From Gimesia benthica (GTDB lineage Bacteria > Planctomycetota > Planctomycetia > Planctomycetales > Planctomycetaceae), in NCBI RefSeq assembly GCF_009720525.1, contig NZ_CP043930.1, positions 7,390,001-7,454,000 on the forward strand: a stretch of DNA of 64,000 nt. Direction: 5' to 3'. This document shows, one piece after another, positions 1 through 64,000 of this stretch (the stretch's first letter is position 1; the number at the start of each line of letters is the position of its first letter). Made by a program: the position numbers and the translations under genes. Under the pieces are notes generated by a model, which did no database searches, was not told the origin of the DNA, and saw only the letters and a list, made by a program, of their open reading frames with translations.

Positions 1-489
1 TTTCAATCAGCAGGTCGCGTAGCATGGTGCCTGATTGATCGGGTTGCCAGATATAGTATTCCAGGTGCAGGGAATGTTGGGCGTTTAGAATCGCCTGTTT
101 AATCAGGCCCAGTGTGCGGTTGGTATCTGTCAATAGTTCGATGCTGTTGCCATAAGTGGGCACGGTATGTGCGATGTTCTGTGCAAGTCGCATCAAATTC
201 TGATTCAGGACCAGGTACTCATCGTTGGAGAGCAGCTGGTTTTGAACGATCTGGGGGAGTTTAGGAGCCAGAGACTGATTGGCCCGCTCTTTCGATCTGG
301 AACGCCGTTGAACGCGGTTGATTCCGAAGAAGAGATAAATGATACCCCCAGGCCGGGGAGCAGCAGAATACTTAGAATCCAGGAAACGGTGGAGACGGGG
401 TGTCGTTTCTTCTGCAGCAGGATGTGGGGAATCAGCGCCAGCGTAATCAGGTAACCGGTAAGTGAGATTGTCGCTGTAATCCAGTCCAT
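1..489 (-). CDS. cls: Cardiolipin synthase, 5' part, apparently frameshifted
   Basis: Cardiolipin synthases join two phosphatidylglycerol molecules (or PG and PE) at the membrane. The ATG at 489-487 opens with a PLDc_N-type membrane segment (TATISLTGYLITLALIPHIL, then a second hydrophobic stretch). The initial frame fails in the G5 run (C5 on the plus strand at 345-349). One extra G restores GIIYLFFGINRVQRR and then an open frame to the window edge containing YGNSIELLTDTN and HLEYYIWQPD, characteristic of the first PLD domain. The HKD motifs would lie beyond the window. The gene is therefore both truncated by the window and broken by one base. A sequencing error is as likely as a real mutation. 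Family assignment is confident; functional status is unknown. Confidence 0.8.
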
Positions 490-717
490 CGAAAAGTCTC
501 TCGAGCGCCAGGAAGCATAATACATGCAGGAAGATCAATTTGATTCAGGATTATGCAGTAATCCACTGGTTTCTCCTACCTTGTTTTTCTGTATGGCTTG
601 AAAATTATGAGAAATTCGGGAACTCGGCGGGAATTCCGTTCGTCAAATCAACGCGAAATATTATGATTCCCGTCTGAAGCACTTCAAAAATAAACACATC
701 TTGATACAGGTCCTGCA

Positions 718-3700
718 ATGTTAAAGTTATCCATAAAAAAACACCTTCTCTGGTCATGCATGCTGGTTAGCCTGACCTCGCTGGGAGTTTATCTCTTTGC
801 GGCAGAAAAAAGTTCCCCCGAAGTCCGTTCGCTGGCAGATTCCTATCAGAAACAGGGAAACTACCGCGATGCCTGGGAACTGTATCAGAAGCTGGCAACC
901 CGACAGGATAGTTCAGCAACAGAGGTGGTGCATGATCTGCAGGCAGGCATCCAGTGTCTGCAGCGTTTGAACCGCGTCAGTGAAATCGACGCGTTTCGAA
1001 AAGCGATTCTCAAAGTACACAGCGATGAACCGCTGGTTCTCTCCAGTCTTGCAGAAACACTGATTCAGGGACCTTATTTTGGATATATCATCGATGGTGA
1101 GTTCATCCGCGGTCACCAGAGGGGTGGCAGTCGATATGTGAATACACGGGAACAGGACCGTCTCCGGGCCTTACAGCTGATGAGTCAGGCGGTTGAGGAA
1201 TTGAAGTCATCCAATGATCCAGCGCTCGCAGCCCAGATTTATGCTGACTATGCCAGATACCTGATGTCAGGCCGTCAGGGACGCGATGCCTGGAAGCTTC
1301 AGATTTTGACTGATCTTGAGGCAATACCCGACTACCAGAGCGTCGGGGTAGAACCTGGCAACTGGTTTCGTGGTGAACCCAGCGGAGGGTCGGAAGGGGC
1401 GCCCGTGGATGCGAATGGCAAGCCCGTTTACTATCGAGTGCCCGAGTCCTGGGAGGGAGCGGCTAATGATGGAGAACGCTGGCGATGGATGCTGGCGGAA
1501 TCAGTCAAACAGGAGCCCGGGCGGGAAGGGCGCGTGCTTCTGGAAGTCGCGAATTTTACCCGCAGTCAGTTTGGCGTTCAGACCCTGCAGCAATACTTTC
1601 CCCTGCTGTACCGGACTCGGGCGATGGACGATGCCAAGGAGGAAGAGCAGGTTAATCCCTATTCTCTGGAGAGTCTGAAAGAATCCGAAACCCTCGCACG
1701 TCTGGCTACGGGAATTCAACGCTTCGAGCTGCCCGCCGATCAGAATTATATTCTGCTTTACCAGAAGGTGATCTCACTGGGTAAAAGCAACCAGGCGGAA
1801 AACGCACTGGCTCAGTTGACGAGTGTCTTCGAGAACCGGAGACAGTATCCAGAAGCTGCTAAATACCTGCAGCAGAACATTCGAGAGTATGGTGATCCCG
1901 GGCAGAATAAACAGAAGCACCTGAATCAGATTGTTGGCAGCTGGGGAGAATTCGCACCCACTCAGACACAGGCCGCAGGTCAGGGGGCTAAGGTCGATTA
2001 TCGTTTCCGGAACGGTATGCAGGTCAGATTTGAAGCGTATGAGATCAACGTTGCTGAATTGTTGAAAGATGTCAAAGACTATCTCAAGTCACATCCGGAC
2101 CGCCTGGACTGGAATAAAATCAATATTTCCAACCTGGGATATCGTCTGGTTCAGGAACAGCAGAAAAAATATCAGGGTGAACTGGTTTCTCGCTGGGATA
2201 TGAAACTGGATCCTCTGGCAGGACACCGGGACCGTCGTGTGACTGTCACCACCCCGCTGCAGAATGCAGGAGCATATCTGCTGATCGCGAAAATGGAAGA
2301 CGGGAATACCAGTCGGATTGTCGTCTGGCTGGATGATACTGTCATCGTGCACAAGCGGATGGCAGACCGGACCTTCTATTATGTGGCTGATGCCCGCAGC
2401 GGGCAGCCGGTGCCGAATGCGAATCTGGAGTTTTTTGGATATCAGAACAAATACGTCGCCCGTAATCAGCGACAGACTCTGACCGCCAGTTTTGCAGAGC
2501 AGACCGATGAAAACGGTCAGGCATTTCCTGAAGAGAATCTACTGAAACGCGAGTTTCAATGGATTGCCATCGCCCGTACGAAGTCAGGTCGATTTGCCTA
2601 CCAGGGGTTCGATCGATTCTGGTACCAGCGGTCCCCCCAGGAAGAGTATCAGGTCAACAAGATTTATGGGATCACCGATCGTCCCGTCTACCGCCCTGGT
2701 CAGAAAGTCGATTATAAATTCTGGGTGCGGAACGTGGGCTATGATCTTTCGAAATCTGAGGAAGCCCTGTTTGATCAACGTGAGGTTACATTAAAGCTGA
2801 TCGGGCGAGATCAGAAACAGATCTTTGAAAAAACGCTCACGACCGACGAGTATGGCGGTGCAAACGGGGAGTGGGAGATTCCCCAAGATGCCGCTCTGGG
2901 CTCTTACAGTTTTGTGGTCGAAGTCAAATATGATTTTCCACCGGGGAATAAACGAAATCGCAGATTTGCTTCGTCGTTTTCGTTCCGCGTTGAGGAATAT
3001 AAGAAACCGGAATACGAAGTTTCAGTCGAGGCACCTGATGAACCCGTGGCACTGGGAGATACGATTAAAGCCAAAATTAAGGCAAAGTACTATTTTGGCA
3101 GTCCGGTGGTCAACGCGGAAGTCAAATACAAAGTAACGCGAACCTCTTACGAACAGCACTGGTATCCCTATGATCCGTGGGACTGGTTGTATGGATCCGG
3201 TTACTGGTGGTTTACCAGTGATCATCCCTGGTATCCCGGTTGGGGCCATTGGGGATGTATTGCCCCCGGTCCGTGGTGGATCCATCGTCGCTCTGCACCA
3301 CCAGAAGTTGTTATGTCGAATACGGTTCCAATTGGCAGCAATGGTGAGGTTGAAATCGAGATCGACACAGCGCTGGCGAAAGCGATTCACGGCGATGAAG
3401 ATCATCGATATGAGATTACTGCAGAAGTCGTTGACGAGTCTCGACGTACGATCGTGGGAAAAGGATCGGTACTGGTAGCCCGTGAACCCTTCAAAGTGTT
3501 TGCCTGGATGGATCGGGGGTATTACCGGGTTGGCGATTCGATGACGGCCAGCTTCAAGGCACAGACACTCGATCAGAAACCGGTCCAGGGAACCGGGAAG
3601 ATCGTGTTATACCATATTACCTACAATCAACGGGGAGAACCACAGGAAACGGCGGTCCAGGAATGGGACGTAATCCCGCAAGAGGAAGGTACAATCAATC

Positions 3701-6700
3701 AAAAGATGTCCGCGACTCAGGCCGGACAATATCGAGTTGCCTGTGTCGTAACGGACAGACAGGGGAAACAGATTGAAGGGGGCTCCCTGTTCACGATCCG
3801 AGGTGAAGGTTTTGACGGCAAGGAGTATCGATTCAATGACCTGGAAATCATTGTCGAAAAGAAAAATTACCAGCCGGGGGAAAAGGTCCGTCTGTTGATC
3901 AATACGAATCAGCCGGGCAGTACCATTTTGTTGTTTTTGCGTCCCGTGAATGGAGTCTATCAGAAACCCCAGGTGCTCAAGCTGGCTGGCAAGAGTACCA
4001 CTTATGAGCTGGACCTGACGTCCAAGGATCTGCCAAACCTGTTTGTGGAAGCTGTGACAATTCACCAGGGGCAGGTGTTTACCGAAGCACGTGAAATTGC
4101 CGTTCCACCAGAAAAACGGGTGGTCAACCTGGAAGTCGAATCCTCTGAAACAGAATATAAGCCCGGTCAAGACGCGACCGTGAAGCTGAAAGTGACCGAT
4201 GCAGAAGGAAATCCGGTCGAGGGTTCCCTGGTGCTGAGTGTCTATGACAAGAGTGTGGAGTACATCAGCGGCGGTTCGAATGTGAGTGATATCAAATCAT
4301 TCTTCTGGAAATGGAAACGTTCACATCACCCTTTGACCTACAGTAGTCTCAGTCGGAGTTTTCATAACCTGCTCAAGCAAGGTGAAATAGGCATGCAGGT
4401 GCTGGGGACTTTTGGAAATCTGATGCCTGCGAATGCTGATAAATCGGATCAATTCGGAGTCATGGAGGGTGCTGCTGGCGGGCTGGGGGCCATGCGTCGT
4501 TCAAGGGCTGTCGGTGCTACTCCGATGGCTGCAGCTCCGGAAGCAAATATGCTGATGGAAAAACAGGCCGATGCAGCCGTTGAATCAGTGGGACCCTCAG
4601 CGGTGGTCGAACCGGTCGTACGTCAGAATTTCGCAGATACCGCCTTTTGGAATGGCGCGATCAATACGGACCAGAATGGTCTGGCAGAGGTTTCCTTCAA
4701 GATGCCCGAAAATCTCACCAGTTGGAAGATTCGCAGCTGGTCAATGGGCGCAGGGACCATGGTAGGTGAAGGTCAGCGTGAAGTCGTCACTCGTAAAAAT
4801 CTGATTATTCGGCTCCAGGCTCCCCGGTTCTTTACAGAGACTGATGAAGTCGTGCTGAGTGCGAACGTGCATAACTACCTGAAGACATCCAAGGATGTGC
4901 AGGTCGTGCTTGAACTGGACGGCGATGCATTGGAACCGCTGGATGAACTGACTCAGACGGTGACGATTGACGCCAATGGCGAGAAACGGATTGACTGGCG
5001 GGTCAAAGCCTCACGGGCTGGTTTTGCCGTAATTCGTATGAAAGCACTGACCGACGAGGAATCCGATGCGATGCAGGTGACCTTCCCGGTCAAAGTGCAC
5101 GGAATTTTAAAAACAGAATCCTTTACCGGCAGTATTCGTCCTGGCGATACATCGGCCCAGATCAGTTTTCAGATTCCCGGCCAGCGGACGACGGAACTCA
5201 GTCGCCTGGAACTTCGTTATTCCCCCTCACTGGCAGGAGCGATGGTCGATGCACTGCCTTATCTGATTTACAACCCCCATAAAACTACAGATTGCACCCT
5301 GTATCGTTTTCTGCCAACCGTGATGACCCAGAACATTCTGAAACGAATGGGGCTGGATCTGAAGGAGATTGAGCGGAAACGGACTAACCTGAATGCCCAG
5401 GAAATTGGCGATGATCAGAAACGGGCTGAACAGTGGAAACGCTATGGTCAGAATCCGATCTTCAATCAGGCTGAGGCGGATCTGATCGTGAAGCAGGGCG
5501 TCGCAGATTTGACCAGTATGCAGTTGTCTGATGGTGGCTGGGGCTGGTTCTCTGGCTGGCAGGAACGGTCGTCTCCCTTCTTCACTGCCCGGGTTGTACA
5601 GGGGCTGGCCCTGGCGCAGCAGAGCGATGTTGCGCTGGTGCCCGGCACTTTGGAACGCGGGGTCGAGTGGTTGAAGAACTACCAGCAACAGGAAGTTCGG
5701 AAGCTTCTGAATGCACCAGCTAAAACGAAACCCTACAAAGAATATGTGTCCAACCTGGATGCCTATGTGTTCCTGGTTCTGGTCAATCAGGGCGTCACCA
5801 ATGAGCAGATGTATGATTTCCTGTATCGGGATCGTACTAAATTATCGGTCTATGCCTTGGGAATGTTGGGACTGGCGTCTCATAAGCTGGAACGTCAGGA
5901 TCGTCTGACGATGCTGATGGATAACATGGATCAGTACCTGGTACAGGATCCTGAAAATCAGACCGCTTATCTTAATCTGCCAGAAAACAACTGGTGGTGG
6001 CACTGGTACGGTAATGAAGTGGAAGCGAATGCTTACTATCTGAAGCTGTTGTCGAAAGTGGATCCGCAGAACCCCAAAGCGGCACAGCTGGTCAAGTATC
6101 TGCTTAACAACCGCAAGCACGCCACCTACTGGAGTTCTGTGTCGGACACTGCGATCGCAGTCGAAGCTCTGGCCGAGTACTGGACAGCCAGTGGAGAAGA
6201 TCAACCCGATCTGACTCTCGAAGTTTACCTGGATGGTGAGAAACAGAAAGAGGTGAAAATTACAGCCGCCGATCTGTTTACTTATGACAACAAGTTTGTC
6301 CTGGAAGGGGACGCATTGACTGCGGGGGCTCATCGTCTGGAGATCCGGAAGCAGGGGCGGGGGCCGGTATACTATAATGCTTATGTGACGTACTTCACCA
6401 AGGAAGATTTCATCACAGCCACAGGTTTGGAAGTCAAAGTGGAACGAAAGTATTACCAGCTGATTCCCGAAGACGCGGACATTAAAACGTCCGGCTCGGA
6501 AGGTCAGGTCGTCGATCAGCGTGTGGAGAAATACCAGCGTCAGGAAATCACACGTGAGGCTGCACTCAAGAGTGGCGACCTGGTGGAAGTGGAATTGATC
6601 TTCGACAGCAAAAATGACTATGAATATCTGGTATTCGAAGATTTCCGCGCCGCTGGTCTGGAACCGGTCGAACTCCGCAGCGGATACTCCTACAACGGAC

Positions 6701-6903
6701 TGAGGAACTATCAGGAATTTCGGGATGACCGCGTGGTCTTTTACATCCGACAACTGCCCCGCGGAAAACATAGTCTGAATTACCGGTTGCGAGCCGAAAT
6801 TCCCGGGAAGTTCAGTGGCTTACCGACTACGGGCGAGGGCATGTATGCTCCCGAACTCAAAGCCAATTCCGACGAAATGAAACTGCAAATCATCGATAAA
6901 TAA
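718..6903 (+). CDS. Alpha-2-macroglobulin family protein lacking the thioester motif
   Basis: A 2061-residue exported or membrane-anchored protein with an N-terminal hydrophobic segment (about residues 8-28). Bacterial alpha-2-macroglobulins are thought to trap proteases in the periplasm. Visible order: a helical TPR-like region (35-200), macroglobulin beta domains including the MG2-type YGITDRPVYRPGQ near 648, an Ala/Gly/Met-rich bait-like stretch (about 1248-1300), the A2M core FADTAFWNGAINT and LTSWKIRSWSM near 1307-1340, and a helical thioester-domain region (about 1500-1850, with GGWGWFSGWQERSSPFFTA). Where thioester family members carry GC-x-EQ before T-x-x-RFLP, this one has KTTDC (1522-1526), so no internal thioester can form; E. 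coli YfaS-type proteins also lack it. A Trp/Tyr/Pro-rich insert lies at 814-858. The stop lies 6 bases from the convergent next gene. Confidence 0.93.
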   Translation: MLKLSIKKHLLWSCMLVSLTSLGVYLFAAEKSSPEVRSLADSYQKQGNYRDAWELYQKLATRQDSSATEVVHDLQAGIQCLQRLNRVSEIDAFRKAILKVHSDEPLVLSSLAETLIQGPYFGYIIDGEFIRGHQRGGSRYVNTREQDRLRALQLMSQAVEELKSSNDPALAAQIYADYARYLMSGRQGRDAWKLQILTDLEAIPDYQSVGVEPGNWFRGEPSGGSEGAPVDANGKPVYYRVPESWEGAANDGERWRWMLAESVKQEPGREGRVLLEVANFTRSQFGVQTLQQYFPLLYRTRAMDDAKEEEQVNPYSLESLKESETLARLATGIQRFELPADQNYILLYQKVISLGKSNQAENALAQLTSVFENRRQYPEAAKYLQQNIREYGDPGQNKQKHLNQIVGSWGEFAPTQTQAAGQGAKVDYRFRNGMQVRFEAYEINVAELLKDVKDYLKSHPDRLDWNKINISNLGYRLVQEQQKKYQGELVSRWDMKLDPLAGHRDRRVTVTTPLQNAGAYLLIAKMEDGNTSRIVVWLDDTVIVHKRMADRTFYYVADARSGQPVPNANLEFFGYQNKYVARNQRQTLTASFAEQTDENGQAFPEENLLKREFQWIAIARTKSGRFAYQGFDRFWYQRSPQEEYQVNKIYGITDRPVYRPGQKVDYKFWVRNVGYDLSKSEEALFDQREVTLKLIGRDQKQIFEKTLTTDEYGGANGEWEIPQDAALGSYSFVVEVKYDFPPGNKRNRRFASSFSFRVEEYKKPEYEVSVEAPDEPVALGDTIKAKIKAKYYFGSPVVNAEVKYKVTRTSYEQHWYPYDPWDWLYGSGYWWFTSDHPWYPGWGHWGCIAPGPWWIHRRSAPPEVVMSNTVPIGSNGEVEIEIDTALAKAIHGDEDHRYEITAEVVDESRRTIVGKGSVLVAREPFKVFAWMDRGYYRVGDSMTASFKAQTLDQKPVQGTGKIVLYHITYNQRGEPQETAVQEWDVIPQEEGTINQKMSATQAGQYRVACVVTDRQGKQIEGGSLFTIRGEGFDGKEYRFNDLEIIVEKKNYQPGEKVRLLINTNQPGSTILLFLRPVNGVYQKPQVLKLAGKSTTYELDLTSKDLPNLFVEAVTIHQGQVFTEAREIAVPPEKRVVNLEVESSETEYKPGQDATVKLKVTDAEGNPVEGSLVLSVYDKSVEYISGGSNVSDIKSFFWKWKRSHHPLTYSSLSRSFHNLLKQGEIGMQVLGTFGNLMPANADKSDQFGVMEGAAGGLGAMRRSRAVGATPMAAAPEANMLMEKQADAAVESVGPSAVVEPVVRQNFADTAFWNGAINTDQNGLAEVSFKMPENLTSWKIRSWSMGAGTMVGEGQREVVTRKNLIIRLQAPRFFTETDEVVLSANVHNYLKTSKDVQVVLELDGDALEPLDELTQTVTIDANGEKRIDWRVKASRAGFAVIRMKALTDEESDAMQVTFPVKVHGILKTESFTGSIRPGDTSAQISFQIPGQRTTELSRLELRYSPSLAGAMVDALPYLIYNPHKTTDCTLYRFLPTVMTQNILKRMGLDLKEIERKRTNLNAQEIGDDQKRAEQWKRYGQNPIFNQAEADLIVKQGVADLTSMQLSDGGWGWFSGWQERSSPFFTARVVQGLALAQQSDVALVPGTLERGVEWLKNYQQQEVRKLLNAPAKTKPYKEYVSNLDAYVFLVLVNQGVTNEQMYDFLYRDRTKLSVYALGMLGLASHKLERQDRLTMLMDNMDQYLVQDPENQTAYLNLPENNWWWHWYGNEVEANAYYLKLLSKVDPQNPKAAQLVKYLLNNRKHATYWSSVSDTAIAVEALAEYWTASGEDQPDLTLEVYLDGEKQKEVKITAADLFTYDNKFVLEGDALTAGAHRLEIRKQGRGPVYYNAYVTYFTKEDFITATGLEVKVERKYYQLIPEDADIKTSGSEGQVVDQRVEKYQRQEITREAALKSGDLVEVELIFDSKNDYEYLVFEDFRAAGLEPVELRSGYSYNGLRNYQEFRDDRVVFYIRQLPRGKHSLNYRLRAEIPGKFSGLPTTGEGMYAPELKANSDEMKLQIIDK

Positions 6904-6909
6904 TCGAGG

Positions 6910-8886
6910 TCAGATCGGCTCCCAGAAGGTACCATTCCATCTGCTGAGCCGATTCTGTTTTGCATCGAACAGATAGAGCGTGCGTTGTGGGAAGATTTGC
7001 TGCACACGGGCAGGGGGATACTGATCGGGAATGTAACGACCGGTCAGGATCTCCTGTTGTTTCAGGTCGGGCGAGTTGATGACGTAGTCGATGTGTCGAT
7101 CGTGCGGATCGTGGGCGATGAGCATCATCGCGGGACGTTTGATTTGCGGATGATGATTCAGCATCTGCTGAAACTGAAAATGTTTGAGACGTGAGAAGGC
7201 AACATTACTCACGATGATTTCCAGCTTGGAGACACCCCAGAGTGGGGGTAGGACCGTCAGGTTAGTCAGGAAGGCGGCCAGCATCATGGCCAGCCAGAGA
7301 ACGCACATCAGGGGACGGTCGATTTGTTGCCAGATCCGAAACAGCGTCTGCGTGGCGCGGGCAAAGATCAGCGCCCAGAGCGGGCCGGTTTCGAAGACGT
7401 AATGCCAGTGCATGATGCCGTCGTACCAGTAGGGGATGTGGACAACGTGCAGTGATATGATGGAAGCGATTACCAGCCACCAGCGGGACCACTGTTTCCA
7501 TTCAGTTAATAGAAAGACCAGCGCTGCCAGGGAGAGAGGGATAATTCCCAGCGTCCACTGCAGGCTGGCCAGGAATCGGTTCTGTACATTCTGGACAGCC
7601 AGAGCCGGCGTCAGGTTTTCGGCCCACTTGTCGTAATTATTTAGGACCTTGGGCCCCAGTTTCTGCTCTCCCCGGATGACATTATTGAAACCATACACGT
7701 GCCGAGGGGTGTAGATATCGGTATAGAGCTGATAGGGCATCTTCCAGCCGCTACCGGTGATTGACTGATTATACAGAAACAGACAGATTAACCCGCACGC
7801 CAGGGGCAGCGCCAGTCCCGCCACAGGCAACCAGATTTGCCGGGCTGAGCTTTCGGTTTCTGTTTTCTTTATTTTTTGCAGACACCAGCGGACCAGTTGA
7901 ACTGCCTGCCAGATTCCAAACGGGAGGGCAAAGCCGGCCGCCGTCATGGGGCGACACAGCATCGCGAAACTGAGTCCGAGCCCTGCCAGTAAGGCGTCCC
8001 CAAACGAACTGGTTCGCTGCATGCGCAGGTAGGCCCAGAGAAAGAGGGACAGTCCGACCAGGGTGGGATGATGGGCCAGTAACAGGTTACTGAAGATCGC
8101 CATCCCCGGGGAGAATGCAATGATCAGGCCGACCAGTAAGCCGACGCCATTTCCTCCGAGCTCTCGTGCTGCCCAGAAGAAAAAGAACGTCGTAATCCCA
8201 CCCGCGAGCCAGTACCCCCAGTAAGGATGTCCCCAGGCGAGAAACGGGGCCAGCCAGAGTCCTGTGCCTGGAAAATAGCGGCTGGCCATCTTTCCTTCGT
8301 TCAGGACATGGACCTGGTCGAAGAGTTCTGGTGCCTCAGCATGACTGGGAAATGAAGTCCGTCCAGCCAATAAAGTTTCCGCCTGAAACAGGTAGCTGTA
8401 TTCATCATGATACGCCGGGGGAAGGTCGCCGAGAGTGAGTTCTCGTTCGGCATCCACAATATGATCTGCAGTCCAGCCGCTGATAAAAAGTGATGTCAAC
8501 GCCAGGAGCAGGCTGATCGAAATAGCAAACCAGTCCCGTTGTTTGTCGCTACGCTTTTTCTCGACCCACGACTGGGAGAGTCGGGGACGCAGGAACCGAG
8601 TGAAGAATCCCCAATGGATGGGGAGTGGCAGCCACCAGCAGAGTGGGCTGAAGAGGAGCAGTATGAAATACGGCGTCGTGTCGACATTCACGTACAGAAA
8701 GAAGCGGGACAGCCAGGGGAGTTGCAGATTCTCGGATTCAATCCGGTTCCATTCATAGGGGGCCAGTAAGGAGAGCAATCCGATCAGGAACAACAGATGG
8801 ATCAGCGGAATCCAGCGTGAGGGGGAGGTAGGTGTCATCTCCGCTCCCGAGTTGGGCTGGGAGGAAGGTTGCTGTTTCGAATTCAT
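6910..8886 (-). CDS. Polytopic membrane protein, GT-C (ArnT/PMT-like) glycosyltransferase candidate
   Basis: A 658-residue protein with roughly ten or more hydrophobic segments and a hydrophilic C-terminal tail of about 90 residues. Family 39/83 (GT-C) glycosyltransferases use polyprenyl-linked sugars on the outer face of the cytoplasmic membrane. After two membrane segments, the periplasmic loop YHDEYSYLFQAETLLAGR resembles the acidic DE motif and the following 'F..A..L..G' pattern of that superfamily. The loop with FPGTGLWLAPF and the later CRPMTAAGFALPFG fit as well. Acceptor and sugar cannot be deduced. It converges on the alpha-2-macroglobulin gene with a 6-base gap and no hairpin between them. 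The start is the ATG at 8886. Family call is moderately sure, substrate unknown. Confidence 0.75.
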   Translation of the reverse strand: MNSKQQPSSQPNSGAEMTPTSPSRWIPLIHLLFLIGLLSLLAPYEWNRIESENLQLPWLSRFFLYVNVDTTPYFILLLFSPLCWWLPLPIHWGFFTRFLRPRLSQSWVEKKRSDKQRDWFAISISLLLALTSLFISGWTADHIVDAERELTLGDLPPAYHDEYSYLFQAETLLAGRTSFPSHAEAPELFDQVHVLNEGKMASRYFPGTGLWLAPFLAWGHPYWGYWLAGGITTFFFFWAARELGGNGVGLLVGLIIAFSPGMAIFSNLLLAHHPTLVGLSLFLWAYLRMQRTSSFGDALLAGLGLSFAMLCRPMTAAGFALPFGIWQAVQLVRWCLQKIKKTETESSARQIWLPVAGLALPLACGLICLFLYNQSITGSGWKMPYQLYTDIYTPRHVYGFNNVIRGEQKLGPKVLNNYDKWAENLTPALAVQNVQNRFLASLQWTLGIIPLSLAALVFLLTEWKQWSRWWLVIASIISLHVVHIPYWYDGIMHWHYVFETGPLWALIFARATQTLFRIWQQIDRPLMCVLWLAMMLAAFLTNLTVLPPLWGVSKLEIIVSNVAFSRLKHFQFQQMLNHHPQIKRPAMMLIAHDPHDRHIDYVINSPDLKQQEILTGRYIPDQYPPARVQQIFPQRTLYLFDAKQNRLSRWNGTFWEPI

Positions 8887-8982
8887 GAATCGTATTGATT
8901 TCTGCGGATTGGAACCTGCTGCGAGTTCAAAGGAAAATCATAGACTTCTATTCCTTAAAGAGAGTATAGCTGTGCCGATTGG

Positions 8983-9021
8983 AAAAAAGAAAGGCGTGAT
9001 CTCCGAGTAGACCACGCCTTT
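8983..9021 (-). terminator. Rho-independent terminator of the small exported protein gene
   Basis: Read on the minus strand, the stem AAAGGCGTG / CACGCCTTT (9021-9013 with 8998-8990) closes a 14-base loop and is followed by CTTTTTT (8989-8983). It lies just downstream of the minus-strand gene ending at 9043. Confidence 0.8.
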
Positions 9022-9042
9022 TTCAGGGAACAGAGACAGATC

Positions 9043-9441
9043 TCAGTTTTTCTTTTTAGCGGCCTTCTTTTTCTCGATCTGTTCCAGGATTTCTCCCAGA
9101 ATTGATTTCTGTGAGGCTGAGAGTACTTCCGCGCACTCGGCGTCTTTTTTCGCATCGATTTCAGCGAGTTGTTTCTTCAGACTGTCGATCTGGGCTTTAT
9201 AGTCCTTCTGTATTTTATAAATCTTCTCGCGCTGGTCATCCGTGAGATTCAGCTTTCCATAGTGATTGGGTAAGCGGACTTTCCGTTTGGCAGGAGCCTT
9301 TGTGCCTTCCGTTTTTTTAGCGGCGGGCTTTGCAGACTCGCCCTCTTTTTGCTGAGCCGGAATAGAATCGGCCGTACAGACGGTGAATGCGATCACTGTG
9401 GACAAAATGGCAATCATTTTCAAAGCATGCTGTTTCAACAT
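9043..9441 (-). CDS. Small exported LTxxQ-like (Spy/CpxP-type) helical protein
   Basis: About 132 residues from the ATG at 9441, chosen because GAGGGGGAAA lies at good spacing upstream and a signal peptide follows (MLKQHALKMIAILSTVIAFT). An in-frame start farther upstream (9534) has no such site. The mature part is a Lys/Ala-rich linker followed by a helical domain with LNLTDDQREKIYKIQKDYK, matching the LTxxQ pattern of periplasmic Spy/CpxP-like proteins, then a Lys-rich tail (KKKAAKKKN). Spy/CpxP proteins act as periplasmic chaperones or stress sensors; whether this one does is inference. A clear terminator follows and two palindromes sit upstream. Confidence 0.8.
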   Translation of the reverse strand: MLKQHALKMIAILSTVIAFTVCTADSIPAQQKEGESAKPAAKKTEGTKAPAKRKVRLPNHYGKLNLTDDQREKIYKIQKDYKAQIDSLKKQLAEIDAKKDAECAEVLSASQKSILGEILEQIEKKKAAKKKN

Positions 9442-9480
9442 GGCTTTCCCCCTCGTTAAACAACTGGAAATTGTAAACCG

Positions 9481-9520
9481 CCCCCATGGGGGCCACGTGT
9501 ATATTATTGTGTACACGTGG
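9481..9520. promoter_or_regulatory. Two adjacent palindromes upstream of the LTxxQ-like gene
   Basis: CCCCCATGGGGG (9481-9492) is a perfect 12-base palindrome. It abuts an inverted repeat CCACGTGTA (9493-9501) / TACACGTGG (9512-9520) with a 10-base spacer. They lie 40-80 bases upstream of the ATG at 9441, where an operator or a 5'-UTR hairpin could sit. The binding factor is unknown. Confidence 0.4.
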
Positions 9521-9569
9521 ATTTTTGTGTTCAACTGTTATTACCGAGATAATCCGAAAAAACTGATAA

Positions 9570-12170
9570 TCAGTTCAGTTGCTCGCGGATGCGGTAGAGT
9601 TCTTCCAGAGCCGCCAGAGGGGTCATTTCATCTACATTCAGATCCCTGATTTCATCCAGTACCGGATGGGGGGCATTTCCAAACAGAGATAGCTGCTGAT
9701 GCATCGATTTCTTCTGTTTGCGGGGTGGAATTGTAGTCTGGCCACTGTCATCGAAGTGGTCTTTTTCCAGAGTAGCCAGGATCTGGTTGGCCCGTTGAAT
9801 GACCTGATCGGGGATGCCTGCCAGTCGCGCGACGTGGATCCCGTAGCTCTTGTTGGCTGATCCTTCGACAATTTTATGCAGGAAGACGATCTCGCCATCC
9901 TGTTCATGCACCGCCACATTCCAGTTACTGGCCTGCTTCAGTGTCTGTGTCAGCTCGGTCAGCTCATGGTAGTGGGTGGCGAACAGGGTCCGTGCTTTGA
10001 TCTGGTCGTGCAGAAATTCGGTCATGGACCAGGCTAGGGAAATCCCGTCGTAGGTACTCGTCCCTCGGCCGATCTCATCCAGGATGACCAGGCTTCGATC
10101 CGATGCGGAATTCAGAATACGCGCTGCCTCCGTCATTTCGACCATGAAGGTACTCTGGCCCTTGCTCAACTCATCACTGGCACCGACGCGGGCAAAAATA
10201 CGATCGGCAATTCCGATGCGTGCTTCACTGGCGGGGATGAACGAGCCGATTTGTGCCATGAGTGTCAACAGGGCTGCCTGACGGATATAAGTACTCTTAC
10301 CCGCCATGTTCGGTCCGGTGATAATCTGGACTCGTCCGTAAGGTTCGCCCAGCAGGACGTCGTTGGGAACAAATTCACCCGAGGGCTGCAGGCGATCCAG
10401 CACGGGGTGCCGACTCTCGCGGATGTCGAGTACGGGATCGGTGGTCATTTCAGGTCGCGTGTAACCGGCGTGTGTTGCCAGGTGCGCGAGACCGAACAGG
10501 ACGTCGATCTGGGCCAGTACTTCTGCAGTCCGCTGGGTACGAGTGGCTTCTTTCGCGACCTTCTCCCTAAGCGTGTCGAACATGGTCTGTTCGAGTTCAA
10601 TCGCCCGTTCTTCTGCTTTGAGTACTTTTTCTTCGTACTCTTTGAGTTCGGGAGTGATGTAGCGTTCCTGATTTTTCAATGTCTGTTTGCGGATGTAGTG
10701 TTCGGGGACTTTGTCCGCGTGGGCCGCTGAGACTTCCAGGTAATAGCCGAAGACTTTGTTGTAACCGACTTTGAGATGGGGAATGCCAACCCGCTCCGAT
10801 TCTTCATTCCGATAGCTGGCGATCCATTCCTTGCCCCCTTTAGAGAGCGAACGCAGTTCGTCCAGCTCATCGCTGAAGCCTGAGCGGATGACGCCCCCTT
10901 CGTTGAGTGTCAGAGGCGGGTCTTCGACGATCATGGTTTCAATCTCATTGCGGACTTCTGCACAGAGATCGATTCCCGCTTCGAGCGACTGCAGCAGTTC
11001 TGCTTTGCGTCCCGATAGTTTTGCTTTCAGTTTTGGCAGCAATGCCAGAGTCTGTGCCAGGAAGCTGAGGTCCCGGGCACTGGCACGTCCCGTAGCGATT
11101 CGTGCCGTCAGACGCTGCAGATCGTATGTTTTTGAAAGTTGTTCCCGCACATCATTGCAGAGCACCGGGTTTTGTGAGATCTCTTCAACAGAATCGTGGC
11201 GTTTCTGGATTTCATCCAGACTGGTGAGGGGGTTGGCAATCCAGTCGTTGAGCAGGCGGGCTCCCATGGAAGTCACGGTCTCGTCCAGGACGGAAATCAG
11301 ACTGCCTTCCCGTTTTCCTTCGCGGATCGTCCGGGTCAGTTCCAGGCTGCGGCGGGTTGCTTCGTCGATCAGCAGACGATCGCCCCGTTCGTACGGTTCG
11401 ATCTGGTTGATATGCGGAATGGCACTCCGCTGGGTTTCCTGAACGTATTCCAGCAGGGCGCCGGCAGCAGTGATGGCGGGCGTTCCCTGTTCCAGGTTGA
11501 AGCCTTCGAGGGTTTTGGTGCCGAAATGTGTGAGCAGGAGCTTTTCGCATTCCTCTTCTGCAAACGTCCAGGAAGGGCGTTCTGACAGCATCGTTTCCAG
11601 ATGTCCGATGGCGTTCTGAAGTGCTGTGTTCCCCTCGGCAAAGATGCACTCAGCAGGATGGATCCGCGCCAGTTCGTCGACCAGATGTTCTGCCGTCGTA
11701 TTGGACGTGAGGAAACGCCCCGTCGAAAGTTCCAGCCAGGCCAGGCCGATATCACTTTTGCCGAAATAGATACTGGCCAGAAAGTTATTTTCATGCGGGT
11801 CGAGCAGGGCGTCATCCGTTAGAGTTCCAGGTGTAATCACACGGGTGACTTCGCGCTTGACCATCCCTTTCGCTTTTTTGGGATCTTCTACCTGATCGCA
11901 AATGGCGGCCCGATAACCGGCATGAATCAGCTTATAGAGATAACTGTCCAGCGAGTGATGAGGGAACCCGGCCATGGGGATCGGGTTGCTGGAATTTTTA
12001 TCGCGACTGGTGAGTGTGATTCCCAGAATGCGGGCTGCGATTTCCGCGTCTTCGTAAAACAGCTCATAGAAGTCACCCATCCGAAACAATAACAGTGTTC
12101 CCGGATTCTGGTGTTTGACTTCCAGATACCGCTCCATCATCGGGGTCAGCTTCTTGCCTGTTTTTGCCAT
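9570..12170 (-). CDS. mutS: DNA mismatch repair protein MutS
   Basis: An 866-residue MutS, the usual length. It recognises mismatches and small loops and starts methyl- or nick-directed repair with MutL. The mismatch-binding Phe-x-Glu motif is present near the N-terminus (GDFYELF, F34-Y35-E36). The lever/clamp region follows. The C-terminal ABC-type ATPase has Walker [10 protein letters not shown] (about 618), Walker B ([17 protein letters not shown]) and the conserved [13 protein letters not shown]-terminal tail with LSLFG resembles a clamp-binding peptide. It lies 42 bases downstream of prs on the same strand, suggesting co-transcription. The start is the ATG at 12170. Confidence 0.98.
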
Positions 12171-12212
12171 GCGTCCTGATTTTCTCTGACAGTGAGCTAT
12201 TACAATTCGGGA

Positions 12213-13229
12213 TTACTTTTTCAGTCGCTTTTCCGGAAAAAGAGTGCTGACACTGGTTCGGTCATGAATGGACCGGATCGCGGCAGCAAAGGAATGGGCA
12301 ACTGAAATGATTTCAATGTTATCCGGCAGGGGATCGATCTGTGATTCAATGGTATTGGTCATAAACATCTTTTTCAAAGGACTCTGGCCAATTCGTTCGG
12401 CTGCTCCTCTGGATAAAACCCCATGCGTGACTGCGGCATAGATGTCTTTGGCACCTTTGTTTTTCAGCAGTTCGGCCATGCTGATCAGGGTGCGACCGGT
12501 GATCGTAAAGTCGTCGACCAGGATGACGTTTTTCCCTGCCACCTCACCGATGACTTCCAGCATCTCGACGGTTTCGGAGTGATCTTTACGCATCTTGTTA
12601 CCGATGACCACCGGTGCTCCCAGCAGCTTCGCAAAATCAGAGGCTTCCTTGGCGAATCCAACATCGGGACTGCAGACGACCAGATCCTCAATTTTGAGTT
12701 TGCGGATGTGATCGCTGATGACATGTCGTCCGTACAGATGATCGACGGGGACACTGAAGAATCCCTGGATCTGGGGACTGTGCAGATCCATGGTCAGGAC
12801 GCGGTCGGCACCCGCCACTTCGATGGCGTCTGCACAGACTCGCGCTCGGATGGATACGCGGGGTTCGTCTTTCTTATCGCCCTTGGCATAACTGAAGAAG
12901 GGGATGACGGCTGTGATCTGCTGGGCACTGGCCCGTTTGAGGGCATCAATCCAGAACAGAAGTTCAACGAAGTTGTCATTAACCGGGGAATGGACACCCT
13001 GGATGATGTAGGCATCGCGGCCTCGGACATTCTCGAGGATCCGGACAAAAATATTACCCTCGCTGAACTTGTGCGCTTCACAGGGTGTCAGCCGAATGCC
13101 TAACTCATCAGCGATTGCTTTTGCGAGCAGCGGGTTGCCGGAACCGGCCATGATGGTCAGGTCGCCTTGGGGAGGTTGGAAAGACTGGACGCGGGGCCCT
13201 CTGGATAATGGGTTGGGAGATTGTGACAT
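12213..13229 (-). CDS. prs: Ribose-phosphate pyrophosphokinase (PRPP synthetase)
   Basis: Makes PRPP from ribose 5-phosphate and ATP for nucleotide, His and Trp synthesis. From the ATG at 13229 it is 338 residues; an upstream TTG in frame (13244) is less likely. Class I features: N-terminal LTIMAGSGNPLLAKAIADEL, the catalytic flexible-loop region FFSYAKGDKKDEPRVSIRAR, DLHSPQIQGFF, and the PRPP loop VILVDDFTITGRT. No strong ribosome binding site is visible before the start. It lies upstream of mutS and divergent from serC. Confidence 0.96.
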   Translation of the reverse strand: MSQSPNPLSRGPRVQSFQPPQGDLTIMAGSGNPLLAKAIADELGIRLTPCEAHKFSEGNIFVRILENVRGRDAYIIQGVHSPVNDNFVELLFWIDALKRASAQQITAVIPFFSYAKGDKKDEPRVSIRARVCADAIEVAGADRVLTMDLHSPQIQGFFSVPVDHLYGRHVISDHIRKLKIEDLVVCSPDVGFAKEASDFAKLLGAPVVIGNKMRKDHSETVEMLEVIGEVAGKNVILVDDFTITGRTLISMAELLKNKGAKDIYAAVTHGVLSRGAAERIGQSPLKKMFMTNTIESQIDPLPDNIEIISVAHSFAAAIRSIHDRTSVSTLFPEKRLKK

Positions 13230-13493
13230 TAAATAATAGATCAATCAAACGGGGCAATTACTCGCCTGAAACGCGACTATTCCCGGGAATTCTTGAATAT
13301 TTGGCTTCGCTCCATTCACGAAGAAATGCAGACTCCATAATATCGATGCTGAATGGCAAAACAAGCGAACGCCTGCCATTATCCTCAAGGATGGTTCCAA
13401 GAGTGAGAGTTTCGTCGGTAATATTGACACCACACTGGTTACTCAGGGTGAAACCTCCGAATTTTGCCCGCAAACGATGTTGAGATATCTAAA

Positions 13494-14579
13494 ATGACAG
13501 AAAGAATTTACAACTTTTCTGCGGGACCTGCAGCGCTCCCGTTACCCGTTCTCGAACAGGCTCAGAAAGATTTGATCTCTCTGGGCGATACCGGTATCGG
13601 AATTCTGGAGCACTCCCATCGCAGTAAAGCCTTCCTGGCGGTATATGAAGCTGCTGAAGCTCTTTGCCGTGAACTGGCAGGGGTGCCCGAAAATTATAAA
13701 GTCCTGTTCGTCCAGGGGGGCGCTTCGACCCAGTTCTTCACGATTCCCATGAACCTGCTCTCCAAGGATCAGACTGCTGACTACCTTGTGACCGGTTCCT
13801 GGTCGAAAAAAGCGGTTAAAGAAGCCAAGATGTTTGGTAATGTGAATGTCGCCTGCAGCAGTGAAGATCAGAACTTCTCTTACATCCCGGAAGAAGTCAA
13901 CTACAGTGAAAAGCCGGCTTATGTGCACTTCACTTCGAACAACACCATCTACGGAACCGAATTCGCCAGTGAGCCTGAAGTTCCCGGCGATACGCCGCTG
14001 ATTTGCGATGCCAGCAGCGATATCTTTTCCCGTCCGCTGGATATCAGCAAATACGGAATCGTCTATGCCGGTGCTCAGAAAAACCTGGGACCCAGCGGTG
14101 TGACGCTTGTGATCATTCGCGATGATCTGATCGAGCAGGGCCCCAGTGACATTCCTACCATGCTGCAGTATCGGACCCATTCTGAAGCTGGTTCGATGTA
14201 TAATACTCCGCCGACTTTCGGGATTTATATTCTGGGGCAGGTTCTGCAATGGCTGAAAGACCAGGGCGGATTGTCAGTCATGCAGGAGAAGAACCAGGCG
14301 AAAGCCGGTAAGCTGTATGATTACCTGGATCAGAGTAAGCTGTTCAAGCCGACTGCGGCGAAGAAAGACCGTTCGCTGATGAACGTCACTTTCGTAACCG
14401 GCGATGCCGACCTGGATGCGAAATTCATCGCCCAGGCGACCGCAGCAGGTCTGGATGGTCTGAAAGGACACCGTAGTGTCGGCGGCATGCGTGCCAGCAT
14501 TTATAATGCATTCCCGGAAGCGGGCGTCGACAAGTTAATTGAAACCATGAGTCAGTTCGAACAGGAAAATGCCTCTTGA
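13494..14579 (+). CDS. serC: Phosphoserine aminotransferase
   Basis: PLP-dependent transfer of an amino group from glutamate to 3-phosphohydroxypyruvate (serine pathway), possibly also used in pyridoxal phosphate synthesis. It is 361 residues, typical for SerC. The N-terminal [11 protein letters not shown] is diagnostic, and the PLP lysine lies in [12 protein letters not shown]. The C-terminal part has [18 protein letters not shown], the phosphate-binding end. The ATG at 13494 is preferred over an upstream in-frame start at 13464 because the family begins directly before YNFSAGP. The stop overlaps the TTG start of the next gene. Confidence 0.97.
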
Positions 14580-15334
14580 ATCAACCCCAGGACGATAAAG
14601 CACATGCGGATATAGGGCTGGTCTGTGCTCTGCCGATGGAGGTCCAGCCGTTTCTGGACCGCTGCGAGCACCTCAAAAAGTACACCGGCGGTTCGTATGT
14701 GTTTCGGGGTGGTTTTCTGGATCGAATCAAAGTTGCTGTGGTGCAGACGGGAGTGGGCTTTGCCCGCGCCCGGGCTGCGACCCAGGCGTTGATCGACGCA
14801 CACTCTCCACCATGGGTTCTTTCCATTGGTTTCTCGGGGGCACTGCGATCCGGGATGCGAGTGGGGGATATCGTGGTCGCGACGTCGATCTGTGATCTAC
14901 ATGGACAGGAGCTGACGAATGACGTCCATTTTCCGGAAGATCCGGAGAACGGGCTCTATGTTGGCCGGATTCTCAATGCTGATGAAATCGTCCGGACCGT
15001 CGAGGAGAAACAGAAACTGGCCGCGGAGTATGACGCGCTGGCCGTCGATCTGGAAAGCCTTGCGGTGGCCCAAGTCTGTCACGCTCAACAACGGGGATTC
15101 ATGGCGATCCGGGTGATCAGCGATGACTGCTCAACAGACTTGCCCAAAGAAGTGCTCTCAATTTTAGGGGAGACGGGGGCCGTGCGTGCGGGCGCTGCAC
15201 TGGGAGCGGTCTTCAAGCGTCCGGAAAGTATCAAAGAGATGTGGAAGATGCGGGGCGATGCGTCCCGCGCTGCCACTCGCCTGGCCAGCTTTCTGGAAGG
15301 AGTGGTTGTGCAACTCTACGATGCCCGGCATTAG
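14576..15334 (+). CDS. Phosphorylase/nucleosidase family protein (MTA/SAH nucleosidase-like)
   Basis: A 252-residue protein of the PNP_UDP_1 superfamily, which cleaves the N-glycosidic bond of nucleosides. The family start [14 protein letters not shown], then [37 protein letters not shown] and the acidic [11 protein letters not shown] (substrate-binding Met/Glu region) are visible. MTA/SAH nucleosidase, futalosine hydrolase and hopanoid-associated HpnG-like enzymes share this fold, so the substrate is open. Translation probably starts at the TTG at 14576, which overlaps the serC stop (TTGA) and implies coupling. It converges with the next gene, the two stops overlapping by 4 bases. Confidence 0.85.
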
Positions 15335-16235
15335 TAATCAACGATGGTCTCGCCGCCGACGGGCGTGCTCAGTGCTTTGAGAATGGCAGGGTCGATATTG
15401 CGATCGACAAACAATACTCGACCATCGCAGAACAGCACATGATTTCCTCCCCGGGAAAGCGATTTCTTCCCTGGTCCAATGACTGCGGAGGGGACTGTTA
15501 ATGAGCTGGGGTCTCCCCAGGGTTTGAATCCTTCTCCGAGTTCGACGGCCATGATGGTATTTGACGATCCATCCGTGATGGATTCCCGTATTTTCATGCC
15601 TTGATTCTGTTTCAGAACTAATTTGTCGCCTGCAAAGTGAGAGAGCGAATAATCTGCCCGGGATCGGGGCTGGCTGGTGTTTGGGCTCAGGTAGACGGAG
15701 ATTTCGTGTTGGAACGGGGGCGGTTTTCCGGAGCGTCCCACGACTTCTGGAAGTCAATCTGTTTGAAAACAGACTCGTGGTCGAGATAGGGAAGAATCAA
15801 AGCCTGCCAACTCTGGAAGGGATGATCTTTGCTGTCTGAGAGGGCGCCTGGAGGAAATGTGGTATTCTGCTCATGGTATATGTGTAGAGCCAGACCGATC
15901 TGCTTCAGATGATTCTTGGTAACAGACCGCCGCCGACCGCTGGACCTGAAGAACTGCATGTCGAGCAGAGGGATCAGGATGGCAACAGCGATTAACAGAA
16001 CTAGAACCAGATTGACTGGATCAAATCTGCGGCGGGCAATTATCGGAGATGATACATTTTCATGGGGGCGAGAAAACTGTTCCGGTAAACTGTCTGCAGA
16101 CTGAAATTGCCGGTCTGTCCCCTGCCGGATCAGATCTGTTTTTGTGATTTTTCCTGTTGTCAGGAGATCTTCCAGTTCCTGATCTGAATACGGTCCCGTG
16201 ATTTGCTCGTTACGTTTCAGGTACCAGTCAGCCAT
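15331..16235 (-). CDS. GYF_2/DUF1559 protein, apparently frameshifted
   Basis: N-terminal GYF_2-like domain (WYLKRNEQITGPYSDQELED), a membrane segment (NLVLVLLIAVAILIPLL), then the DUF1559 pattern NHLKQIGLALHIYHEQNTTFPPG. The first frame ends after SWDAPENR. The next frame picks up PPFQHEISVYLSPN and runs through the C-terminal block GGNHVLFCDGRVLF to [13 protein letters not shown]. One extra base in the C5 run of the coding strand (G5 on the plus strand, 15716-15720) would rejoin them into a protein of about 300 residues, like its neighbours. Last gene of a five-gene minus-strand paralogue array. Start at the ATG 16235, preceded by AAGAG. Function of DUF1559 proteins is not established. Confidence 0.85.
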
Positions 16236-16254
16236 GGAACTCTTTCAGTATGAA

Positions 16255-17181
16255 TTAGAACTCTCCCACGATTTCGCCACCAGCAGGGGTACTCAACGCT
16301 TCCAGAACACCGGGGTCAATGTTTTCTGAGACGAAGCGCACAGATCCGTCTCCCAGCATGACGTGGCTGCCGCCGCGGAACGCGGATTTCGCACCTGAGC
16401 CAATATAGTCGACGGGATTCCCAAAATTCGTGGGATCTCCCCAGGCTTTGAAATTATCTCCCGCTTCAAATGCGAGTATGGTATTCGAAGTACCATCTGT
16501 GATGTTCCGGATCCGCAGGTGGCTGTTTTCGTTTAACGCTTGCTCATTGGCCATATAATGTGACAATGCCAGACCGGCGGGAGTATATTTATCCTCGATC
16601 TGTGGGTTCAGGTAGACAGGTAGTTCCAGCTGAAACAGAGTCTGATTTTGTGGGGCAAACCAGGGCTCATTAAAATCGACTCGATTGTAGAGCGGTGCGT
16701 TGTCTACGAAAGGCAGAATATAGGTCTGCCAGCTGTGGTAGGGAGTACCATCGGTGCGGGCAGTTCCTCCTGGTGGAAATACTCTGTGGGTATCGTGGTA
16801 ATTGTGCATGCCAATTGCGATCATCTTCAGGTTATTTTTTGAGTGTGATCGGCGGGCGGCGTCACGTGCCGACAGGATGGCTGGCAGCAGTAATGCCATC
16901 AGGACGAGCACAATCAGAATTCCACCTCCCCCCAGCACGGCGATGATAAAAAGCGTTGATTTCTTATTTTTTGTTGCTGGCTCGCGGGAGGAGGAAACCG
17001 TTTCAAAATCCTCGTCCGGTAACAGACCGGGAATCTGGTGTGCCTCAATGAACGAGCCGTCTTCTCCCTTGCGGATGAGGTCTGTGTCTTTGATGCGTCC
17101 CTCTGTAGCCAGTTCCTTGAGACGCTGCTGAGTCAGAGGGCCAGCGATTTCAGAGCCTCGTTTCACGTACCAGTTTGCCAT
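16255..17181 (-). CDS. GYF_2 domain plus DUF1559 membrane protein
   Basis: A 308-residue protein. Starting at the ATG 17181 (GGAG eight bases upstream) gives the conserved MANWYVKRGSEIAGPLTQ opening; an upstream in-frame start at 17328 would add unrelated sequence. Order: GYF_2-like domain (1-60), linker, one membrane segment (about 75-105, Gly/Leu/Val-rich), then DUF1559 with ARDAARRSHSKNNLKMIAIG, HNYHDTHRVFPPGG and the C-terminal GGSHVMLGDGSVRF. The ARxAARR plus NNLK arrangement after a hydrophobic helix resembles pseudopilin-like DUF1559 proteins, but the helix is internal and not preceded by a prepilin cleavage site. Likely a membrane protein with a cytoplasmic GYF domain and an exported DUF1559 domain. 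Confidence 0.9.
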   Translation of the reverse strand: MANWYVKRGSEIAGPLTQQRLKELATEGRIKDTDLIRKGEDGSFIEAHQIPGLLPDEDFETVSSSREPATKNKKSTLFIIAVLGGGGILIVLVLMALLLPAILSARDAARRSHSKNNLKMIAIGMHNYHDTHRVFPPGGTARTDGTPYHSWQTYILPFVDNAPLYNRVDFNEPWFAPQNQTLFQLELPVYLNPQIEDKYTPAGLALSHYMANEQALNENSHLRIRNITDGTSNTILAFEAGDNFKAWGDPTNFGNPVDYIGSGAKSAFRGGSHVMLGDGSVRFVSENIDPGVLEALSTPAGGEIVGEF

Positions 17182-17302
17182 CCTGCTTAACTCCTTCGGG
17201 AAATGATCTTGATATTCGTTCAGCATACCCGGCTGTTGATCTGGGGTACAGAGGGATAGGCAATACTTTGAATATTTATTGCTTTTGATGATGAAGAAAA
17301 GA

Positions 17303-18178
17303 TTAGAAATCACCAGTCGAATCGGCACTGGAGGGGGTGCTCAACGCTTTGAGAATGGCCGGATCGATGTCTTTCGAAATTAAGCGTACGGATCCATCAC
17401 ACATCAGAGCCTGATTTCCATCGGCGAATGAGGAAACTTTGTCCGGTCCGATAATCTTCTGCGGATCTTCCAGGGAAGTCGGGTCTCCCCAGGCCTGAAA
17501 GTCATTACCGCGTTCCACGGCCAGAATGGTATATTGCGGTCCGTCTGAGATACTTTCATACGTTCTGGGAAAGTCGTCTCTGAGCAGTAGACGATTGCCG
17601 ACATAATGCGACAAAGCCAGTCCATCCGGTGTGACTTTTTCTGTGATCAGCGGATTTAGATAAAGGGGAACCTGTTTCTGAAAGAGATTATAGTTAACGG
17701 GATGTGTCCAGCGCATCTTTAGATTTATCTTTGAGTACAATTCTGCTTCACCTAAAAAGGGGAGAATTGCAGTCTGCCAGCCATGATAGGGATGAACCGA
17801 TTCCTTAAACAGGGCGTGTGGTGGGTACCGGTATCGATCTTTGTAGTAATCGATGACTGCACGGTTGATGTGTCTCAGATTTTTCTTGGAATCAGACCGG
17901 TTGGTGGCGACCACCATTCTGTCCAGAAAGAAGGTGGGGGCTTCCGGTTGAGTACGTGTGGAGACCACGTTAGCGGGTGAGACTTTGTGGGTGTCATCCT
18001 GCTGAGTTGATCCATTTTGTTTCATCAACGGAACATCCAGAATATCCTGGAACAGAAACAACAACAGCAAGATGGAAAACAGACATCCGCCCAGTATGGT
18101 CATCAGGCTTCGGTGCGAGGGGGTGAACTGATTTGTCGATTGGACAGTTCCTGAATTATGATCGGGCTGTGAATTCAT
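17303..18178 (-). CDS. DUF1559 membrane protein without GYF domain
   Basis: A 291-residue paralogue in the same array. It starts at the ATG 18178 and replaces the GYF domain by a hydrophilic stretch of about 25 residues before a strong membrane segment (LMTILGGCLFSILLLLFLFQDIL). The DUF1559 part is recognisable: SKKNLRHINRAVIDYYKDRYRYPP, HPYHGWQTAILPFLGEAELY, DGLALSHYVGNRLLL, and a degenerate C-terminal block (ADGNQALMCDGSVRLIS). The core motifs are more diverged than in its neighbours (PPHAL replaces PPGG). Confidence 0.85.
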   Translation of the reverse strand: MNSQPDHNSGTVQSTNQFTPSHRSLMTILGGCLFSILLLLFLFQDILDVPLMKQNGSTQQDDTHKVSPANVVSTRTQPEAPTFFLDRMVVATNRSDSKKNLRHINRAVIDYYKDRYRYPPHALFKESVHPYHGWQTAILPFLGEAELYSKINLKMRWTHPVNYNLFQKQVPLYLNPLITEKVTPDGLALSHYVGNRLLLRDDFPRTYESISDGPQYTILAVERGNDFQAWGDPTSLEDPQKIIGPDKVSSFADGNQALMCDGSVRLISKDIDPAILKALSTPSSADSTGDF

Positions 18179-18298
18179 AATGAAATATCTCACTCTGCAT
18201 TTTAAATGCTGGTCATACAATAGATTTAAAGCTCACAAAGAGCTGATCTGAAACCTGGTTAAGAGGCAGGCTTCAACGTCGCATAGGCTCAGTAGAAA

Positions 18299-18658
18299 CT
18301 AAAACAGGTTCACGAGAGCCTGGATGAGGGGAATCAGCAGCAGGCTGCCCATAAAGATGGAACCACAGATAATTACGATCCATTCTTTCTGCTCGATCGT
18401 CAGCAGCGGGCTGGATTCGAGATCCAGATCGTGCACCCGCTCTTTTGATTTCCTGCCTCGGGAACGAGACGGAACACTGGACTTCTTGAGGGTTGGCAAC
18501 AGTCCGGGGATCTCGCGTGCCTGGATTCCCGTGCCTGACATTCCCTCGCGAATCTGGTCCCGGGGAGAGATTTTTCCCTGCGATGCGAGTTCTTTCAGCG
18601 CACCTCGCGTGAAAGGGCCTGTGATTTCAGAGGCTTGTTCGAGGTATAAGTTAGACAT
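18299..18658 (-). CDS. Short GYF_2-domain membrane protein
   Basis: A 119-residue protein with the GYF_2-like opening (EITGPFTRGALKELASQGKISPRDQIREG, read in two parts), a basic linker (SRSRGRKSKER) and a C-terminal membrane segment (WIVIICGSIFMGSLLLIPLI). It has the same domain start and the same IPGLLP end as the neighbouring GYF-DUF1559 proteins but stops where DUF1559 would begin. It therefore looks like a paralogue reduced to GYF domain plus anchor. Partner and role are unknown. Confidence 0.8.
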   Translation of the reverse strand: MSNLYLEQASEITGPFTRGALKELASQGKISPRDQIREGMSGTGIQAREIPGLLPTLKKSSVPSRSRGRKSKERVHDLDLESSPLLTIEQKEWIVIICGSIFMGSLLLIPLIQALVNLF

Positions 18659-18719
18659 GAGGCACTACAGTTTCCGAGTTTCGGAGCAGGAGAGATGGAT
18701 CTGGAATGGAAAGGCTGGT

Positions 18720-19667
18720 TCAATAGTCCCAGATCCGTTCATTTCCATCGGGAGTACTTAAACTTCGTAAGATTTCAGGATCAGTATTTTCTGAAATGAA
18801 ACGCACGCTTCCATCAAGCATGAGAACATTGGTGCCTCCCTTAAAAGATTTTTTCTGTCCGGGGCCGAGTATCTCATGGGGTTTAGCAATGTTGCCTGGA
18901 TCCCCCCACGCTTTGAAGTTTTCACCAGCTTCCAGAGCCATGATGGTGTTGGCTGCACTGTCGGTAACATCACGAAATCTGAGGGGAGTATTTTTCTTTA
19001 ATAACAGTTCATTGCCAACATAATGCGATAGTCCCAGGCCGTCTGGAGTCGCTGTTTCTGATATGGCAGGATTCAGGTACTGACTAATCTGGTATCGAAA
19101 TACTTGCTGGTTCTGTGGAGAAGACCATGGTTGATCTTGATCAATCTGATCGTATAACCGTGATTGTTCCAGGCCAAGTTCAGGTAAAATTGCTGTTTGC
19201 CAGCTGTGCATGGGGGTGCCATCATCCCTGAATGTTCCTCCTCGAGGAAAATGTCTGAATCTATCGTGATAGTTATGGATTGCCAGCCCCATCTGTCGCA
19301 AGCGATTATAAGAGGTCTCACGCAGCGCGGCCTGATGCGATCTGTTCCAGGCTTCGTAAAGGATGAATAAGAAAGAAACCCCTGCTAAAAATCCGATGCA
19401 GAGCAGGATTGGCAGGCTGGAATGTTTTTTCTTCCGGGCGGGTGGAGTATTCGCTGGGGAAGATGGTACCTGAGGTGTGGGAGGGCGCTCTGACTCAGGA
19501 TCAGGTAATAATCCCGGAATCTGACCTGCAGGAAAGAAATCGCCTTGCTCCCCTTTCCGTATCAGGTCTGTTTCCTCTATTTTTCCCTGGGCGGCGAGTT
19601 CTTTAATCCGGTCTTGAGTTAAGGGGCCAGCTGTCTCTGATCCTCGTTTGACATACCAGTTGGCCAT
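18720..19667 (-). CDS. GYF_2 domain plus DUF1559 membrane protein
   Basis: A 315-residue protein and the first gene of the minus-strand array. GAGGAG at good spacing precedes the ATG at 19667. GYF_2-like domain with WYVKRGSETAGPLTQDRIKE, a Pro-rich linker (RPPTPQVPSSPANTPP), a membrane segment (LPILLCIGFLAGVSFLFILY), and DUF1559 with NRLRQMGLAIHNYHDRFRHF, PRGGTFRDDGTPMHSWQTAIL and GGTNVLMLDGSVRF. The GYF part is very close to that of the 16255-17181 gene, supporting tandem duplication. Confidence 0.9.
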   Translation of the reverse strand: MANWYVKRGSETAGPLTQDRIKELAAQGKIEETDLIRKGEQGDFFPAGQIPGLLPDPESERPPTPQVPSSPANTPPARKKKHSSLPILLCIGFLAGVSFLFILYEAWNRSHQAALRETSYNRLRQMGLAIHNYHDRFRHFPRGGTFRDDGTPMHSWQTAILPELGLEQSRLYDQIDQDQPWSSPQNQQVFRYQISQYLNPAISETATPDGLGLSHYVGNELLLKKNTPLRFRDVTDSAANTIMALEAGENFKAWGDPGNIAKPHEILGPGQKKSFKGGTNVLMLDGSVRFISENTDPEILRSLSTPDGNERIWDY

Positions 19668-19871
19668 GGGGCTTCTCCTCAGACAAGATTAATACTAAGT
19701 GAATACTTGAGTATACACATGTGACTGTGTGGGGTACAGTGTGATAGGTCAAAAGTCTGTATCTTGTTCCAGATAACAGAAGTATCATGAATGAGGTTTG
19801 CCCATGAAACTGTTAGTATGCATTTACATATCAAACCGCTCCCGGAAAACTCCAGACAAGGAGAGAACTGA

Positions 19872-20675
19872 GTGTCTGCAGAACCTGCGATGCGTCCCTG
19901 GATCTTAGCCGAAACCAACTATGCGCATGTCAAAGAATGTTCCTATGAAGTAGCGGTGCTGCCGATGGGGGCAACTGAACCACATAATCTGCATCTGCCC
20001 TACGGGACTGATACGTTCGAAGCCGAAGCCATCGGCTCACGTGTCTGTGAAGCGGCATGGCAGCGGGGAGCAAAGGTCGTGATGCTGCCCCCCATCCCTT
20101 ACGGCACCGAGACGAACCAGAGTGCGTTTCCGTTATCCATGAATGTGAATCCTTCCACACTGGGACAGATCATTTCTGATCTAGTCGCTTCCCTCGCGAA
20201 TCATGGTGTAGAGAAGCTGCTGATTTTGAACAGCCACGGGGGGAACGATTTCAAACCACTGTTGCGGGAACTGCATGGCACCACGCCGGTCCAGATCTTT
20301 CTGGCTGACTGGTTTCGCGGGACCACCGCTGATGTGAAGCCACAGATCTTTGAGAATCCCGATGATCACGCCGGGGAGATGGAAACCTCGCTCGCTCTGG
20401 CATTTTTCCCTCATCTGGTCGTCCGGGATCCTGAGTCCGGTGCGCTGCTCGCAGACGAAGGGGCCACGAATCCGACCCGCTTTACTGCCGTCAATTCAGG
20501 CTGGGTGAGTATTACGCGTCCCTGGCATCTGTTAACCACCAATACGGGATCCGGAAATCCACATCAGGCATCTGCTGAAAAAGGGGAAAAGCTGATGCAG
20601 ATTCTGGTGGAGCGATTGTCCGAGTTTCTGGTCGAACTCTCCGAGGCGGAACTGGATGAGCAATTTCCGTTTTAG
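19872..20675 (+). CDS. Creatininase family amidohydrolase
   Basis: A 267-residue metal-dependent amidohydrolase-type protein. Family members include creatininase and FAPy deformylase. Metal-ligand signatures are visible: LPMGATEPHNLHLPYGTD, the LNSHGGN loop and DHAGEMETS. The GTG at 19872 is the likely start since AAGGAGAG lies just upstream; an ATG at 19890 is the alternative. It begins an operon: the next gene starts 20 bases inside its 3' end. Substrate cannot be read from the sequence. Confidence 0.9.
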   Translation: MSAEPAMRPWILAETNYAHVKECSYEVAVLPMGATEPHNLHLPYGTDTFEAEAIGSRVCEAAWQRGAKVVMLPPIPYGTETNQSAFPLSMNVNPSTLGQIISDLVASLANHGVEKLLILNSHGGNDFKPLLRELHGTTPVQIFLADWFRGTTADVKPQIFENPDDHAGEMETSLALAFFPHLVVRDPESGALLADEGATNPTRFTAVNSGWVSITRPWHLLTTNTGSGNPHQASAEKGEKLMQILVERLSEFLVELSEAELDEQFPF

Positions 20676-22428
20676 ACGAAATACAGCTTCCCGTCTGTTG
20701 CAGCGGATGAGATGGACGGTCTGTCTGCTCAGCTGCCTGTCGATTGGCGATCCGGTTCTGCTTTCCGCTGAGGAATCGGCGGACAAAATACAGCTCAAGG
20801 ATGTGACCGACGCTGTGCAGCTTTCATTTCAGCATCGCTCACCGCTGACCGTCACCCGGCATCTGCACCTGATGATGGGATCCGGGGTTGGCTGGTTCGA
20901 CTATGACAACGATGGCTTTCCCGACCTGTTCTGTGCCCAGGGAGAAGAATGGCAATCTGCACTGCGTAAGAAACAGGTTGCAGACCTGGACTGGTCACAT
21001 CGCATGTTTCGGAATGTGGAAGGGCGTGCGTTTCATGACATCACCCGGGCCTCGGGGCTGACCGGCTTCGGTTACGGAATGGGCATGGCTGTTGGCGACT
21101 TTAATCACGATGGTTTTGAGGATCTGTATGTCAGTGTCTTTGGTCGCAATCAATTGTATGCGAACAATGGTGACGGAACCTTTACCGATATTTCACAGGC
21201 GGCCCACGTTGATCATCCCGGTTACGGTGCCAGCTGTACCTGGGTAGATCTCAATGGCGACGGGCTGCTGGATTTGTATATCGCTAACTATCTCGAGATC
21301 GATCGGGAACACTATCCTCTCTGCAGCCGTCGAGTTGATAACTCGCGGGTTTATTTCGTCTGTCATCCGCGTTATGTACCCGGCGAATATGATGTGGTCT
21401 ATCGTAATCTGGGTAACGGTAAATTCCTGGATGTCTCCCAGCAGTCAGGCCTGCATAGCGAGCCTGCCCGACAGGGACTGGGAGTCTTTGCTGCAGACTA
21501 CGATCTGGATGGCGACCAGGATATTTACGTGGCGAATGACTCCGTGGCGAATCAGCTCTGGATCAATGATGGTCGAGGGAACTTCACCGATCAGGCATTG
21601 ATCGCGGGGCTGGCCTTCAATCGGGAAGGGGACCGTGAAGCGGGCATGGGGTTGGCCGGTGCTGATTATAACGGGGATGGCACCCTGGATTTATTCGTGA
21701 CTAACTACTTCGGCGAAACTAATACGCTTTATCGCAACGAAGGTGCCCTGTTTTTTCTGGATGTCACCGACGAGACTGGACTGGCGGCACCGAGTCGGGT
21801 CCGTCTGGGGTTTGGAACTTCGTTTGTCGATCTGAATAACGATGGTTGGGACGATCTGTTTGTCGCCAACGGACATGTGCATGATCGGCTGGCCCAACTG
21901 GGTAAAAGTGAGCCGTTTGAACAGGAACCGCAGCTCTTCAGAAATGAATCCGGAACCCGCTTTCGTGAGATCTCTAACTCTGCAGGGCCTTTCTTTGAGA
22001 CCAGACGGGTCGGACGCGGGAGTGCCACTGCTGATTTTAATCGGGATGGACTGGCTGATCTGGCTGTCTCTCATTTGAATCAAAAGGTGGTCCTGCTGCA
22101 GAATCAAACCCGGACCACCGGTCAGAGCATCGCCTTGAAACTGATTGGAACCGAGGCGAACCGCAGTGCGATCGGGGCTGTTGTGGAAATCACTGCCGGG
22201 AAGAGGAAACTGATGCGGTTACGAAAGGGGAGCAGCAGCTATCTGTCGGCTGATGAGTCTGAAATACTGATGGGATTGGGTGAGCAGCATGATGCTGTTA
22301 CGGTGAAAGTTATCTGGCCCGGAGGGAAATCGGAGATCTGGACTGGATTCAAGGCGGGGCAGCACTATACATTAATAGAAGGTAACAGCGACTCACAGAA
22401 ATCGACCCCCAGCCAGTCTGAAGAATGA
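20656..22428 (+). CDS. CRTAC1-type FG-GAP/VCBS repeat protein with ASPIC/UnbV domain
   Basis: A 590-residue exported protein with an N-terminal signal (WTVCLLSCLSIGDPVLLSA). Repeated Ca-binding-like blocks mark a seven-bladed integrin-like propeller: WFDYDNDGFPDLF, VGDFNHDGFEDLY, WVDLNGDGLLDLY, AADYDLDGDQDIYV, GADYNGDGTLDLFV, FVDLNNDGWDDLFV and TADFNRDGLADLAV. The C-terminus has the ASPIC/UnbV signature (GAVVEITAGKRKLM, VIWPGGKSEIW). These proteins are abundant in planctomycetes and presumed extracellular binding proteins. Overlaps the creatininase gene by 20 bases and the TPR gene by 4 (ATGA). Confidence 0.93.
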   Translation: MSNFRFRRNTASRLLQRMRWTVCLLSCLSIGDPVLLSAEESADKIQLKDVTDAVQLSFQHRSPLTVTRHLHLMMGSGVGWFDYDNDGFPDLFCAQGEEWQSALRKKQVADLDWSHRMFRNVEGRAFHDITRASGLTGFGYGMGMAVGDFNHDGFEDLYVSVFGRNQLYANNGDGTFTDISQAAHVDHPGYGASCTWVDLNGDGLLDLYIANYLEIDREHYPLCSRRVDNSRVYFVCHPRYVPGEYDVVYRNLGNGKFLDVSQQSGLHSEPARQGLGVFAADYDLDGDQDIYVANDSVANQLWINDGRGNFTDQALIAGLAFNREGDREAGMGLAGADYNGDGTLDLFVTNYFGETNTLYRNEGALFFLDVTDETGLAAPSRVRLGFGTSFVDLNNDGWDDLFVANGHVHDRLAQLGKSEPFEQEPQLFRNESGTRFREISNSAGPFFETRRVGRGSATADFNRDGLADLAVSHLNQKVVLLQNQTRTTGQSIALKLIGTEANRSAIGAVVEITAGKRKLMRLRKGSSSYLSADESEILMGLGEQHDAVTVKVIWPGGKSEIWTGFKAGQHYTLIEGNSDSQKSTPSQSEE

Positions 22429-23546
22429 ACACTCCGTTTGAACCGGAACAACCCTTTCGCACTTTGAATCCCCCCCAGAAAAAACTCTGGTCGAGTGGGG
22501 CCATCGTGGCAATATTCGGCTGCGGTGTACTGGTGCTGTTCCTCTGGCTGGGACGAAGTGAATCGACGTCATCTGCCCCAGAGCAAGACTCACAATCGTC
22601 GGTACAACAGAAGTCAGATAAAGACCGGCAAAAAGAATTAATCGCTTATCTGCAGGATCATCCACAGGATGAGTTCGCCCATTATCAGCTCGGTGAACTG
22701 ATACGGCACCGTGCCCCTTTTCAGGCTCTGGAAAATTTCTCGCATGTTACTTCCCGGCACCCGCACTACTTTGAGGCGGTGGCAGCGATCGCGGAAATCG
22801 CCTTGGAGCAGGATCTCCCCGAACGTGCGAAGCCGGCATTGCAGACGCTGGTACGGGAGTATCCGGAGCAGATTCAGTACCAGAAGGCCCTGGCACGCAT
22901 CTATCAGCAGGAAGGGCGTTATCGACGTGCGCTCCGCTATGCTCGACGTTGCGTAGAACTGGAGCCTGGTAACGCAGAGAATCAGCTGTTGCTGGCAGAG
23001 ATTCTCAAAAAAGCAGGGCGGACCAGTGAAATGCTCGTGCCCCTCAAGGAAGCCCTCTATCTCCAGCCTGATTCCTTTCCGGCTCATTTGAGTCTGGCTT
23101 ACGCGTCTCTGTATACGGGAGACCTGGAAACCGCTAAAAGGGAAGCCCGCTGGTGTCTGGAGCAGGAACCTGAATCGATCACTGCCCTGCGCTATCTGGC
23201 GACCATCGACCGTAACCAGGGGCAGATCGAGTCTGCGTTCCAGCATATCGATCAGGCACTACAGATTGAACCTCAGGACTTTGACAGCCTGCTCATCAAG
23301 GCAGACTTGCTTCTCTACCAGCGTCAGGGAGAGGCGGCGTACATAATGCTCAAACCACTCTATGAAAATCACCAGACCGATCGTCACTATATTTCGGCTC
23401 TGGCCCGGGCAGCCGGTCTGACCGGGAAGCGTGCTGAAGCCCTGGAGCTGCAGAAACGGAATCAGGAATTGATCAAGGAAGACGATCTCCGCCCCTCATC
23501 GCTACAGAGCGACACCGTAGAAAAGAAGCAGGCTCAGCATAACTGA
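22425..23546 (+). CDS. Membrane-anchored TPR protein
   Basis: A 373-residue protein with one N-terminal membrane segment (about 27-45, IVAIFGCGVLVLFLWLG) and then tetratricopeptide repeats to about residue 345 (for example QKALARIYQQEGRYRRALRY, LLLAEILKKAGRTSEMLVPL, AHLSLAYASLYTGDLETAKR). TPR arrays mediate protein contacts, here on the exported side if the anchor is a simple signal-anchor. ATGA overlap with the CRTAC1 gene suggests the two products work together. A C7 run near the start (22470-22476) is intact in frame. Confidence 0.9.
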   Translation: MNTPFEPEQPFRTLNPPQKKLWSSGAIVAIFGCGVLVLFLWLGRSESTSSAPEQDSQSSVQQKSDKDRQKELIAYLQDHPQDEFAHYQLGELIRHRAPFQALENFSHVTSRHPHYFEAVAAIAEIALEQDLPERAKPALQTLVREYPEQIQYQKALARIYQQEGRYRRALRYARRCVELEPGNAENQLLLAEILKKAGRTSEMLVPLKEALYLQPDSFPAHLSLAYASLYTGDLETAKREARWCLEQEPESITALRYLATIDRNQGQIESAFQHIDQALQIEPQDFDSLLIKADLLLYQRQGEAAYIMLKPLYENHQTDRHYISALARAAGLTGKRAEALELQKRNQELIKEDDLRPSSLQSDTVEKKQAQHN

Positions 23547-23551
23547 CGCTC

Positions 23552-23935
23552 TCAGCCTGTGTTGACCTGAATCCGTCGCGGTTCTACTTTGGGGGCTTTC
23601 GGCAGAAAGATTCGCAAAACCCCGTTGGTCAACTTTGCTTCAATCTCGCTGTGCACGATCTCTCCGCTGAGAATAAATGAACGGAGATAATTTCCGACTT
23701 CGTATTCTTTATGAATCGGACGCGCGCCTTCGGGGATCTGAGGTTCGACCTTACCCAGCAATGTCAGTTTGTTGTCTTGCACCTGCAGTTCCAGTGATCC
23801 GACGGAGACGCCCGGCAGGTCCGCGTAGAGCACCAGCCCTTCATCGGTTTCGTAAATATCAATCGGCGGAGTAAATACAAACTGCTCTGGATGCGACAGA
23901 GAACGCGGTTCATCATGTTCGTGTGGTTGACTCAT
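23552..23935 (-). CDS. Hsp20/alpha-crystallin small heat-shock protein
   Basis: A 127-residue small heat-shock protein, an ATP-independent holdase. The alpha-crystallin domain spans about residues 22-115: PPIDIYETDEGLVLYADLPG, LELQVQDNKLTLLGK and the closing TNGVLRIFLPKAPK. The N-terminal arm is short and His/Glu/Pro-rich. It lies 9 bases downstream of the other hsp20 gene on the same strand, so the pair is probably one transcript. Confidence 0.95.
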   Translation of the reverse strand: MSQPHEHDEPRSLSHPEQFVFTPPIDIYETDEGLVLYADLPGVSVGSLELQVQDNKLTLLGKVEPQIPEGARPIHKEYEVGNYLRSFILSGEIVHSEIEAKLTNGVLRIFLPKAPKVEPRRIQVNTG

Positions 23936-23944
23936 CTAAGCCTC

Positions 23945-24400
23945 CTATTCTCCTGAGCTGACCGGAATCTGACGGGGACTTTCCTCTTCCAGCTTGGGAA
24001 GATGGATCTTCAGCACACCGTCATTGAACTCAGCAGAGAGATGTTCGTCCGAAATCCGATCCGGAATACTGATCGAGCGTTGCCACTCGCCGAAGGTCCG
24101 TTCTCGACGTCGAAAACGTTCTTCCGGAATGGCTTCGTTCTCAGAGACGGGGGAATTGCGATGCCCTTTGAGCGTCAGCACGCTGTTGGCAATCGTCAAC
24201 TCCAAGTCTTCCACCTGCATGCCCGGGAGCTCTGCAGTGATTAGAAACTCGTGCTCCAGTTCAAATATATTCACAGCCGGATACTGGCGGGGCATACGAA
24301 TCCCCTGAACTGAGAATTCAACTCCCTGAATCAGTCGATCAACTTCACGTTCCAGGTCCCGCAACGGGTTCCAGGATTGATCCCAGCGAAAAATCGGCAT
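23945..24400 (-). CDS. Hsp20/alpha-crystallin small heat-shock protein
   Basis: A 151-residue small heat-shock protein with an N-terminal arm (RWDQSWNPLRDLEREVDRLI), an alpha-crystallin domain (about 42-140: AVNIFELEHEFLITAELPG, LELTIANSVLTLKGHR, GEWQRSISIPDRI and FNDGVLKIHLPK) and a short C-terminal tail with an I-P-V stretch that usually docks into neighbouring subunits. First gene of the pair; the start at 24400 has GAGGAT upstream. No CIRCE element is visible upstream. Confidence 0.96.
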   Translation of the reverse strand: MPIFRWDQSWNPLRDLEREVDRLIQGVEFSVQGIRMPRQYPAVNIFELEHEFLITAELPGMQVEDLELTIANSVLTLKGHRNSPVSENEAIPEERFRRRERTFGEWQRSISIPDRISDEHLSAEFNDGVLKIHLPKLEEESPRQIPVSSGE

Positions 24401-24436
24401 GGTATGATCCTCACTCTAAGTTTAGATACGTAAATC

Positions 24437-24460
24437 TGCTCTTTAAGAAAGCAAAGAGCA
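24437..24460 (-). promoter_or_regulatory. Hairpin upstream of the hsp20 pair
   Basis: TGCTCTTT / AAAGAGCA arms of 8 bases with an 8-base spacer, 37 bases before the hsp20 start codon. It could be an operator or a 5'-UTR structure; its position before a heat-shock gene is suggestive only. Confidence 0.35.
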
Positions 24461-24664
24461 TACCATTCTTTCAGGGAGATCCTGATTTCGCGTGGCGTGT
24501 TGTAAGTGTAGATATATTGGTGGGATAGGTGACTGTCCTGAGGTGGGGTGGATGACGAAAATCGATCCGGATGTCATTCTGGCATGAAGAAACGGCGTGG
24601 ATGACCACCAGATACCGTGCCAAATTGACAGTGATAGGCAATGATCAGATAGGAACCAGCCCTC

Positions 24665-24898
24665 TCATCCCCATTGAATGGGTCGGATCAGCCCACCCGC
24701 CAGAAGCAGACCAAACAGGATTCCCACCAGAAAGATCACGCGCAGCACCCAGACGGCACGAGCAGGCCCAAACCAGCGGGTCAGCTTCTGTCCTTTGCGT
24801 GTCTCGGCCAGGAACCACTTTTCCTTGATCAGCCCCCACAGCGAGAAAGCCGCGACAAATAGACCGATCACCACATTTTCGGGAATTTGAAAAGGCAT
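24665..24898 (-). CDS. Small two-segment membrane protein
   Basis: About 77 residues from the ATG at 24898, whose A is the last base of the upstream transporter's TGA (TGATG overlap), indicating coupling. Two hydrophobic segments (VVIGLFVAAFSLWGLI and WVLRVIFLVGILFGLLLAGG) flank a basic loop. No family recognised. Co-translation with the MFS transporter suggests an accessory role; this is inference. Confidence 0.7.
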   Translation of the reverse strand: MPFQIPENVVIGLFVAAFSLWGLIKEKWFLAETRKGQKLTRWFGPARAVWVLRVIFLVGILFGLLLAGGLIRPIQWG

Positions 24899-26298
24899 CA
24901 ACTTTGGTCTTCATCCGGATCCATACGCTGGGACGTGTCGAGCCTGGGAAAGAGGAACCAGAACAACAGCGTCGCCAACAGGGCGATCGCGGCACTGCTG
25001 AGCCAGATTCCCGGCCAGTCGCGGAGCAGATCAATCGGATGCCCTTCGAGGTTTTTCTGAGTGAAAGCCTGGATGCCTGTCTGCGATTCAATATTCCACG
25101 CCGTCCGCACCAGCGTCTCTTTTTCAGGCGATGTGAAATAGTCACCGATCGAACCACTGATGAATCCGCCGGCAAACATCCCCAGTCCAAAGACAAACGT
25201 TCCGAAAAACGTCTGCATACTCCCGCGTGCATCCAGCGGGCAGACCTTGTCGACATAGATGTAAGCAGCCGCCAGGAAGCATCCAAAACAGAGACCATGC
25301 ATCGCCTGGCCCAGACAGGTCAACGCCATCGCCAGCGGAAACGCATCACTCAATGTGGAGGCGTAAGCAAAGATCAGGCTGCGAACCAGGTAGGAGAGCA
25401 GACCGACCAGCATAACCAGTTTGAACCCGAATTTCTTGAGGGCGAATCCAAGGACCGCCATCACGAGCACTTCAAACACCTGTCCAATCGAACTGATTCG
25501 CTGCTCCCAGGCGCCTGTGACGTCTCCCATGACGAGGACGTTTTTCAGAAACGGGCTGTTCCACTGGAAGTAGAACTTATGCACGATCGAAATAATAAAG
25601 GCGACCAGCACCAGCACCAAAAAGTGCCGGTATTTCAGCATCTTCAGCACCTTACCGGGGGCCAGGTCCTTCTTATCTTTACTCACCGGCGGCGTATGCG
25701 GGAGCGATAAACAGTAGGCTGCCATCAAAAGACCAGCCACCCCCGCCATCGCCAGCACAATACCGCGACCCGTATTCAACGCGTCACCTGATAGTCCGCG
25801 TAAAAAGAGTCCCTCTGCCAGCCAGGCGGGGACCACAAATCCGATGGTTCCCCACAGACGGATCAAGGGGAATTCGCGGTCACTGTCTTTCAGATGCTGA
25901 AACGAAAGGGAATTCGTGAGCATCATGGTAGGGACATACAGAATCGAATACAGCACGCCCAGAATCACGACCGGCCAGTAACTCTGTTGAAGAAACAGAG
26001 CCAGCATGATCACGCCACCCGATAAATGGCAGAACGCGAGCACGCGCTCTGTCGCATAATGGCGGTCGACGATCTGACCGAACACAAACGGGGCGAGCAG
26101 GGGACCTACGGCAAGTGCCGCCCCGAATACGCCGATCTGAAATGCGGAGAAGCCTAGGGCATCAATCAGGTAGAGCGTGATGATAGGCAGATAGCAGCCC
26201 TGCACAAAGTATTGCAGGAACATCATCACAATCAGCCGCATTTTCAGTGCGAAATCAGTCTTTTCCAGTGAAAGCGTCTCTGTCTCGGTATCTGTCAT
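24898..26298 (-). CDS. MFS transporter, nucleoside:H+ symporter-like
   Basis: A 466-residue protein with about 12 membrane segments. The N-terminal half (MRLIVMMFLQYFVQGCYLP, IGVFGAALAVGPLLAPFVFG, QIVDRHYATERVLAFCH) and RLWGTIGFVVPAW match the nucleoside-H+ symporter (NupG-like) branch of MFS transporters, which import nucleosides by proton symport. The central loop and second half (KHLF-like helix, CLGQAMHGLCFGCFLAAAYI) fit. Substrate is inferred from family only. Downstream lies a coupled small membrane protein. Confidence 0.85.
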   Translation of the reverse strand: MTDTETETLSLEKTDFALKMRLIVMMFLQYFVQGCYLPIITLYLIDALGFSAFQIGVFGAALAVGPLLAPFVFGQIVDRHYATERVLAFCHLSGGVIMLALFLQQSYWPVVILGVLYSILYVPTMMLTNSLSFQHLKDSDREFPLIRLWGTIGFVVPAWLAEGLFLRGLSGDALNTGRGIVLAMAGVAGLLMAAYCLSLPHTPPVSKDKKDLAPGKVLKMLKYRHFLVLVLVAFIISIVHKFYFQWNSPFLKNVLVMGDVTGAWEQRISSIGQVFEVLVMAVLGFALKKFGFKLVMLVGLLSYLVRSLIFAYASTLSDAFPLAMALTCLGQAMHGLCFGCFLAAAYIYVDKVCPLDARGSMQTFFGTFVFGLGMFAGGFISGSIGDYFTSPEKETLVRTAWNIESQTGIQAFTQKNLEGHPIDLLRDWPGIWLSSAAIALLATLLFWFLFPRLDTSQRMDPDEDQS

Positions 26299-26356
26299 CA
26301 GTAAGCGGCCCCCGGTTGTGAAATCTCATGAGTGATTACCGTCAGTACGGTTTGGA

Positions 26357-27364
26357 TTATTTTTCAATCACCCAGATATTTCGGAACCGGACCGGATTCG
26401 AATGGTTCTGCAGGAACAGAGGTCCTGCGATAGATTCATCCTTGTTGGTTCCTCCGGGAGTCGGTTCATCAATCTCGCGATCATCATGCACGGTGACGCC
26501 GTTGTGTTTCACAGTGATGCGGGCTTTCGCTGTTTTGTTTCCTTCATCATCGTATTTTGCAGAAGTGAAATCGATATCGTAGGTCTGCCAGGCCAGAGGG
26601 GGGAAGCACATATTCACGCTGGGAGCACCGACTTTATAAATCCCGCCACACTCGTTGTCTTTCCCTTCCAGACCGAAGGAGTCCAGGATCTGAACTTCAT
26701 AACGCCCGAGCACGTAACAGCCACTGTTGCTGCGTCCCTGGCCACGTGCCTGAGGCATGAAGGGGAGCTGGAATTCCAGATGCAGGTGACCATCTTTGAA
26801 TTTCTTTTTACTCGTGACACCTTCCATCAGCAGACCATCTTCGGTTACGCGACCGTTTTCAAAGTTCTTCACAGTCTTTTCAGGCTGTTTCTCATCGAAC
26901 AGGACGGTGGCTCCTTCAGGAGCCGACTTACCCAGGGTCGGGCTTTTGCGATGGACTTTGTTAAGGACGCCGACTTCGGTTCCCTCTGCGTCATAGATTG
27001 TAATTTTCCCGTCTTCCAGATCACCGCGGCCATCTTCCGATTTGAAACTGATGACATTGCCGTCCTTAACGCCTTCAGCGCTGACTTTCTTCTCCTGGTT
27101 CCAGCCATCGCCGGGGAGACCACCGGGATAACCGACGGCTTCAAATTTGCCATCACCCAGGGCAATCACCTGCACCCCATACTTGAGGGTTTCGTCACCA
27201 CCGCCCAGGATCCCCGAGTATTCGCCCTGGATCTGAAAGTCGGGACCCGCTTTTTCCACGCTGTTGGCGGCCCACTTCGGGTCTTTCGAGTCAGCCAGTC
27301 CCAGTTGGACCAGAATTAAAAAAGCACAGCAGCCAGTGAGGGCGCGAATCATAAACTGCTTCAT
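26357..27364 (-). CDS. Exported DUF1080 (3-keto-disaccharide hydrolase-like) protein
   Basis: A 335-residue protein with an N-terminal signal peptide (MIRALTGCCAFLILVQLGLA). After a beta-rich first part, the C-terminal half (about 150-335) is a DUF1080/concanavalin-like domain: HLHLEFQLPFMPQARGQGRS, NSGCYVLGRYEVQILDSFG, ARITVKHNGVTVHDDREID and GPLFLQNHSNPVRFRNIWV. The family includes 3-ketoglucoside hydrolases and is greatly expanded in planctomycetes. GGGAG lies seven bases before the ATG at 27364. Specific substrate unknown. Confidence 0.93.
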   Translation of the reverse strand: MKQFMIRALTGCCAFLILVQLGLADSKDPKWAANSVEKAGPDFQIQGEYSGILGGGDETLKYGVQVIALGDGKFEAVGYPGGLPGDGWNQEKKVSAEGVKDGNVISFKSEDGRGDLEDGKITIYDAEGTEVGVLNKVHRKSPTLGKSAPEGATVLFDEKQPEKTVKNFENGRVTEDGLLMEGVTSKKKFKDGHLHLEFQLPFMPQARGQGRSNSGCYVLGRYEVQILDSFGLEGKDNECGGIYKVGAPSVNMCFPPLAWQTYDIDFTSAKYDDEGNKTAKARITVKHNGVTVHDDREIDEPTPGGTNKDESIAGPLFLQNHSNPVRFRNIWVIEK

Positions 27365-27713
27365 TGGAGTACTCCCGGAGTGTTCTTGAGTCGGTCGATT
27401 GATTGTATGGAATGGGACGGGTCTCCCCAGATCAATTGATCAGCGAAGAGGCTTCCATTGTGCGAAGGCAGCATCAGAGATGCAAGTTCAGGTCGCCCGA
27501 ATCCATTTGCTCGATGCGTTTGTGCAGTAAAATTAACTAAAACTTGTGATGGTAGGGTGTTAAAAAATCTTGTATGATGTAACACTGAAGCGTAATAGAA
27601 GATAAAGGACAAGGTGCGGGCCTTTCGTACCGATATCCCTAATGCGGGAGTCGGGGAGGTGTCGTTCTACTCAAGAATTGATTTTGAGCATTGAGGAACT
27701 GCGGAAGAGATTT
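27365..27713. other. Intergenic region between divergent DUF1080 and TPR genes
   Basis: About 350 bases without a convincing gene. It must hold both promoters. The palindrome GGAGTACTCC (27366-27375) overlaps the ribosome binding site of the DUF1080 gene. In-frame codons upstream of 27714 extend the TPR reading frame to 27642, but no ribosome binding site supports that start. Confidence 0.5.
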
Positions 27714-29123
27714 ATGACATCTGACAGAAACAAAAAAATCGCTGCTGACTGCTGGAGACGTGGAAACGAGGCCCTGTCCAAAGAGAACTGGGATTACTCG
27801 ATTGAGATGTTCACGACCGCTGTCAAACTGGAGCCCGCAGCACTGCTCTACCGTCAGACCAAACGGGGCGCAGAACGAAAGAAGTACGGCGATAACCAGA
27901 GCGGTTCCAAGATGGGCGTCTTGAAGCTCGCCAGTATCAAAACCAAAATCAAGAATGCCCGGCGGAAGAAGGACTGGGCTGGCGTGGATCAACTCGCCGA
28001 AGAAGGGCTCTCTCTGAATCCCTGGGACGCCGTCCTGAATGCGGAAATGGCCACTGCCTGTCAGAACCTCGGCTACGAGGATGCCGCGATTTTCGGCTTC
28101 AAGGTGGCAATCGAAAACGATAAAACCAACAAGGCGTATTTCCGCGAACTGGGAGACCTCCTCGAGGAAAAGGGAGAGTACAAGCAGGCCCGCGAGTGCT
28201 GGGAAATGGTGCTCAAACTGGATAACATGGACGGCGATGCCCGTTCCAAAGTGACCGCACTGATGGCGACCGAAACCCGCGTGCGTGGCGGATACGACGG
28301 TGCCGACAAGTCTTCGTCTGTCAAACGTCAGTCTGCCTACGACGAAGGGCGTGCTTCCCGCGAACAGCGCCACCAGGCCCAGCGGGGCAATACCGCTGAT
28401 GGCCCCGGACAGTCTGTCGAAGCGGATCTGCAGCGCGCCATTCGCAAAGAGCCTGAAAACAAAGACCATTACCTCAAACTGGGTGATTATTACAAACGCG
28501 AAGGCAAGCTGGCAGAGTCCCGCGAAAACTACGTGAAGGCATACGAATTTTCCGGCAAAGATGCGAATATCGGCGAGCAGGTCGAAGACATCGACATCGA
28601 GTTGCTCAAAGAGAAGCTCACCGCCGCCCGGGACCTCTTCAACCAGGATCGGGAAAACCCTGAAGCGAAAAAAGAGGTCACCCTGCTCAGCAAAGCGCTG
28701 ATCAAGAAAGAGATCGAAGTTCTCACCAAACGTGTGGAACGCTATCCCGCCGACATGCGGTACAAGTACGATCTCGCGCAACGCTTCATCCGTCTCAAAA
28801 AATGGTCCTCCGCAATCCCCTTGCTGCAGCAGTCCGTCAAAGACACTCGCATCAGTTCTGATGCCCTGGTCGCCCTCGGAAAGTGCTTCTTCGCAGACGG
28901 GAAAAAGGAACTCGCCAAGCGGCAGTTCGAAAAGGCCCTTCCCAAGCTGTCTCCCGATGAAAAGGAAGATACGTTCAAGGAAGCCCACTACCTGCTGGGA
29001 CGCCTCTATGAGGATGCAGACCAGAAATCCCAGGCGGCCGATCACTACAGCGAAATTCTGGCCGTCGATTACGACTTCCGGGATACCCGTCAGCGCCTGG
29101 AAGAGATGGAAGGCGGAGCATAG
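27714..29123 (+). CDS. Cytoplasmic TPR repeat protein
   Basis: A 469-residue TPR protein without signal peptide or membrane segment. The ATG at 27714 is preceded by GGAAGAG. Repeats are seen at about 10-45 (CWRRGNEALSKENWDYSIEM), 100-170 (NAEMATACQNLGYEDAAIFG, RELGDLLEEKGEYKQARECW) and 240-460 (YLKLGDYYKREGKLAESREN, ALVALGKCFFADGKKELAKR, YLLGRLYEDADQKSQAADHY). The middle is a hydrophilic, Gln/Arg/Gly-rich linker (about 190-235). Charged and lysine-rich overall. It probably acts as an interaction scaffold; partners unknown. Confidence 0.9.
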   Translation: MTSDRNKKIAADCWRRGNEALSKENWDYSIEMFTTAVKLEPAALLYRQTKRGAERKKYGDNQSGSKMGVLKLASIKTKIKNARRKKDWAGVDQLAEEGLSLNPWDAVLNAEMATACQNLGYEDAAIFGFKVAIENDKTNKAYFRELGDLLEEKGEYKQARECWEMVLKLDNMDGDARSKVTALMATETRVRGGYDGADKSSSVKRQSAYDEGRASREQRHQAQRGNTADGPGQSVEADLQRAIRKEPENKDHYLKLGDYYKREGKLAESRENYVKAYEFSGKDANIGEQVEDIDIELLKEKLTAARDLFNQDRENPEAKKEVTLLSKALIKKEIEVLTKRVERYPADMRYKYDLAQRFIRLKKWSSAIPLLQQSVKDTRISSDALVALGKCFFADGKKELAKRQFEKALPKLSPDEKEDTFKEAHYLLGRLYEDADQKSQAADHYSEILAVDYDFRDTRQRLEEMEGGA

Positions 29124-29336
29124 GCCTGTTTTCCCCACTCTCAGCAGGGGAAAAGAGCCGGTTTCTCTCCAGAATTCCTGAAAAAACCTCATATTTGCGA
29201 CTCGGGATGGTTGGAATAACCGTCGACAGATTGTTACACTTCTCAATCTGCCTGAGATATCTTGTGGCGACCGTCTTGAATTGCGGTTGCTGGTATGAAC
29301 AGTAAATAGTTACTCAGAGAATACTTAAGTCGAAAA

Positions 29337-29606
29337 ATGCCAAACACGAAAAGTGCCAAAAGAGCGTTGCGGAAAAGTGAAGTTCGTCGTGTCCGTAACC
29401 GTGCGACCCGTTCTGAATTACGATCTGCCATCAAAAATGCCCGTGCTGCGATCACCGGTGACGATGCACAGGCTGCCACCAAAGCATTACAGCTGGCCAG
29501 CAAACAGATCGATCAGGCTGCTGCCAAAGGCATCATCCACAAAAACGCTGCTGCCCGGACCAAATCACGTCTGGCAAAGAGCGCCAATCAGAAAACAGCT
29601 GAGTAG
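29337..29606 (+). CDS. rpsT: 30S ribosomal protein S20
   Basis: An 89-residue, Lys/Arg/Ala-rich primary 16S rRNA binding protein. The start [20 protein letters not shown] and the helical [40 protein letters not shown] are typical S20. Monocistronic with its own terminator. The 213-base upstream gap must hold its promoter. Confidence 0.98.
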
Positions 29607-29644
29607 TCTCTCTCAACCAGCTGATCTGAAACCGAATACACCAG

Positions 29645-29679
29645 CCCCGCACAGGTCCTCTGCGCGGGGTTTTGTTTTT
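29645..29679 (+). terminator. Terminator of rpsT
   Basis: CCCCGC (29645-29650) pairs with GCGGGG (29664-29669), followed by TTTTGTTTTT (29670-29679), 38 bases after the rpsT stop and in front of the convergent SDR gene. Confidence 0.85.
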
Positions 29680-29696
29680 GGAACCGCCTCCTCACC

Positions 29697-30506
29697 TCAC
29701 CAGTGCATCACAAAACCTCCGTCCACGTTGATGGTCTGACCCGTCACCTGCGCGGCGCGAGCCGAACTGAGAAACACAATCATATCCGCAATGTCCTGAG
29801 TCGTCTGCCACCGTTGCAGGGGAACCAGCTGACGGATTTTATCCCCCGCCCAGTCCTCATAGCTCCGTTTCTGATCCTCTGGTTGACGATCATTCCACGC
29901 CTGCCACACCGATTGATTCAACGGCGTCTGCACCATTCCCGGACAGACTGAATTCACGCGAATTCCCTCCGCAGCCAGATCTTTTGCCAGGCACTGGGCG
30001 AAGTTGATGTTCGCCGCTTTCGACGCGCTGTAAGGAGGATCGGTCTGTGATCCGATCTGCCCGGCAATCGAACTCACAAACACCATGCTCCCCGCGTCCG
30101 ATTCCTGCATCACCGGCGTCACCGCATGCGCCACATTCACCATGCCCTGCATGTTGACTTCAAACACGCGCGGCCAGTCAGCCGGAGTCAGATTCGTAAA
30201 CGGGAACCCGAATTTACCCGACCCGATCGCAGCCGCATGCACCAGGTGCGCGAATGACTTCACCTCCGCCACCGTCTGTCGGGTCACATCCTGTAACGCT
30301 TCAAAATCGGTGATATCGACTTGAAATCCATGCACCGTCTGCCCGGTTTCTGAAGCGAGCTGTTCCGCCACCGCCGTTACCTGGTCTGACTGATCCCAGA
30401 GGACGGGCAGGGCACCTTCCTCGGCAAAGGTCCGTGCGGTCGCCAGTCCAATTCCGCTGGCACCTCCGGTGATGATAACGGGAACATTCTGTAATTTGAG
30501 ATCCAT
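29697..30506 (-). CDS. Short-chain dehydrogenase/reductase
   Basis: A 269-residue classical SDR, an NAD(P)-dependent oxidoreductase. Start at the ATG 30506 gives the usual VPVIITGGASGIGLATARTF (TGxxxGIG nucleotide loop). Catalytic Ser (VFVSSIAGQIGS), Tyr-x-x-x-Lys (PPYSASKAANINFAQ) and the PG motif (NSVCPGMVQTPLN) are all present, and the C-terminus ends TGQTINVDGGFVMHW. The open frame continues far upstream on this strand, but that is antisense to the next gene. Substrate unknown. Confidence 0.95.
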   Translation of the reverse strand: MDLKLQNVPVIITGGASGIGLATARTFAEEGALPVLWDQSDQVTAVAEQLASETGQTVHGFQVDITDFEALQDVTRQTVAEVKSFAHLVHAAAIGSGKFGFPFTNLTPADWPRVFEVNMQGMVNVAHAVTPVMQESDAGSMVFVSSIAGQIGSQTDPPYSASKAANINFAQCLAKDLAAEGIRVNSVCPGMVQTPLNQSVWQAWNDRQPEDQKRSYEDWAGDKIRQLVPLQRWQTTQDIADMIVFLSSARAAQVTGQTINVDGGFVMHW

Positions 30507-30650
30507 AAGCTGCTGATCCTGCAGAGAGGTGGTGTGAGTCCAGTAACTGTTCCGCCCATTCTGATCGATGCCTTTTCTCCCTGCAAGCGGACTGTTATCT
30601 TGAAGGAAACGAAACAGGACAACCGGAACCGCAGCTGCAAAGGAACCTCT

Positions 30651-31472
30651 ATGAAACTGGGGATGATCAACTCCGCCTGGGCTCAGGCCGGTCGTGATAC
30701 CGCCTGGGGATTGCACAAAACGAAAGAGATCGGCTTTGACAGCGTGGATATCTTCATTGATCCGCAGGATGTCGACATCCGCGAGCGGAGACTGGTCAAG
30801 GATACCTGTGACCAGCTCGACCTGCCCATCATGTCCGTCTGCTGTGTCGCAGTCGGCCTGATCGACTTCAATCCCAGCGTGCAGCGATTCCATCTCCAGC
30901 GGGTCAAGGATTACCTCGATCTCTGTTACGAGTACGAGGCCCGTAACCTCTTGCTGGTCCTCGGAGAATACATCTGGAACCGCGAAGTCATTCCCCCCGC
31001 AGAACAGTGGCAGACCGCGGTGGAGAATTGTCGCAGGCTCGCCGAATACGCGGCCAACCTGGGGCTGGAAATCGCCCTGGAACTCGAACCGTTTCCCCTC
31101 TCGCTGCTCAACGACGTCGATTCCATGGTCCGCTTCGTCGATGAAGTCGATCATTCCGCGCTCAAGGCCAATATCGATGTCTCGCACCTCCTGCTCGCTG
31201 GCGTCGAACCACCCGAACTGCAGAAGCTGCAGGGCAAGGCCATCCATGTCCACATTTCGGACTGCGATGGTAAAGTGCACGGCGATCTGCCTCCCGGACG
31301 TGGCGTTGTTCACTTCGAACCCTACCTGGCTGAGATTAAAAAATTGAACATCGACGGGGCCATTTCGCTCGAGCTCGAGTACTCCCCCGAACCTGATAAA
31401 ATCGAGGAATGGGTCCGCGAAGCATACGAATCCACTGATTCCCTCATGAAACAGGCCGGTTTGCGTGGCTGA
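30651..31472 (+). CDS. Sugar phosphate isomerase/epimerase (xylose isomerase-like TIM barrel)
   Basis: A 273-residue AP endonuclease-2/xylose-isomerase-like TIM-barrel protein. The ATG at 30651 follows AAGGAA. Signature stretches: GLHKTKEIGFDSVDIFIDPQ, ARNLLLVLGEYIWNRE, GLEIALELEPFPLSL (metal-ligand Glu), ALKANIDVSHLLLAGV, KAIHVHISDCDGKVHGDLPP (His/Asp ligands) and GAISLELEYSPEP. Such proteins isomerise or epimerise keto-sugars. Divergent from the SDR gene with a 144-base gap; both could serve one sugar or polyol pathway, but that is inference. Confidence 0.9.
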   Translation: MKLGMINSAWAQAGRDTAWGLHKTKEIGFDSVDIFIDPQDVDIRERRLVKDTCDQLDLPIMSVCCVAVGLIDFNPSVQRFHLQRVKDYLDLCYEYEARNLLLVLGEYIWNREVIPPAEQWQTAVENCRRLAEYAANLGLEIALELEPFPLSLLNDVDSMVRFVDEVDHSALKANIDVSHLLLAGVEPPELQKLQGKAIHVHISDCDGKVHGDLPPGRGVVHFEPYLAEIKKLNIDGAISLELEYSPEPDKIEEWVREAYESTDSLMKQAGLRG

Positions 31473-31644
31473 AATCGACTTAAACCGGCGGAAATTGCCG
31501 TGAAACGAGAGAGTTTTTTGATTTCCATGAATCCCCCTGTCTGTTGCTTGAAGTTTTGACTGCGTTTCCCTAATTTCGCTGCTGGAGACGCCCACTGGCT
31601 GGCGTTAATTTCGGAACTTTTTACAAATATTGAGAATTCAAACA

Positions 31645-32904
<1,260 letters not shown>

Positions 32905-32935
32905 GTGATCCCGGTTTAACCGAGAACCAGCTACC

Positions 32936-32967
32936 GGCAGACAGGCCTCGACCTGTCTGCCTTTTTT
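32936..32967 (+). terminator. Rho-independent terminator of sat
   Basis: A perfect 10-base stem GGCAGACAGG / CCTGTCTGCC (32936-32945, 32952-32961), 6-base loop, then TTTTTT. Confidence 0.95.
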
Positions 32968-33269
32968 CATGCGCACAACACGCTGCGCTCGTCCCACTCC
33001 TGGTTGTTCCCTCATAAACAGATCTCACTTTCCTGTACGCACCACTGCACAGATCCTAACTGGGACTGCTCAAATTGAACTTGATCCGCCCCCGCCGATC
33101 CGTATCCTGTTTCGAACGTGGCTCGCGCGCGAGGCAGGTCATCGTGCACTGGAACAGGACGCACCACTGACTCAGATTCACCTGAATCACAGGCGTATTT
33201 CACCGGCTTTTCAGTAGAACAGTTTGAGCTGGTTCGCAAAGTTCTCCCCCCGATGTTCAGGGCAGACCA

Positions 33270-33344
33270 GGACAGATTCCGGTCAGACAAGGACAAAATC
33301 CGGGACACACCAGGACAAAATCCAGCCACATCGGGACAAAATTC
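33270..33344. repeat. Four iteron-like GGACAAAATCC repeats
   Basis: GGACA(G/A)A(A/T)T(C/T)C-like elements start at 33270, 33291, 33313 and 33334, that is at 21-22-base intervals, about two helical turns. The second and third are identical. The surrounding stretch (32968-33466) shows no gene with a good start or composition. Confidence 0.7.
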
Positions 33345-33484
33345 TGTCTTGACCCCCAGCTGCCCTTCAACAAAATCAATCTCAACACGAGCCATCTGTT
33401 CGGTCTCCCTGCATGCCACCTTGTCTGAAGAAACCAGTAAACCAGAGTAATACATCGAACCCAAATCCTCCTGAGCGGCAAGGC

Positions 33485-33687
33485 GCCAGGTAGCGTTTAT
33501 TTAATAGTTTTCTACGTGATCATAAGGTCGACAGCGTTAGCTATGTAAGTATCCACCGTGGCCGAGGGTATGCTGTTACTCTTGTTTTCAGGACTTCAAC
33601 AGCAGAAAAGAAAATTAGCCGCAGGGCGTTAGCCCCGGTTGAAACATCTTTGGTATATATCATCCGAATTAAGAAACGCTACCTGGC
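33485..33687. mobile_element. MITE-like insertion with 14-base terminal inverted repeats
   Basis: GCCAGGTAGCGTTT (33485-33498) is exactly inverted as AAACGCTACCTGGC (33674-33687), bounding about 203 bases that are absent from copy B at the same place. It carries no open reading frame of note. Its interior contains CCGCAGGGCGTTAGCCCC-type sequence also found elsewhere in the island. A clear target duplication is not visible, so the mobile nature is inferred from inverted ends and the empty-site comparison. Confidence 0.55.
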
Positions 33688-33810
33688 CAGCGGTAATCAA
33701 CTAGACGATCAAAGCACATACCGGTAGCCAACACTATTCCGCTCAAACCAAATCAGTCATAGGACCTTCGCCCCAGTCGAAACATACAATCCACAACCAG
33801 CCTGCCAACC

Positions 33811-33896
33811 GGGTAAGCCCGAATAAAATTCGGGCCGAGCGCAGCGAGCAGAAAACCGTCAGAGCAACAGATCAATCCAGGAACAGGAAACCAACC
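33811..33896. repeat. 86-base inserted repeat unit flanked by CCAACC duplications
   Basis: Inserted in copy A within the block written CCAACCCCGGAATAG in copy B, and bounded by CCAACC at 33805-33810 and 33891-33896. It begins with a hairpin (GCCCGAAT-AAA-ATTCGGGC) followed by GAGCGCAGCGAGCAG. The same unit recurs near 33986, 34157 and, degenerate, 34433. Confidence 0.6.
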
Positions 33897-33985
33897 CCAG
33901 AATAGTAGGGTGCGGACCCACGTGTCCGCCCGCCGGGCGACATACCATTCGTTTCCGCTTTCGATGCCACCAGAAAAAATCCCGG

Positions 33986-34100
33986 GTGACCCCGAATGCA
34001 ATTCGGGGCGAGCACAGCGAGCAAGAGGTCGCAGCTTCCGCGTCCAATCCAGGGGAAACCAGTCCCATTCTAAAAATGCGCACCAGTTCGCCAATCTGAA
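33986..34100. repeat. Degenerate copy of the CCCGAAT-hairpin repeat
   Basis: GTGACCCCGAATGCAATTCG GG-type hairpin followed by GAGCACAGCGAGCAAG and a diverged tail ending around ATGCGCACCAGTTCGCC. Orientation is the same as the other copies. Confidence 0.55.
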
Positions 34101-34156
34101 CATCGCCCATCACCCGCTCATTCAATAGCGAAAAAGATTCCCCTTCCGGATAAAAG

Positions 34157-34291
34157 GGTAGGCCCGAATATAATTCGGGCCGAGCGCAGCGAGCAGGAAA
34201 CTGTCAGAGCAACAGATCAATCCAGAAACAGGAAACCAACCTCTGAAAACCAGGGTGCGGACCCACGTATCCGCCCGCCAGATCCTTCATT
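34157..34291. repeat. Copy C of hairpin repeat joined to the TGCGGACCC block
   Basis: GGGTAGGCCCGAATATAATT and CGGGCCGAGCGCAGCGAGCA, then CTGTCAGAGCAACAGATCAA, CAGGAAACCAACC and GGGTGCGGACCCACGTATCC. Nearly identical to the 33811-33935 part of copy A, showing that the hairpin unit and the TGCGGACCC block also travel together. Confidence 0.7.
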
Positions 34292-34432
34292 CCCGATTAT
34301 GTCTTCCATCACGAGCACGTTTCCGCTAAGTTCACTCATTCAAGCAGGCCTGCGTGTCTGCCAGATGCCATTTGATCCCATCCTGCTCTCATTGGCACCT
34401 GACTGAAAATCCCGCTGACGTCGGTTGCCACA

Positions 34433-34530
34433 ACCGTTAGGCCCAAATGCATTTCGGGCCGGGCGCAGCGAGCAGGAATCATCCCAGATCAAACTATGGT
34501 GTGCGGACTCCCATGTCCCCGCCTGGTGAT
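34433..34530. repeat. Diverged copy E of the hairpin/TGCGG repeat
   Basis: AGGCCCAAATGCATTTCGGG plus CCGGGCGCAGCGAGCAGG, followed by GTGTGCGGACTCCCATGTCC. The most diverged copy. Between it and the first LRR gene (34531-34764) I see no gene. Confidence 0.55.
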
Positions 34531-34764
34531 ACTGATTCTGAATCAGCCCCCAATGTTCTCTGTCAGGGCTGCTGCTGATCCCGTCAACCCGACGGTCGAT
34601 GTTAAGCAAAAGTAACGCACGCCCGTAGCTGAATATCGCGAAGTGGAACGGATCCGAACCTCACAAAGAGAACCAAAGAATCCGGATCCCGCTTCCTTCA
34701 ACTCGACAAAACAGAAATTCATCAATCTCAACATTTGAAATCCATGATCAGGAAAGGAAACGGT

Positions 34765-35367
34765 ATGGAAGATTTAGTATCGTTCGTCGAAAGTAAGGGC
34801 GGACACATTAGGCAAAACGAACAGGGAGAACTCGACAGCATCTATCTGTATAACTGTAATGTCGCTGACCACGACCTGGATATTTTTACGCGATTAGGCG
34901 CCAATGAAATCGCGCTTTTAGATTTTAGTGGAACACAAGTGACTGACGAAGTTCTTGCTAAATTAGCGTCTCTGCAACATCTGGAATATCTTGAATTAGG
35001 GCACACTACAATAACCGGAACTGGATTCGCCAATGTAACGTTTACATCACTTAAGAAACTCTCGTTCCGTGGATGTGATCAGTTGAACGTGGATGGTTTC
35101 CAACAAATCGTCAAATGCCAAAATCTTGAAAAACTGGATTTGGTTGAAAGCAATATCGACGATCCGTTTCTGCAGGAAATTGCCAAACTCCCCAGGTTAA
35201 AAACACTGTGGGCCGATCACACCAGACTGACGAATGCGGGACTGCAATATTTAAATAACATGACTCAGTTAAGATCATTCACTCTTGATAAGACTGCAGT
35301 CACACGCGAGGGCATGCAGGAACTCTGGAAACATCTCCCCGATCTCAACAATGGATTCATCATGTGA
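34765..35367 (+). CDS. Leucine-rich-repeat protein, first of a tandem pair
   Basis: A 200-residue cytoplasmic protein from the ATG at 34765 (GGAAAGGAAAC upstream); an in-frame start at 34735 is less well placed. The N-terminal cap MEDLVSFVESKGGHIRQNEQ is followed by about five LRRs of roughly 23 residues: EIALLDFSGTQVTDEVLAKL, LEYLELGHTTITGTGFANV, LEKLDLVESNIDDPFLQEI, LKTLWADHTRLTNAGLQYL, LRSFTLDKTAVTREGM. The LxLxxTxIT...G pattern is common in planctomycete LRR proteins. AT-richer than surrounding genes and in a repeat island, so possibly acquired. Function unknown; presumably protein binding. Confidence 0.85.
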   Translation: MEDLVSFVESKGGHIRQNEQGELDSIYLYNCNVADHDLDIFTRLGANEIALLDFSGTQVTDEVLAKLASLQHLEYLELGHTTITGTGFANVTFTSLKKLSFRGCDQLNVDGFQQIVKCQNLEKLDLVESNIDDPFLQEIAKLPRLKTLWADHTRLTNAGLQYLNNMTQLRSFTLDKTAVTREGMQELWKHLPDLNNGFIM

Positions 35368-35428
35368 TGATTAATCGGATGCTTTAAAACGTGATCTAAC
35401 AGTGAAATCAAAAAAGGAAGGAAATGAT

Positions 35429-36031
35429 ATGGAAGAATTAATATCGTTCGTCGAAAGTAAGGGCGGACGCATTTCGCAAAACGAACAGGGCGAATTTGCC
35501 TGGGTATTTCTGACGAACCAAAAGGTAGATGACCAGGATCTGGACATCTTTATGCAATCAGGTGCCAGCCAAATAGCGTATTTATCTCTCAACGGCACAC
35601 AAGTGACTGATGAAGGGCTTGCGAAATTAGCGTCCCTCTATTGCCTGGAAAAGCTTGACTTGGGACGCACAAAAATAACCGGAACCGGATTCGCCAACGT
35701 CAAGTTCTCATCACTCAAGAAACTCTCATTAGATAAATGTGATATGCTGACAGTGGATGGTTTCAAAGAGATCGTCAAATGCCAAAATTTTGAAAAACTG
35801 AATTTGATTGAAAGCAACATCGACAATGAATTTCTGCAGGAAATTGCCAAACTCGATAAGTTACTCACATTATGGATCGATGATACGAAAGTGACGAATG
35901 CAGGCCTGTCCTGCTTAAACGGCATGACTCAGTTGAAGTCACTCAGTATCAGGGGCACTACAATCACACGCGAGGGCATGCTGCAACTCTGGAAACATCT
36001 CCCCGATCTCAACAAGGGATTGACGATGTGA
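35429..36031 (+). CDS. Leucine-rich-repeat protein, second of a tandem pair
   Basis: Also exactly 200 residues, starting at the ATG 35429 after GGAAGGAAATGAT. It aligns with the upstream gene throughout without gaps: MEELISFVESKGGRISQNEQ, YLSLNGTQVTDEGLAKLASL, LEKLDLGRTKITGTGFANV, FEKLNLIESNIDNEFLQEI, LLTLWIDDTKVTNAGLSCL, and the end WKHLPDLNKGLTM. The two genes plus their upstream ribosome-binding region therefore come from one tandem duplication. Differences concentrate on the variable positions of the repeats, as expected if binding specificity diverged. Confidence 0.85.
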   Translation: MEELISFVESKGGRISQNEQGEFAWVFLTNQKVDDQDLDIFMQSGASQIAYLSLNGTQVTDEGLAKLASLYCLEKLDLGRTKITGTGFANVKFSSLKKLSLDKCDMLTVDGFKEIVKCQNFEKLNLIESNIDNEFLQEIAKLDKLLTLWIDDTKVTNAGLSCLNGMTQLKSLSIRGTTITREGMLQLWKHLPDLNKGLTM

Positions 36032-36077
36032 TGATTGATTGGATGCTTCCAAAACGTGATTAGCAATCCCTCCATAT

Positions 36078-36269
36078 CCTCCTGAGCGGCAAGCCACTAG
36101 CCGCCGGTAATCAGTGAGATCATTAAAGTACATCACGGTGGCAAACGCTATTCCGCTCAAATCAAATCAGCCGCAAGGCCTTAGCCCCGGTTGAAACAAT
36201 CAATCCAGAACCAGCCTGCCAACCCCGGAATAGTAGGGTGCGGAACCACGTGTCCGCCCGCCGGGCGAC
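36078..36269. repeat. Composite dispersed repeat, copy B (uninterrupted)
   Basis: 192 bases from CCTCCTGAGCGGCAAGCCAC to CCGCCCGCCGGGCGAC, with GCCGCCGGTAATCAGTGAG, CCGCAAGGCCTTAGCCCCGG TTGAAAC and TAGTAGGGTGCGG blocks. Same orientation as copy A, 2.6 kb away. Together they bracket the LRR pair. Confidence 0.8.
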
Positions 36270-36303
36270 AGGGAGAAAAGACACGATTCGTGTCTGATGC
36301 CGT

Positions 36304-36600
36304 TTACCATTTGGTTACAGAGTACAGACCTGCCAAGATAAACAGAAGAAAGGTCACGATACGTGCTTTGAAAAGGGCGTCATGCACTGTGACCAGGCCT
36401 CTTAATTTCTCATTCGAATCACAACGGGCGAAATCAGAAATCATCGACCATGTTTTCAATTCACGCACATTAAGTAGTTCATCCGACTTACTGATGATCA
36501 AGTCTGCATTTCGCGCATGTCGACAGGCGATGGAAAGACAAACCTGGTCAATGACAGTAAAAAGAAAACAGAGTGCAAAGGCAGTCAATGTAAGAAGCAT
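36304..36600 (-). CDS. Small two-segment membrane protein
   Basis: A 98-residue protein. CAGGAG lies eight bases before the ATG at 36600, which supports it as real. Two hydrophobic segments, at the N-terminus (MLLTLTAFALCFLFTVIDQV) and the C-terminus (IVTFLLFILAGLYSVTKW), flank a hydrophilic loop with several charged residues and cysteines. No family recognised. It follows the 36627-37391 gene by 26 bases on the same strand and is probably co-transcribed. Confidence 0.65.
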   Translation of the reverse strand: MLLTLTAFALCFLFTVIDQVCLSIACRHARNADLIISKSDELLNVRELKTWSMISDFARCDSNEKLRGLVTVHDALFKARIVTFLLFILAGLYSVTKW

Positions 36601-36626
36601 TGTCTGACTCCTGAGAAAAACTATCT

Positions 36627-37391
36627 TTACTGCTTCACTTTTGGGTTGCTGTCACCAAAAAAGCTCCAGGGTTTCTCCTCAGTTTTCTTTACCTTTCTGG
36701 TCTGGGGATCAATCCAGACCGTCGCTGCAAACTTTTTCGTCCGATCAGTCAAATCGAGTTTCAATAAGCCAGCATCCCATTGTATCTTTTTGAGAATCGG
36801 GGTGGCACCTTGAGAGCTGAATGCACCATTCGTAAACATCCACGGGTTTTGGATATGCGCACCCAGCTGGGTTGTATTTTCTTGTTTCAACACATTGCTT
36901 AATGGTATCGCTGACTGCAGCAATGTGAAACCCGAGATATCCTGTTCAAAACGAGATGTCAGGTCAGGGGATGCTTTATTGGGATCACGCTGCAGTAAAC
37001 TCTCGCACCAGTCGATGCGATCTCCTATGAGGCGAAATCCCAAAATCCCCTCTTGCAACACCAGATAGGTATTTTGTTCGGGGCCCGCCCAGGTCAGGCC
37101 TGATTGGGGATCGGAGAAGATAACCACGGGAATGGTCCGCTTTCGGGAGCCATGCTTCAGTTTATAAACGGCACGTTTTCCTGTGATCATCTCAGGTGAC
37201 TCAGTACCTGATCGCAGTAATGGGACTTGTGTAACTTGCCAGGCGACTGTCTGCTTCTTTTTGACATTCTCCGGAAACCCCAGAGACTCCTTCTTCGTTG
37301 AGCTCTCCTGTTGCGCGAACAGTCGGTCCACAGCTCCGGCGAATACAGCCGACAGAAGAATTGTCGCACCGAGAAAATGGGAAAAGCTAAT
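36627..37391 (-). CDS. Exported hypothetical protein, possible ATT start
   Basis: Family not recognised. A start at the GTG 37331 would cut off an obvious export signal. Reading upstream in frame gives SFSHFLGATILLSAVFAG then AVDRLFAQQES, a signal-peptide-like core with an A-x-A-like end. The only well-placed ribosome binding site, ACAGGAG at 37406-37400, is eight bases before ATT (37391-37389); no ATG, GTG or TTG lies there. So an ATT start, or a mutated ATG, is suggested. The mature part of about 220 residues has alternating beta-like strands (TYLVLQEGILGFRLIGDRID, KFAATVWIDPQTRKVKK), faintly reminiscent of LolA-type folds; I would not assign it. Confidence 0.6.
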   Translation of the reverse strand: MSFSHFLGATILLSAVFAGAVDRLFAQQESSTKKESLGFPENVKKKQTVAWQVTQVPLLRSGTESPEMITGKRAVYKLKHGSRKRTIPVVIFSDPQSGLTWAGPEQNTYLVLQEGILGFRLIGDRIDWCESLLQRDPNKASPDLTSRFEQDISGFTLLQSAIPLSNVLKQENTTQLGAHIQNPWMFTNGAFSSQGATPILKKIQWDAGLLKLDLTDRTKKFAATVWIDPQTRKVKKTEEKPWSFFGDSNPKVKQ

Positions 37392-37484
37392 AGTACTTAC
37401 TCCTGTAAAAGCAGGGGGAAGTAGAAAAAGATGTCAGGTTTTAATAAAGGCACCCACCGCAAGCCTGTGTCCCAACCAACCCCC

Positions 37485-38966
37485 TCAGTCAGGCACCACC
37501 GCCCCTTTCCAGTTCTTTTTCAGCTGAGCTGACAGTTGTTGTACCACCTGCTTCTGGTCCGGTTGACCAGCAATGTTTTCGTTCTCGGCACCGTCCTGCC
37601 GATGATCGTATAGTTCACGATCGACCACTTTACCTGACTTGCGGTCCTGCCATTCGGTGTAGCGGTAGCGATCCGTTTTCATCGAATAACCCATCACGCG
37701 TCCCCGTGGATACTGGCTGAAAGCGGCCGGCTTCCAGGGACGCTGCGGGTTGCTTAACAACGGTTTGAAGCTGGTCCCTTCCAGGTGCGCGGGCAGGGGG
37801 AGCCCCGCTAAATCGCAGAGCGTCGGGTAGATGTCGACAAACTCCACCAGGGCCTCACTGGTTTTTCCCTGCGCCTGCATACCCGGTGCCCGAATGATGA
37901 GCGGCACGCGGGTGTCGTTTTCAAAGTTCGTATGCTTGCACCAGCCGTCGTGCTCGCCCAGCTTCCAGCCATGATCGCCCCACAGAATCACGATCGTGTT
38001 CTCATCCAGTTCCAGCCGCTGCAGTTCATCCAGCACTTTACCAATGTTCGCATCAGTGAAACTGACGCAGGCATAGTAACCGTGCCGCAACTGCAGTTGC
38101 TGCTCGTCGGTCAGATCCCCTTTGGCCGGCATGTCCGAATAGTTCCGCAGTTCTCCCCAGTTGGTCAATGCGATTTTCGGTGCGTTCTTAGGGGTGAACC
38201 GGTTCTCCGCCAGTTTGATCTGCTGGCGGTCGTAGAGATCCCAGTACTTCTGCGGCGCCACAAAGGGGAGGTGCGGCTTCAGAAAACCGACCGCCAGGAA
38301 GAAGGGCTGCTGACTCTGTTTCAACTCCCGGAGTGATTTAATCGCCTGTTCGGCAATCGCCCCGTCGCGGTACTGTTCGTCCGGCACATCTGCCATCTCC
38401 GTAGCGGGCCCCCGCGTCAGCTTAGAACGTTGCCGCCAGTTCATTTTTTTTACGTCGAGTCCTTTAGTCCGTTCCCGAATTCCCGCCAGCGTCTCAGGCA
38501 GCTGATATCCTCTCCCGTTGACCGTGGGGTAGGCATCCCATGACGCTTTATCGTTTAGACTCCCATGATAGATCTTGCCCATCCCGATCGATTTATAACC
38601 ATGCTTCATGAACTGCTGTGTCAGCGTCACCACATCGGGTACCGTCTTGCGGAAGTGCGTATCCAGATCGTAGACCTTGGTGGAATCGGGACGCAGCCCG
38701 GTCATCAGGCTCGTTCGCGAAGGGGAACAGACCGCCTGCTGGCAATAAGCCCGATTGAACAGCAGACCGCTGGCTGCGAGCTGATCAATGTGCGGACTCT
38801 GAATATGCGACGCACCATAACAGCCCAGCTCAGGCCGCAGGTCATCCACGGCAATGAACAGCACATTCGGTTTCTCGGCGGCTGTCGAGAGGCGCTGGTC
38901 CATACCAAAACAGAGGGCAAACAGGCTGAGTAGAAAAACGGGCCGCAGCCGCATCGAGGTCATCAT
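37485..38966 (-). CDS. Exported sulfatase, iduronate-2-sulfatase-like
   Basis: A 493-residue type I sulfatase. The ATG at 38966 with AGGAG upstream gives a signal peptide (RPVFLLSLFALCFGM); longer in-frame starts are unlikely. NVLFIAVDDLRPELGCYGA is the N-terminal metal site. C80 in CSPSRTSLMTG is the residue expected to become formylglycine. Further conserved parts: KSIGMGKIYHG, FLAVGFLKPHLPFVAPQKYW and ILWGDHGWKLGEHDGWCKHT. The KPHLPF and DHGWxLGEH pattern favours the iduronate-2-sulfatase subgroup, acting on sulfated algal or animal polysaccharides. Divergent from the Gfo/Idh/MocA gene. Confidence 0.95.
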   Translation of the reverse strand: MMTSMRLRPVFLLSLFALCFGMDQRLSTAAEKPNVLFIAVDDLRPELGCYGASHIQSPHIDQLAASGLLFNRAYCQQAVCSPSRTSLMTGLRPDSTKVYDLDTHFRKTVPDVVTLTQQFMKHGYKSIGMGKIYHGSLNDKASWDAYPTVNGRGYQLPETLAGIRERTKGLDVKKMNWRQRSKLTRGPATEMADVPDEQYRDGAIAEQAIKSLRELKQSQQPFFLAVGFLKPHLPFVAPQKYWDLYDRQQIKLAENRFTPKNAPKIALTNWGELRNYSDMPAKGDLTDEQQLQLRHGYYACVSFTDANIGKVLDELQRLELDENTIVILWGDHGWKLGEHDGWCKHTNFENDTRVPLIIRAPGMQAQGKTSEALVEFVDIYPTLCDLAGLPLPAHLEGTSFKPLLSNPQRPWKPAAFSQYPRGRVMGYSMKTDRYRYTEWQDRKSGKVVDRELYDHRQDGAENENIAGQPDQKQVVQQLSAQLKKNWKGAVVPD

Positions 38967-39242
38967 GGAAGCGCTCCTGGACAGGAAAAAATAATGGATA
39001 TCTGACGGACATAATATCTCTCTGCCGCGGGGGAAATACAACATCGCGTTCTGAATTCAGTTGAGTTTTTCAAATGAAGCATCTCCCGGAAATTGGCATT
39101 CTCATCTGCTGGAAGACTCAGGGGGCCCGATTTTCATTTCAGGCTGGTTTTGAATAACGCAATAAGGTTTAATAAAGGGCAGGGCTGGATGGTAAATCTC
39201 CAGAACCTTAAACAGAGCAAGGCATCGACAGACAGGGAGTTT

Positions 39243-40565
39243 ATGAGTACTTCAACGAAACTGACGCGTCGTGAAATGTTACAACGTTCGGCTCTGGCAG
39301 GGGCGGGCCTCTGGCTCGGGGCACATACGGCCCAGGCAGAAAGCACCTCACCCAACGAGAAGCTCAACATCGCCTGTATCGGCCTGGGGAATCAGGGGAA
39401 CGCCAACCTGGGTCTGGTCTCCAGCCAGAACATTGTCGGCCTGTGCGACGTCGATTCCGCCCGCACCGACAAATACCAGGCGAAGTTCCCGAAAGCGAAA
39501 TCCTTCGCCGATTTTCGCCTCATGCTCGATAAGCTGGAAAACGAGATCGACGCCGTCGTCGTGACGACTCCCAACCACACCCACGCCACGATCGCTGTCA
39601 ACGCCATGCGACGTGGCAAACACGTCTACTGTGAAAAGCCGCTGGCCCACTCCATACATGAAGTTCGCGAAATGCAGCGCGTAGCCCGTGAGGAAAACGT
39701 TGTCACCCAGATGGGCACACAGAACCACGCCGGTGAAAATTACCGGCGGACTGTCGAACTCATTCAATCCGGAGCCATTGGCGATGTGGAACAGGTCCAC
39801 GTCTGGTTTGGACGACCGGGAGGCTGGCGGCGTTTTAAGCATGTCGTTGATCGTCCTACCGAACCACAGCCGATTCCCAAAACCCTGAACTGGGATCTCT
39901 GGGTCGGCCCGGCACCGATGCAGAACTTTCATCCCTGTTATCATCCCCACGACTGGCACTACTGGTGGGACTTCGGCAACGGCACGCTGGGGAACATGGG
40001 CTGCCACTACATGGACCTGATTTTCTGGTCGCTGGATCTGCAGTATCCCAACGCGGTCGAAACCAAGGGCCCCGATCTGCACCCCGATTCCACTCCGTTC
40101 TGGCTCGACTGTCACTGGCAGTTCCCGGCCCGGGGCTCGAAGCCTCCCGTCGAAGTGATCTGGTACCACGGACGCAATACCCCGGAACCTGTTCTCGAAC
40201 TGGGCGGCCCCGAATGGGCGGCGGGAATTCTGTTTGTCGGCACCGATGGTATGCTGGCCGCGGATTACGGTAAGCGCGTATTGCTGCCCGAAGAAAAATT
40301 CGCCGGCTTCAAAGCACCGCCGAAAACGATTCCGCCGGCAATCGGCAATCACCGCCAGGAATGGTACGAAGCCTGTAAAGGCAACGGCAAAACCAACTGC
40401 CACTTCGATTACGCAGCCCCATTGACGGAAACGATCCTGCTGGGCAACCTCGCGTTCCGCGTCGGCGAGAAAGTGGAATGGGATGCAGACAAAGGTGCTG
40501 CCACGAACACCGACCAGGCCGCGCAATACGTACAACGCGAATACCGCAAAGGATGGACACTCTAA
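39243..40565 (+). CDS. Tat-exported Gfo/Idh/MocA family oxidoreductase
   Basis: A 440-residue NAD(P)-dependent sugar oxidoreductase-type protein. The ATG at 39243 is preceded by GGGAG and opens with a twin-arginine signal (TRREMLQRSALAGAGLWLGA), so the folded, cofactor-loaded enzyme is likely exported to the periplasm. Rossmann part: LNIACIGLGNQGNANLGL and VVVTTPNHTHATIAVNAMRR, with the EKP motif in KHVYCEKPLAHSI. C-terminal domain has WDLWVGPAP, HDWHYWWDFGNGTLGNMGCH and GNHRQEWYEACKG, typical of the expanded planctomycete group. Next gene starts one base after the stop. Confidence 0.95.
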   Translation: MSTSTKLTRREMLQRSALAGAGLWLGAHTAQAESTSPNEKLNIACIGLGNQGNANLGLVSSQNIVGLCDVDSARTDKYQAKFPKAKSFADFRLMLDKLENEIDAVVVTTPNHTHATIAVNAMRRGKHVYCEKPLAHSIHEVREMQRVAREENVVTQMGTQNHAGENYRRTVELIQSGAIGDVEQVHVWFGRPGGWRRFKHVVDRPTEPQPIPKTLNWDLWVGPAPMQNFHPCYHPHDWHYWWDFGNGTLGNMGCHYMDLIFWSLDLQYPNAVETKGPDLHPDSTPFWLDCHWQFPARGSKPPVEVIWYHGRNTPEPVLELGGPEWAAGILFVGTDGMLAADYGKRVLLPEEKFAGFKAPPKTIPPAIGNHRQEWYEACKGNGKTNCHFDYAAPLTETILLGNLAFRVGEKVEWDADKGAATNTDQAAQYVQREYRKGWTL

Positions 40566-40566
40566 G

Positions 40567-41826
40567 ATGCCGCTTTACAGATTGAAGTCACACATGAAAT
40601 CACAACTACGTTCCGCCACACTCCTGATGCTGGCATTGTTAGCAGGGACCGAAGCATCTCTGTATGCAGGTCCCGCCGTCACTCTGGAAGTCAGCGCCGG
40701 CAAACACGATCGGCAGCAGACCGTCATCAGTCTCCCCGTACCTGAACCACTTCAGAATCAGAAACAGCTGACGCTGGTCCGCCTCGATGACGGCAAGGAA
40801 GTTCCGGTGCAGATTGATGCCTCGGGTTCCGAACGGAAACTGTTCTGGATTCTCAGCAAACCGCTGCCAGCAGGCACGTCGCGTCAATATCGCCTCCATG
40901 CGGCGCAATTCACCAAGCCGGCCGAGCAGGTGACTGTCGTCGACGATGGCAGCCATCTAAGTGTCAAAGTCGCTGACAAGCCGGTGCTGACCTACAATCA
41001 CGCCATCGTCAAGGCACCGAAACGGGATGAGTCTTACTACGACAAGAGCGGGTACATTCATCCGCTGTATACACCTTCCGGAAAAGTGATTACCGATGAC
41101 TTCAACCCTGACCATGCCCACCAGCATGGCATCATGTTTTCCTGGCGAAAGATCCTCTTCGAAGGGCGGGAGAACAACGGTTGGGATCAGAAATCCAAAC
41201 TGGGCAAAGTCGCTCACAGCCAGGTCAATTCATTTACCGGCGGTCCCGTGTTCGGCGAAATTGATACTTCCATCGAACACATCGACCTCACGAAAAAGAC
41301 GGGCCCCGTGACGATGCTCAACGAAAACTGGAAGGTCCGCGTCTATGCGCTGGAGAAACAGTTCCTGTTTGATATCGTTTCTGTGCAGAAGTGTGCGACC
41401 GAAAAGCCGGTCACCATTGATAAGATCCATTACGGAGGTATGACTATTCGTGGACACGCCGACTGGCATACGAACCATGGCTATGATTATCTGACCAGTG
41501 AAGGCAAGAACAAGACCAACGGCAATCAATCACGACCACACTGGGTCGAGATGTATGGTCCCCTGGGCGACGAAACCGCCGGGGTGGCGATCTTCAGTGC
41601 ACCAACCAATTTCCGATCGCCGCAACCGGTGCGACTGCATCCCACGATGCCTTATTTCTGTTTCGCAGTCGCTTCGCTCGACCCCTTTGATATCCAGCCG
41701 GGCCAACCCTATGTCTCACGCTATCGGTTCTACGTGCATGACGGAAAGCCCAGCCAGGAAGTGGATCAACGGTTATGGACTGACCTGGCCGAACCGCCTG
41801 AGGTCAAAGTGATCAGCGGTCCTTAA
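40567..41826 (+). CDS. Exported DUF6807 / PmoA-like family protein
   Basis: 419 residues from the ATG at 40567; an alternative ATG at 40594 gives a more compact signal peptide (MKSQLRSATLLMLALLAG). The beta-rich body with FNPDHAHQHGIMFSWRKILF, GQ-like DW and HTNHGYDYL segments, GVAIFSAPTNFRSPQPVRLH and PYVSRYRFYVHDGKP fits the family annotated as PmoA-like or DUF6807, usually found beside Gfo/Idh/MocA or DUF1080 genes in planctomycetes. A role in periplasmic sugar metabolism is inferred from context. Possibly co-transcribed with the upstream oxidoreductase. Confidence 0.85.
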   Translation: MPLYRLKSHMKSQLRSATLLMLALLAGTEASLYAGPAVTLEVSAGKHDRQQTVISLPVPEPLQNQKQLTLVRLDDGKEVPVQIDASGSERKLFWILSKPLPAGTSRQYRLHAAQFTKPAEQVTVVDDGSHLSVKVADKPVLTYNHAIVKAPKRDESYYDKSGYIHPLYTPSGKVITDDFNPDHAHQHGIMFSWRKILFEGRENNGWDQKSKLGKVAHSQVNSFTGGPVFGEIDTSIEHIDLTKKTGPVTMLNENWKVRVYALEKQFLFDIVSVQKCATEKPVTIDKIHYGGMTIRGHADWHTNHGYDYLTSEGKNKTNGNQSRPHWVEMYGPLGDETAGVAIFSAPTNFRSPQPVRLHPTMPYFCFAVASLDPFDIQPGQPYVSRYRFYVHDGKPSQEVDQRLWTDLAEPPEVKVISGP

Positions 41827-41850
41827 ATTCGGTGACACGATCACGCGCAT

Positions 41851-41882
41851 AAAAAACTGGCCCGAACAGGGATTCGGGCCAG
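41851..41882 (-). terminator. Terminator between convergent genes
   Basis: Perfect 10-base stem CTGGCCCGAA / TTCGGGCCAG (41857-41866, 41873-41882) with 6-base loop. On the minus strand it is followed by TTTTTT (41856-41851), so it ends the 41908-42561 transcript; it may also help stop the plus-strand operon. Confidence 0.9.
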
Positions 41883-41907
41883 TGAAGTGACTGAAGTCAG
41901 ATTGTGT

Positions 41908-42561
41908 TTACTTGATCGACTTGATCATGTTCTCAATGTCTTCTGCGTTGTACTTGTCAGACGCGATCTGCAGGAACAGGAATGTGGCTCCGGTTTTGCC
42001 CGGGAAGACACCCATTACCTGGTGAAACCTCTTGTCGTTCTTATCCGTGCCTTCGGCGAACGTGAACTCGACTTTTTCGCCGTTGATTTCAAATTCTTTC
42101 TGTTCCGTTTTATCGATCTTCAGTTCCCGCTGGTTCTGATTCTGCTGTTTCAGGTTCTGGCGGAACTCTTTGTTCATGTCGACCATGCCATCGTTCGGAA
42201 TACCGAAACTCATCAGCACCAGTCCGCCATCTTTCTCTTTTTCCTCGTAGATCGCCATCAGGATCTTTTTGCCGATCACATCCGCAGACATGCCCATCTG
42301 GGGAACGAAGTATTCGGGAATGTTGATCGTGGCGATCTCATTCTGGATTTCGGTGATTTCCTGTTTGTTCTCGGTGACCTTGGCCTTCACGTTCCGTACG
42401 GCATAGAAGATACCGCCGCAGCAGAGCAGCAGGCCGATACCCCCGAGCGCCAGCAGGATAAGCAGAATCTTGACCCCGGAGCTCATCCCCGGTTTAGGGG
42501 GAGCCGAATATTCTTCCGGTTTGAATTGATCATCGTCTGCGTAAAAATTGTCGTCGGACAT
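41908..42561 (-). CDS. Single-pass membrane protein of unknown function
   Basis: 217 residues: acidic Tyr/Pro-rich cytoplasmic tail (about 1-27), one membrane segment with Cys pair (ILLILLALGGIGLLLCCGGI), a short coil (KVTENKQEITEIQNEIA) and a soluble domain with VLMSFGIPNDGMVDMNKEFR, KEFEINGEKVEFTFAEGTDK and GATFLFLQIASDKYNAEDIE. The organisation resembles other planctomycete proteins that anchor a small alpha/beta domain; no named family recognised. Confidence 0.85.
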   Translation of the reverse strand: MSDDNFYADDDQFKPEEYSAPPKPGMSSGVKILLILLALGGIGLLLCCGGIFYAVRNVKAKVTENKQEITEIQNEIATINIPEYFVPQMGMSADVIGKKILMAIYEEKEKDGGLVLMSFGIPNDGMVDMNKEFRQNLKQQNQNQRELKIDKTEQKEFEINGEKVEFTFAEGTDKNDKRFHQVMGVFPGKTGATFLFLQIASDKYNAEDIENMIKSIK

Positions 42562-42724
42562 CGTCGCTTATCCTTTATTCCGGCTGGCGGAGCGAAAACT
42601 GTGTCGAAAACAGGCGATATCGAGGGAATTACACAAGGGGAGACCGCCTGATGACCGTCAGTCTATAACGAATCGGGCAGGGAAACGAGCGAAATTCAAA
42701 TCCGGATCACAAAAATCGGGAGAA

Positions 42725-44149
42725 TTATTCCCAGTCCTCGGCTTCCTGTGCTGCCAGACGTCGCTCTTCGTCACGCCACTGTTTCTGCAGCTTGCGACGT
42801 TCGCGCTTGCTCAACCCTTTCAGCTGTTCCGGATCATGATTCAGGTCGACGCGTGTTTTCTTTTTGACCGTCTTAGACTGCTTGCTCGAAGCAGGCTGCT
42901 GTTGTGACGGTTGCTCGACTTGAGATTCCGGTTCGGGCGTCTCATCGGCCTCTTCCGATTCTGGTTCCGACTTGGGTTGTTTCACGGCCTTTTTCTGTGC
43001 CGCTTTTTCGGCTGCTGCCTGTTTCGCAGCTTCTTTTTCAGCCGCTTTCTGTGCGGCCTTTTCTTCCGCAGCTGCTTTGGCTGCCTGTTTCTTCTCAGCC
43101 GCAGCGGCCGCCTGTTCCTCTTTCAGTTTCGATTTTTCTGCGCGTTCCTGTTCCAGACGCACTTTCTCGGCCTGTTTCTGTTCTGCCCGTTCTTTCTGTT
43201 GTTGTTCTTTTTCCTGCAGGCGTGCTTTCCGCTGCAGAGCTCGGGCAACCCGCTTCGCTTTGCCTCGAATACGACGTCGATACAGATATCCCTTGGCCGC
43301 ATGCTTGAAGCGGGAAGGGGCCCTCTCGGGCAGATCCACCGAATGATACAGCAGATGATGTGTATGCAGCAGCAGGCTGGTAAACAGACACCAGTGAGCG
43401 AAGTAAAACAGCCCCGCGTCGATCATGTGATGCCAGGCCTCGCCCGGAATCAGGTTATCGGTAAACTGGAAGGTCAGGCTCAAAACATAGGTGGCGCCGG
43501 CTCCGATCAGCAGGTTCAGCCCCGCCCGGTCGCCACGCATTTCCAGGTAGGCCATTAACGCCACCGTACACCCGAAAGCCAGGGCCGGTACCAGCCAGGC
43601 CAGCAGCCCCGTATGCGGTCCCCAGTCAAACAACCGCAGCTCAATCACAGTCTGGGCCCAGACGGTATGCAACTGTGTCGTCAGGCACAGTGCGAGCAGA
43701 AACAGACCGCAGGCGATCCACTTCCAGAGCCGGTACCGTCCGGAGAAATCGTGCAGACTTTGTGTCCGCAGGGCTGCGATCAGCAATGCCAGCTGTCCCG
43801 TCATGAACAAGAGGCCGCCTCCCAGTACGGGGAGCAGGGGACTCTGTTTCAGTGACAATAAGCCGGAGAGCGTTTTTCCTTCCGGCGGAAGCTCTGCCCG
43901 ATAAAAGTCGGCCGCGATCAGCCCGGAAAAACAGAGCAGTACCGGCAGGTAATAGAGCGCCAGCTTCCAGCGACGCGGAAAGATCAGTGTCCGTAACGGA
44001 TACTGACCCGCAGCGAAACGATGCGTGCGCGCAAGTCGAGGGGAATCTGAATCGTCATTCGCGTTATCGAGCGATTCAGAACATTCCGACGCCAGTCTGC
44101 GGCGTCGGCGTTCATCCATGGAACGAGAGCCGGCAAATCCAGTAGACAT
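42725..44149 (-). CDS. Multi-pass membrane protein with long charged coiled-coil tail
   Basis: 474 residues. After a basic N-terminus, about seven hydrophobic segments (60-300; e.g. LALYYLPVLLCFSGLIAADF, GGGLLFMTGQLALLIAALRT, GLLAWLVPALAFGCTVALMA, YFAHWCLFTSLLLHTHHLLY). Then about 170 residues of continuous helix-prone sequence built from A, K, E, Q and R (EKKQAAKAAAEEKAAQKAAE and similar), ending RERRKLQKQWRDEERRLAAQ. The tail should be cytoplasmic and could be a single long alpha helix or coil. No family recognised. Confidence 0.8.
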   Translation of the reverse strand: MSTGFAGSRSMDERRRRRLASECSESLDNANDDSDSPRLARTHRFAAGQYPLRTLIFPRRWKLALYYLPVLLCFSGLIAADFYRAELPPEGKTLSGLLSLKQSPLLPVLGGGLLFMTGQLALLIAALRTQSLHDFSGRYRLWKWIACGLFLLALCLTTQLHTVWAQTVIELRLFDWGPHTGLLAWLVPALAFGCTVALMAYLEMRGDRAGLNLLIGAGATYVLSLTFQFTDNLIPGEAWHHMIDAGLFYFAHWCLFTSLLLHTHHLLYHSVDLPERAPSRFKHAAKGYLYRRRIRGKAKRVARALQRKARLQEKEQQQKERAEQKQAEKVRLEQERAEKSKLKEEQAAAAAEKKQAAKAAAEEKAAQKAAEKEAAKQAAAEKAAQKKAVKQPKSEPESEEADETPEPESQVEQPSQQQPASSKQSKTVKKKTRVDLNHDPEQLKGLSKRERRKLQKQWRDEERRLAAQEAEDWE

Positions 44150-44653
44150 TGATGCTCTTTGTGATCCTTCAACGAGATCTTTGTCGTCTATAAGTACAGT
44201 TTTATTTAGAACGATGAGTCATTGAGAGTGACAACGGTCGGCAGAGGCAGTAATCAATCCTTTGATCGCCTGATCCCCGGCATGACCGCATCGATGGTGA
44301 CTCCATTTTCATCGGTATTCACGAAATTCCAGCACGAGTTCAGATTTATAAAACACCGGCTGTTGCAGGTGATACTGAAAGCAAATGCCGTGAGTTCGCT
44401 TTTATCGCCAGTCATTTCCTGATGCGAAAATACTTCCCGAAACCCCCATGTTACCGCAGTTGTTTCAAGATGAGATTTTCACCGGTCTCATGGAGCAGAA
44501 GAGAGCTGAATCAGGGTAAATACTGATATGGAAATGGTTTAAAATTTGTCCGAGTTTCTCGGTGCTGTTTAGTCCTCAGTCCTTTACTCAACAGATATAA
44601 TGAGGCATCCGCCTCACCAACTTTGCGATTTTTAATAAATGGAGTGAATGCAA
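44150..44653. other. Intergenic region between divergent membrane and exported protein genes
   Basis: About 500 bases; open frames here have neither ribosome binding sites nor protein-like composition. A short inverted repeat (ATGAGA...TCTCAT near 44470-44491) is visible. Presumably contains promoters for both flanking genes. Confidence 0.4.
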
Positions 44654-46378
44654 ATGCTGTTCAACTGGAAATCAGGTCTGCTGTTCTGCCTGTTACTGAT
44701 ATCACTGTCTACCGTGTCCGCTGCTGAAGTTCCCACCGCCGCGATCTCTTCTGAGGCGGGTATCGTGATTCGACTGAAACGGCCGCAGGCAACATTACAG
44801 AAAATGAATCAGCTTACGAGTCAGGTCGACGAAGCCATCAGCGGTCTACTGGCTGCCAACGTGCGAACCGTCGTTGGACGTTCGCTCTCAAATCCGACCT
44901 GGGAAGGCGTCGACCCGGCACGGACGATCAGTGTTGGCGTCTTTCTGCATGCCGAACAGGATCCGGGCTTGCTCTTCATTGTGCCTGTGAAAGACGCCGC
45001 TGCCTGTAAAGCCGCCCTGGGCGAGAAATATCACTCAGCTCTCGAAGAGAAATGGCTGATTTACAGCGAAGACAAGCAACTCGTCGAGCAGGCACAGGCC
45101 AGTCTCAAACAGTCGGATCAGTCGTTCGAATCTCAACTCAGCCCGGCCGCGAAAGGGCTGTTCGATTCCGGTGATCTCTCGGTCTATCTCAATCTGCAGA
45201 AGATGGTCCAGATCTATCAGGCTCAACTGAAACGCGCCGAGGGCCAGGTCGATCGCAGACTGACAGAACTCGCCAAAACCATGAACGCGGCTCCCGGCGT
45301 CAATGCAAAACCGATTCTCGGTCTCTACTCGACGCTGGCGAAAGGTTCTCTGCAGGCCGTCAAAGATTCGCACGCTTATACCACCGCCTTTCAGTTTTCG
45401 GAGCAGGGGGTCGGCCTGGAAAGCCTGTTTGAAGTCAAACCCGATTCCGAAACCGATCAACTGTTTCAGTCCAATCCGCCTCAGCCGTTAAATCAGCTGG
45501 GACATTTTCCCGCACATCAACTGGCTTACATCGCCGGTGCCGGCAATGCGGATGCGTTGATTACCTGGGGCATGAACATGACCGCCCAGATGTTTGATGA
45601 AACACAGCAGAACGCCGAAGCCAAAGAGAAGTTCACGGAGATCGTCAAAGAAATCCGCAGCCTCAAGTTCGGCAGTTACTACTTTTCCTTCGAACTGGGC
45701 AAACTCGCAGATGGCGTGATGCATGCCTACACGGTTTCCGAGGTCACCCCTTCTGACAAGCTGCGGACTCTCACGCATCAGATGATGCAGATCATGCAGA
45801 ATATCTCTCTGCCCGGCATCAAGCAGGAAATCACTTTTAAGCCCGATGCAGAACAGGCAGGCGGCATTCCCGTTGACCTGACTGTCATCAAGCAGGAACT
45901 CGATCCGGCGTCCGATCCGCTGCAGATCCAGAAGCGGATGCTCGAAATTCTCTACGGCCCGTCCGGGATCACTAACCGGATGGCGTATCCGGAAGGTAAG
46001 GTCCTGCAGGTCATGGGGGGATCAGCCTCGATGCAGAAATTCATGGAAGCCCTCAACGCGCCAGATAAATCCTCCCTGACCGCGCAAAACCAGCCCGCCT
46101 TTCAAAAAGCCCGTGCCCAAGGCGCGGAGAAAGCGAATCTGGTAGCCCTCGTCGATGTCTCAGGCACCGTGATGCGGATTCTGAATATCTTTGCCGAGAG
46201 CCGTCAGCAGACAGGTCCCTTTGCCGAAAAACAGATCCGCGAACTGGGCATCCAGGACTCCTATCTGACCTTCAGCCTGACTACCGGAAAACAGTCACTC
46301 AGCACGAAAACCTATATTCCAGTTGAGAATCTGCAGAACGGGTTCAAAGTTTATTCGCTGATTTCCCGCCAGAAATAA
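44654..46378 (+). CDS. Exported protein of unknown function
   Basis: 574 residues with a signal peptide (WKSGLLFCLLLISLSTVSAA). GGAG at 44641 is too close to an ATG at 44648, so the second ATG at 44654 (nine-base spacing) is the better start. Alternating alpha/beta body: PAARTISVGVF-like TISVGVFLHAEQDPGLLFIV, KWLIYSEDKQLVEQAQASLK, SGDLSVYLNLQKMVQIYQAQ, LAYIAGAGNADALITWGMNM and FMEALN, with a late KANLVALVDVSGTVMRILNI-like stretch. The pattern is like planctomycete secreted proteins of the DUF3352 sort, but I am not certain of any family. Confidence 0.85.
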   Translation: MLFNWKSGLLFCLLLISLSTVSAAEVPTAAISSEAGIVIRLKRPQATLQKMNQLTSQVDEAISGLLAANVRTVVGRSLSNPTWEGVDPARTISVGVFLHAEQDPGLLFIVPVKDAAACKAALGEKYHSALEEKWLIYSEDKQLVEQAQASLKQSDQSFESQLSPAAKGLFDSGDLSVYLNLQKMVQIYQAQLKRAEGQVDRRLTELAKTMNAAPGVNAKPILGLYSTLAKGSLQAVKDSHAYTTAFQFSEQGVGLESLFEVKPDSETDQLFQSNPPQPLNQLGHFPAHQLAYIAGAGNADALITWGMNMTAQMFDETQQNAEAKEKFTEIVKEIRSLKFGSYYFSFELGKLADGVMHAYTVSEVTPSDKLRTLTHQMMQIMQNISLPGIKQEITFKPDAEQAGGIPVDLTVIKQELDPASDPLQIQKRMLEILYGPSGITNRMAYPEGKVLQVMGGSASMQKFMEALNAPDKSSLTAQNQPAFQKARAQGAEKANLVALVDVSGTVMRILNIFAESRQQTGPFAEKQIRELGIQDSYLTFSLTTGKQSLSTKTYIPVENLQNGFKVYSLISRQK

Positions 46379-46759
46379 GACTGGCACTCTCTTTTGTGGA
46401 AAAATACTGAAAAAATGTCGCCCTGCTTTTGAGTGTGGCCCTCTGTTCGTAAGCTATTATGAAAAAATAGGTTACAGGCGACCTGGTGGGCCGGCGCAGA
46501 TCCGGGATGTTCCGTTTCACTGGAGAATCCGTAAAACTACTCTTGAAAGAATCGACATTTTTCCGAAAACTGTCAAAAATGAGCGAACCTTTGTCAGGGC
46601 ATTGTTGTCTTACTGGCAGAGGGATACTCCTGTTACTCATCATAACAGGTCTATCCGCTGAATTACCTGTGAACGGCTTGTGTCCGTTTTTTTCTTATGA
46701 GGCACGAGCCTCTCTTTTTATAGTCTCTTTCTCTGCGGTTTAACGCAGGAGGTGCACTG
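46379..46759. other. Intergenic region upstream of a small ORF and sigma factor gene
   Basis: About 380 bases. An 85-codon open frame (46486-46743) has a hydrophobic middle but no ribosome binding site and is not accepted. The region ends with a strong AGGAGGTG element (46748-46755) serving the ORF at 46760. Confidence 0.4.
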
Positions 46760-47053
46760 ATGATTTTCTCTAAACAGAATCGTCGTTTCGTCGTCAAAGC
46801 AATTAGCAACAGCGTGTTTGTCAAAGCAGCAGCTGTCGTGAAAGCGATTGATGTCGTCCGTGCCGCCCTCCGTACAGATGCGTTACGCCCTCTAAGTGGA
46901 GAACGATTGTCGGAATCCGGTGGTATGCCGGGGTCCTCCCCGATGGGTTGGCATAGTTGTTGTCAACATCAACCCACAATGCATCTGCTCTATCAAAGAT
47001 ATATGCAGATAACGGGAACCCCCCTGACCACCGTGACCGGAACTGCTTCGTAA
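46760..47053 (+). CDS. Small hypothetical protein with very strong ribosome binding site
   Basis: 97 codons. AGGAGGTG lies four to five bases before the ATG at 46760, the strongest Shine-Dalgarno sequence I noticed in the window. N-terminal part is basic/hydrophobic and helical (NRRFVVKAISNSVFVKAAAVVKAIDVVRAA, read in pieces); the C-terminal half is Gly/Ser/His/Cys-rich (MGWHSCCQHQPTMH) and less protein-like. No family recognised. It lies 268 bases upstream of the sigma factor gene, so it might be a separate small protein or a leader peptide. Confidence 0.45.
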   Translation: MIFSKQNRRFVVKAISNSVFVKAAAVVKAIDVVRAALRTDALRPLSGERLSESGGMPGSSPMGWHSCCQHQPTMHLLYQRYMQITGTPLTTVTGTAS

Positions 47054-47321
47054 GCAGATTCCTATTCCCTGCTTTTTAGCAGAAAATCGTTTACTCAAAG
47101 TGGTTGGTTAAAACGCGACAGCCTTTTAGCTGACCCTGCCACATTCACTGGCAAACGTAGCACGTTGGGCCCCTGGTGACCTGTGAAAGCGCCCCGCTTT
47201 TTCTCTGGTCTCGCGGCTGATTCAAACGCTGTTCCGTTTCTGGTTTGCATGTGCTTAACGAACCACTTTGAACTTCAATGAATTCAGAGTCCTGATTCAG
47301 GGACAGAGAAGAGATACTACA

Positions 47322-47873
47322 ATGGAAGATCAGAACTTAATCGAGTTAGTTACGGCTGCTCAGAATGGAGATCGGGACGCCTTCGGTTCACTTGTTGTTC
47401 AATTTGAATCTACGGTCTTCGCGATCGTAATGAAGCGTCTGCGTAACCACGCTGAAGCCAGTGAAGTCACTCAGGATGTCTTCATCCAGGCCATGCGGAA
47501 ACTGTCACAGCTGAATGCACCGGAGCGATTCGGTGGCTGGTTGCGGCAGATCGCCGTCCGGATGTCGATCAATCGAGCCGTTCGTCGGCCTAACGAATGC
47601 ATTCAGAGCCCGGATACCTTCATCGTCCTGGACGATGAACCGGAAAACCCGCTGGACAAACTGCTGGAAAGCGAGCGGGCTACTGAACTGCGTGGCGGAC
47701 TGGAATCGCTGGGTGAAGTCGACCGTCAGACCCTGATCTCATTCTACTTCAAGGGCCAGTCCCTGAAGGAAATGAGTGACGAGTTCGATCGGCCCATCGG
47801 GACGATTAAGCGTCGACTGCACACCGCACGTAATCGTCTGCGGGAAGCACTGTTGGACGTCCAGTCCGTATGA
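47322..47873 (+). CDS. ECF-type RNA polymerase sigma factor
   Basis: 183 residues from the ATG at 47322 (AGAAGAGA upstream; an in-frame start at 47268 is not supported). Sigma region 2: LVTAAQNGDRDAFGSLVVQF, AIVMKRLRNHAEASEVTQDV, FIQAMRKLSQLNAPERFGGW. Region 4: LESLGEVDRQTLISFYFKGQ, SLKEMSDEFDRPIGTIKRRL, HTARNRLREAL (helix-turn-helix). No anti-sigma factor gene is adjacent, so its control is not evident. A terminator follows directly. Confidence 0.95.
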   Translation: MEDQNLIELVTAAQNGDRDAFGSLVVQFESTVFAIVMKRLRNHAEASEVTQDVFIQAMRKLSQLNAPERFGGWLRQIAVRMSINRAVRRPNECIQSPDTFIVLDDEPENPLDKLLESERATELRGGLESLGEVDRQTLISFYFKGQSLKEMSDEFDRPIGTIKRRLHTARNRLREALLDVQSV

Positions 47874-47900
47874 GTGACGTTCATGAAAGGAATCGAACCA

Positions 47901-47935
47901 CGCCTGTGGAGGCCCGCCTCTGCAGGCGTTTTTTT
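47901..47935 (+). terminator. Terminator of the sigma factor gene
   Basis: Stem CGCCTGTGGAGG / CCTCTGCAGGCG (two mismatches, CCCG loop) followed by seven T (47929-47935), 27 bases after the stop. Confidence 0.9.
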
Positions 47936-47949
47936 GCGCGACTCTTGAC

Positions 47950-48525
47950 TTAAGGGAGTTCCAGGCCCGCGCGTCTCAACAGGGACGTGAGCTCCATCAA
48001 TGGAATTCCGGTAATCGCCGAGTGGTCGGTTGATTCGATCGATTCAAACAGGGCAATGCCCCGGCTTTCAATCTTGTACGCTCCGGCACAGTTCCAGGGT
48101 TCGTCATATTCGACATACCGCCGCAGCACTGCTTCATCCAGAGCACGCATTGTGAGCCGCGTGTGATTGCAGTGAACTTCCTCAAACGCCGGACCCAGTA
48201 CCGCGATCGCGGTGATCAGTTCATGACTGGTCCCCTGCAGTCGCAGTAATTGCTGAACCGCCCGTTCGTTGGAACCCGGTTTCCCCAGCACATCTCCTTC
48301 GAAGGAAACCAGTTGATCACCGCCGATAATCAGGGCCGTCGGGAAACGCTGCTGCACCTGGAACGCTTTCTCCAGCGCCAGCCGTTTGGCCAGTTCTGCG
48401 GAAGGCAGTCCAGCCTGCTTCAGAATGTCTTCATCGACCTGCGGATCCTCTTGTGCAAACGGAATTCCCAGACGCCGTAACTGTTCCGCGCGATAAGTTG
48501 AAGTACTGGCCAGAATGAGTTGCAT
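47950..48525 (-). CDS. maf: Maf family nucleoside-triphosphate pyrophosphatase
   Basis: 191 residues from the ATG at 48525 (an ATG three codons upstream at 48534 is possible). Maf enzymes hydrolyse non-canonical or canonical pyrimidine/UTP/dTTP nucleotides. Signatures: ILASTSTYRAEQLRRLGIPF (S-x-x-R), LALEKAF, the catalytic Asp in LIIGGDQLVSFEGDVLGKPG, and the C-terminal WNCAGAYKIESRGIALFESI, ITGIPLMEL. Which of the Maf substrate classes it belongs to cannot be said. Last gene after pyrG-truB on this strand. Confidence 0.95.
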   Translation of the reverse strand: MQLILASTSTYRAEQLRRLGIPFAQEDPQVDEDILKQAGLPSAELAKRLALEKAFQVQQRFPTALIIGGDQLVSFEGDVLGKPGSNERAVQQLLRLQGTSHELITAIAVLGPAFEEVHCNHTRLTMRALDEAVLRRYVEYDEPWNCAGAYKIESRGIALFESIESTDHSAITGIPLMELTSLLRRAGLELP

Positions 48526-48573
48526 AGTACGCATTTCTTGGATTAGGGGATTTCTTGTTCTCTGGTAGACCGT

Positions 48574-49503
48574 TTAGTTAGGACGCTGCGCATATACCTG
48601 TCGAGGGGAGAGACACTGATGAGGACGATCCCATTCCGCAATCGCTGCCAACTCACCGGCGGGGCTGACGATCGCGACTTCAGTGATTTCGTCCGTCTCA
48701 GGCAGCCTTTCCGGAGGGCCGGTCAGTTTCTGTCCCAGGCTGATGGCTCTCAGTTCTCGTGCATCGCACCGGTAATGCGGTAGATGGGGGACGGCTTTGA
48801 TTGGCGGTTGCAGATGGGCAGTGATCGCTTCCAGAGTCGGCGGTTCTTCGAGGCTCAATGCTGATTCCAGTTTGAATTCCCCAATCCGCGAACGTACCAG
48901 TGAGGTCATCGTGGCGCCCACACCAAGGTCTTCTCCCAGGTCGCGTCCGATCGAACGAATGTAAGTTCCCGAACCGCAGACAATCCGCAGCTGAAAACGG
49001 GGGAACTCAAATTTCACGATTTCCAGTTCATAGACTTCGACCGTGCGAGGCTCGATTTCAACGGTCTTACCCTGGCGGGCCAGATCGTATGCCCGTCTGC
49101 CATTAACGTGCACTGCTGAAAACTTCGGCGGAGTCTGTTCGATGGAACCACGATAGGTGGGTAGCAAGCGTTCCAACTGTTCCCATTCGATCACCGGACA
49201 GTCCGGCGTCTCCACGACTTCGCCCGTAATATCATCAGTGTCGCTCCGTTTGCCCAGAACGAATTCGCCGATGTATTCCTTGGGCTGATCCTGCACAAAG
49301 CGGATCAACCGTGTCGAGGGGCCGACGCACAGTACCAGCACTCCCGTTGCCAGGGGATCGAGTGTCCCTGCATGACCGACTCTGGCCGGGCGGACCAGCT
49401 TTTGAAACTGGTTGACGACCTGGCGGGAAGTGATGTCCTGGGGTTTGTTAACGCTCAACAATCCTGAGAGTTGCAGGTCTGCTTTAGAAGGAGAACCGCT
49501 CAT
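48574..49503 (-). CDS. truB: tRNA pseudouridine(55) synthase TruB
   Basis: 309 residues; converts U55 of the T-loop of tRNAs to pseudouridine. GLLSVNKPQDITSRQVVN opens the fold; the catalytic Asp is D49 in VGHAGTLDPLATGVL. Also KEYIGEFVLGKRSDTDDITG, TPPKFSAVHVNGRRAYDLAR and VCGSGTYIRSIGRDLGEDLG. GGGAGAC is nine bases before the ATG at 49503. Lies 52 bases after pyrG and 48 before maf, probably one operon. Confidence 0.97.
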   Translation of the reverse strand: MSGSPSKADLQLSGLLSVNKPQDITSRQVVNQFQKLVRPARVGHAGTLDPLATGVLVLCVGPSTRLIRFVQDQPKEYIGEFVLGKRSDTDDITGEVVETPDCPVIEWEQLERLLPTYRGSIEQTPPKFSAVHVNGRRAYDLARQGKTVEIEPRTVEVYELEIVKFEFPRFQLRIVCGSGTYIRSIGRDLGEDLGVGATMTSLVRSRIGEFKLESALSLEEPPTLEAITAHLQPPIKAVPHLPHYRCDARELRAISLGQKLTGPPERLPETDEITEVAIVSPAGELAAIAEWDRPHQCLSPRQVYAQRPN

Positions 49504-49555
49504 CGGGGAATGTCTCCCTGTTCTGATACATTCCGGAATCAGACACGCGACTCTG

Positions 49556-51265
<1,710 letters not shown>

Positions 51266-51408
51266 TTAATCAGATGAAAAGCGAGCAGGACTGCCGGATC
51301 TCAGTCGCCACTCATGAATATTCTAACACGTCAGGCTTGCAGGGAAATGCCTGAAACCGATCCGGGGGTAGATCGTTAACTGTTGATCAATAAGCGACTT
51401 ACTGCAAT

Positions 51409-52164
51409 CTAATTCGTTCCCTGCTGATAGCGGCTGACGAACCGGGCATAATCGTCCGGGGTATCAATGCCAACGGTGGGATGAGCGACGGTGCCGACCT
51501 GAATCTTTGCACCCGTTTCCAGGGCCCTGAGCTGTTCCAGTTTCTCCAGCTGTTCCAGTGGAGTCGGAGAGACTTTGGTGAGCTCAAGTAAAAACGGTCG
51601 ACGGTAGGCATACAGACCCAGGTGCAATAACCAGGGGCTCTGTTCGGGTAGCAGTGTTTCGGGAGCGACATCACGCGTGAAGGGAATCGGCAGGCGACTG
51701 AAGTACAGCGCCGAACCGTCCTGTCTGCAGACGACTTTGGTACACGAAGAATCCTGTAACTGTTCCAGGCTGCGGATGGGAGTCGCCAGCGTCGCCATTT
51801 CGGCTTCCGGGGAGGATTCCAGCAGGTCGATCAGCTGATCGATGAATTCAGGCGCGATTTCGGGTTCGTCTCCCTGGATATTCACCAGGATATCCGCATC
51901 CAGGAGTTCTTTTTCCGCAACTTCGGCAATCCGGTCGGTGCCGCTGGGATGCTCTCCCGTCAGAAACGCCTTGCCACCAAAGCCATGTACGGCTTCTAGA
52001 ATCTCCAGACTGTCGGTCGCCACGATCAGGCGATCCAGCCGCTCGGAGCGGGCTGCTGCCTCCCAGGTATGCTGAATCAGCGTCTGTCCGGTTTCACTTA
52101 ATAACAGTTTTCCGGGGAGTCGCGATGACTCGAGTCGGGCGGGAATCACGCCGCACACTGGCAC
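51409..52164 (-). CDS. kdsB: 3-deoxy-manno-octulosonate cytidylyltransferase
   Basis: Activates Kdo with CTP for the lipopolysaccharide core. 251 residues. AGGAGG directly abuts a GTG at 52170, so the in-frame GTG at 52164 (seven-base spacing) is the better start. Signatures: VIPARLESSRLPGKLLL, IVATDSLEILEAVHGFGG, LTGEHPSGTDRIAEVA, DILVNIQGDEPEIAPEFID and LLHLGLYAYRRPFLLEL. Presence supports a Kdo-containing outer membrane. Upstream of pyrG, which provides CTP. Confidence 0.96.
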   Translation of the reverse strand: MPVCGVIPARLESSRLPGKLLLSETGQTLIQHTWEAAARSERLDRLIVATDSLEILEAVHGFGGKAFLTGEHPSGTDRIAEVAEKELLDADILVNIQGDEPEIAPEFIDQLIDLLESSPEAEMATLATPIRSLEQLQDSSCTKVVCRQDGSALYFSRLPIPFTRDVAPETLLPEQSPWLLHLGLYAYRRPFLLELTKVSPTPLEQLEKLEQLRALETGAKIQVGTVAHPTVGIDTPDDYARFVSRYQQGTN

Positions 52165-52393
52165 GTGCACACCTCCTGTGTCTGAGAGAACGGCTGGCTG
52201 AAAAAATCCTTAATTGGCCCAATGTATCAAGCCTGTCTGACTCTGCAAGTGGGAGCCGGGGAAATTCGCGCCATTCCACCAAGGAAACTGATCGTGAGCA
52301 AAATCAGGCTGGGCTTGGATCAGAATTGAAGTTCTGATATGGTTCCTCGCGAACAGATCTCGTTCCCCCCATACGCCAAAACAGGATACTCAG

Positions 52394-52888
52394 ATGGAGC
52401 ATGGATTTTTAGGCTATCGCTCAACATTCATGTTGGATTTTGTGGTCTCGGCACTGTTGCTGATTGTGCCACTTCTCTTATTCAGCCTTTACGCTGTTAA
52501 AATCAAACATAACTTTGCGCTGCACAAAAAGCTGCAGATTCTGCTCGGGGCCGTGCTGCTGGTGGCTGTGGCCGCCTTCGAAGTGGACGTCCAGATCATG
52601 CACGGCGGCTGGCAGAATATTGTGAAACAGCGCGAAGTCCCCCTGACACCCGAACAGTTCGACTATGTCCGGAATGTCCTCTACGTGCACCTGCTGTTCG
52701 CTGTCAGCACACCCTTCTTCTGGGCGACAACACTGATTCTGGCTCTGAAACGCATTCCCAATCCGCCCGTACCCTGTGCGCACAGCAGCGTGCACAAAAA
52801 GCTGGGCTGGATTTCTACGATCGATATCACGCTGACGTCGTTGACCGGGTTGTACTGGTACTACGTCGCGCTGGTTGCCGGGGGGTAA
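52394..52888 (+). CDS. DUF420 family membrane protein
   Basis: 164 residues with four membrane segments (e.g. LDFVVSALLLIVPLLLFSLY, KLQILLGAVLLVAVAAFEVD, HLLFAVSTPFFWATTLILAL, ITLTSLTGLYWYYVALVAGG). The spaced histidines HNFALHKKLQ and the matching second pair HSSVHKKLGW fit the DUF420 family, found near respiratory oxidase genes in many bacteria; no such genes are adjacent here. Start at the ATG 52394 after AGGATACTCAG. Ends with an intact G6 run. Confidence 0.85.
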   Translation: MEHGFLGYRSTFMLDFVVSALLLIVPLLLFSLYAVKIKHNFALHKKLQILLGAVLLVAVAAFEVDVQIMHGGWQNIVKQREVPLTPEQFDYVRNVLYVHLLFAVSTPFFWATTLILALKRIPNPPVPCAHSSVHKKLGWISTIDITLTSLTGLYWYYVALVAGG

Positions 52889-52903
52889 GGGCAGGCAGGT
52901 CGC

Positions 52904-53338
52904 TTACGATTTTTTACGTGCGCGTGACAGAGGCCCTTTAGCGGGTTTGCTATCATCTCCGTCGTCCGAGCCTTTTGCCAATACGCGGGCGATCGCATCC
53001 AGGAAGACGTCCATCGCGAAAGGCTTCCGCAGATAGTCGTCAACTCCGAGCATCTCGGCATACGCTTTGTGCCGGCCACCTTCATTGGCGGTGATCATGA
53101 TCACCTTGGGGGGAGAAGGCAGCGACTTGAGAGTTTCCAGTACGGGGAAACCTCCCATTTTAGGCATCATCATATCGGTGATGACGAGATCGGGATTCTC
53201 GGTCTGGGCGAGCTTCTGCCCTTCCAGTCCATTGGGGGCCACGATGATGTTATAGCCCGCAGATTTAATCACACCACTCAACGTGCTGGAAATCTCGCGG
53301 TCATCCTCGATCAGTAAAATTTTGTAATCAGTTGACAT
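52904..53338 (-). CDS. Single-domain response regulator (CheY-like receiver)
   Basis: 144 residues from the ATG at 53338; an ATG four codons upstream (53350) is also possible. Receiver features: [10 protein letters not shown] (E11, D12, D13 acidic pocket), the phospho-accepting D55 in [16 protein letters not shown]83 in [12 protein letters not shown] and K105 in YLRKPFAMD. No output domain; the C-terminal tail is basic (RARKKS). Acts as a phospho-relay or protein-binding switch. No histidine kinase is adjacent. Confidence 0.95.
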
Positions 53339-53546
53339 GGTCGTTTTCATTCCCTGGAGAAACGATGCGTTTCCCGCAACTCCTGTTTTTCAAAGTGACT
53401 CAGCGCCACGTACTCAGACACTCCGGTCTGAGATATATGGTAGAGCTCGAACTCGGGATTCTCAAGGCAGTTGCAAAAAACTGTTCTGATTCTTCATCTT
53501 TCATTCGTGAGCTGTGTCGTATTATACCAGTTAGACGATCGAAATT

Positions 53547-54205
53547 TCACGCTTTTTTTGTGCGTTTGATAAAGGATGCCACCAGTTCCTCACTTTTAAT
53601 CCCCGGTGCCGATTCCACTCCGCTGGCGGTATCCACACCAAAGGGCTGCACCGCGGCGATCGCTTCCGCGACATTCTCGGGAGTCAGTCCCCCCGCCAGA
53701 ATCAGGGGAGGCCACTCAGCAAACTGATAATATTCCTCAATCACCGCCCAGGGAGCCACTTTGCCGGTCCCCCAAAGGCATCTGGTGAATAAGCGTCGAT
53801 CAACAGGTAATCCGGGCGTTTGCCACAGCGATCGCAGTCAGACAGATAGGCGGCGATTGATTCGAGATTCGCTTCCCGCACACGAAATGCTCGGATCAAA
53901 GGCAGGTTTGGTAGTCGCTCCGCCAGTTCCGCCAGGAATTCCGGCGTTTCATCACCGTGCAGTTGCAGCAGATCGAGTGAAACGTCCTGGCAGGTTGCTT
54001 CGATATCTTCCAGGCTATGATTCACGAACAATCCCACCAGCACGACATCATTCTTCGAGACGGCCGCAGCGATTTCCCCGGCGGTTTCAACAGAGATGCA
54101 CCGTGGCGAAGGGGCGTAAAAATTCAAACCGAGTGCAGAGGCACCGAGGTCCGCCACCATGCGGGCGGTTTCGGCATCACGAATGCCACAGATTTTCGTC
54201 CACAT
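53547..54205 (-). CDS. trpF: Phosphoribosylanthranilate isomerase, apparently frameshifted
   Basis: Third step of tryptophan synthesis after anthranilate. The first frame (54205 on) has [73 protein letters not shown] and [12 protein letters not shown]; the second continues [33 protein letters not shown] and [19 protein letters not shown]. They join if one G is added to the G5 run (plus-strand C5, 53769-53773), giving [12 protein letters not shown] and about 219 residues, the normal length. As trpF is needed for prototrophy, a sequencing error or recent mutation is likely. No other trp gene is adjacent. Confidence 0.9.
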
Positions 54206-54249
54206 ATGTGTCGATCTTATTGGGACTGGAGGTTTTCAAAAGCAATGCA

Positions 54250-54274
54250 ACCGCGGCAGGTTTTCCTCCGCGGT
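54250..54274 (-). terminator. GC-rich hairpin between the lactonase gene and trpF
   Basis: ACCGCGG-CAGG / CCT-CCGCGGT with a TTTT loop and one bulge. No T-tract follows on the minus strand, so it could be a weak terminator, an attenuator of trpF or a processing site. Confidence 0.4.
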
Positions 54275-54304
54275 AAGGTGTCTGCATTATAGACGTCAGG
54301 TAAC

Positions 54305-55486
54305 TCAGGGAGTACCGCTGATCGGCAGAAACTGAATACAGACCGGCTTGGGAACGTCGATTTCATGTCCTGTTGGCTCCAGCACCCCCGTTTTCTGATT
54401 GATCTTGAATACGACGACGTTATTCGAATCCTGGTTCGCGGCCAGCAGGAATTTCCCACTCGGGTCGATATTAAAATTCCGCGGAATCGCACCGCCGGTC
54501 GGCTGATAACCGAGGGACGTCAGTTCGCCCGTTTTCTGGTCGATTCCATACATGGCAATCGTGTTCGGGCCCCGGTTGGAACCATACAGGAATTTTCCAG
54601 AGGGATGCACCAGAACCTGCGCTGTCGAATTCCCTTTCCGTTTCGTTCCTTCTGGAACGGTGGAGATGTTCTGCAGAATCTCAAAGACACCCGTCTTTTG
54701 ATTGTATTTCATGGCGGTCACGGTCAGGTTCAGCTCGTTAATCACATAACCCCATTTCCCGCTCGGATGAAAGGCAAAGTGCCGGGGACCGGCTCCCGGA
54801 GCCATTTTGATTCCCGGTATCGCGTTCGGAGTCAGGCTGCCGTCGGCTGCAGAGAAATCGTAGACGCGCAGTTCGTCAATGCCCAGATCGGCGACAACTG
54901 CATGACGGTTCTTGGGATCCAGATTAATCGAATGCGCGTGCGGTGCTTTCTGACGGGCCGGATTCACACTGGAACCGGTATGCTGCACAAAAGCGGAACT
55001 GGGTCCGAGGGCACCATCTTTCTGGATCGGCAGCGTGCAGATATTGCCGCCAGAATAGTTGGCCACGAGCACGAACTTGCCAGTCGCATCCACCACCAGG
55101 TGACAGGGAGAGCCACCCCGGGAAGAATGCTGGTTGAGAAACGTCAGCTTGCCACTGTCTGAAGCAATCGAATACGCACTGACGGCACCCGCTTTCTGGC
55201 CTTCAAAATCACTGATTTCATTAACGGCATACAGATATTTCTGATTGGGAGAAATCGCCAGAAACGAGGGATTCACGCTGTTTTCCGTGACATCCACGTG
55301 CGTCAGTTTGCCCGTCTTGCCGTCCAGCAGCAACTGGTAGATCCCTTTGCTGTCGCTGCCGCGGGTATAGGTGCCCACATAAACCCGATATTGCTCAGCC
55401 CCGGATGCGGTTTGGGTGAGGAGCGTGGAGCAGACGGCTCCGGAAAAGAGAGCGAAGCACAGGAAATATTGGGTCGGCGCGAGCAT
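54305..55486 (-). CDS. Lactonase-family beta-propeller (6-phosphogluconolactonase-like)
   Basis: 393 residues with a signal peptide (QYFLCFALFSGAVCSTLL). AGGAT is seven bases before the ATG at 55486. Seven-bladed YbhE/Pgl-type propeller: RVYVGTYTRGSDSKGIYQLL, NPSFLAISPNQKYLYAVNEI, GGSPCHLVVDATGKFVLVAN, ARQKAPHAHSINLDPKNRHA, GAGPRHFAFHPSGKWGYVIN, PSGKFLYGSNRGPNTIAMYG, IPRNFNIDPSGKFLLAANQD. The signal peptide means it is probably periplasmic, so it may not be the pentose-phosphate enzyme; a periplasmic sugar lactonase is more likely. Confidence 0.93.
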   Translation of the reverse strand: MLAPTQYFLCFALFSGAVCSTLLTQTASGAEQYRVYVGTYTRGSDSKGIYQLLLDGKTGKLTHVDVTENSVNPSFLAISPNQKYLYAVNEISDFEGQKAGAVSAYSIASDSGKLTFLNQHSSRGGSPCHLVVDATGKFVLVANYSGGNICTLPIQKDGALGPSSAFVQHTGSSVNPARQKAPHAHSINLDPKNRHAVVADLGIDELRVYDFSAADGSLTPNAIPGIKMAPGAGPRHFAFHPSGKWGYVINELNLTVTAMKYNQKTGVFEILQNISTVPEGTKRKGNSTAQVLVHPSGKFLYGSNRGPNTIAMYGIDQKTGELTSLGYQPTGGAIPRNFNIDPSGKFLLAANQDSNNVVVFKINQKTGVLEPTGHEIDVPKPVCIQFLPISGTP

Positions 55487-55656
55487 GGGCAATCCTATCT
55501 GAAATATCAGGAGAACAGGGCAGGGGACGGGCAATCCATCCCTCACCTGGCTTTGCAGTTATTTGACTCGAATCAATGGCGGAACGCAAGCCTCTGTTTC
55601 GGCGGGGATCTGAAATACCGGGGGCGTCAATCCTGTGATTCGCGAACCGAAATGAT

Positions 55657-55662
55657 TATACT
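55657..55662 (+). promoter_or_regulatory. TATACT -10-like element close to the split SbcC operon start
   Basis: TATACT ends seven bases before the A of the ATG at 55670, so transcription from it would begin at or next to the start codon and give a leaderless message. The -35 region is poor (TGTGAT). Confidence 0.35.
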
Positions 55663-55669
55663 TTGAAGC

Positions 55670-57013
55670 ATGTTGAAACGGATTACACTACATAACTTTA
55701 TGAGCCATGCGTTTACCGAGATTGAGCTGTCGCCCGGACTCACCGTGCTGACGGGGCCCAATAACTGCGGTAAGTCGGCGTTCGTCTCGGCCCTGCAGGT
55801 ACTGGCGGAAAATACCTCGGGCGATTACATGGTCAGGCACGGCGCCAAAGAGTGCCGCGTGATCGTGGAAACCGACGACGGCCACGTCATCGAATGGAAA
55901 CGCAAAAAGAAGGTCGTCAGTTATACGATTGACGGGCAGGATTTCCATCGCCTCAGAAACAATGTCCCCGATATCCTCCCGGAAGTATTAAGACTGGCGA
56001 AAGTCAAGTCGGGGGACAGCGATGAATTCGATGTCCATTTCGGCGAGCAGAAATCGCCCATCTTTCTGCTGGGCGATCGGGGCAGTCGGGCCGCCCGCTT
56101 CTTTGCCTCCTCCTCGGATGCCTCCGTGCTGATCGAGATGCAGAAGCGGCACCGCAGCAAAGTCAAAGTTGCTCAGCAGGACTATCAGCGACAACAGACC
56201 GAGCAGAAACAGAACGAGGCCACACTGAAACTGCTGGAGCCCGTTCCCGATCTGGAATCCGAACTCGAGACACTCGAAACACAATATCAGGCACTCCAGG
56301 CCGATACGCAGCAGATTCAGCAGCTGGAAACGCTGATTTCGGAACTGACAAAGGCGGAAGCACGTGTCGCCCTCTGTTCCCGCCGGGTGACCTGTCTTCA
56401 GGAATTACCCGGACCGCTGGAGCAGGAACCGGAACGCCCCCTCGCAGCACTGGTTCAACGCTGGCAGACGATTCAACTCGGGCTGCAGCGCTCACAGACG
56501 ACTGTCTCCGCTCTGCAGACATTAAGCGATCCCCCTGCGCTACAAAATGAATCGGCACTCTCTGCTCTGATCAGGGATTTTCAACTGCAGGATCGCATCT
56601 GCCAGCATTCACAGGCGACACAGAATTGCCTGGAACCGCTGGATGAACCTCCTCAGCTGACCGATCCGGAAAGTCTGGAGAAGCTGATCGCGAGACTGAC
56701 AGCCGCGGAAGCCCGCACGCAACGGGATCGAAAAGAAGCCGAAATCCTCGCAGAATGCGTTTCCCCCCCGCAACTGGTCGATGGTGCGAAGCTCGCGCAG
56801 TTCTGCCAGCAGTGGACCGCCGCGGAGACGCAGTTTCTGGAACGGAAACAGATTCACGCTGGTGTCGAAGCCGAATACGAACAGGCCCGCGTCGAACTGC
56901 TACACTTGGTGGAAGAGAATCCCACCTGCCCCACGTGTGGCGGAGAGCTGGAGCCGGATCGCTTCATTCAGTCAGCCGAAACCGGATTGAAGGGGCACAC
57001 ACATGACGCCTGA
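55670..57013 (+). CDS. N-terminal half of a split SbcC/Rad50-like ATPase with terminal zinc hook
   Basis: 447 residues. ITLHNFMSHAFTEIELSPG opens an AAA_23/SMC-type head; Walker A is GPNNCGKS (29-36), the Q-loop candidate Q127 (HFGEQKSPIFLL). From about residue 155 to 415 a long helical coil rich in Q, E, L and R, interrupted by Pro-containing spots. C420-P-T-C423-GGEL is a zinc-hook motif 24 residues from the end. There is no ABC signature or Walker B; these are in the separate gene at 58269. Canonical SbcC/Rad50 has the hook in the middle of one chain of about 900-1300 residues, so this protein ends just where the chain would turn back. Overlaps the nuclease gene by 11 bases. Confidence 0.88.
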   Translation: MLKRITLHNFMSHAFTEIELSPGLTVLTGPNNCGKSAFVSALQVLAENTSGDYMVRHGAKECRVIVETDDGHVIEWKRKKKVVSYTIDGQDFHRLRNNVPDILPEVLRLAKVKSGDSDEFDVHFGEQKSPIFLLGDRGSRAARFFASSSDASVLIEMQKRHRSKVKVAQQDYQRQQTEQKQNEATLKLLEPVPDLESELETLETQYQALQADTQQIQQLETLISELTKAEARVALCSRRVTCLQELPGPLEQEPERPLAALVQRWQTIQLGLQRSQTTVSALQTLSDPPALQNESALSALIRDFQLQDRICQHSQATQNCLEPLDEPPQLTDPESLEKLIARLTAAEARTQRDRKEAEILAECVSPPQLVDGAKLAQFCQQWTAAETQFLERKQIHAGVEAEYEQARVELLHLVEENPTCPTCGGELEPDRFIQSAETGLKGHTHDA

Positions 57014-57950
57014 AGAATATCAAGGTGTGCTCCTGATCGGCGATCCCCACGTGGAAGGGCGGGTTCCCGGCTTTCGCAGGGATGACTATCCCCGCGTCGT
57101 GCTGGAGAAAATCAAGTGGTGTCTGCAGACGGCGCAGGAACAAAGCTTACTCCCCGTGATCCTGGGTGACCTGTTTCATGTGCCCCGCGACAATCAGAAC
57201 TGGCTGTTGTGTGAACTGCTGACTTTATTCGAAACACCCGTGTATGGCATCTACGGCAATCATGACTGCCGTGAAAACCAGTTGAACGAACATGACACGC
57301 TCAGCATTCTGATCCAGGCGGGCCGCTATCGTCTGCTCTCAACCGAAAATCCCTGGCGAGGCACCATGGCAGGTCGCCCGGTCATCGTGGGAGGCACTTC
57401 CTGGGGGCACAAACTACCCAAGGCGGACGCATTTGAGCACGAAACCGATTCACCGCTGATCGTCTGGGTGACCCACCACGACCTGCTCGTCCCCGGCTAC
57501 GAAGAACAGGGGCACCTGCGTCCCTATGAAATTACAGGCGTGGATTACGTTGTTAACGGCCACATTCATCGTCGGCTTGATGACGTGCAGAAAGGGCAGA
57601 CGACCTGGGTGACCCCGGGAAATATTATCCGGCGTTCGCGCAGCGATGCGACTCGGGCGCATATTCCTTCTGTCTTGAAACTCGAAGCGACCGCAGACGG
57701 CTGGCGACGTTCGCAGGTGGAAATTCCCCACGCCGCCTTTGATGAAGTCTTTCACCCGGAAATGGAAGACGAAACCGAGGAAGGCGTGCCGTCCGCTTTT
57801 ATTTCGGGTCTGGCCGAATTACAGTCTCGGAGAACGGATACGGGAGCAGGGCTGAAACTGTTCCTGGAAAAAAATCTGCCCCAGTTTGAAACAACCGTGG
57901 CAGCAGAAATACAGAAATTAGCAGATGAGGTTTCCCGCGATGACGAATGA
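57003..57950 (+). CDS. SbcD/Mre11-like metallophosphoesterase
   Basis: 315 residues with all five calcineurin-type motifs: GDPH (D14, H16), LGDLFH (D56, H59), YGNHDC (N86, H87, D88), THHD (H158, H159) and NGHIHR (H187, H189). The order and spacing fit the Mre11/SbcD nuclease core, which cuts DNA ends and hairpins when paired with an SMC-like ATPase. The C-terminal extension (about 245-315) is acidic and helical (GLKLFLEKNLPQFETTVAAE) and might bind the ATPase coil base as the Mre11 latch does; this is inference. Starts 11 bases inside the ATPase half gene and overlaps the next gene by 11. Confidence 0.9.
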   Translation: MTPEEYQGVLLIGDPHVEGRVPGFRRDDYPRVVLEKIKWCLQTAQEQSLLPVILGDLFHVPRDNQNWLLCELLTLFETPVYGIYGNHDCRENQLNEHDTLSILIQAGRYRLLSTENPWRGTMAGRPVIVGGTSWGHKLPKADAFEHETDSPLIVWVTHHDLLVPGYEEQGHLRPYEITGVDYVVNGHIHRRLDDVQKGQTTWVTPGNIIRRSRSDATRAHIPSVLKLEATADGWRRSQVEIPHAAFDEVFHPEMEDETEEGVPSAFISGLAELQSRRTDTGAGLKLFLEKNLPQFETTVAAEIQKLADEVSRDDE

Positions 57951-58245
57951 CCAGCCAGGAGCAGTTCCCGATATCGAAGCTTTGACGGAACAGTTTCAGA
58001 AACTGAATAAACGCAAAATTGAATCCGAACGCGACCTGGTGAATGCCGAGCAGAATCTGAACGAGCTCAAGCAACAGGCGCAGGAAGAGTATGGCACCGA
58101 TCAACTGGAAGAGCTGAAAGCAAAGCTGCAGCAGATCAAGGATGAGAATGCCCGCAAACGGGCCGAGTATCATCAGAGTCTCGCGAAGATCGAAACCGAA
58201 CTCTCCAAAATTGAAACCGCACATCAGTCAGCAGACGCTTCCTGA
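57940..58245 (+). CDS. Small coiled-coil protein in the split SbcC operon
   Basis: 101 residues from the ATG at 57940, inside the end of the nuclease gene. After PGAVPDIEALTEQFQKLNKR almost the whole chain is heptad-like helix (LVNAEQNLNELKQQAQEEYG, LEELKAKLQQIKDENARKRA, SLAKIETELSKIETAHQSA). No signal or enzyme motif. It may supply part of the return strand of the coil missing from the C-terminal ATPase half, or bridge the subunits. No named family recognised. Confidence 0.8.
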   Translation: MTNDQPGAVPDIEALTEQFQKLNKRKIESERDLVNAEQNLNELKQQAQEEYGTDQLEELKAKLQQIKDENARKRAEYHQSLAKIETELSKIETAHQSADAS

Positions 58246-58268
58246 ACCGGCCAAATGGAAAGTGAGCC

Positions 58269-58970
58269 ATGCAGAGCGACATGACTTCTCAATCTGATTC
58301 TGAGACCGAGCCCGGGGAACTGCGGTCTCCCTTGAGCCTGCAGCGCCGCTGCTGGGAACTTTCCGCGGTGCGCAAACAGAAAGAGAAAGACCAGGCCCAG
58401 CTCAAACAGCTTTTGCAGGAAACGGAACAGTACCTGGGGATCTCCGAGCAGGTCACCGAAGCTTTGGAGACCTTAAGCGGTCAGCTGTTCGAGCAGGAAC
58501 TGCAGATGATTCAGGAGAAACTGACGATCGCCCTCCAGGAAGTTCTGGAACAGCCACTCAAGCTCAAGGCGGTCGCTGAATGGAAACGCAATGCCGCCAC
58601 GGTCGAATTTCAGATCGAACGGGAAGGCAATACGGAAGACATCATGCGGGGGCAGGGGGGTTCGGTGGCCAACATCCTCTCGGTCGGCCTGCGGATGTTC
58701 GCGCTCATGACGCTGGATGAAACAGAACACCGGCGGGTACTCGTTCTGGACGAACAGGATTGCTGGCTCCGTCCCGATCTGGTACCACGGTTAGTGAAAA
58801 TTATTCATGAGGCGGGGCAGGCACTCGGCTTCCAGATTATCATGATCAGTCACCACGATCCGGTAATGTTTGAACGTTATGCTGACACCATTTTCCAGTT
58901 CACTCCCTCTCCCGAAGGGGTAAAGGTAGAACGCGTGGAAACGGATCGACACCAATATGATTCAACCTGA
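58269..58970 (+). CDS. C-terminal half of a split SbcC/Rad50-like ATPase
   Basis: 233 residues, 23 bases after the coiled-coil gene. Coil of about 70 residues (26-96: RKQKEKDQAQLKQLLQETEQ, LSGQLFEQELQMIQEKLTIA), then beta strands (KAVAEWKRNAATVEFQIERE), a signature-like loop MRGQGGSVANILSVGLRMFA (126-145; S132), Walker B RRVLVLDEQDCWLRPD (D161-E162) and H-loop IMISHHD (H195/H196). There is no Walker A, which lies in the 55670 gene. The signature is unusual (GGSVANILS instead of LSGGE-like). The head would be completed by pairing with the N-terminal half, as in canonical Rad50 where the two halves are one chain. Confidence 0.85.
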   Translation: MQSDMTSQSDSETEPGELRSPLSLQRRCWELSAVRKQKEKDQAQLKQLLQETEQYLGISEQVTEALETLSGQLFEQELQMIQEKLTIALQEVLEQPLKLKAVAEWKRNAATVEFQIEREGNTEDIMRGQGGSVANILSVGLRMFALMTLDETEHRRVLVLDEQDCWLRPDLVPRLVKIIHEAGQALGFQIIMISHHDPVMFERYADTIFQFTPSPEGVKVERVETDRHQYDST

Positions 58971-59008
58971 ACCGAAATCGAGACACCATTGAAGGACCAG
59001 ACCCACTG

Positions 59009-60397
59009 ATGACATCGCCAACATATAAGACTGCTCCTGTCCCTTCTCCGAAAATGCCGAACGGGATTCCCTACATTGTCGGTAACGAAGCAGCAGAACG
59101 CTTCAGTTATTACGGCATGCGAGGCATCCTCGTGATCTTCATGACGCAGTATCTGCTCAATGCAGAGGGGATGAAAGATTACATGAGCGATGAGCAGGCG
59201 ACGAAATACTTTCATCTGTTTGTCGCCGCCGTTTACTTTTTTCCACTGTTGGGGTCTATTATCTCCGATGTATTCTGGGGCAAATATCGGACGATTCTGA
59301 CATTGTCGATCGTTTACTGTTTCGGCCACCTGGCGCTGGCCATTGATGAAACGCGGTCGGGGTTGCTGGTCGGTCTGACTTTGATTGCCATCGGCGCCGG
59401 GGGGATCAAGCCCTGTGTCTCCGCGCATGTGGGCGATCAGTTCGGAAAGCAAAATCAGCATCTGCTCAGCCGGGTCTTTGGCTGGTTTTATCTGTCGATT
59501 AACATGGGGGCCTTTGTCGCTTCCTTATTGATTCCGGTGATCCTCAAGAGCTATGGACCACATTACGCATTTGGACTGCCGGGAATCTTGATGCTGATCG
59601 CCACCATTCTGTTCTGGCTGGGACGCAATGAATTTGTGCACATTCCCGCTTCAGGCTGGGAGAAATTCCGCTCGGAAACATTTGGCAAGGAAGGCCTGCA
59701 GGCGCTGCTGAATCTGTCGGTACTCTATTATGTGTTTCTCCCCGTCTTCTGGTCGCTCTTCGATCAGACGGGCTCCTCCTGGGTACTCCAGGGAACAAAG
59801 ATGAAGCACATGATCGGCAGCTATGAACTGGGAGCGGCCGAAATTCAGGCACTCAATCCCCTGTTTATTTTACTGCTGGTGCCGACGTTTACGTATGTGA
59901 TTTACCCACTGATCGACAAAGTCTTTCCGCTGACACCCCTGCGAAAAATCTCTATCGGTTTCTTTCTGGCGGCCGCCTCGTTTGCGATCAGCGCCCTGCT
60001 TGAATCATGGATCATCCGTGCGCCTGATAACCCTCCCCATATACTCTGGCAGGCGATCCCCTATCTGGTTTTGACCTCTGCAGAAGTCATGGTTTCGATT
60101 ACCTGCCTTGAATTTTCCTATACTCAGGCTCCCAAATCGATGAAGTCATTCATCATGTCACTCTTCTTTCTTTCCATGACGGTGGGGAATCTGCTGACTG
60201 CGGGTGTGAATGAAGTCATTATGGTTGATGAAGAGAGCTCATACCTGGAAGGCGCCAGATACTTCTGGTTCTTTTCCGGACTGATGCTGGTGGCCGCGGT
60301 ACTGTTTGTGTTCGTTGCGCAGCGCTATAAAGGGAAAACGTATATTCAGGATGACGCCGTAGATCAGGCGCAGGCTGAGGAAGAGGGGATTCATTGA
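59009..60397 (+). CDS. POT family proton-dependent oligopeptide transporter
   Basis: 462 residues, 12 membrane segments or more. POT signatures: GNEAAERFSYYGMRGILVIF (ExxERFxYY), FPLLGSIISDVFWGKYRTIL, AIGAGGIKPCVSAHVGDQFG, RVFGWFYLSINMGAFVAS and FWSLFDQTGSSWVLQG. It takes up di- and tripeptides with protons. Start at the ATG 59009, 38 bases after the split ATPase operon; it may be read through from it but functional linkage is not expected. Confidence 0.95.
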   Translation: MTSPTYKTAPVPSPKMPNGIPYIVGNEAAERFSYYGMRGILVIFMTQYLLNAEGMKDYMSDEQATKYFHLFVAAVYFFPLLGSIISDVFWGKYRTILTLSIVYCFGHLALAIDETRSGLLVGLTLIAIGAGGIKPCVSAHVGDQFGKQNQHLLSRVFGWFYLSINMGAFVASLLIPVILKSYGPHYAFGLPGILMLIATILFWLGRNEFVHIPASGWEKFRSETFGKEGLQALLNLSVLYYVFLPVFWSLFDQTGSSWVLQGTKMKHMIGSYELGAAEIQALNPLFILLLVPTFTYVIYPLIDKVFPLTPLRKISIGFFLAAASFAISALLESWIIRAPDNPPHILWQAIPYLVLTSAEVMVSITCLEFSYTQAPKSMKSFIMSLFFLSMTVGNLLTAGVNEVIMVDEESSYLEGARYFWFFSGLMLVAAVLFVFVAQRYKGKTYIQDDAVDQAQAEEEGIH

Positions 60398-60530
60398 TCT
60401 CTGTGCGAAACTTCAGCAGATCGCTTTTCTTTATGGTTCATTCTGCATATGATTTGCATATGTAATTGGCAGGGCGAATTGAAATCGCTATTAAAACACT
60501 TAGTTTCATATATTTCGGGAAGGAATGAAA

Positions 60531-61163
60531 ATGCGAATTAATAATTTATTGGCTGTCGTCTGCTGCAGCGGGGCGCTCGCCCTGTTTACCGGTTGTGCCG
60601 GACAGGATGAAACCCGCACATTCGATGAAAAAGACTCCCAGGCTTCCGCGGAAGCAGAACATGACCATGGACACGATCACGAACACGCCCATGGCCCCAA
60701 CGGCGGTCATCTGCTGGAAGTGGGGGAAGAACAGTACCACGTGGAAGTTGTCTTTGACGGCGATAAACGCACGCTGACCGCGTTCATTCTCGGTCCTGAT
60801 GCCAAAGCTGCTGTTCCAATCGCTGCAGAGTCCATCGACTTTGATATGGAAGTTGGCGACAAAGAACACGAAATTCCGCTGGCTGCCAAACCTCTGGAAG
60901 GGGAAAAGGACGGCAAGTCCTCCCGTTTCGTAGCCGAAGGCAAAGCCATTCCGGAATCGATCAAAAAAGAATCCGATCTGAATGGGCACTTCCACCTGGA
61001 TATCGGCGAAAATCATTTTCATGTTGACCTGAAGCACGACGGTCACGGCCATGAGCATGGCGATCATGATCACGATCATGCACATGAAAAAGAGCCGAAG
61101 AAAGAGGAAGCCAAAACAGAAGAACCCAAAAAGACTGAAGACAAACCTGCTGACAAAGAATAG
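60531..61163 (+). CDS. His-rich lipoprotein, probable metal-binding
   Basis: 210 residues. AAGGA fits the ATG at 60531 (six-base spacing) better than 60525. Lipoprotein signal with lipobox LFTGC (C22). Two histidine-rich segments: HDHGHDHEHAHGPNGGH near 44-61 and HGHGHEHGDHDHDHAHE near 173-189; between them a beta-rich domain (GEEQYHVEVVFDGDKRTLTA, LNGHFHLDIGENHFHVDLKH). The C-terminus is Lys/Glu-rich. Likely binds Zn, Ni or Cu in the envelope; a metal buffer or chaperone role is inferred. Similar proteins occur with efflux systems; the following gene is an HlyD-domain protein, though on the other strand. Confidence 0.88.
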   Translation: MRINNLLAVVCCSGALALFTGCAGQDETRTFDEKDSQASAEAEHDHGHDHEHAHGPNGGHLLEVGEEQYHVEVVFDGDKRTLTAFILGPDAKAAVPIAAESIDFDMEVGDKEHEIPLAAKPLEGEKDGKSSRFVAEGKAIPESIKKESDLNGHFHLDIGENHFHVDLKHDGHGHEHGDHDHDHAHEKEPKKEEAKTEEPKKTEDKPADKE

Positions 61164-61183
61164 TCGCAGTCTTTGAATCGAAC

Positions 61184-61223
61184 AAAAAAACGCCCCTGGA
61201 AATTAATCCCCGGGCGTTTTTTT
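61184..61223. terminator. Bidirectional terminator
   Basis: CGCCC / GGGCG-type stem (61191-61216) flanked by seven A (61184-61190) and seven T (61217-61223), between the convergent lipoprotein and GAF-HlyD genes. Confidence 0.9.
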
Positions 61224-61247
61224 GTTTTCGGTATCGTCTGTCGGCTG

Positions 61248-63269
61248 TTAGAACCAGAAGTAACGACGGGCGGTTTCCACCACATCACCGAACAGCACAT
61301 AGAACAGGCTGCGTTCGCCGCAGTCGATCTTGGCGCTCACTTCAGCACCAATTCGCAGCATCGGCAGTGCTTCTTCATCGAATGTTGCATAGGTTTCCAC
61401 AATCGACCCTACCTCTTCGGCGTGATTGGCCCGTGTTGAGATTTCGGTGACTTCCCCTTCGTAGGTCAGTTCGTTGGACGTTGCCAGAATGAATTCGACC
61501 GGCAACTCGATGTCACCCTTCTTCTCAGCAGCTCTGAGGATGTGCCCCATTCGCTTTTCTTCTACGTCCAGTTCCAGCTGCCAGGGACCGTTGGGATCCA
61601 TGATCTCCATCAGCAGTTCACCCCGCTGCACCGGACGGTTAATCAGCAACTGTTCAACCTGGAATGTGGTGACGACGCCATCGATGGGAGCCCGCACATT
61701 CAGTTTGTCGAGTCGCTCGTTCAGAATCTGCAGATGACGTTCGGTACCTGCGATCTGGGTGCGTGTTTCATTCAGTTTCCCGCGGAGATTGATGATATCT
61801 TCCACCGGGCGTTTATTGTTGGAATCCGATTGAAGCTGGGCATTCACTGCCAGCATCGACAGGCGGAGTTCGTTCAGTTTATTCTCCGCATCTACAGCCT
61901 GGGCTTTCAGGTCTTCGTTGCGGATTTCCACCAGCAGATCACCTTTTTTCACCTGCTGTCCACTCTCTACATGAATCTTGACGACTTCGCCTTCCCAGTT
62001 GGTAAAGACTTCCCGCTGAATGGTCGGCATCAGTCGACCGTCACAGTTGACGCGATAATCATAGGGAACCATCGCCAGTGTCACGCCGGCAGCGACGAGC
62101 AGTGCGATCACGACCAGGGTTTTGACGAGCGTTTTACCACGCAGCGAAGCAAAGATGCGCCCGACCATCCGCCAGAGCGGCATCAGGAAAATGCTTTCGT
62201 AGTTGCGGGAATTGGCAATCCCGCTGGCGATGTGCCCCGACAACAGATCGGCGCGGCTTTCCAGATGAGGTCGCGGCTGGCTGTCGGTGATCTGTTCGAC
62301 GATCAGACCGCCAATCAGTTTGCGGGGTTTATCGCTGGTACGCCCCAGGGCTTCGTCATCACTTTTGACAATTTTTTCCGGTTCGAAAAGCGGCACAATC
62401 ATGATCATGCGGGTTCCGCTTTCCTGCAGGTAATCGGCCAGAGGTTCTTCAATCTGCGGGGGAATGGCATCGACCGACCCTGAGTAGATGAAGTTCTCAC
62501 GCATCGCCAGAACTTTGTTGGAGAGCTTGGAGAGCAGTCGGACCGTATTGGCCCGCTTGTTGACTTTGTCCTGCCCGTTGATTGCTTCGATGACTGTTTT
62601 TTTGCCGTACTGCATCGCCAGGCTGACGCGGTCGGCATTCAGGAGCTGACGACCATCATTCACGACGGTCGCCGCGACTTCAGACAAATCCAGGCTGCGG
62701 TGCAGCTGCTGAACGAACTGGTCGACTTCTTCCCAGACTTCGAGGGATGCATCCGACTGATTGGCTTTGTCGCGCTCTGTCAGATAATGTGAGGCATAGC
62801 CCGACATCTGCTCGACAAACTGCAGGTAACCTGAGTGAGCCTGTTTGGGAGCATTCGATCGCTGGAAGATTTCGATGACACCGACCGGCTTTTTGCGAAT
62901 CGTCAGCGCCGCCACCACGATCAGGTTATCGGTGGGCAGGTGGACATCGCTCTCACCATCGGCAGTAAAGATGCGTGCTTCAGCCGTGGAAATGACATCG
63001 GAGAGCAGTCGCTGGTTTTTCAGAATCGCCTCTGGTTCTTCGTAGAAACCGGTGTCTGCCAGATTGACTTCACTTTTGATGGTCAACCGACCGCTTTCAT
63101 CGATTAACCAGGCAGCACCTGCCGTTGCTCCCAGTCCGGCTACCACGCGTCTGAGAAATTCACGGAAGAATGTCTCGGGGGCGACGTTGGAATGAGCAAA
63201 CTCTTCGATTTCCCGCGCAATACGAATGACACGTTCACGGGTCTGAGTGGGCGATTGAGTGCTGGTCAT
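61248..63269 (-). CDS. GAF-GAF-transmembrane-HlyD fusion protein
   Basis: 673 residues. Two GAF-like sensory domains in the cytoplasm (about 20-165: AGAAWLIDESGRLTIKSEVN, PVGVIEIFQRSN; and about 185-355: LLNADRVSLAMQYGKKTVIE, RMIMIVPLFEPEKIV, LIGGLIVEQI). One membrane segment near 385-405 (VKTLVVIALLVAAGVTLAM). Then an HlyD/membrane-fusion module with lipoyl half-motifs (GEVVKIHVESGQQVKKGDLL, RAPIDGVVTTFQVEQLL), a hairpin coil between them and a barrel end. HlyD proteins link inner-membrane exporters to the outer membrane; here the part is coupled to ligand sensing. Such fusions are known from planctomycetes beside peptidase M50/efflux proteins; none is in this window downstream. Confidence 0.9.
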   Translation of the reverse strand: MTSTQSPTQTRERVIRIAREIEEFAHSNVAPETFFREFLRRVVAGLGATAGAAWLIDESGRLTIKSEVNLADTGFYEEPEAILKNQRLLSDVISTAEARIFTADGESDVHLPTDNLIVVAALTIRKKPVGVIEIFQRSNAPKQAHSGYLQFVEQMSGYASHYLTERDKANQSDASLEVWEEVDQFVQQLHRSLDLSEVAATVVNDGRQLLNADRVSLAMQYGKKTVIEAINGQDKVNKRANTVRLLSKLSNKVLAMRENFIYSGSVDAIPPQIEEPLADYLQESGTRMIMIVPLFEPEKIVKSDDEALGRTSDKPRKLIGGLIVEQITDSQPRPHLESRADLLSGHIASGIANSRNYESIFLMPLWRMVGRIFASLRGKTLVKTLVVIALLVAAGVTLAMVPYDYRVNCDGRLMPTIQREVFTNWEGEVVKIHVESGQQVKKGDLLVEIRNEDLKAQAVDAENKLNELRLSMLAVNAQLQSDSNNKRPVEDIINLRGKLNETRTQIAGTERHLQILNERLDKLNVRAPIDGVVTTFQVEQLLINRPVQRGELLMEIMDPNGPWQLELDVEEKRMGHILRAAEKKGDIELPVEFILATSNELTYEGEVTEISTRANHAEEVGSIVETYATFDEEALPMLRIGAEVSAKIDCGERSLFYVLFGDVVETARRYFWF

Positions 63270-63945
63270 AGAGTTAACTTACCTGTTTGATCGATCGATG
63301 GATTTCCGTTTTCCATTTCTGAAACGAGACTCTTTCAGAAATTATACGGTATGTTTGACGTAAACTATGGTTTTTTGCTGGTTCCACACGCGATTTTCAC
63401 TGTGTGGACAATCTTACATACCCTGATTTTATTCGGGGGGAAGGGCGAATGCAAAAAGACAATTTGTCGTAAATCTCTTTTTTTTCGCATGTTGCGGAAA
63501 AGAAACGGACAAAGTGAGTAATCGCTCCAGTGGCCCGGAGCCGTAAAAACATACCCTGTTATAAGAGACGGTCAAATATTTGAAGTATAACATGCGTAGA
63601 ATCAGAACAGGCCATAATTGGAAAATAGAACATGACTTACGGTCAGGCATTGACAGGCAGGGAGCCTGGGAATCGTCTCAAAAATCGAAAACAGGATAAA
63701 CTGGGTAATCTGTTCCGGTTGTGATGACCTGCTGCGGGAGTTCAACATGTCGTTATGTTCTGAACTAGCCCGTAAAAAACGTTTGTTCCACTTCAGAAAT
63801 TGCTTGTGAGTAGTGTGAACCGGGCGTTAGATATGAGGCACTGAAGTGTCTATATTTATATATGTCAGACTCTCCAGTCTCGATCAGCGTTGAAATGCAG
63901 GCTTTTTGCTTCGGGAACCTTAAGATTCAGTTTTAGGATCAGGAT
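63270..63945. other. Intergenic region before the terminal lipoprotein gene
   Basis: About 680 bases, AT-rich with several poly-T/poly-A tracts. The only open frame of note (63429-63650, minus) has no ribosome binding site and is rejected. Presumably holds the promoter of the GAF-HlyD gene and that of the gene starting at 63946. Confidence 0.4.
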
Positions 63946-64000
63946 ATGAATTTCAAAATGAAACACGTGTTGTACACAATGCTGCTGACCGCAGGATGCA
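63946..64000 (+). CDS. Start of a lipoprotein gene, cut by the window end
   Basis: The ATG at 63946 follows AGGATCAGGAT. The 18 visible residues MNFKMKHVLYTMLLTAGC are a lipoprotein signal peptide with lipobox LTAGC. The rest of the protein is outside, so its function is unknown. Confidence 0.6.
   Translation, partial: MNFKMKHVLYTMLLTAGC

Follow-up and report, generated by a model that had tools for sequence, protein, structure and literature searches.

Four neighbouring open reading frames, all on one strand of the Gimesia benthica chromosome, very likely encode a split Mre11-Rad50 (SbcCD)-type machine, in which several chains together form the Rad50-like subunit. They occupy positions 55670-58970 of the window, by which we mean the whole stretch of 64,000 nucleotides analysed here. 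In the literature searched, we found no description of such a split Rad50/SbcC arrangement.

Results

The four genes encode, in this order, an ATPase N-half, a phosphoesterase, a small helical protein (referred to below as the coil protein) and an ATPase C-half (Table 1). The phosphoesterase ORF overlaps that of the N-half by 11 bp, and the coil-protein ORF overlaps that of the phosphoesterase by 26 bp. In Pfam, the N-half matches AAA_15 (1.4e-12) and AAA_23 (7.7e-12), the phosphoesterase matches Metallophos (2.3e-9), and the C-half yields weak matches only, for example to the C-terminal part of the SMC_N model (0.017, under the cut-off); the zinc-hook model PF04423 stays under its cut-off in the N-half (E 0.25). 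Among the PHROG families, the N-half matches phrog_16465 (1.5e-19) and the C-half phrog_15167 (6.2e-10).

Together, the two halves carry the motif set of an SbcC/Rad50 ABC head, divided such that Walker A lies in the N-lobe and the signature, Walker B and H-loop lie in the C-lobe. We take Q127 of the N-half to be the Q-loop glutamine, and GQGGS and H195 of the C-half to be the ABC signature and the H-loop histidine. Neither half holds the full ABC set by itself, in keeping with the statement of an earlier note on this DNA that neither could be a working ATPase alone, and the C-half that it had described, with a signature-like loop, Walker B and H-loop, is borne out by the invariant residues. 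For the N-half, its Walker A and terminal CPTC stand, but not its 260-residue coil, the arm of a relative being predicted as several helices with breaks; of its 101-residue coiled coil, the length holds from the later start codon, whereas the relative's protein is predicted as a helical hairpin. All four genes are under purifying selection, with dN/dS values of 0.03-0.16 against three congeners.

Table 1. Positions of the four genes and their motifs in the window.
Feature	Position	Strand	Description and basis
ATPase N-half	55670..57013	+	447 aa; N-lobe and helical arm, with a CxxC hook at the end; ORF, AAA_15/AAA_23, phrog_16465
Walker A GPNNCGKS	55754..55777	+	N-half residues 29-36; G29, G34, K35 invariant in 17 rows
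Candidate Q-loop glutamine Q127	56048..56050	+	N-half; nearly invariant in 17 rows
CPTC, zinc-hook-like	56927..56938	+	N-half residues 420-423; 28 residues before chain end
Mre11/SbcD-type phosphoesterase	57003..57950	+	315 aa; conserved C-terminal helices; Metallophos, predicted Mre11 fold
Small helical (coil) protein	57925..58245	+	106 aa from first ATG, 101 from later start; ORF, family profile
ATPase C-half	58269..58970	+	233 aa; arm helix and C-lobe; ORF, phrog_15167, Rad50 C-lobe fold
Signature-like GQGGS	58650..58664	+	C-half residues 128-132; alignment, position hand-counted from its numbering
Walker B VLVLDE	58737..58754	+	C-half residues 157-162; D161, E162 invariant in 15 rows
H-loop histidine H195 (assumed)	58851..58853	+	C-half; invariant in 15 rows

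In an alignment of 35 rows, residues D14, H16, D56, H87, D88, H158 and H189 of the phosphoesterase are invariant and N86 and H187 nearly so, confirming the five motifs that had been read from the window; these are presumably D14/H16, D56, N86-H87-D88, H158 and H187/H189. The predicted fold is that of Mre11 (best Z 22.0, 241 residues). The top 39 of 50 structure matches are all Mre11/SbcD, with Z from 22.0 to 17.6, and GpdQ comes next at 17.4, so that calcineurin-like enzymes adjoin the lowest Mre11 rows. Conserved C-terminal helices are predicted, which may correspond to the Rad50-binding helices of SbcD/Mre11; the sbcD model TIGR00619 was not among the matches of this protein at E up to 1.

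For the head, the two halves of a relative (L080) were modelled tethered as a read-through chain (pTM 0.48). Both lobes of the model superpose on P. furiosus Rad50 (4ncj_A; Z 25.8, rmsd 3.0 Å, 289 of 311 residues), and SMC heads do so equally well (5h68_A, Z 26.0), rows within Z 1 being counted as tied in structure comparison. The C-half of the window itself matches Rad50 C-fragment chains (1f2u_D, 3.6e-7; 1f2t_B, 1.3e-6); phmmer against the PDB gave weak matches only. As the chain was tethered, the model shows halves that are able to make a Rad50-like head rather than halves that meet in the cell. A composite Rad50-like head formed by N-half and C-half, which the earlier note had proposed, is nevertheless supported by this model together with the co-occurrence and the natural fusions of the halves described below. 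That note had also named two outcomes that would speak against it, a predicted complex lacking a composite head and a single gene split by assembly error; neither occurred, the head prediction being one of tethered halves.

The block is syntenic within the genus, where the C-half is present in 15 of 17 genomes among ordinary neighbours and the same gene plan was found in 14 congeners. Across 80 bacterial genomic loci, the C-half is always a stand-alone ORF (at most 304 aa), and the order N-half, nuclease, coil protein, C-half is complete in 56. A strong C-half (E 5.2e-62 or better) occurs in 16 of 392 genomes of the phylum and an N-half (E <=1e-15) in 17, which include all 16; in the 17th, a divergent C-half lies 4.5 kb past the nuclease gene. 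Where the stretch fetched around a C-half contained no N-half (13 genomes), 10 genomes had a strong N-half elsewhere, one had a partial one and two had none. These counts support a co-occurrence of the halves even where they are not adjacent. A CxxC within 50 residues of the C-terminus is found in 54/56 genomic and 41/41 viral N-halves, the terminal motif being absent from two genomic ones. By BLAST, the coil gene is a conserved neighbour in 31 of 54 genomic loci, and any other cluster is so in at most six.

The genome itself appears to have no canonical SbcCD, which answers the call for a search for an intact sbcC. PF13558 is without a match there, while all 14 control genomes have one, and the sbcC and sbcD models TIGR00618 and TIGR00619 reach their cut-offs nowhere in it, the best sbcC-model match being an SMC gene and the sole sbcD-model match an LpxG/YaeI-like gene. 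The two TIGR models are weak tests of absence, since only 1 and 8, respectively, of the 14 controls exceed their cut-offs. Neither TIGR00618 nor PF13558 was among the matches of the N-half or C-half. We also considered the split system as a replacement of canonical SbcC and rejected this idea, as there is no clean complementarity: PF13558 matches in 89/392 genomes of the phylum and in 5/16 of those bearing the split. The one such match inspected in each of the genomes G012 and G020 was Wadjet JetC.

Phages have the split as well, with 62 viral loci recovered by profile search; a single-sequence search of viral contigs confirmed nothing. In four viral contigs (L209, L210, L214 and L215, two of them near-identical), the nuclease is fused ahead of the N-half. 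The contig L215 (218,948 bp), which we take to be Bacillus phage 0305phi8-36, encodes the C-half downstream as a gene of its own. On plasmids (21 matching records), the C-half is fused in front of the N-half in all nine loci inspected, each followed by a gene of the phosphoesterase family; these copies are circular permutants of the split ATPase. GNHD and GHxH are missing from 5/9 of the plasmid phosphoesterases, and nuclease activity is thus not always needed. Recombination, repair or helicase genes lie near several phage and plasmid copies. In a tree of 127 rows (unrooted and with long branches, near copies and most Gimesia rows having been removed), a branch (98/97) sets the permuted plasmid group apart, next to the bacterial split forms; the tree gives no order of origin for the split and permuted forms.

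The family profile of the coil protein matches beside the C-half in 65/80 genomic and 21/62 viral loci. Its length was compared with that of the N-half arm in 86 loci. Loci were left out if the N-half was incomplete or had no CxxC, if there was no coil candidate with a suitable composition and length, or if the last 150 residues of the N-half were identical to those of another locus. The two lengths correlate overall (rho 0.57) and modestly among genomic loci (rho 0.43, n=57), and do not follow each other within viruses (rho 0.15, p 0.44, n=29). Arm-length matching is hence not decisive for the placement of the coil protein, which it supports weakly.

Discussion

One could imagine that the window simply holds a mis-assembled sbcCD locus, or a single SbcC gene broken by mutation or sequencing error, as two halves that jointly make one ATPase head are what a broken gene would leave behind. 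Yet the gene plan recurs in congeners and across most genomic loci, the nuclease and coil genes sit between the halves, dN/dS is low and the halves are retained even when non-adjacent, so that we give this reading practically no credence; synteny in the genus, recurrence and dN/dS rule out an assembly or sequencing error as the cause of the split. The halves might instead belong to different complexes, the N-half acting as a homodimeric zinc-hook tether and the C-half serving another partner, with no composite head. Some C-halves do lack an adjoining N-half, and two of 13 such genomes yielded none; this reading is nonetheless very unlikely in view of the matched presence of the halves across the 392 genomes, their head-to-tail fusion on plasmids, the predicted composite fold and the lack of a complete ABC motif set in either.

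The superposition of SMC heads would suit an SMC/condensin-like complex, but none of the four proteins matched SMC_hinge (E up to 1), the terminal CxxC is nearly constant in genomic and viral N-halves, and an Mre11-type nuclease gene adjoins the N-half or is fused to it, making such a complex highly improbable. SMC- and Rad50-like ATPases also occur in defence systems such as Wadjet and Lamassu, and in the PADLOC library (version of 2023) the N-half has many ATPase-domain matches (best AriA, 3.1e-12) and the C-half some (best mad3, 4.3e-6), as might be expected if ATPase and nuclease sensed and degraded phage or plasmid DNA. The nuclease, however, is without a PADLOC match at E up to 1, the block has ordinary neighbours, no gene apart from that of the coil protein recurs beside it in more than six of 54 genomic loci, and the system is widespread in phages, with recombination genes near some copies. 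A defence system is therefore unlikely, and for Gimesia, where the block is syntenic and near-universal in the genus, the suggestion of defence against foreign DNA made in the earlier note goes unsupported; the role there is best read as DNA-end-processing housekeeping.

For the split Mre11-Rad50-type machine, we infer the assembly and stoichiometry, the position of the coil protein, the substrate and the role in the cell as follows. From the N-half would come the lobe with Walker A, the arm leading outward and the terminal CxxC hook, and from the C-half the base of the returning arm, the signature motif, Walker B and the H-loop. The two would thus make up one ABC head, and a pair of such heads would close upon ATP as usual. 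The phosphoesterase would bind there as a dimeric nuclease, the coil protein would most likely pack against the outer arm, where the distal return helix is missing, and zinc would join the hooks of two N-halves. The resulting ATP-gated clamp may hold and trim DNA ends, hairpins and blocked ends for recombination repair.

The bacterial, phage and large-plasmid forms probably make up an architectural class of their own among Mre11-Rad50 machines, with head and arm distributed over three chains and the zinc hook located where one chain ends freely, and with the halves rejoined in reverse on plasmids as a circularly permuted Rad50. If so, the clamp could open at protein-protein joints besides the hook, and a natural, conserved split along with a natural circular permutation would show the return connection at the hook to be dispensable. 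The head halves, hook arm and small helical protein would be ready, separable parts for probing how the ATP state is transmitted along the arm, and could also tell if it is important that the ring opens at the hook. A possible function would moreover be at hand for genes whose present annotation is just 'AAA family ATPase', 'exonuclease' or 'hypothetical protein'.

Comparison with known systems

Rad50 and SbcC each consist of a single chain, which forms the arm by extending to the hook and then returning. The system described here shares with SbcCD/Mre11-Rad50 the ABC head fold in both lobes (in the relative's model), the predicted Mre11 fold with its catalytic motifs, the CxxC hook and the adjacency of the genes. 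It differs in that the Rad50-like part comprises two chains and a small helical protein, that the CxxC sits at a chain end and not at the apex where both arms of a single chain meet, and that the curated sbcC and sbcD models stay under their cut-offs throughout the genome. Separate N and C chains are also listed for P. furiosus Rad50 in 1f2t and 1f2u (N 149 aa in 1f2t_A, C 142-145 aa), which we take to be co-expressed fragments forming one head, a laboratory construct lacking the hook and the long arms; the split in Gimesia, in contrast, is natural and conserved. Wadjet JetC and SMC belong to the same ABC/SMC head superfamily but are one-chain ATPases; a separate SMC gene is present in the genome, and JetC in the congener G012. 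PHROG 16465 ('exonuclease') and 15167 ('ATPase') are matched by the N-half and C-half, but the matches do not link the two families, whose names are silent on two halves of one ATPase.

Fusion proteins with the nuclease ahead of a Rad50-like part have been described (Yoshida et al. 2011, PMC3175470), the same nuclease-first order as in the four viral contigs above, and one of the P-loop NTPase segments was reported as not seen in the fusions of Bacillus phage 0305phi8-36 and Anaerostipes. In the available portion of that report (PMC3175470) no separate C-half is described, whereas L215 encodes one downstream, and the split may be the reason why a P-loop segment appeared to be missing from the Bacillus phage fusion.

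A conserved four-gene block in Gimesia

At G000:C1:7390001-7454000, within an 8.03 Mb single-contig genome of the genus Gimesia, open reading frames and motifs confirm the layout described in an earlier note: four genes, all on the same strand, with a Walker A-bearing ATPase N-half and a separate C-half. The latter has no Walker A. The neighbours' names are our assumption from sequence character.

Coordinates of the block and its neighbours in the window
Feature	Position	Strand	Remark
Upstream neighbour, lactonase-like gene	54305-55546		divergent from block
Gene 1, ATPase N-half	55670-57013	+	N-lobe, helical arm, CPTC near end
Gene 2, metallophosphoesterase (nuclease)	57003-57950	+	
Gene 3, coil protein	57925-58245	+	
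Gene 4, ATPase C-half	58269-58970	+	C-lobe motifs present
Downstream neighbour, transporter-like gene	starts 59009		

The C-half was found in 15 of 17 genomes of the genus (own genome counted), the two without it being 74-76% complete. Conservation of gene order had been suggested as a check, and the order N-half, nuclease, coil, C-half is identical in 15 fetched relatives (14 congeners plus a family member from another genus), one of them cut inside the N-half by a contig edge. A transporter gene follows the block in 14/14 congeners, and all 12 congeners whose stretch extends far enough upstream have the lactonase and TrpF genes there; in the relative from the other genus, neither the lactonase nor the transporter neighbour was found. 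Compared with three congeners, the dN/dS ranges were 0.12-0.16 (N-half), 0.03-0.06 (nuclease), 0.04-0.06 (coil gene) and 0.05-0.10 (C-half). The shared gene order in Gimesia, together with these low ratios, rules out a chance layout or an assembly error.

Distribution and co-occurrence of the two halves

Among 392 genomes of the phylum, scoring only the best seven (C-half) and best four (N-half) candidates per genome, a strong C-half match (E at most 5.2e-62) occurs in 16 and an N-half (E at most 1e-15) in 17, the former all contained among the latter; the seventeenth has a divergent 210-aa C-half 4.5 kb downstream of the nuclease gene. In the same-phylum genome G409, a locus that is possibly a prophage (L257:3924-11122) carries a divergent N-half plus nuclease; 4.5 kb beyond them lies the C-half.

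A C-half profile search of one genome collection gave 160 bacterial loci, of which the best 80, the nearer half, were kept (by record title planctomycetes, Desulfobacterota and scattered others; four from the window's genus). Among viral sequences the profile added 62 loci, near-identical ones included. Detection relied on C-half profiles and confirmation on the C-half of the window, so a one-chain relative whose C-lobe has diverged strongly could have escaped. In all of these best 80 of 160 the C-half is encoded by a separate ORF no longer than 304 aa; 56 show the full N-nuclease-coil-C order, nine more, near a contig end, hold its later part, and 15 have the C-half by itself. Setting aside two contig-edge loci, whole-genome searches for the remaining 13 C-half-alone loci placed a strong N-half match (E at most 3.6e-74) beyond the fetched stretch in 10 and an incomplete one, at the end of a contig, in one, and found none in two. 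This co-occurrence suggests that the N-half and C-half belong together.

An N-half was detected in 41 of the 62 viral loci, with varied orders: N-nuclease-coil-C (16), N-nuclease-C (11), C before nuclease (8), a nuclease-N-half fusion followed by the C-half (4) and nuclease first (2). An N-terminal extension takes two of the viral C-half ORFs past 310 aa. The N-half has a CxxC among its last 50 residues in 54/56 genomic and 41/41 viral cases. The split is present in Microcystis phage Mvi-JY20 (four-gene order as in the window), Bacillus phage vB_BboS-125 and Tunturiibacter phage Tunturi_5, where the C-half is distant from the N-half. In vB_BboS-125, what looks like an inserted mobile gene, with an AP2 domain (L002:6398-6970), separates the N-half and coil genes. 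In Microbacterium phage Magritte (L003, L004) about 93 kb separate the C-half gene from the N-half gene, and there is no terminal CxxC on the N-half.

Of 21 plasmid records matched with the C-half, nine were inspected, and in each the two halves form a single chain of about 570-680 aa, the C-half leading, the N-half following and a CxxC lying 11-24 residues before the C-terminus. The plasmids that encode these circularly permuted SbcC-like proteins (L217-L219, L231-L236) measure 0.3-1.3 Mb. In 9/9 the fused gene is followed by one of the phosphoesterase family, weakly supported in one case (E 5e-4); by pattern search, GNHD and GHxH are retained in four and both are lacking in five. Ahead of the fused gene stands a coil-like gene, which matches the coil profile in eight; the ninth plasmid (Alteromonas) encodes a 176-aa protein there. 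Among 127 C-halves placed in a tree, the permuted group forms one side of a branch (support 98/97) and adjoins bacterial split forms (joint branch 100/99).

Predicted structures

In the relative L080, N-half, coil and C-half share a reading frame by chance, and the read-through chain was folded with 45 rows of relatives (pTM 0.48). pLDDT was mostly 80-97 for lobes, coil and C-half, 44-79 for parts of the arm and mostly below 35 for filler. The model matches P. furiosus Rad50 (4ncj_A; Z 25.8, rmsd 3.0, 289/311 residues) across chain residues 2-882, spanning both lobes, and SMC heads equally well (5h68_A, Z 26.0). On this tethered prediction, N-half and C-half would form a composite head; the coil protein is predicted as a helical hairpin. 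Folded together as one read-through chain, the window nuclease adopts an Mre11 fold in the model (4tug_D; Z 22.0, rmsd 3.5, 241 residues) and the window C-half gives matches to the stand-alone C chains in the Rad50 crystals 1f2u and 1f2t.

Discussion

A search for an intact sbcC in the same genome found none: the SbcC_Walker_B profile PF13558, which matches 14/14 control genomes (12 over cut-off), has no match there, the best sbcC-model match falls in an SMC gene, with two weaker ones in ORFs of 239 and 566 aa, and the sole sbcD-model match is an LpxG/YaeI-like phosphoesterase gene, whose matches to LpxG and YaeI fall short of the cut-offs of those models. This leaves the split operon as the sole SbcCD-like set found in this genome. 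Elsewhere, Gimesia genome G012 and the relative G020 carry Wadjet-type JetC and JetD genes (L229, L230; G012 also JetB), which explain one SbcC_Walker_B match each.

Near the split genes, Tunturi_5 encodes UvsX, a RuvC-like resolvase and SSB, and some plasmid copies have LigD, RecJ, RecQ or UvrD-type helicases nearby. From such recombination and repair genes beside mobile copies, and from the block being the sole SbcCD-like set, we infer that the split gene set processes DNA ends and hairpins for repair. Defence against foreign DNA, which the earlier note had also raised, is less likely in Gimesia, as the genus carries the block as a fixed, syntenic component.

No description of a split or permuted Rad50/SbcC was recognised in a full-text literature search, bioRxiv preprints and most subscription journals lying outside its coverage. 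The passages seen of PMC7824862 mention jumbo-phage SbcC and SbcD, those on split proteins concerning polymerases, and a term search of PMC6375668, on phages including vB_BboS-125, found nothing on the four-gene set in the parts reached. The viral contig L215 (218,948 bp) carries a nuclease-N-half fusion (2627-4936) and a separate downstream C-half gene (5953-6663); it is probably Bacillus phage 0305phi8-36, the phage of a published remark on a missing P-loop segment. That remark stands in the nearest work found, which, in the parts seen, reports Mre11/Rad50 fusions and one P-loop segment not observed in a Bacillus phage and Anaerostipes (PMC3175470). If the phage is the same, the separate C-half gene of L215 would explain the missing segment.
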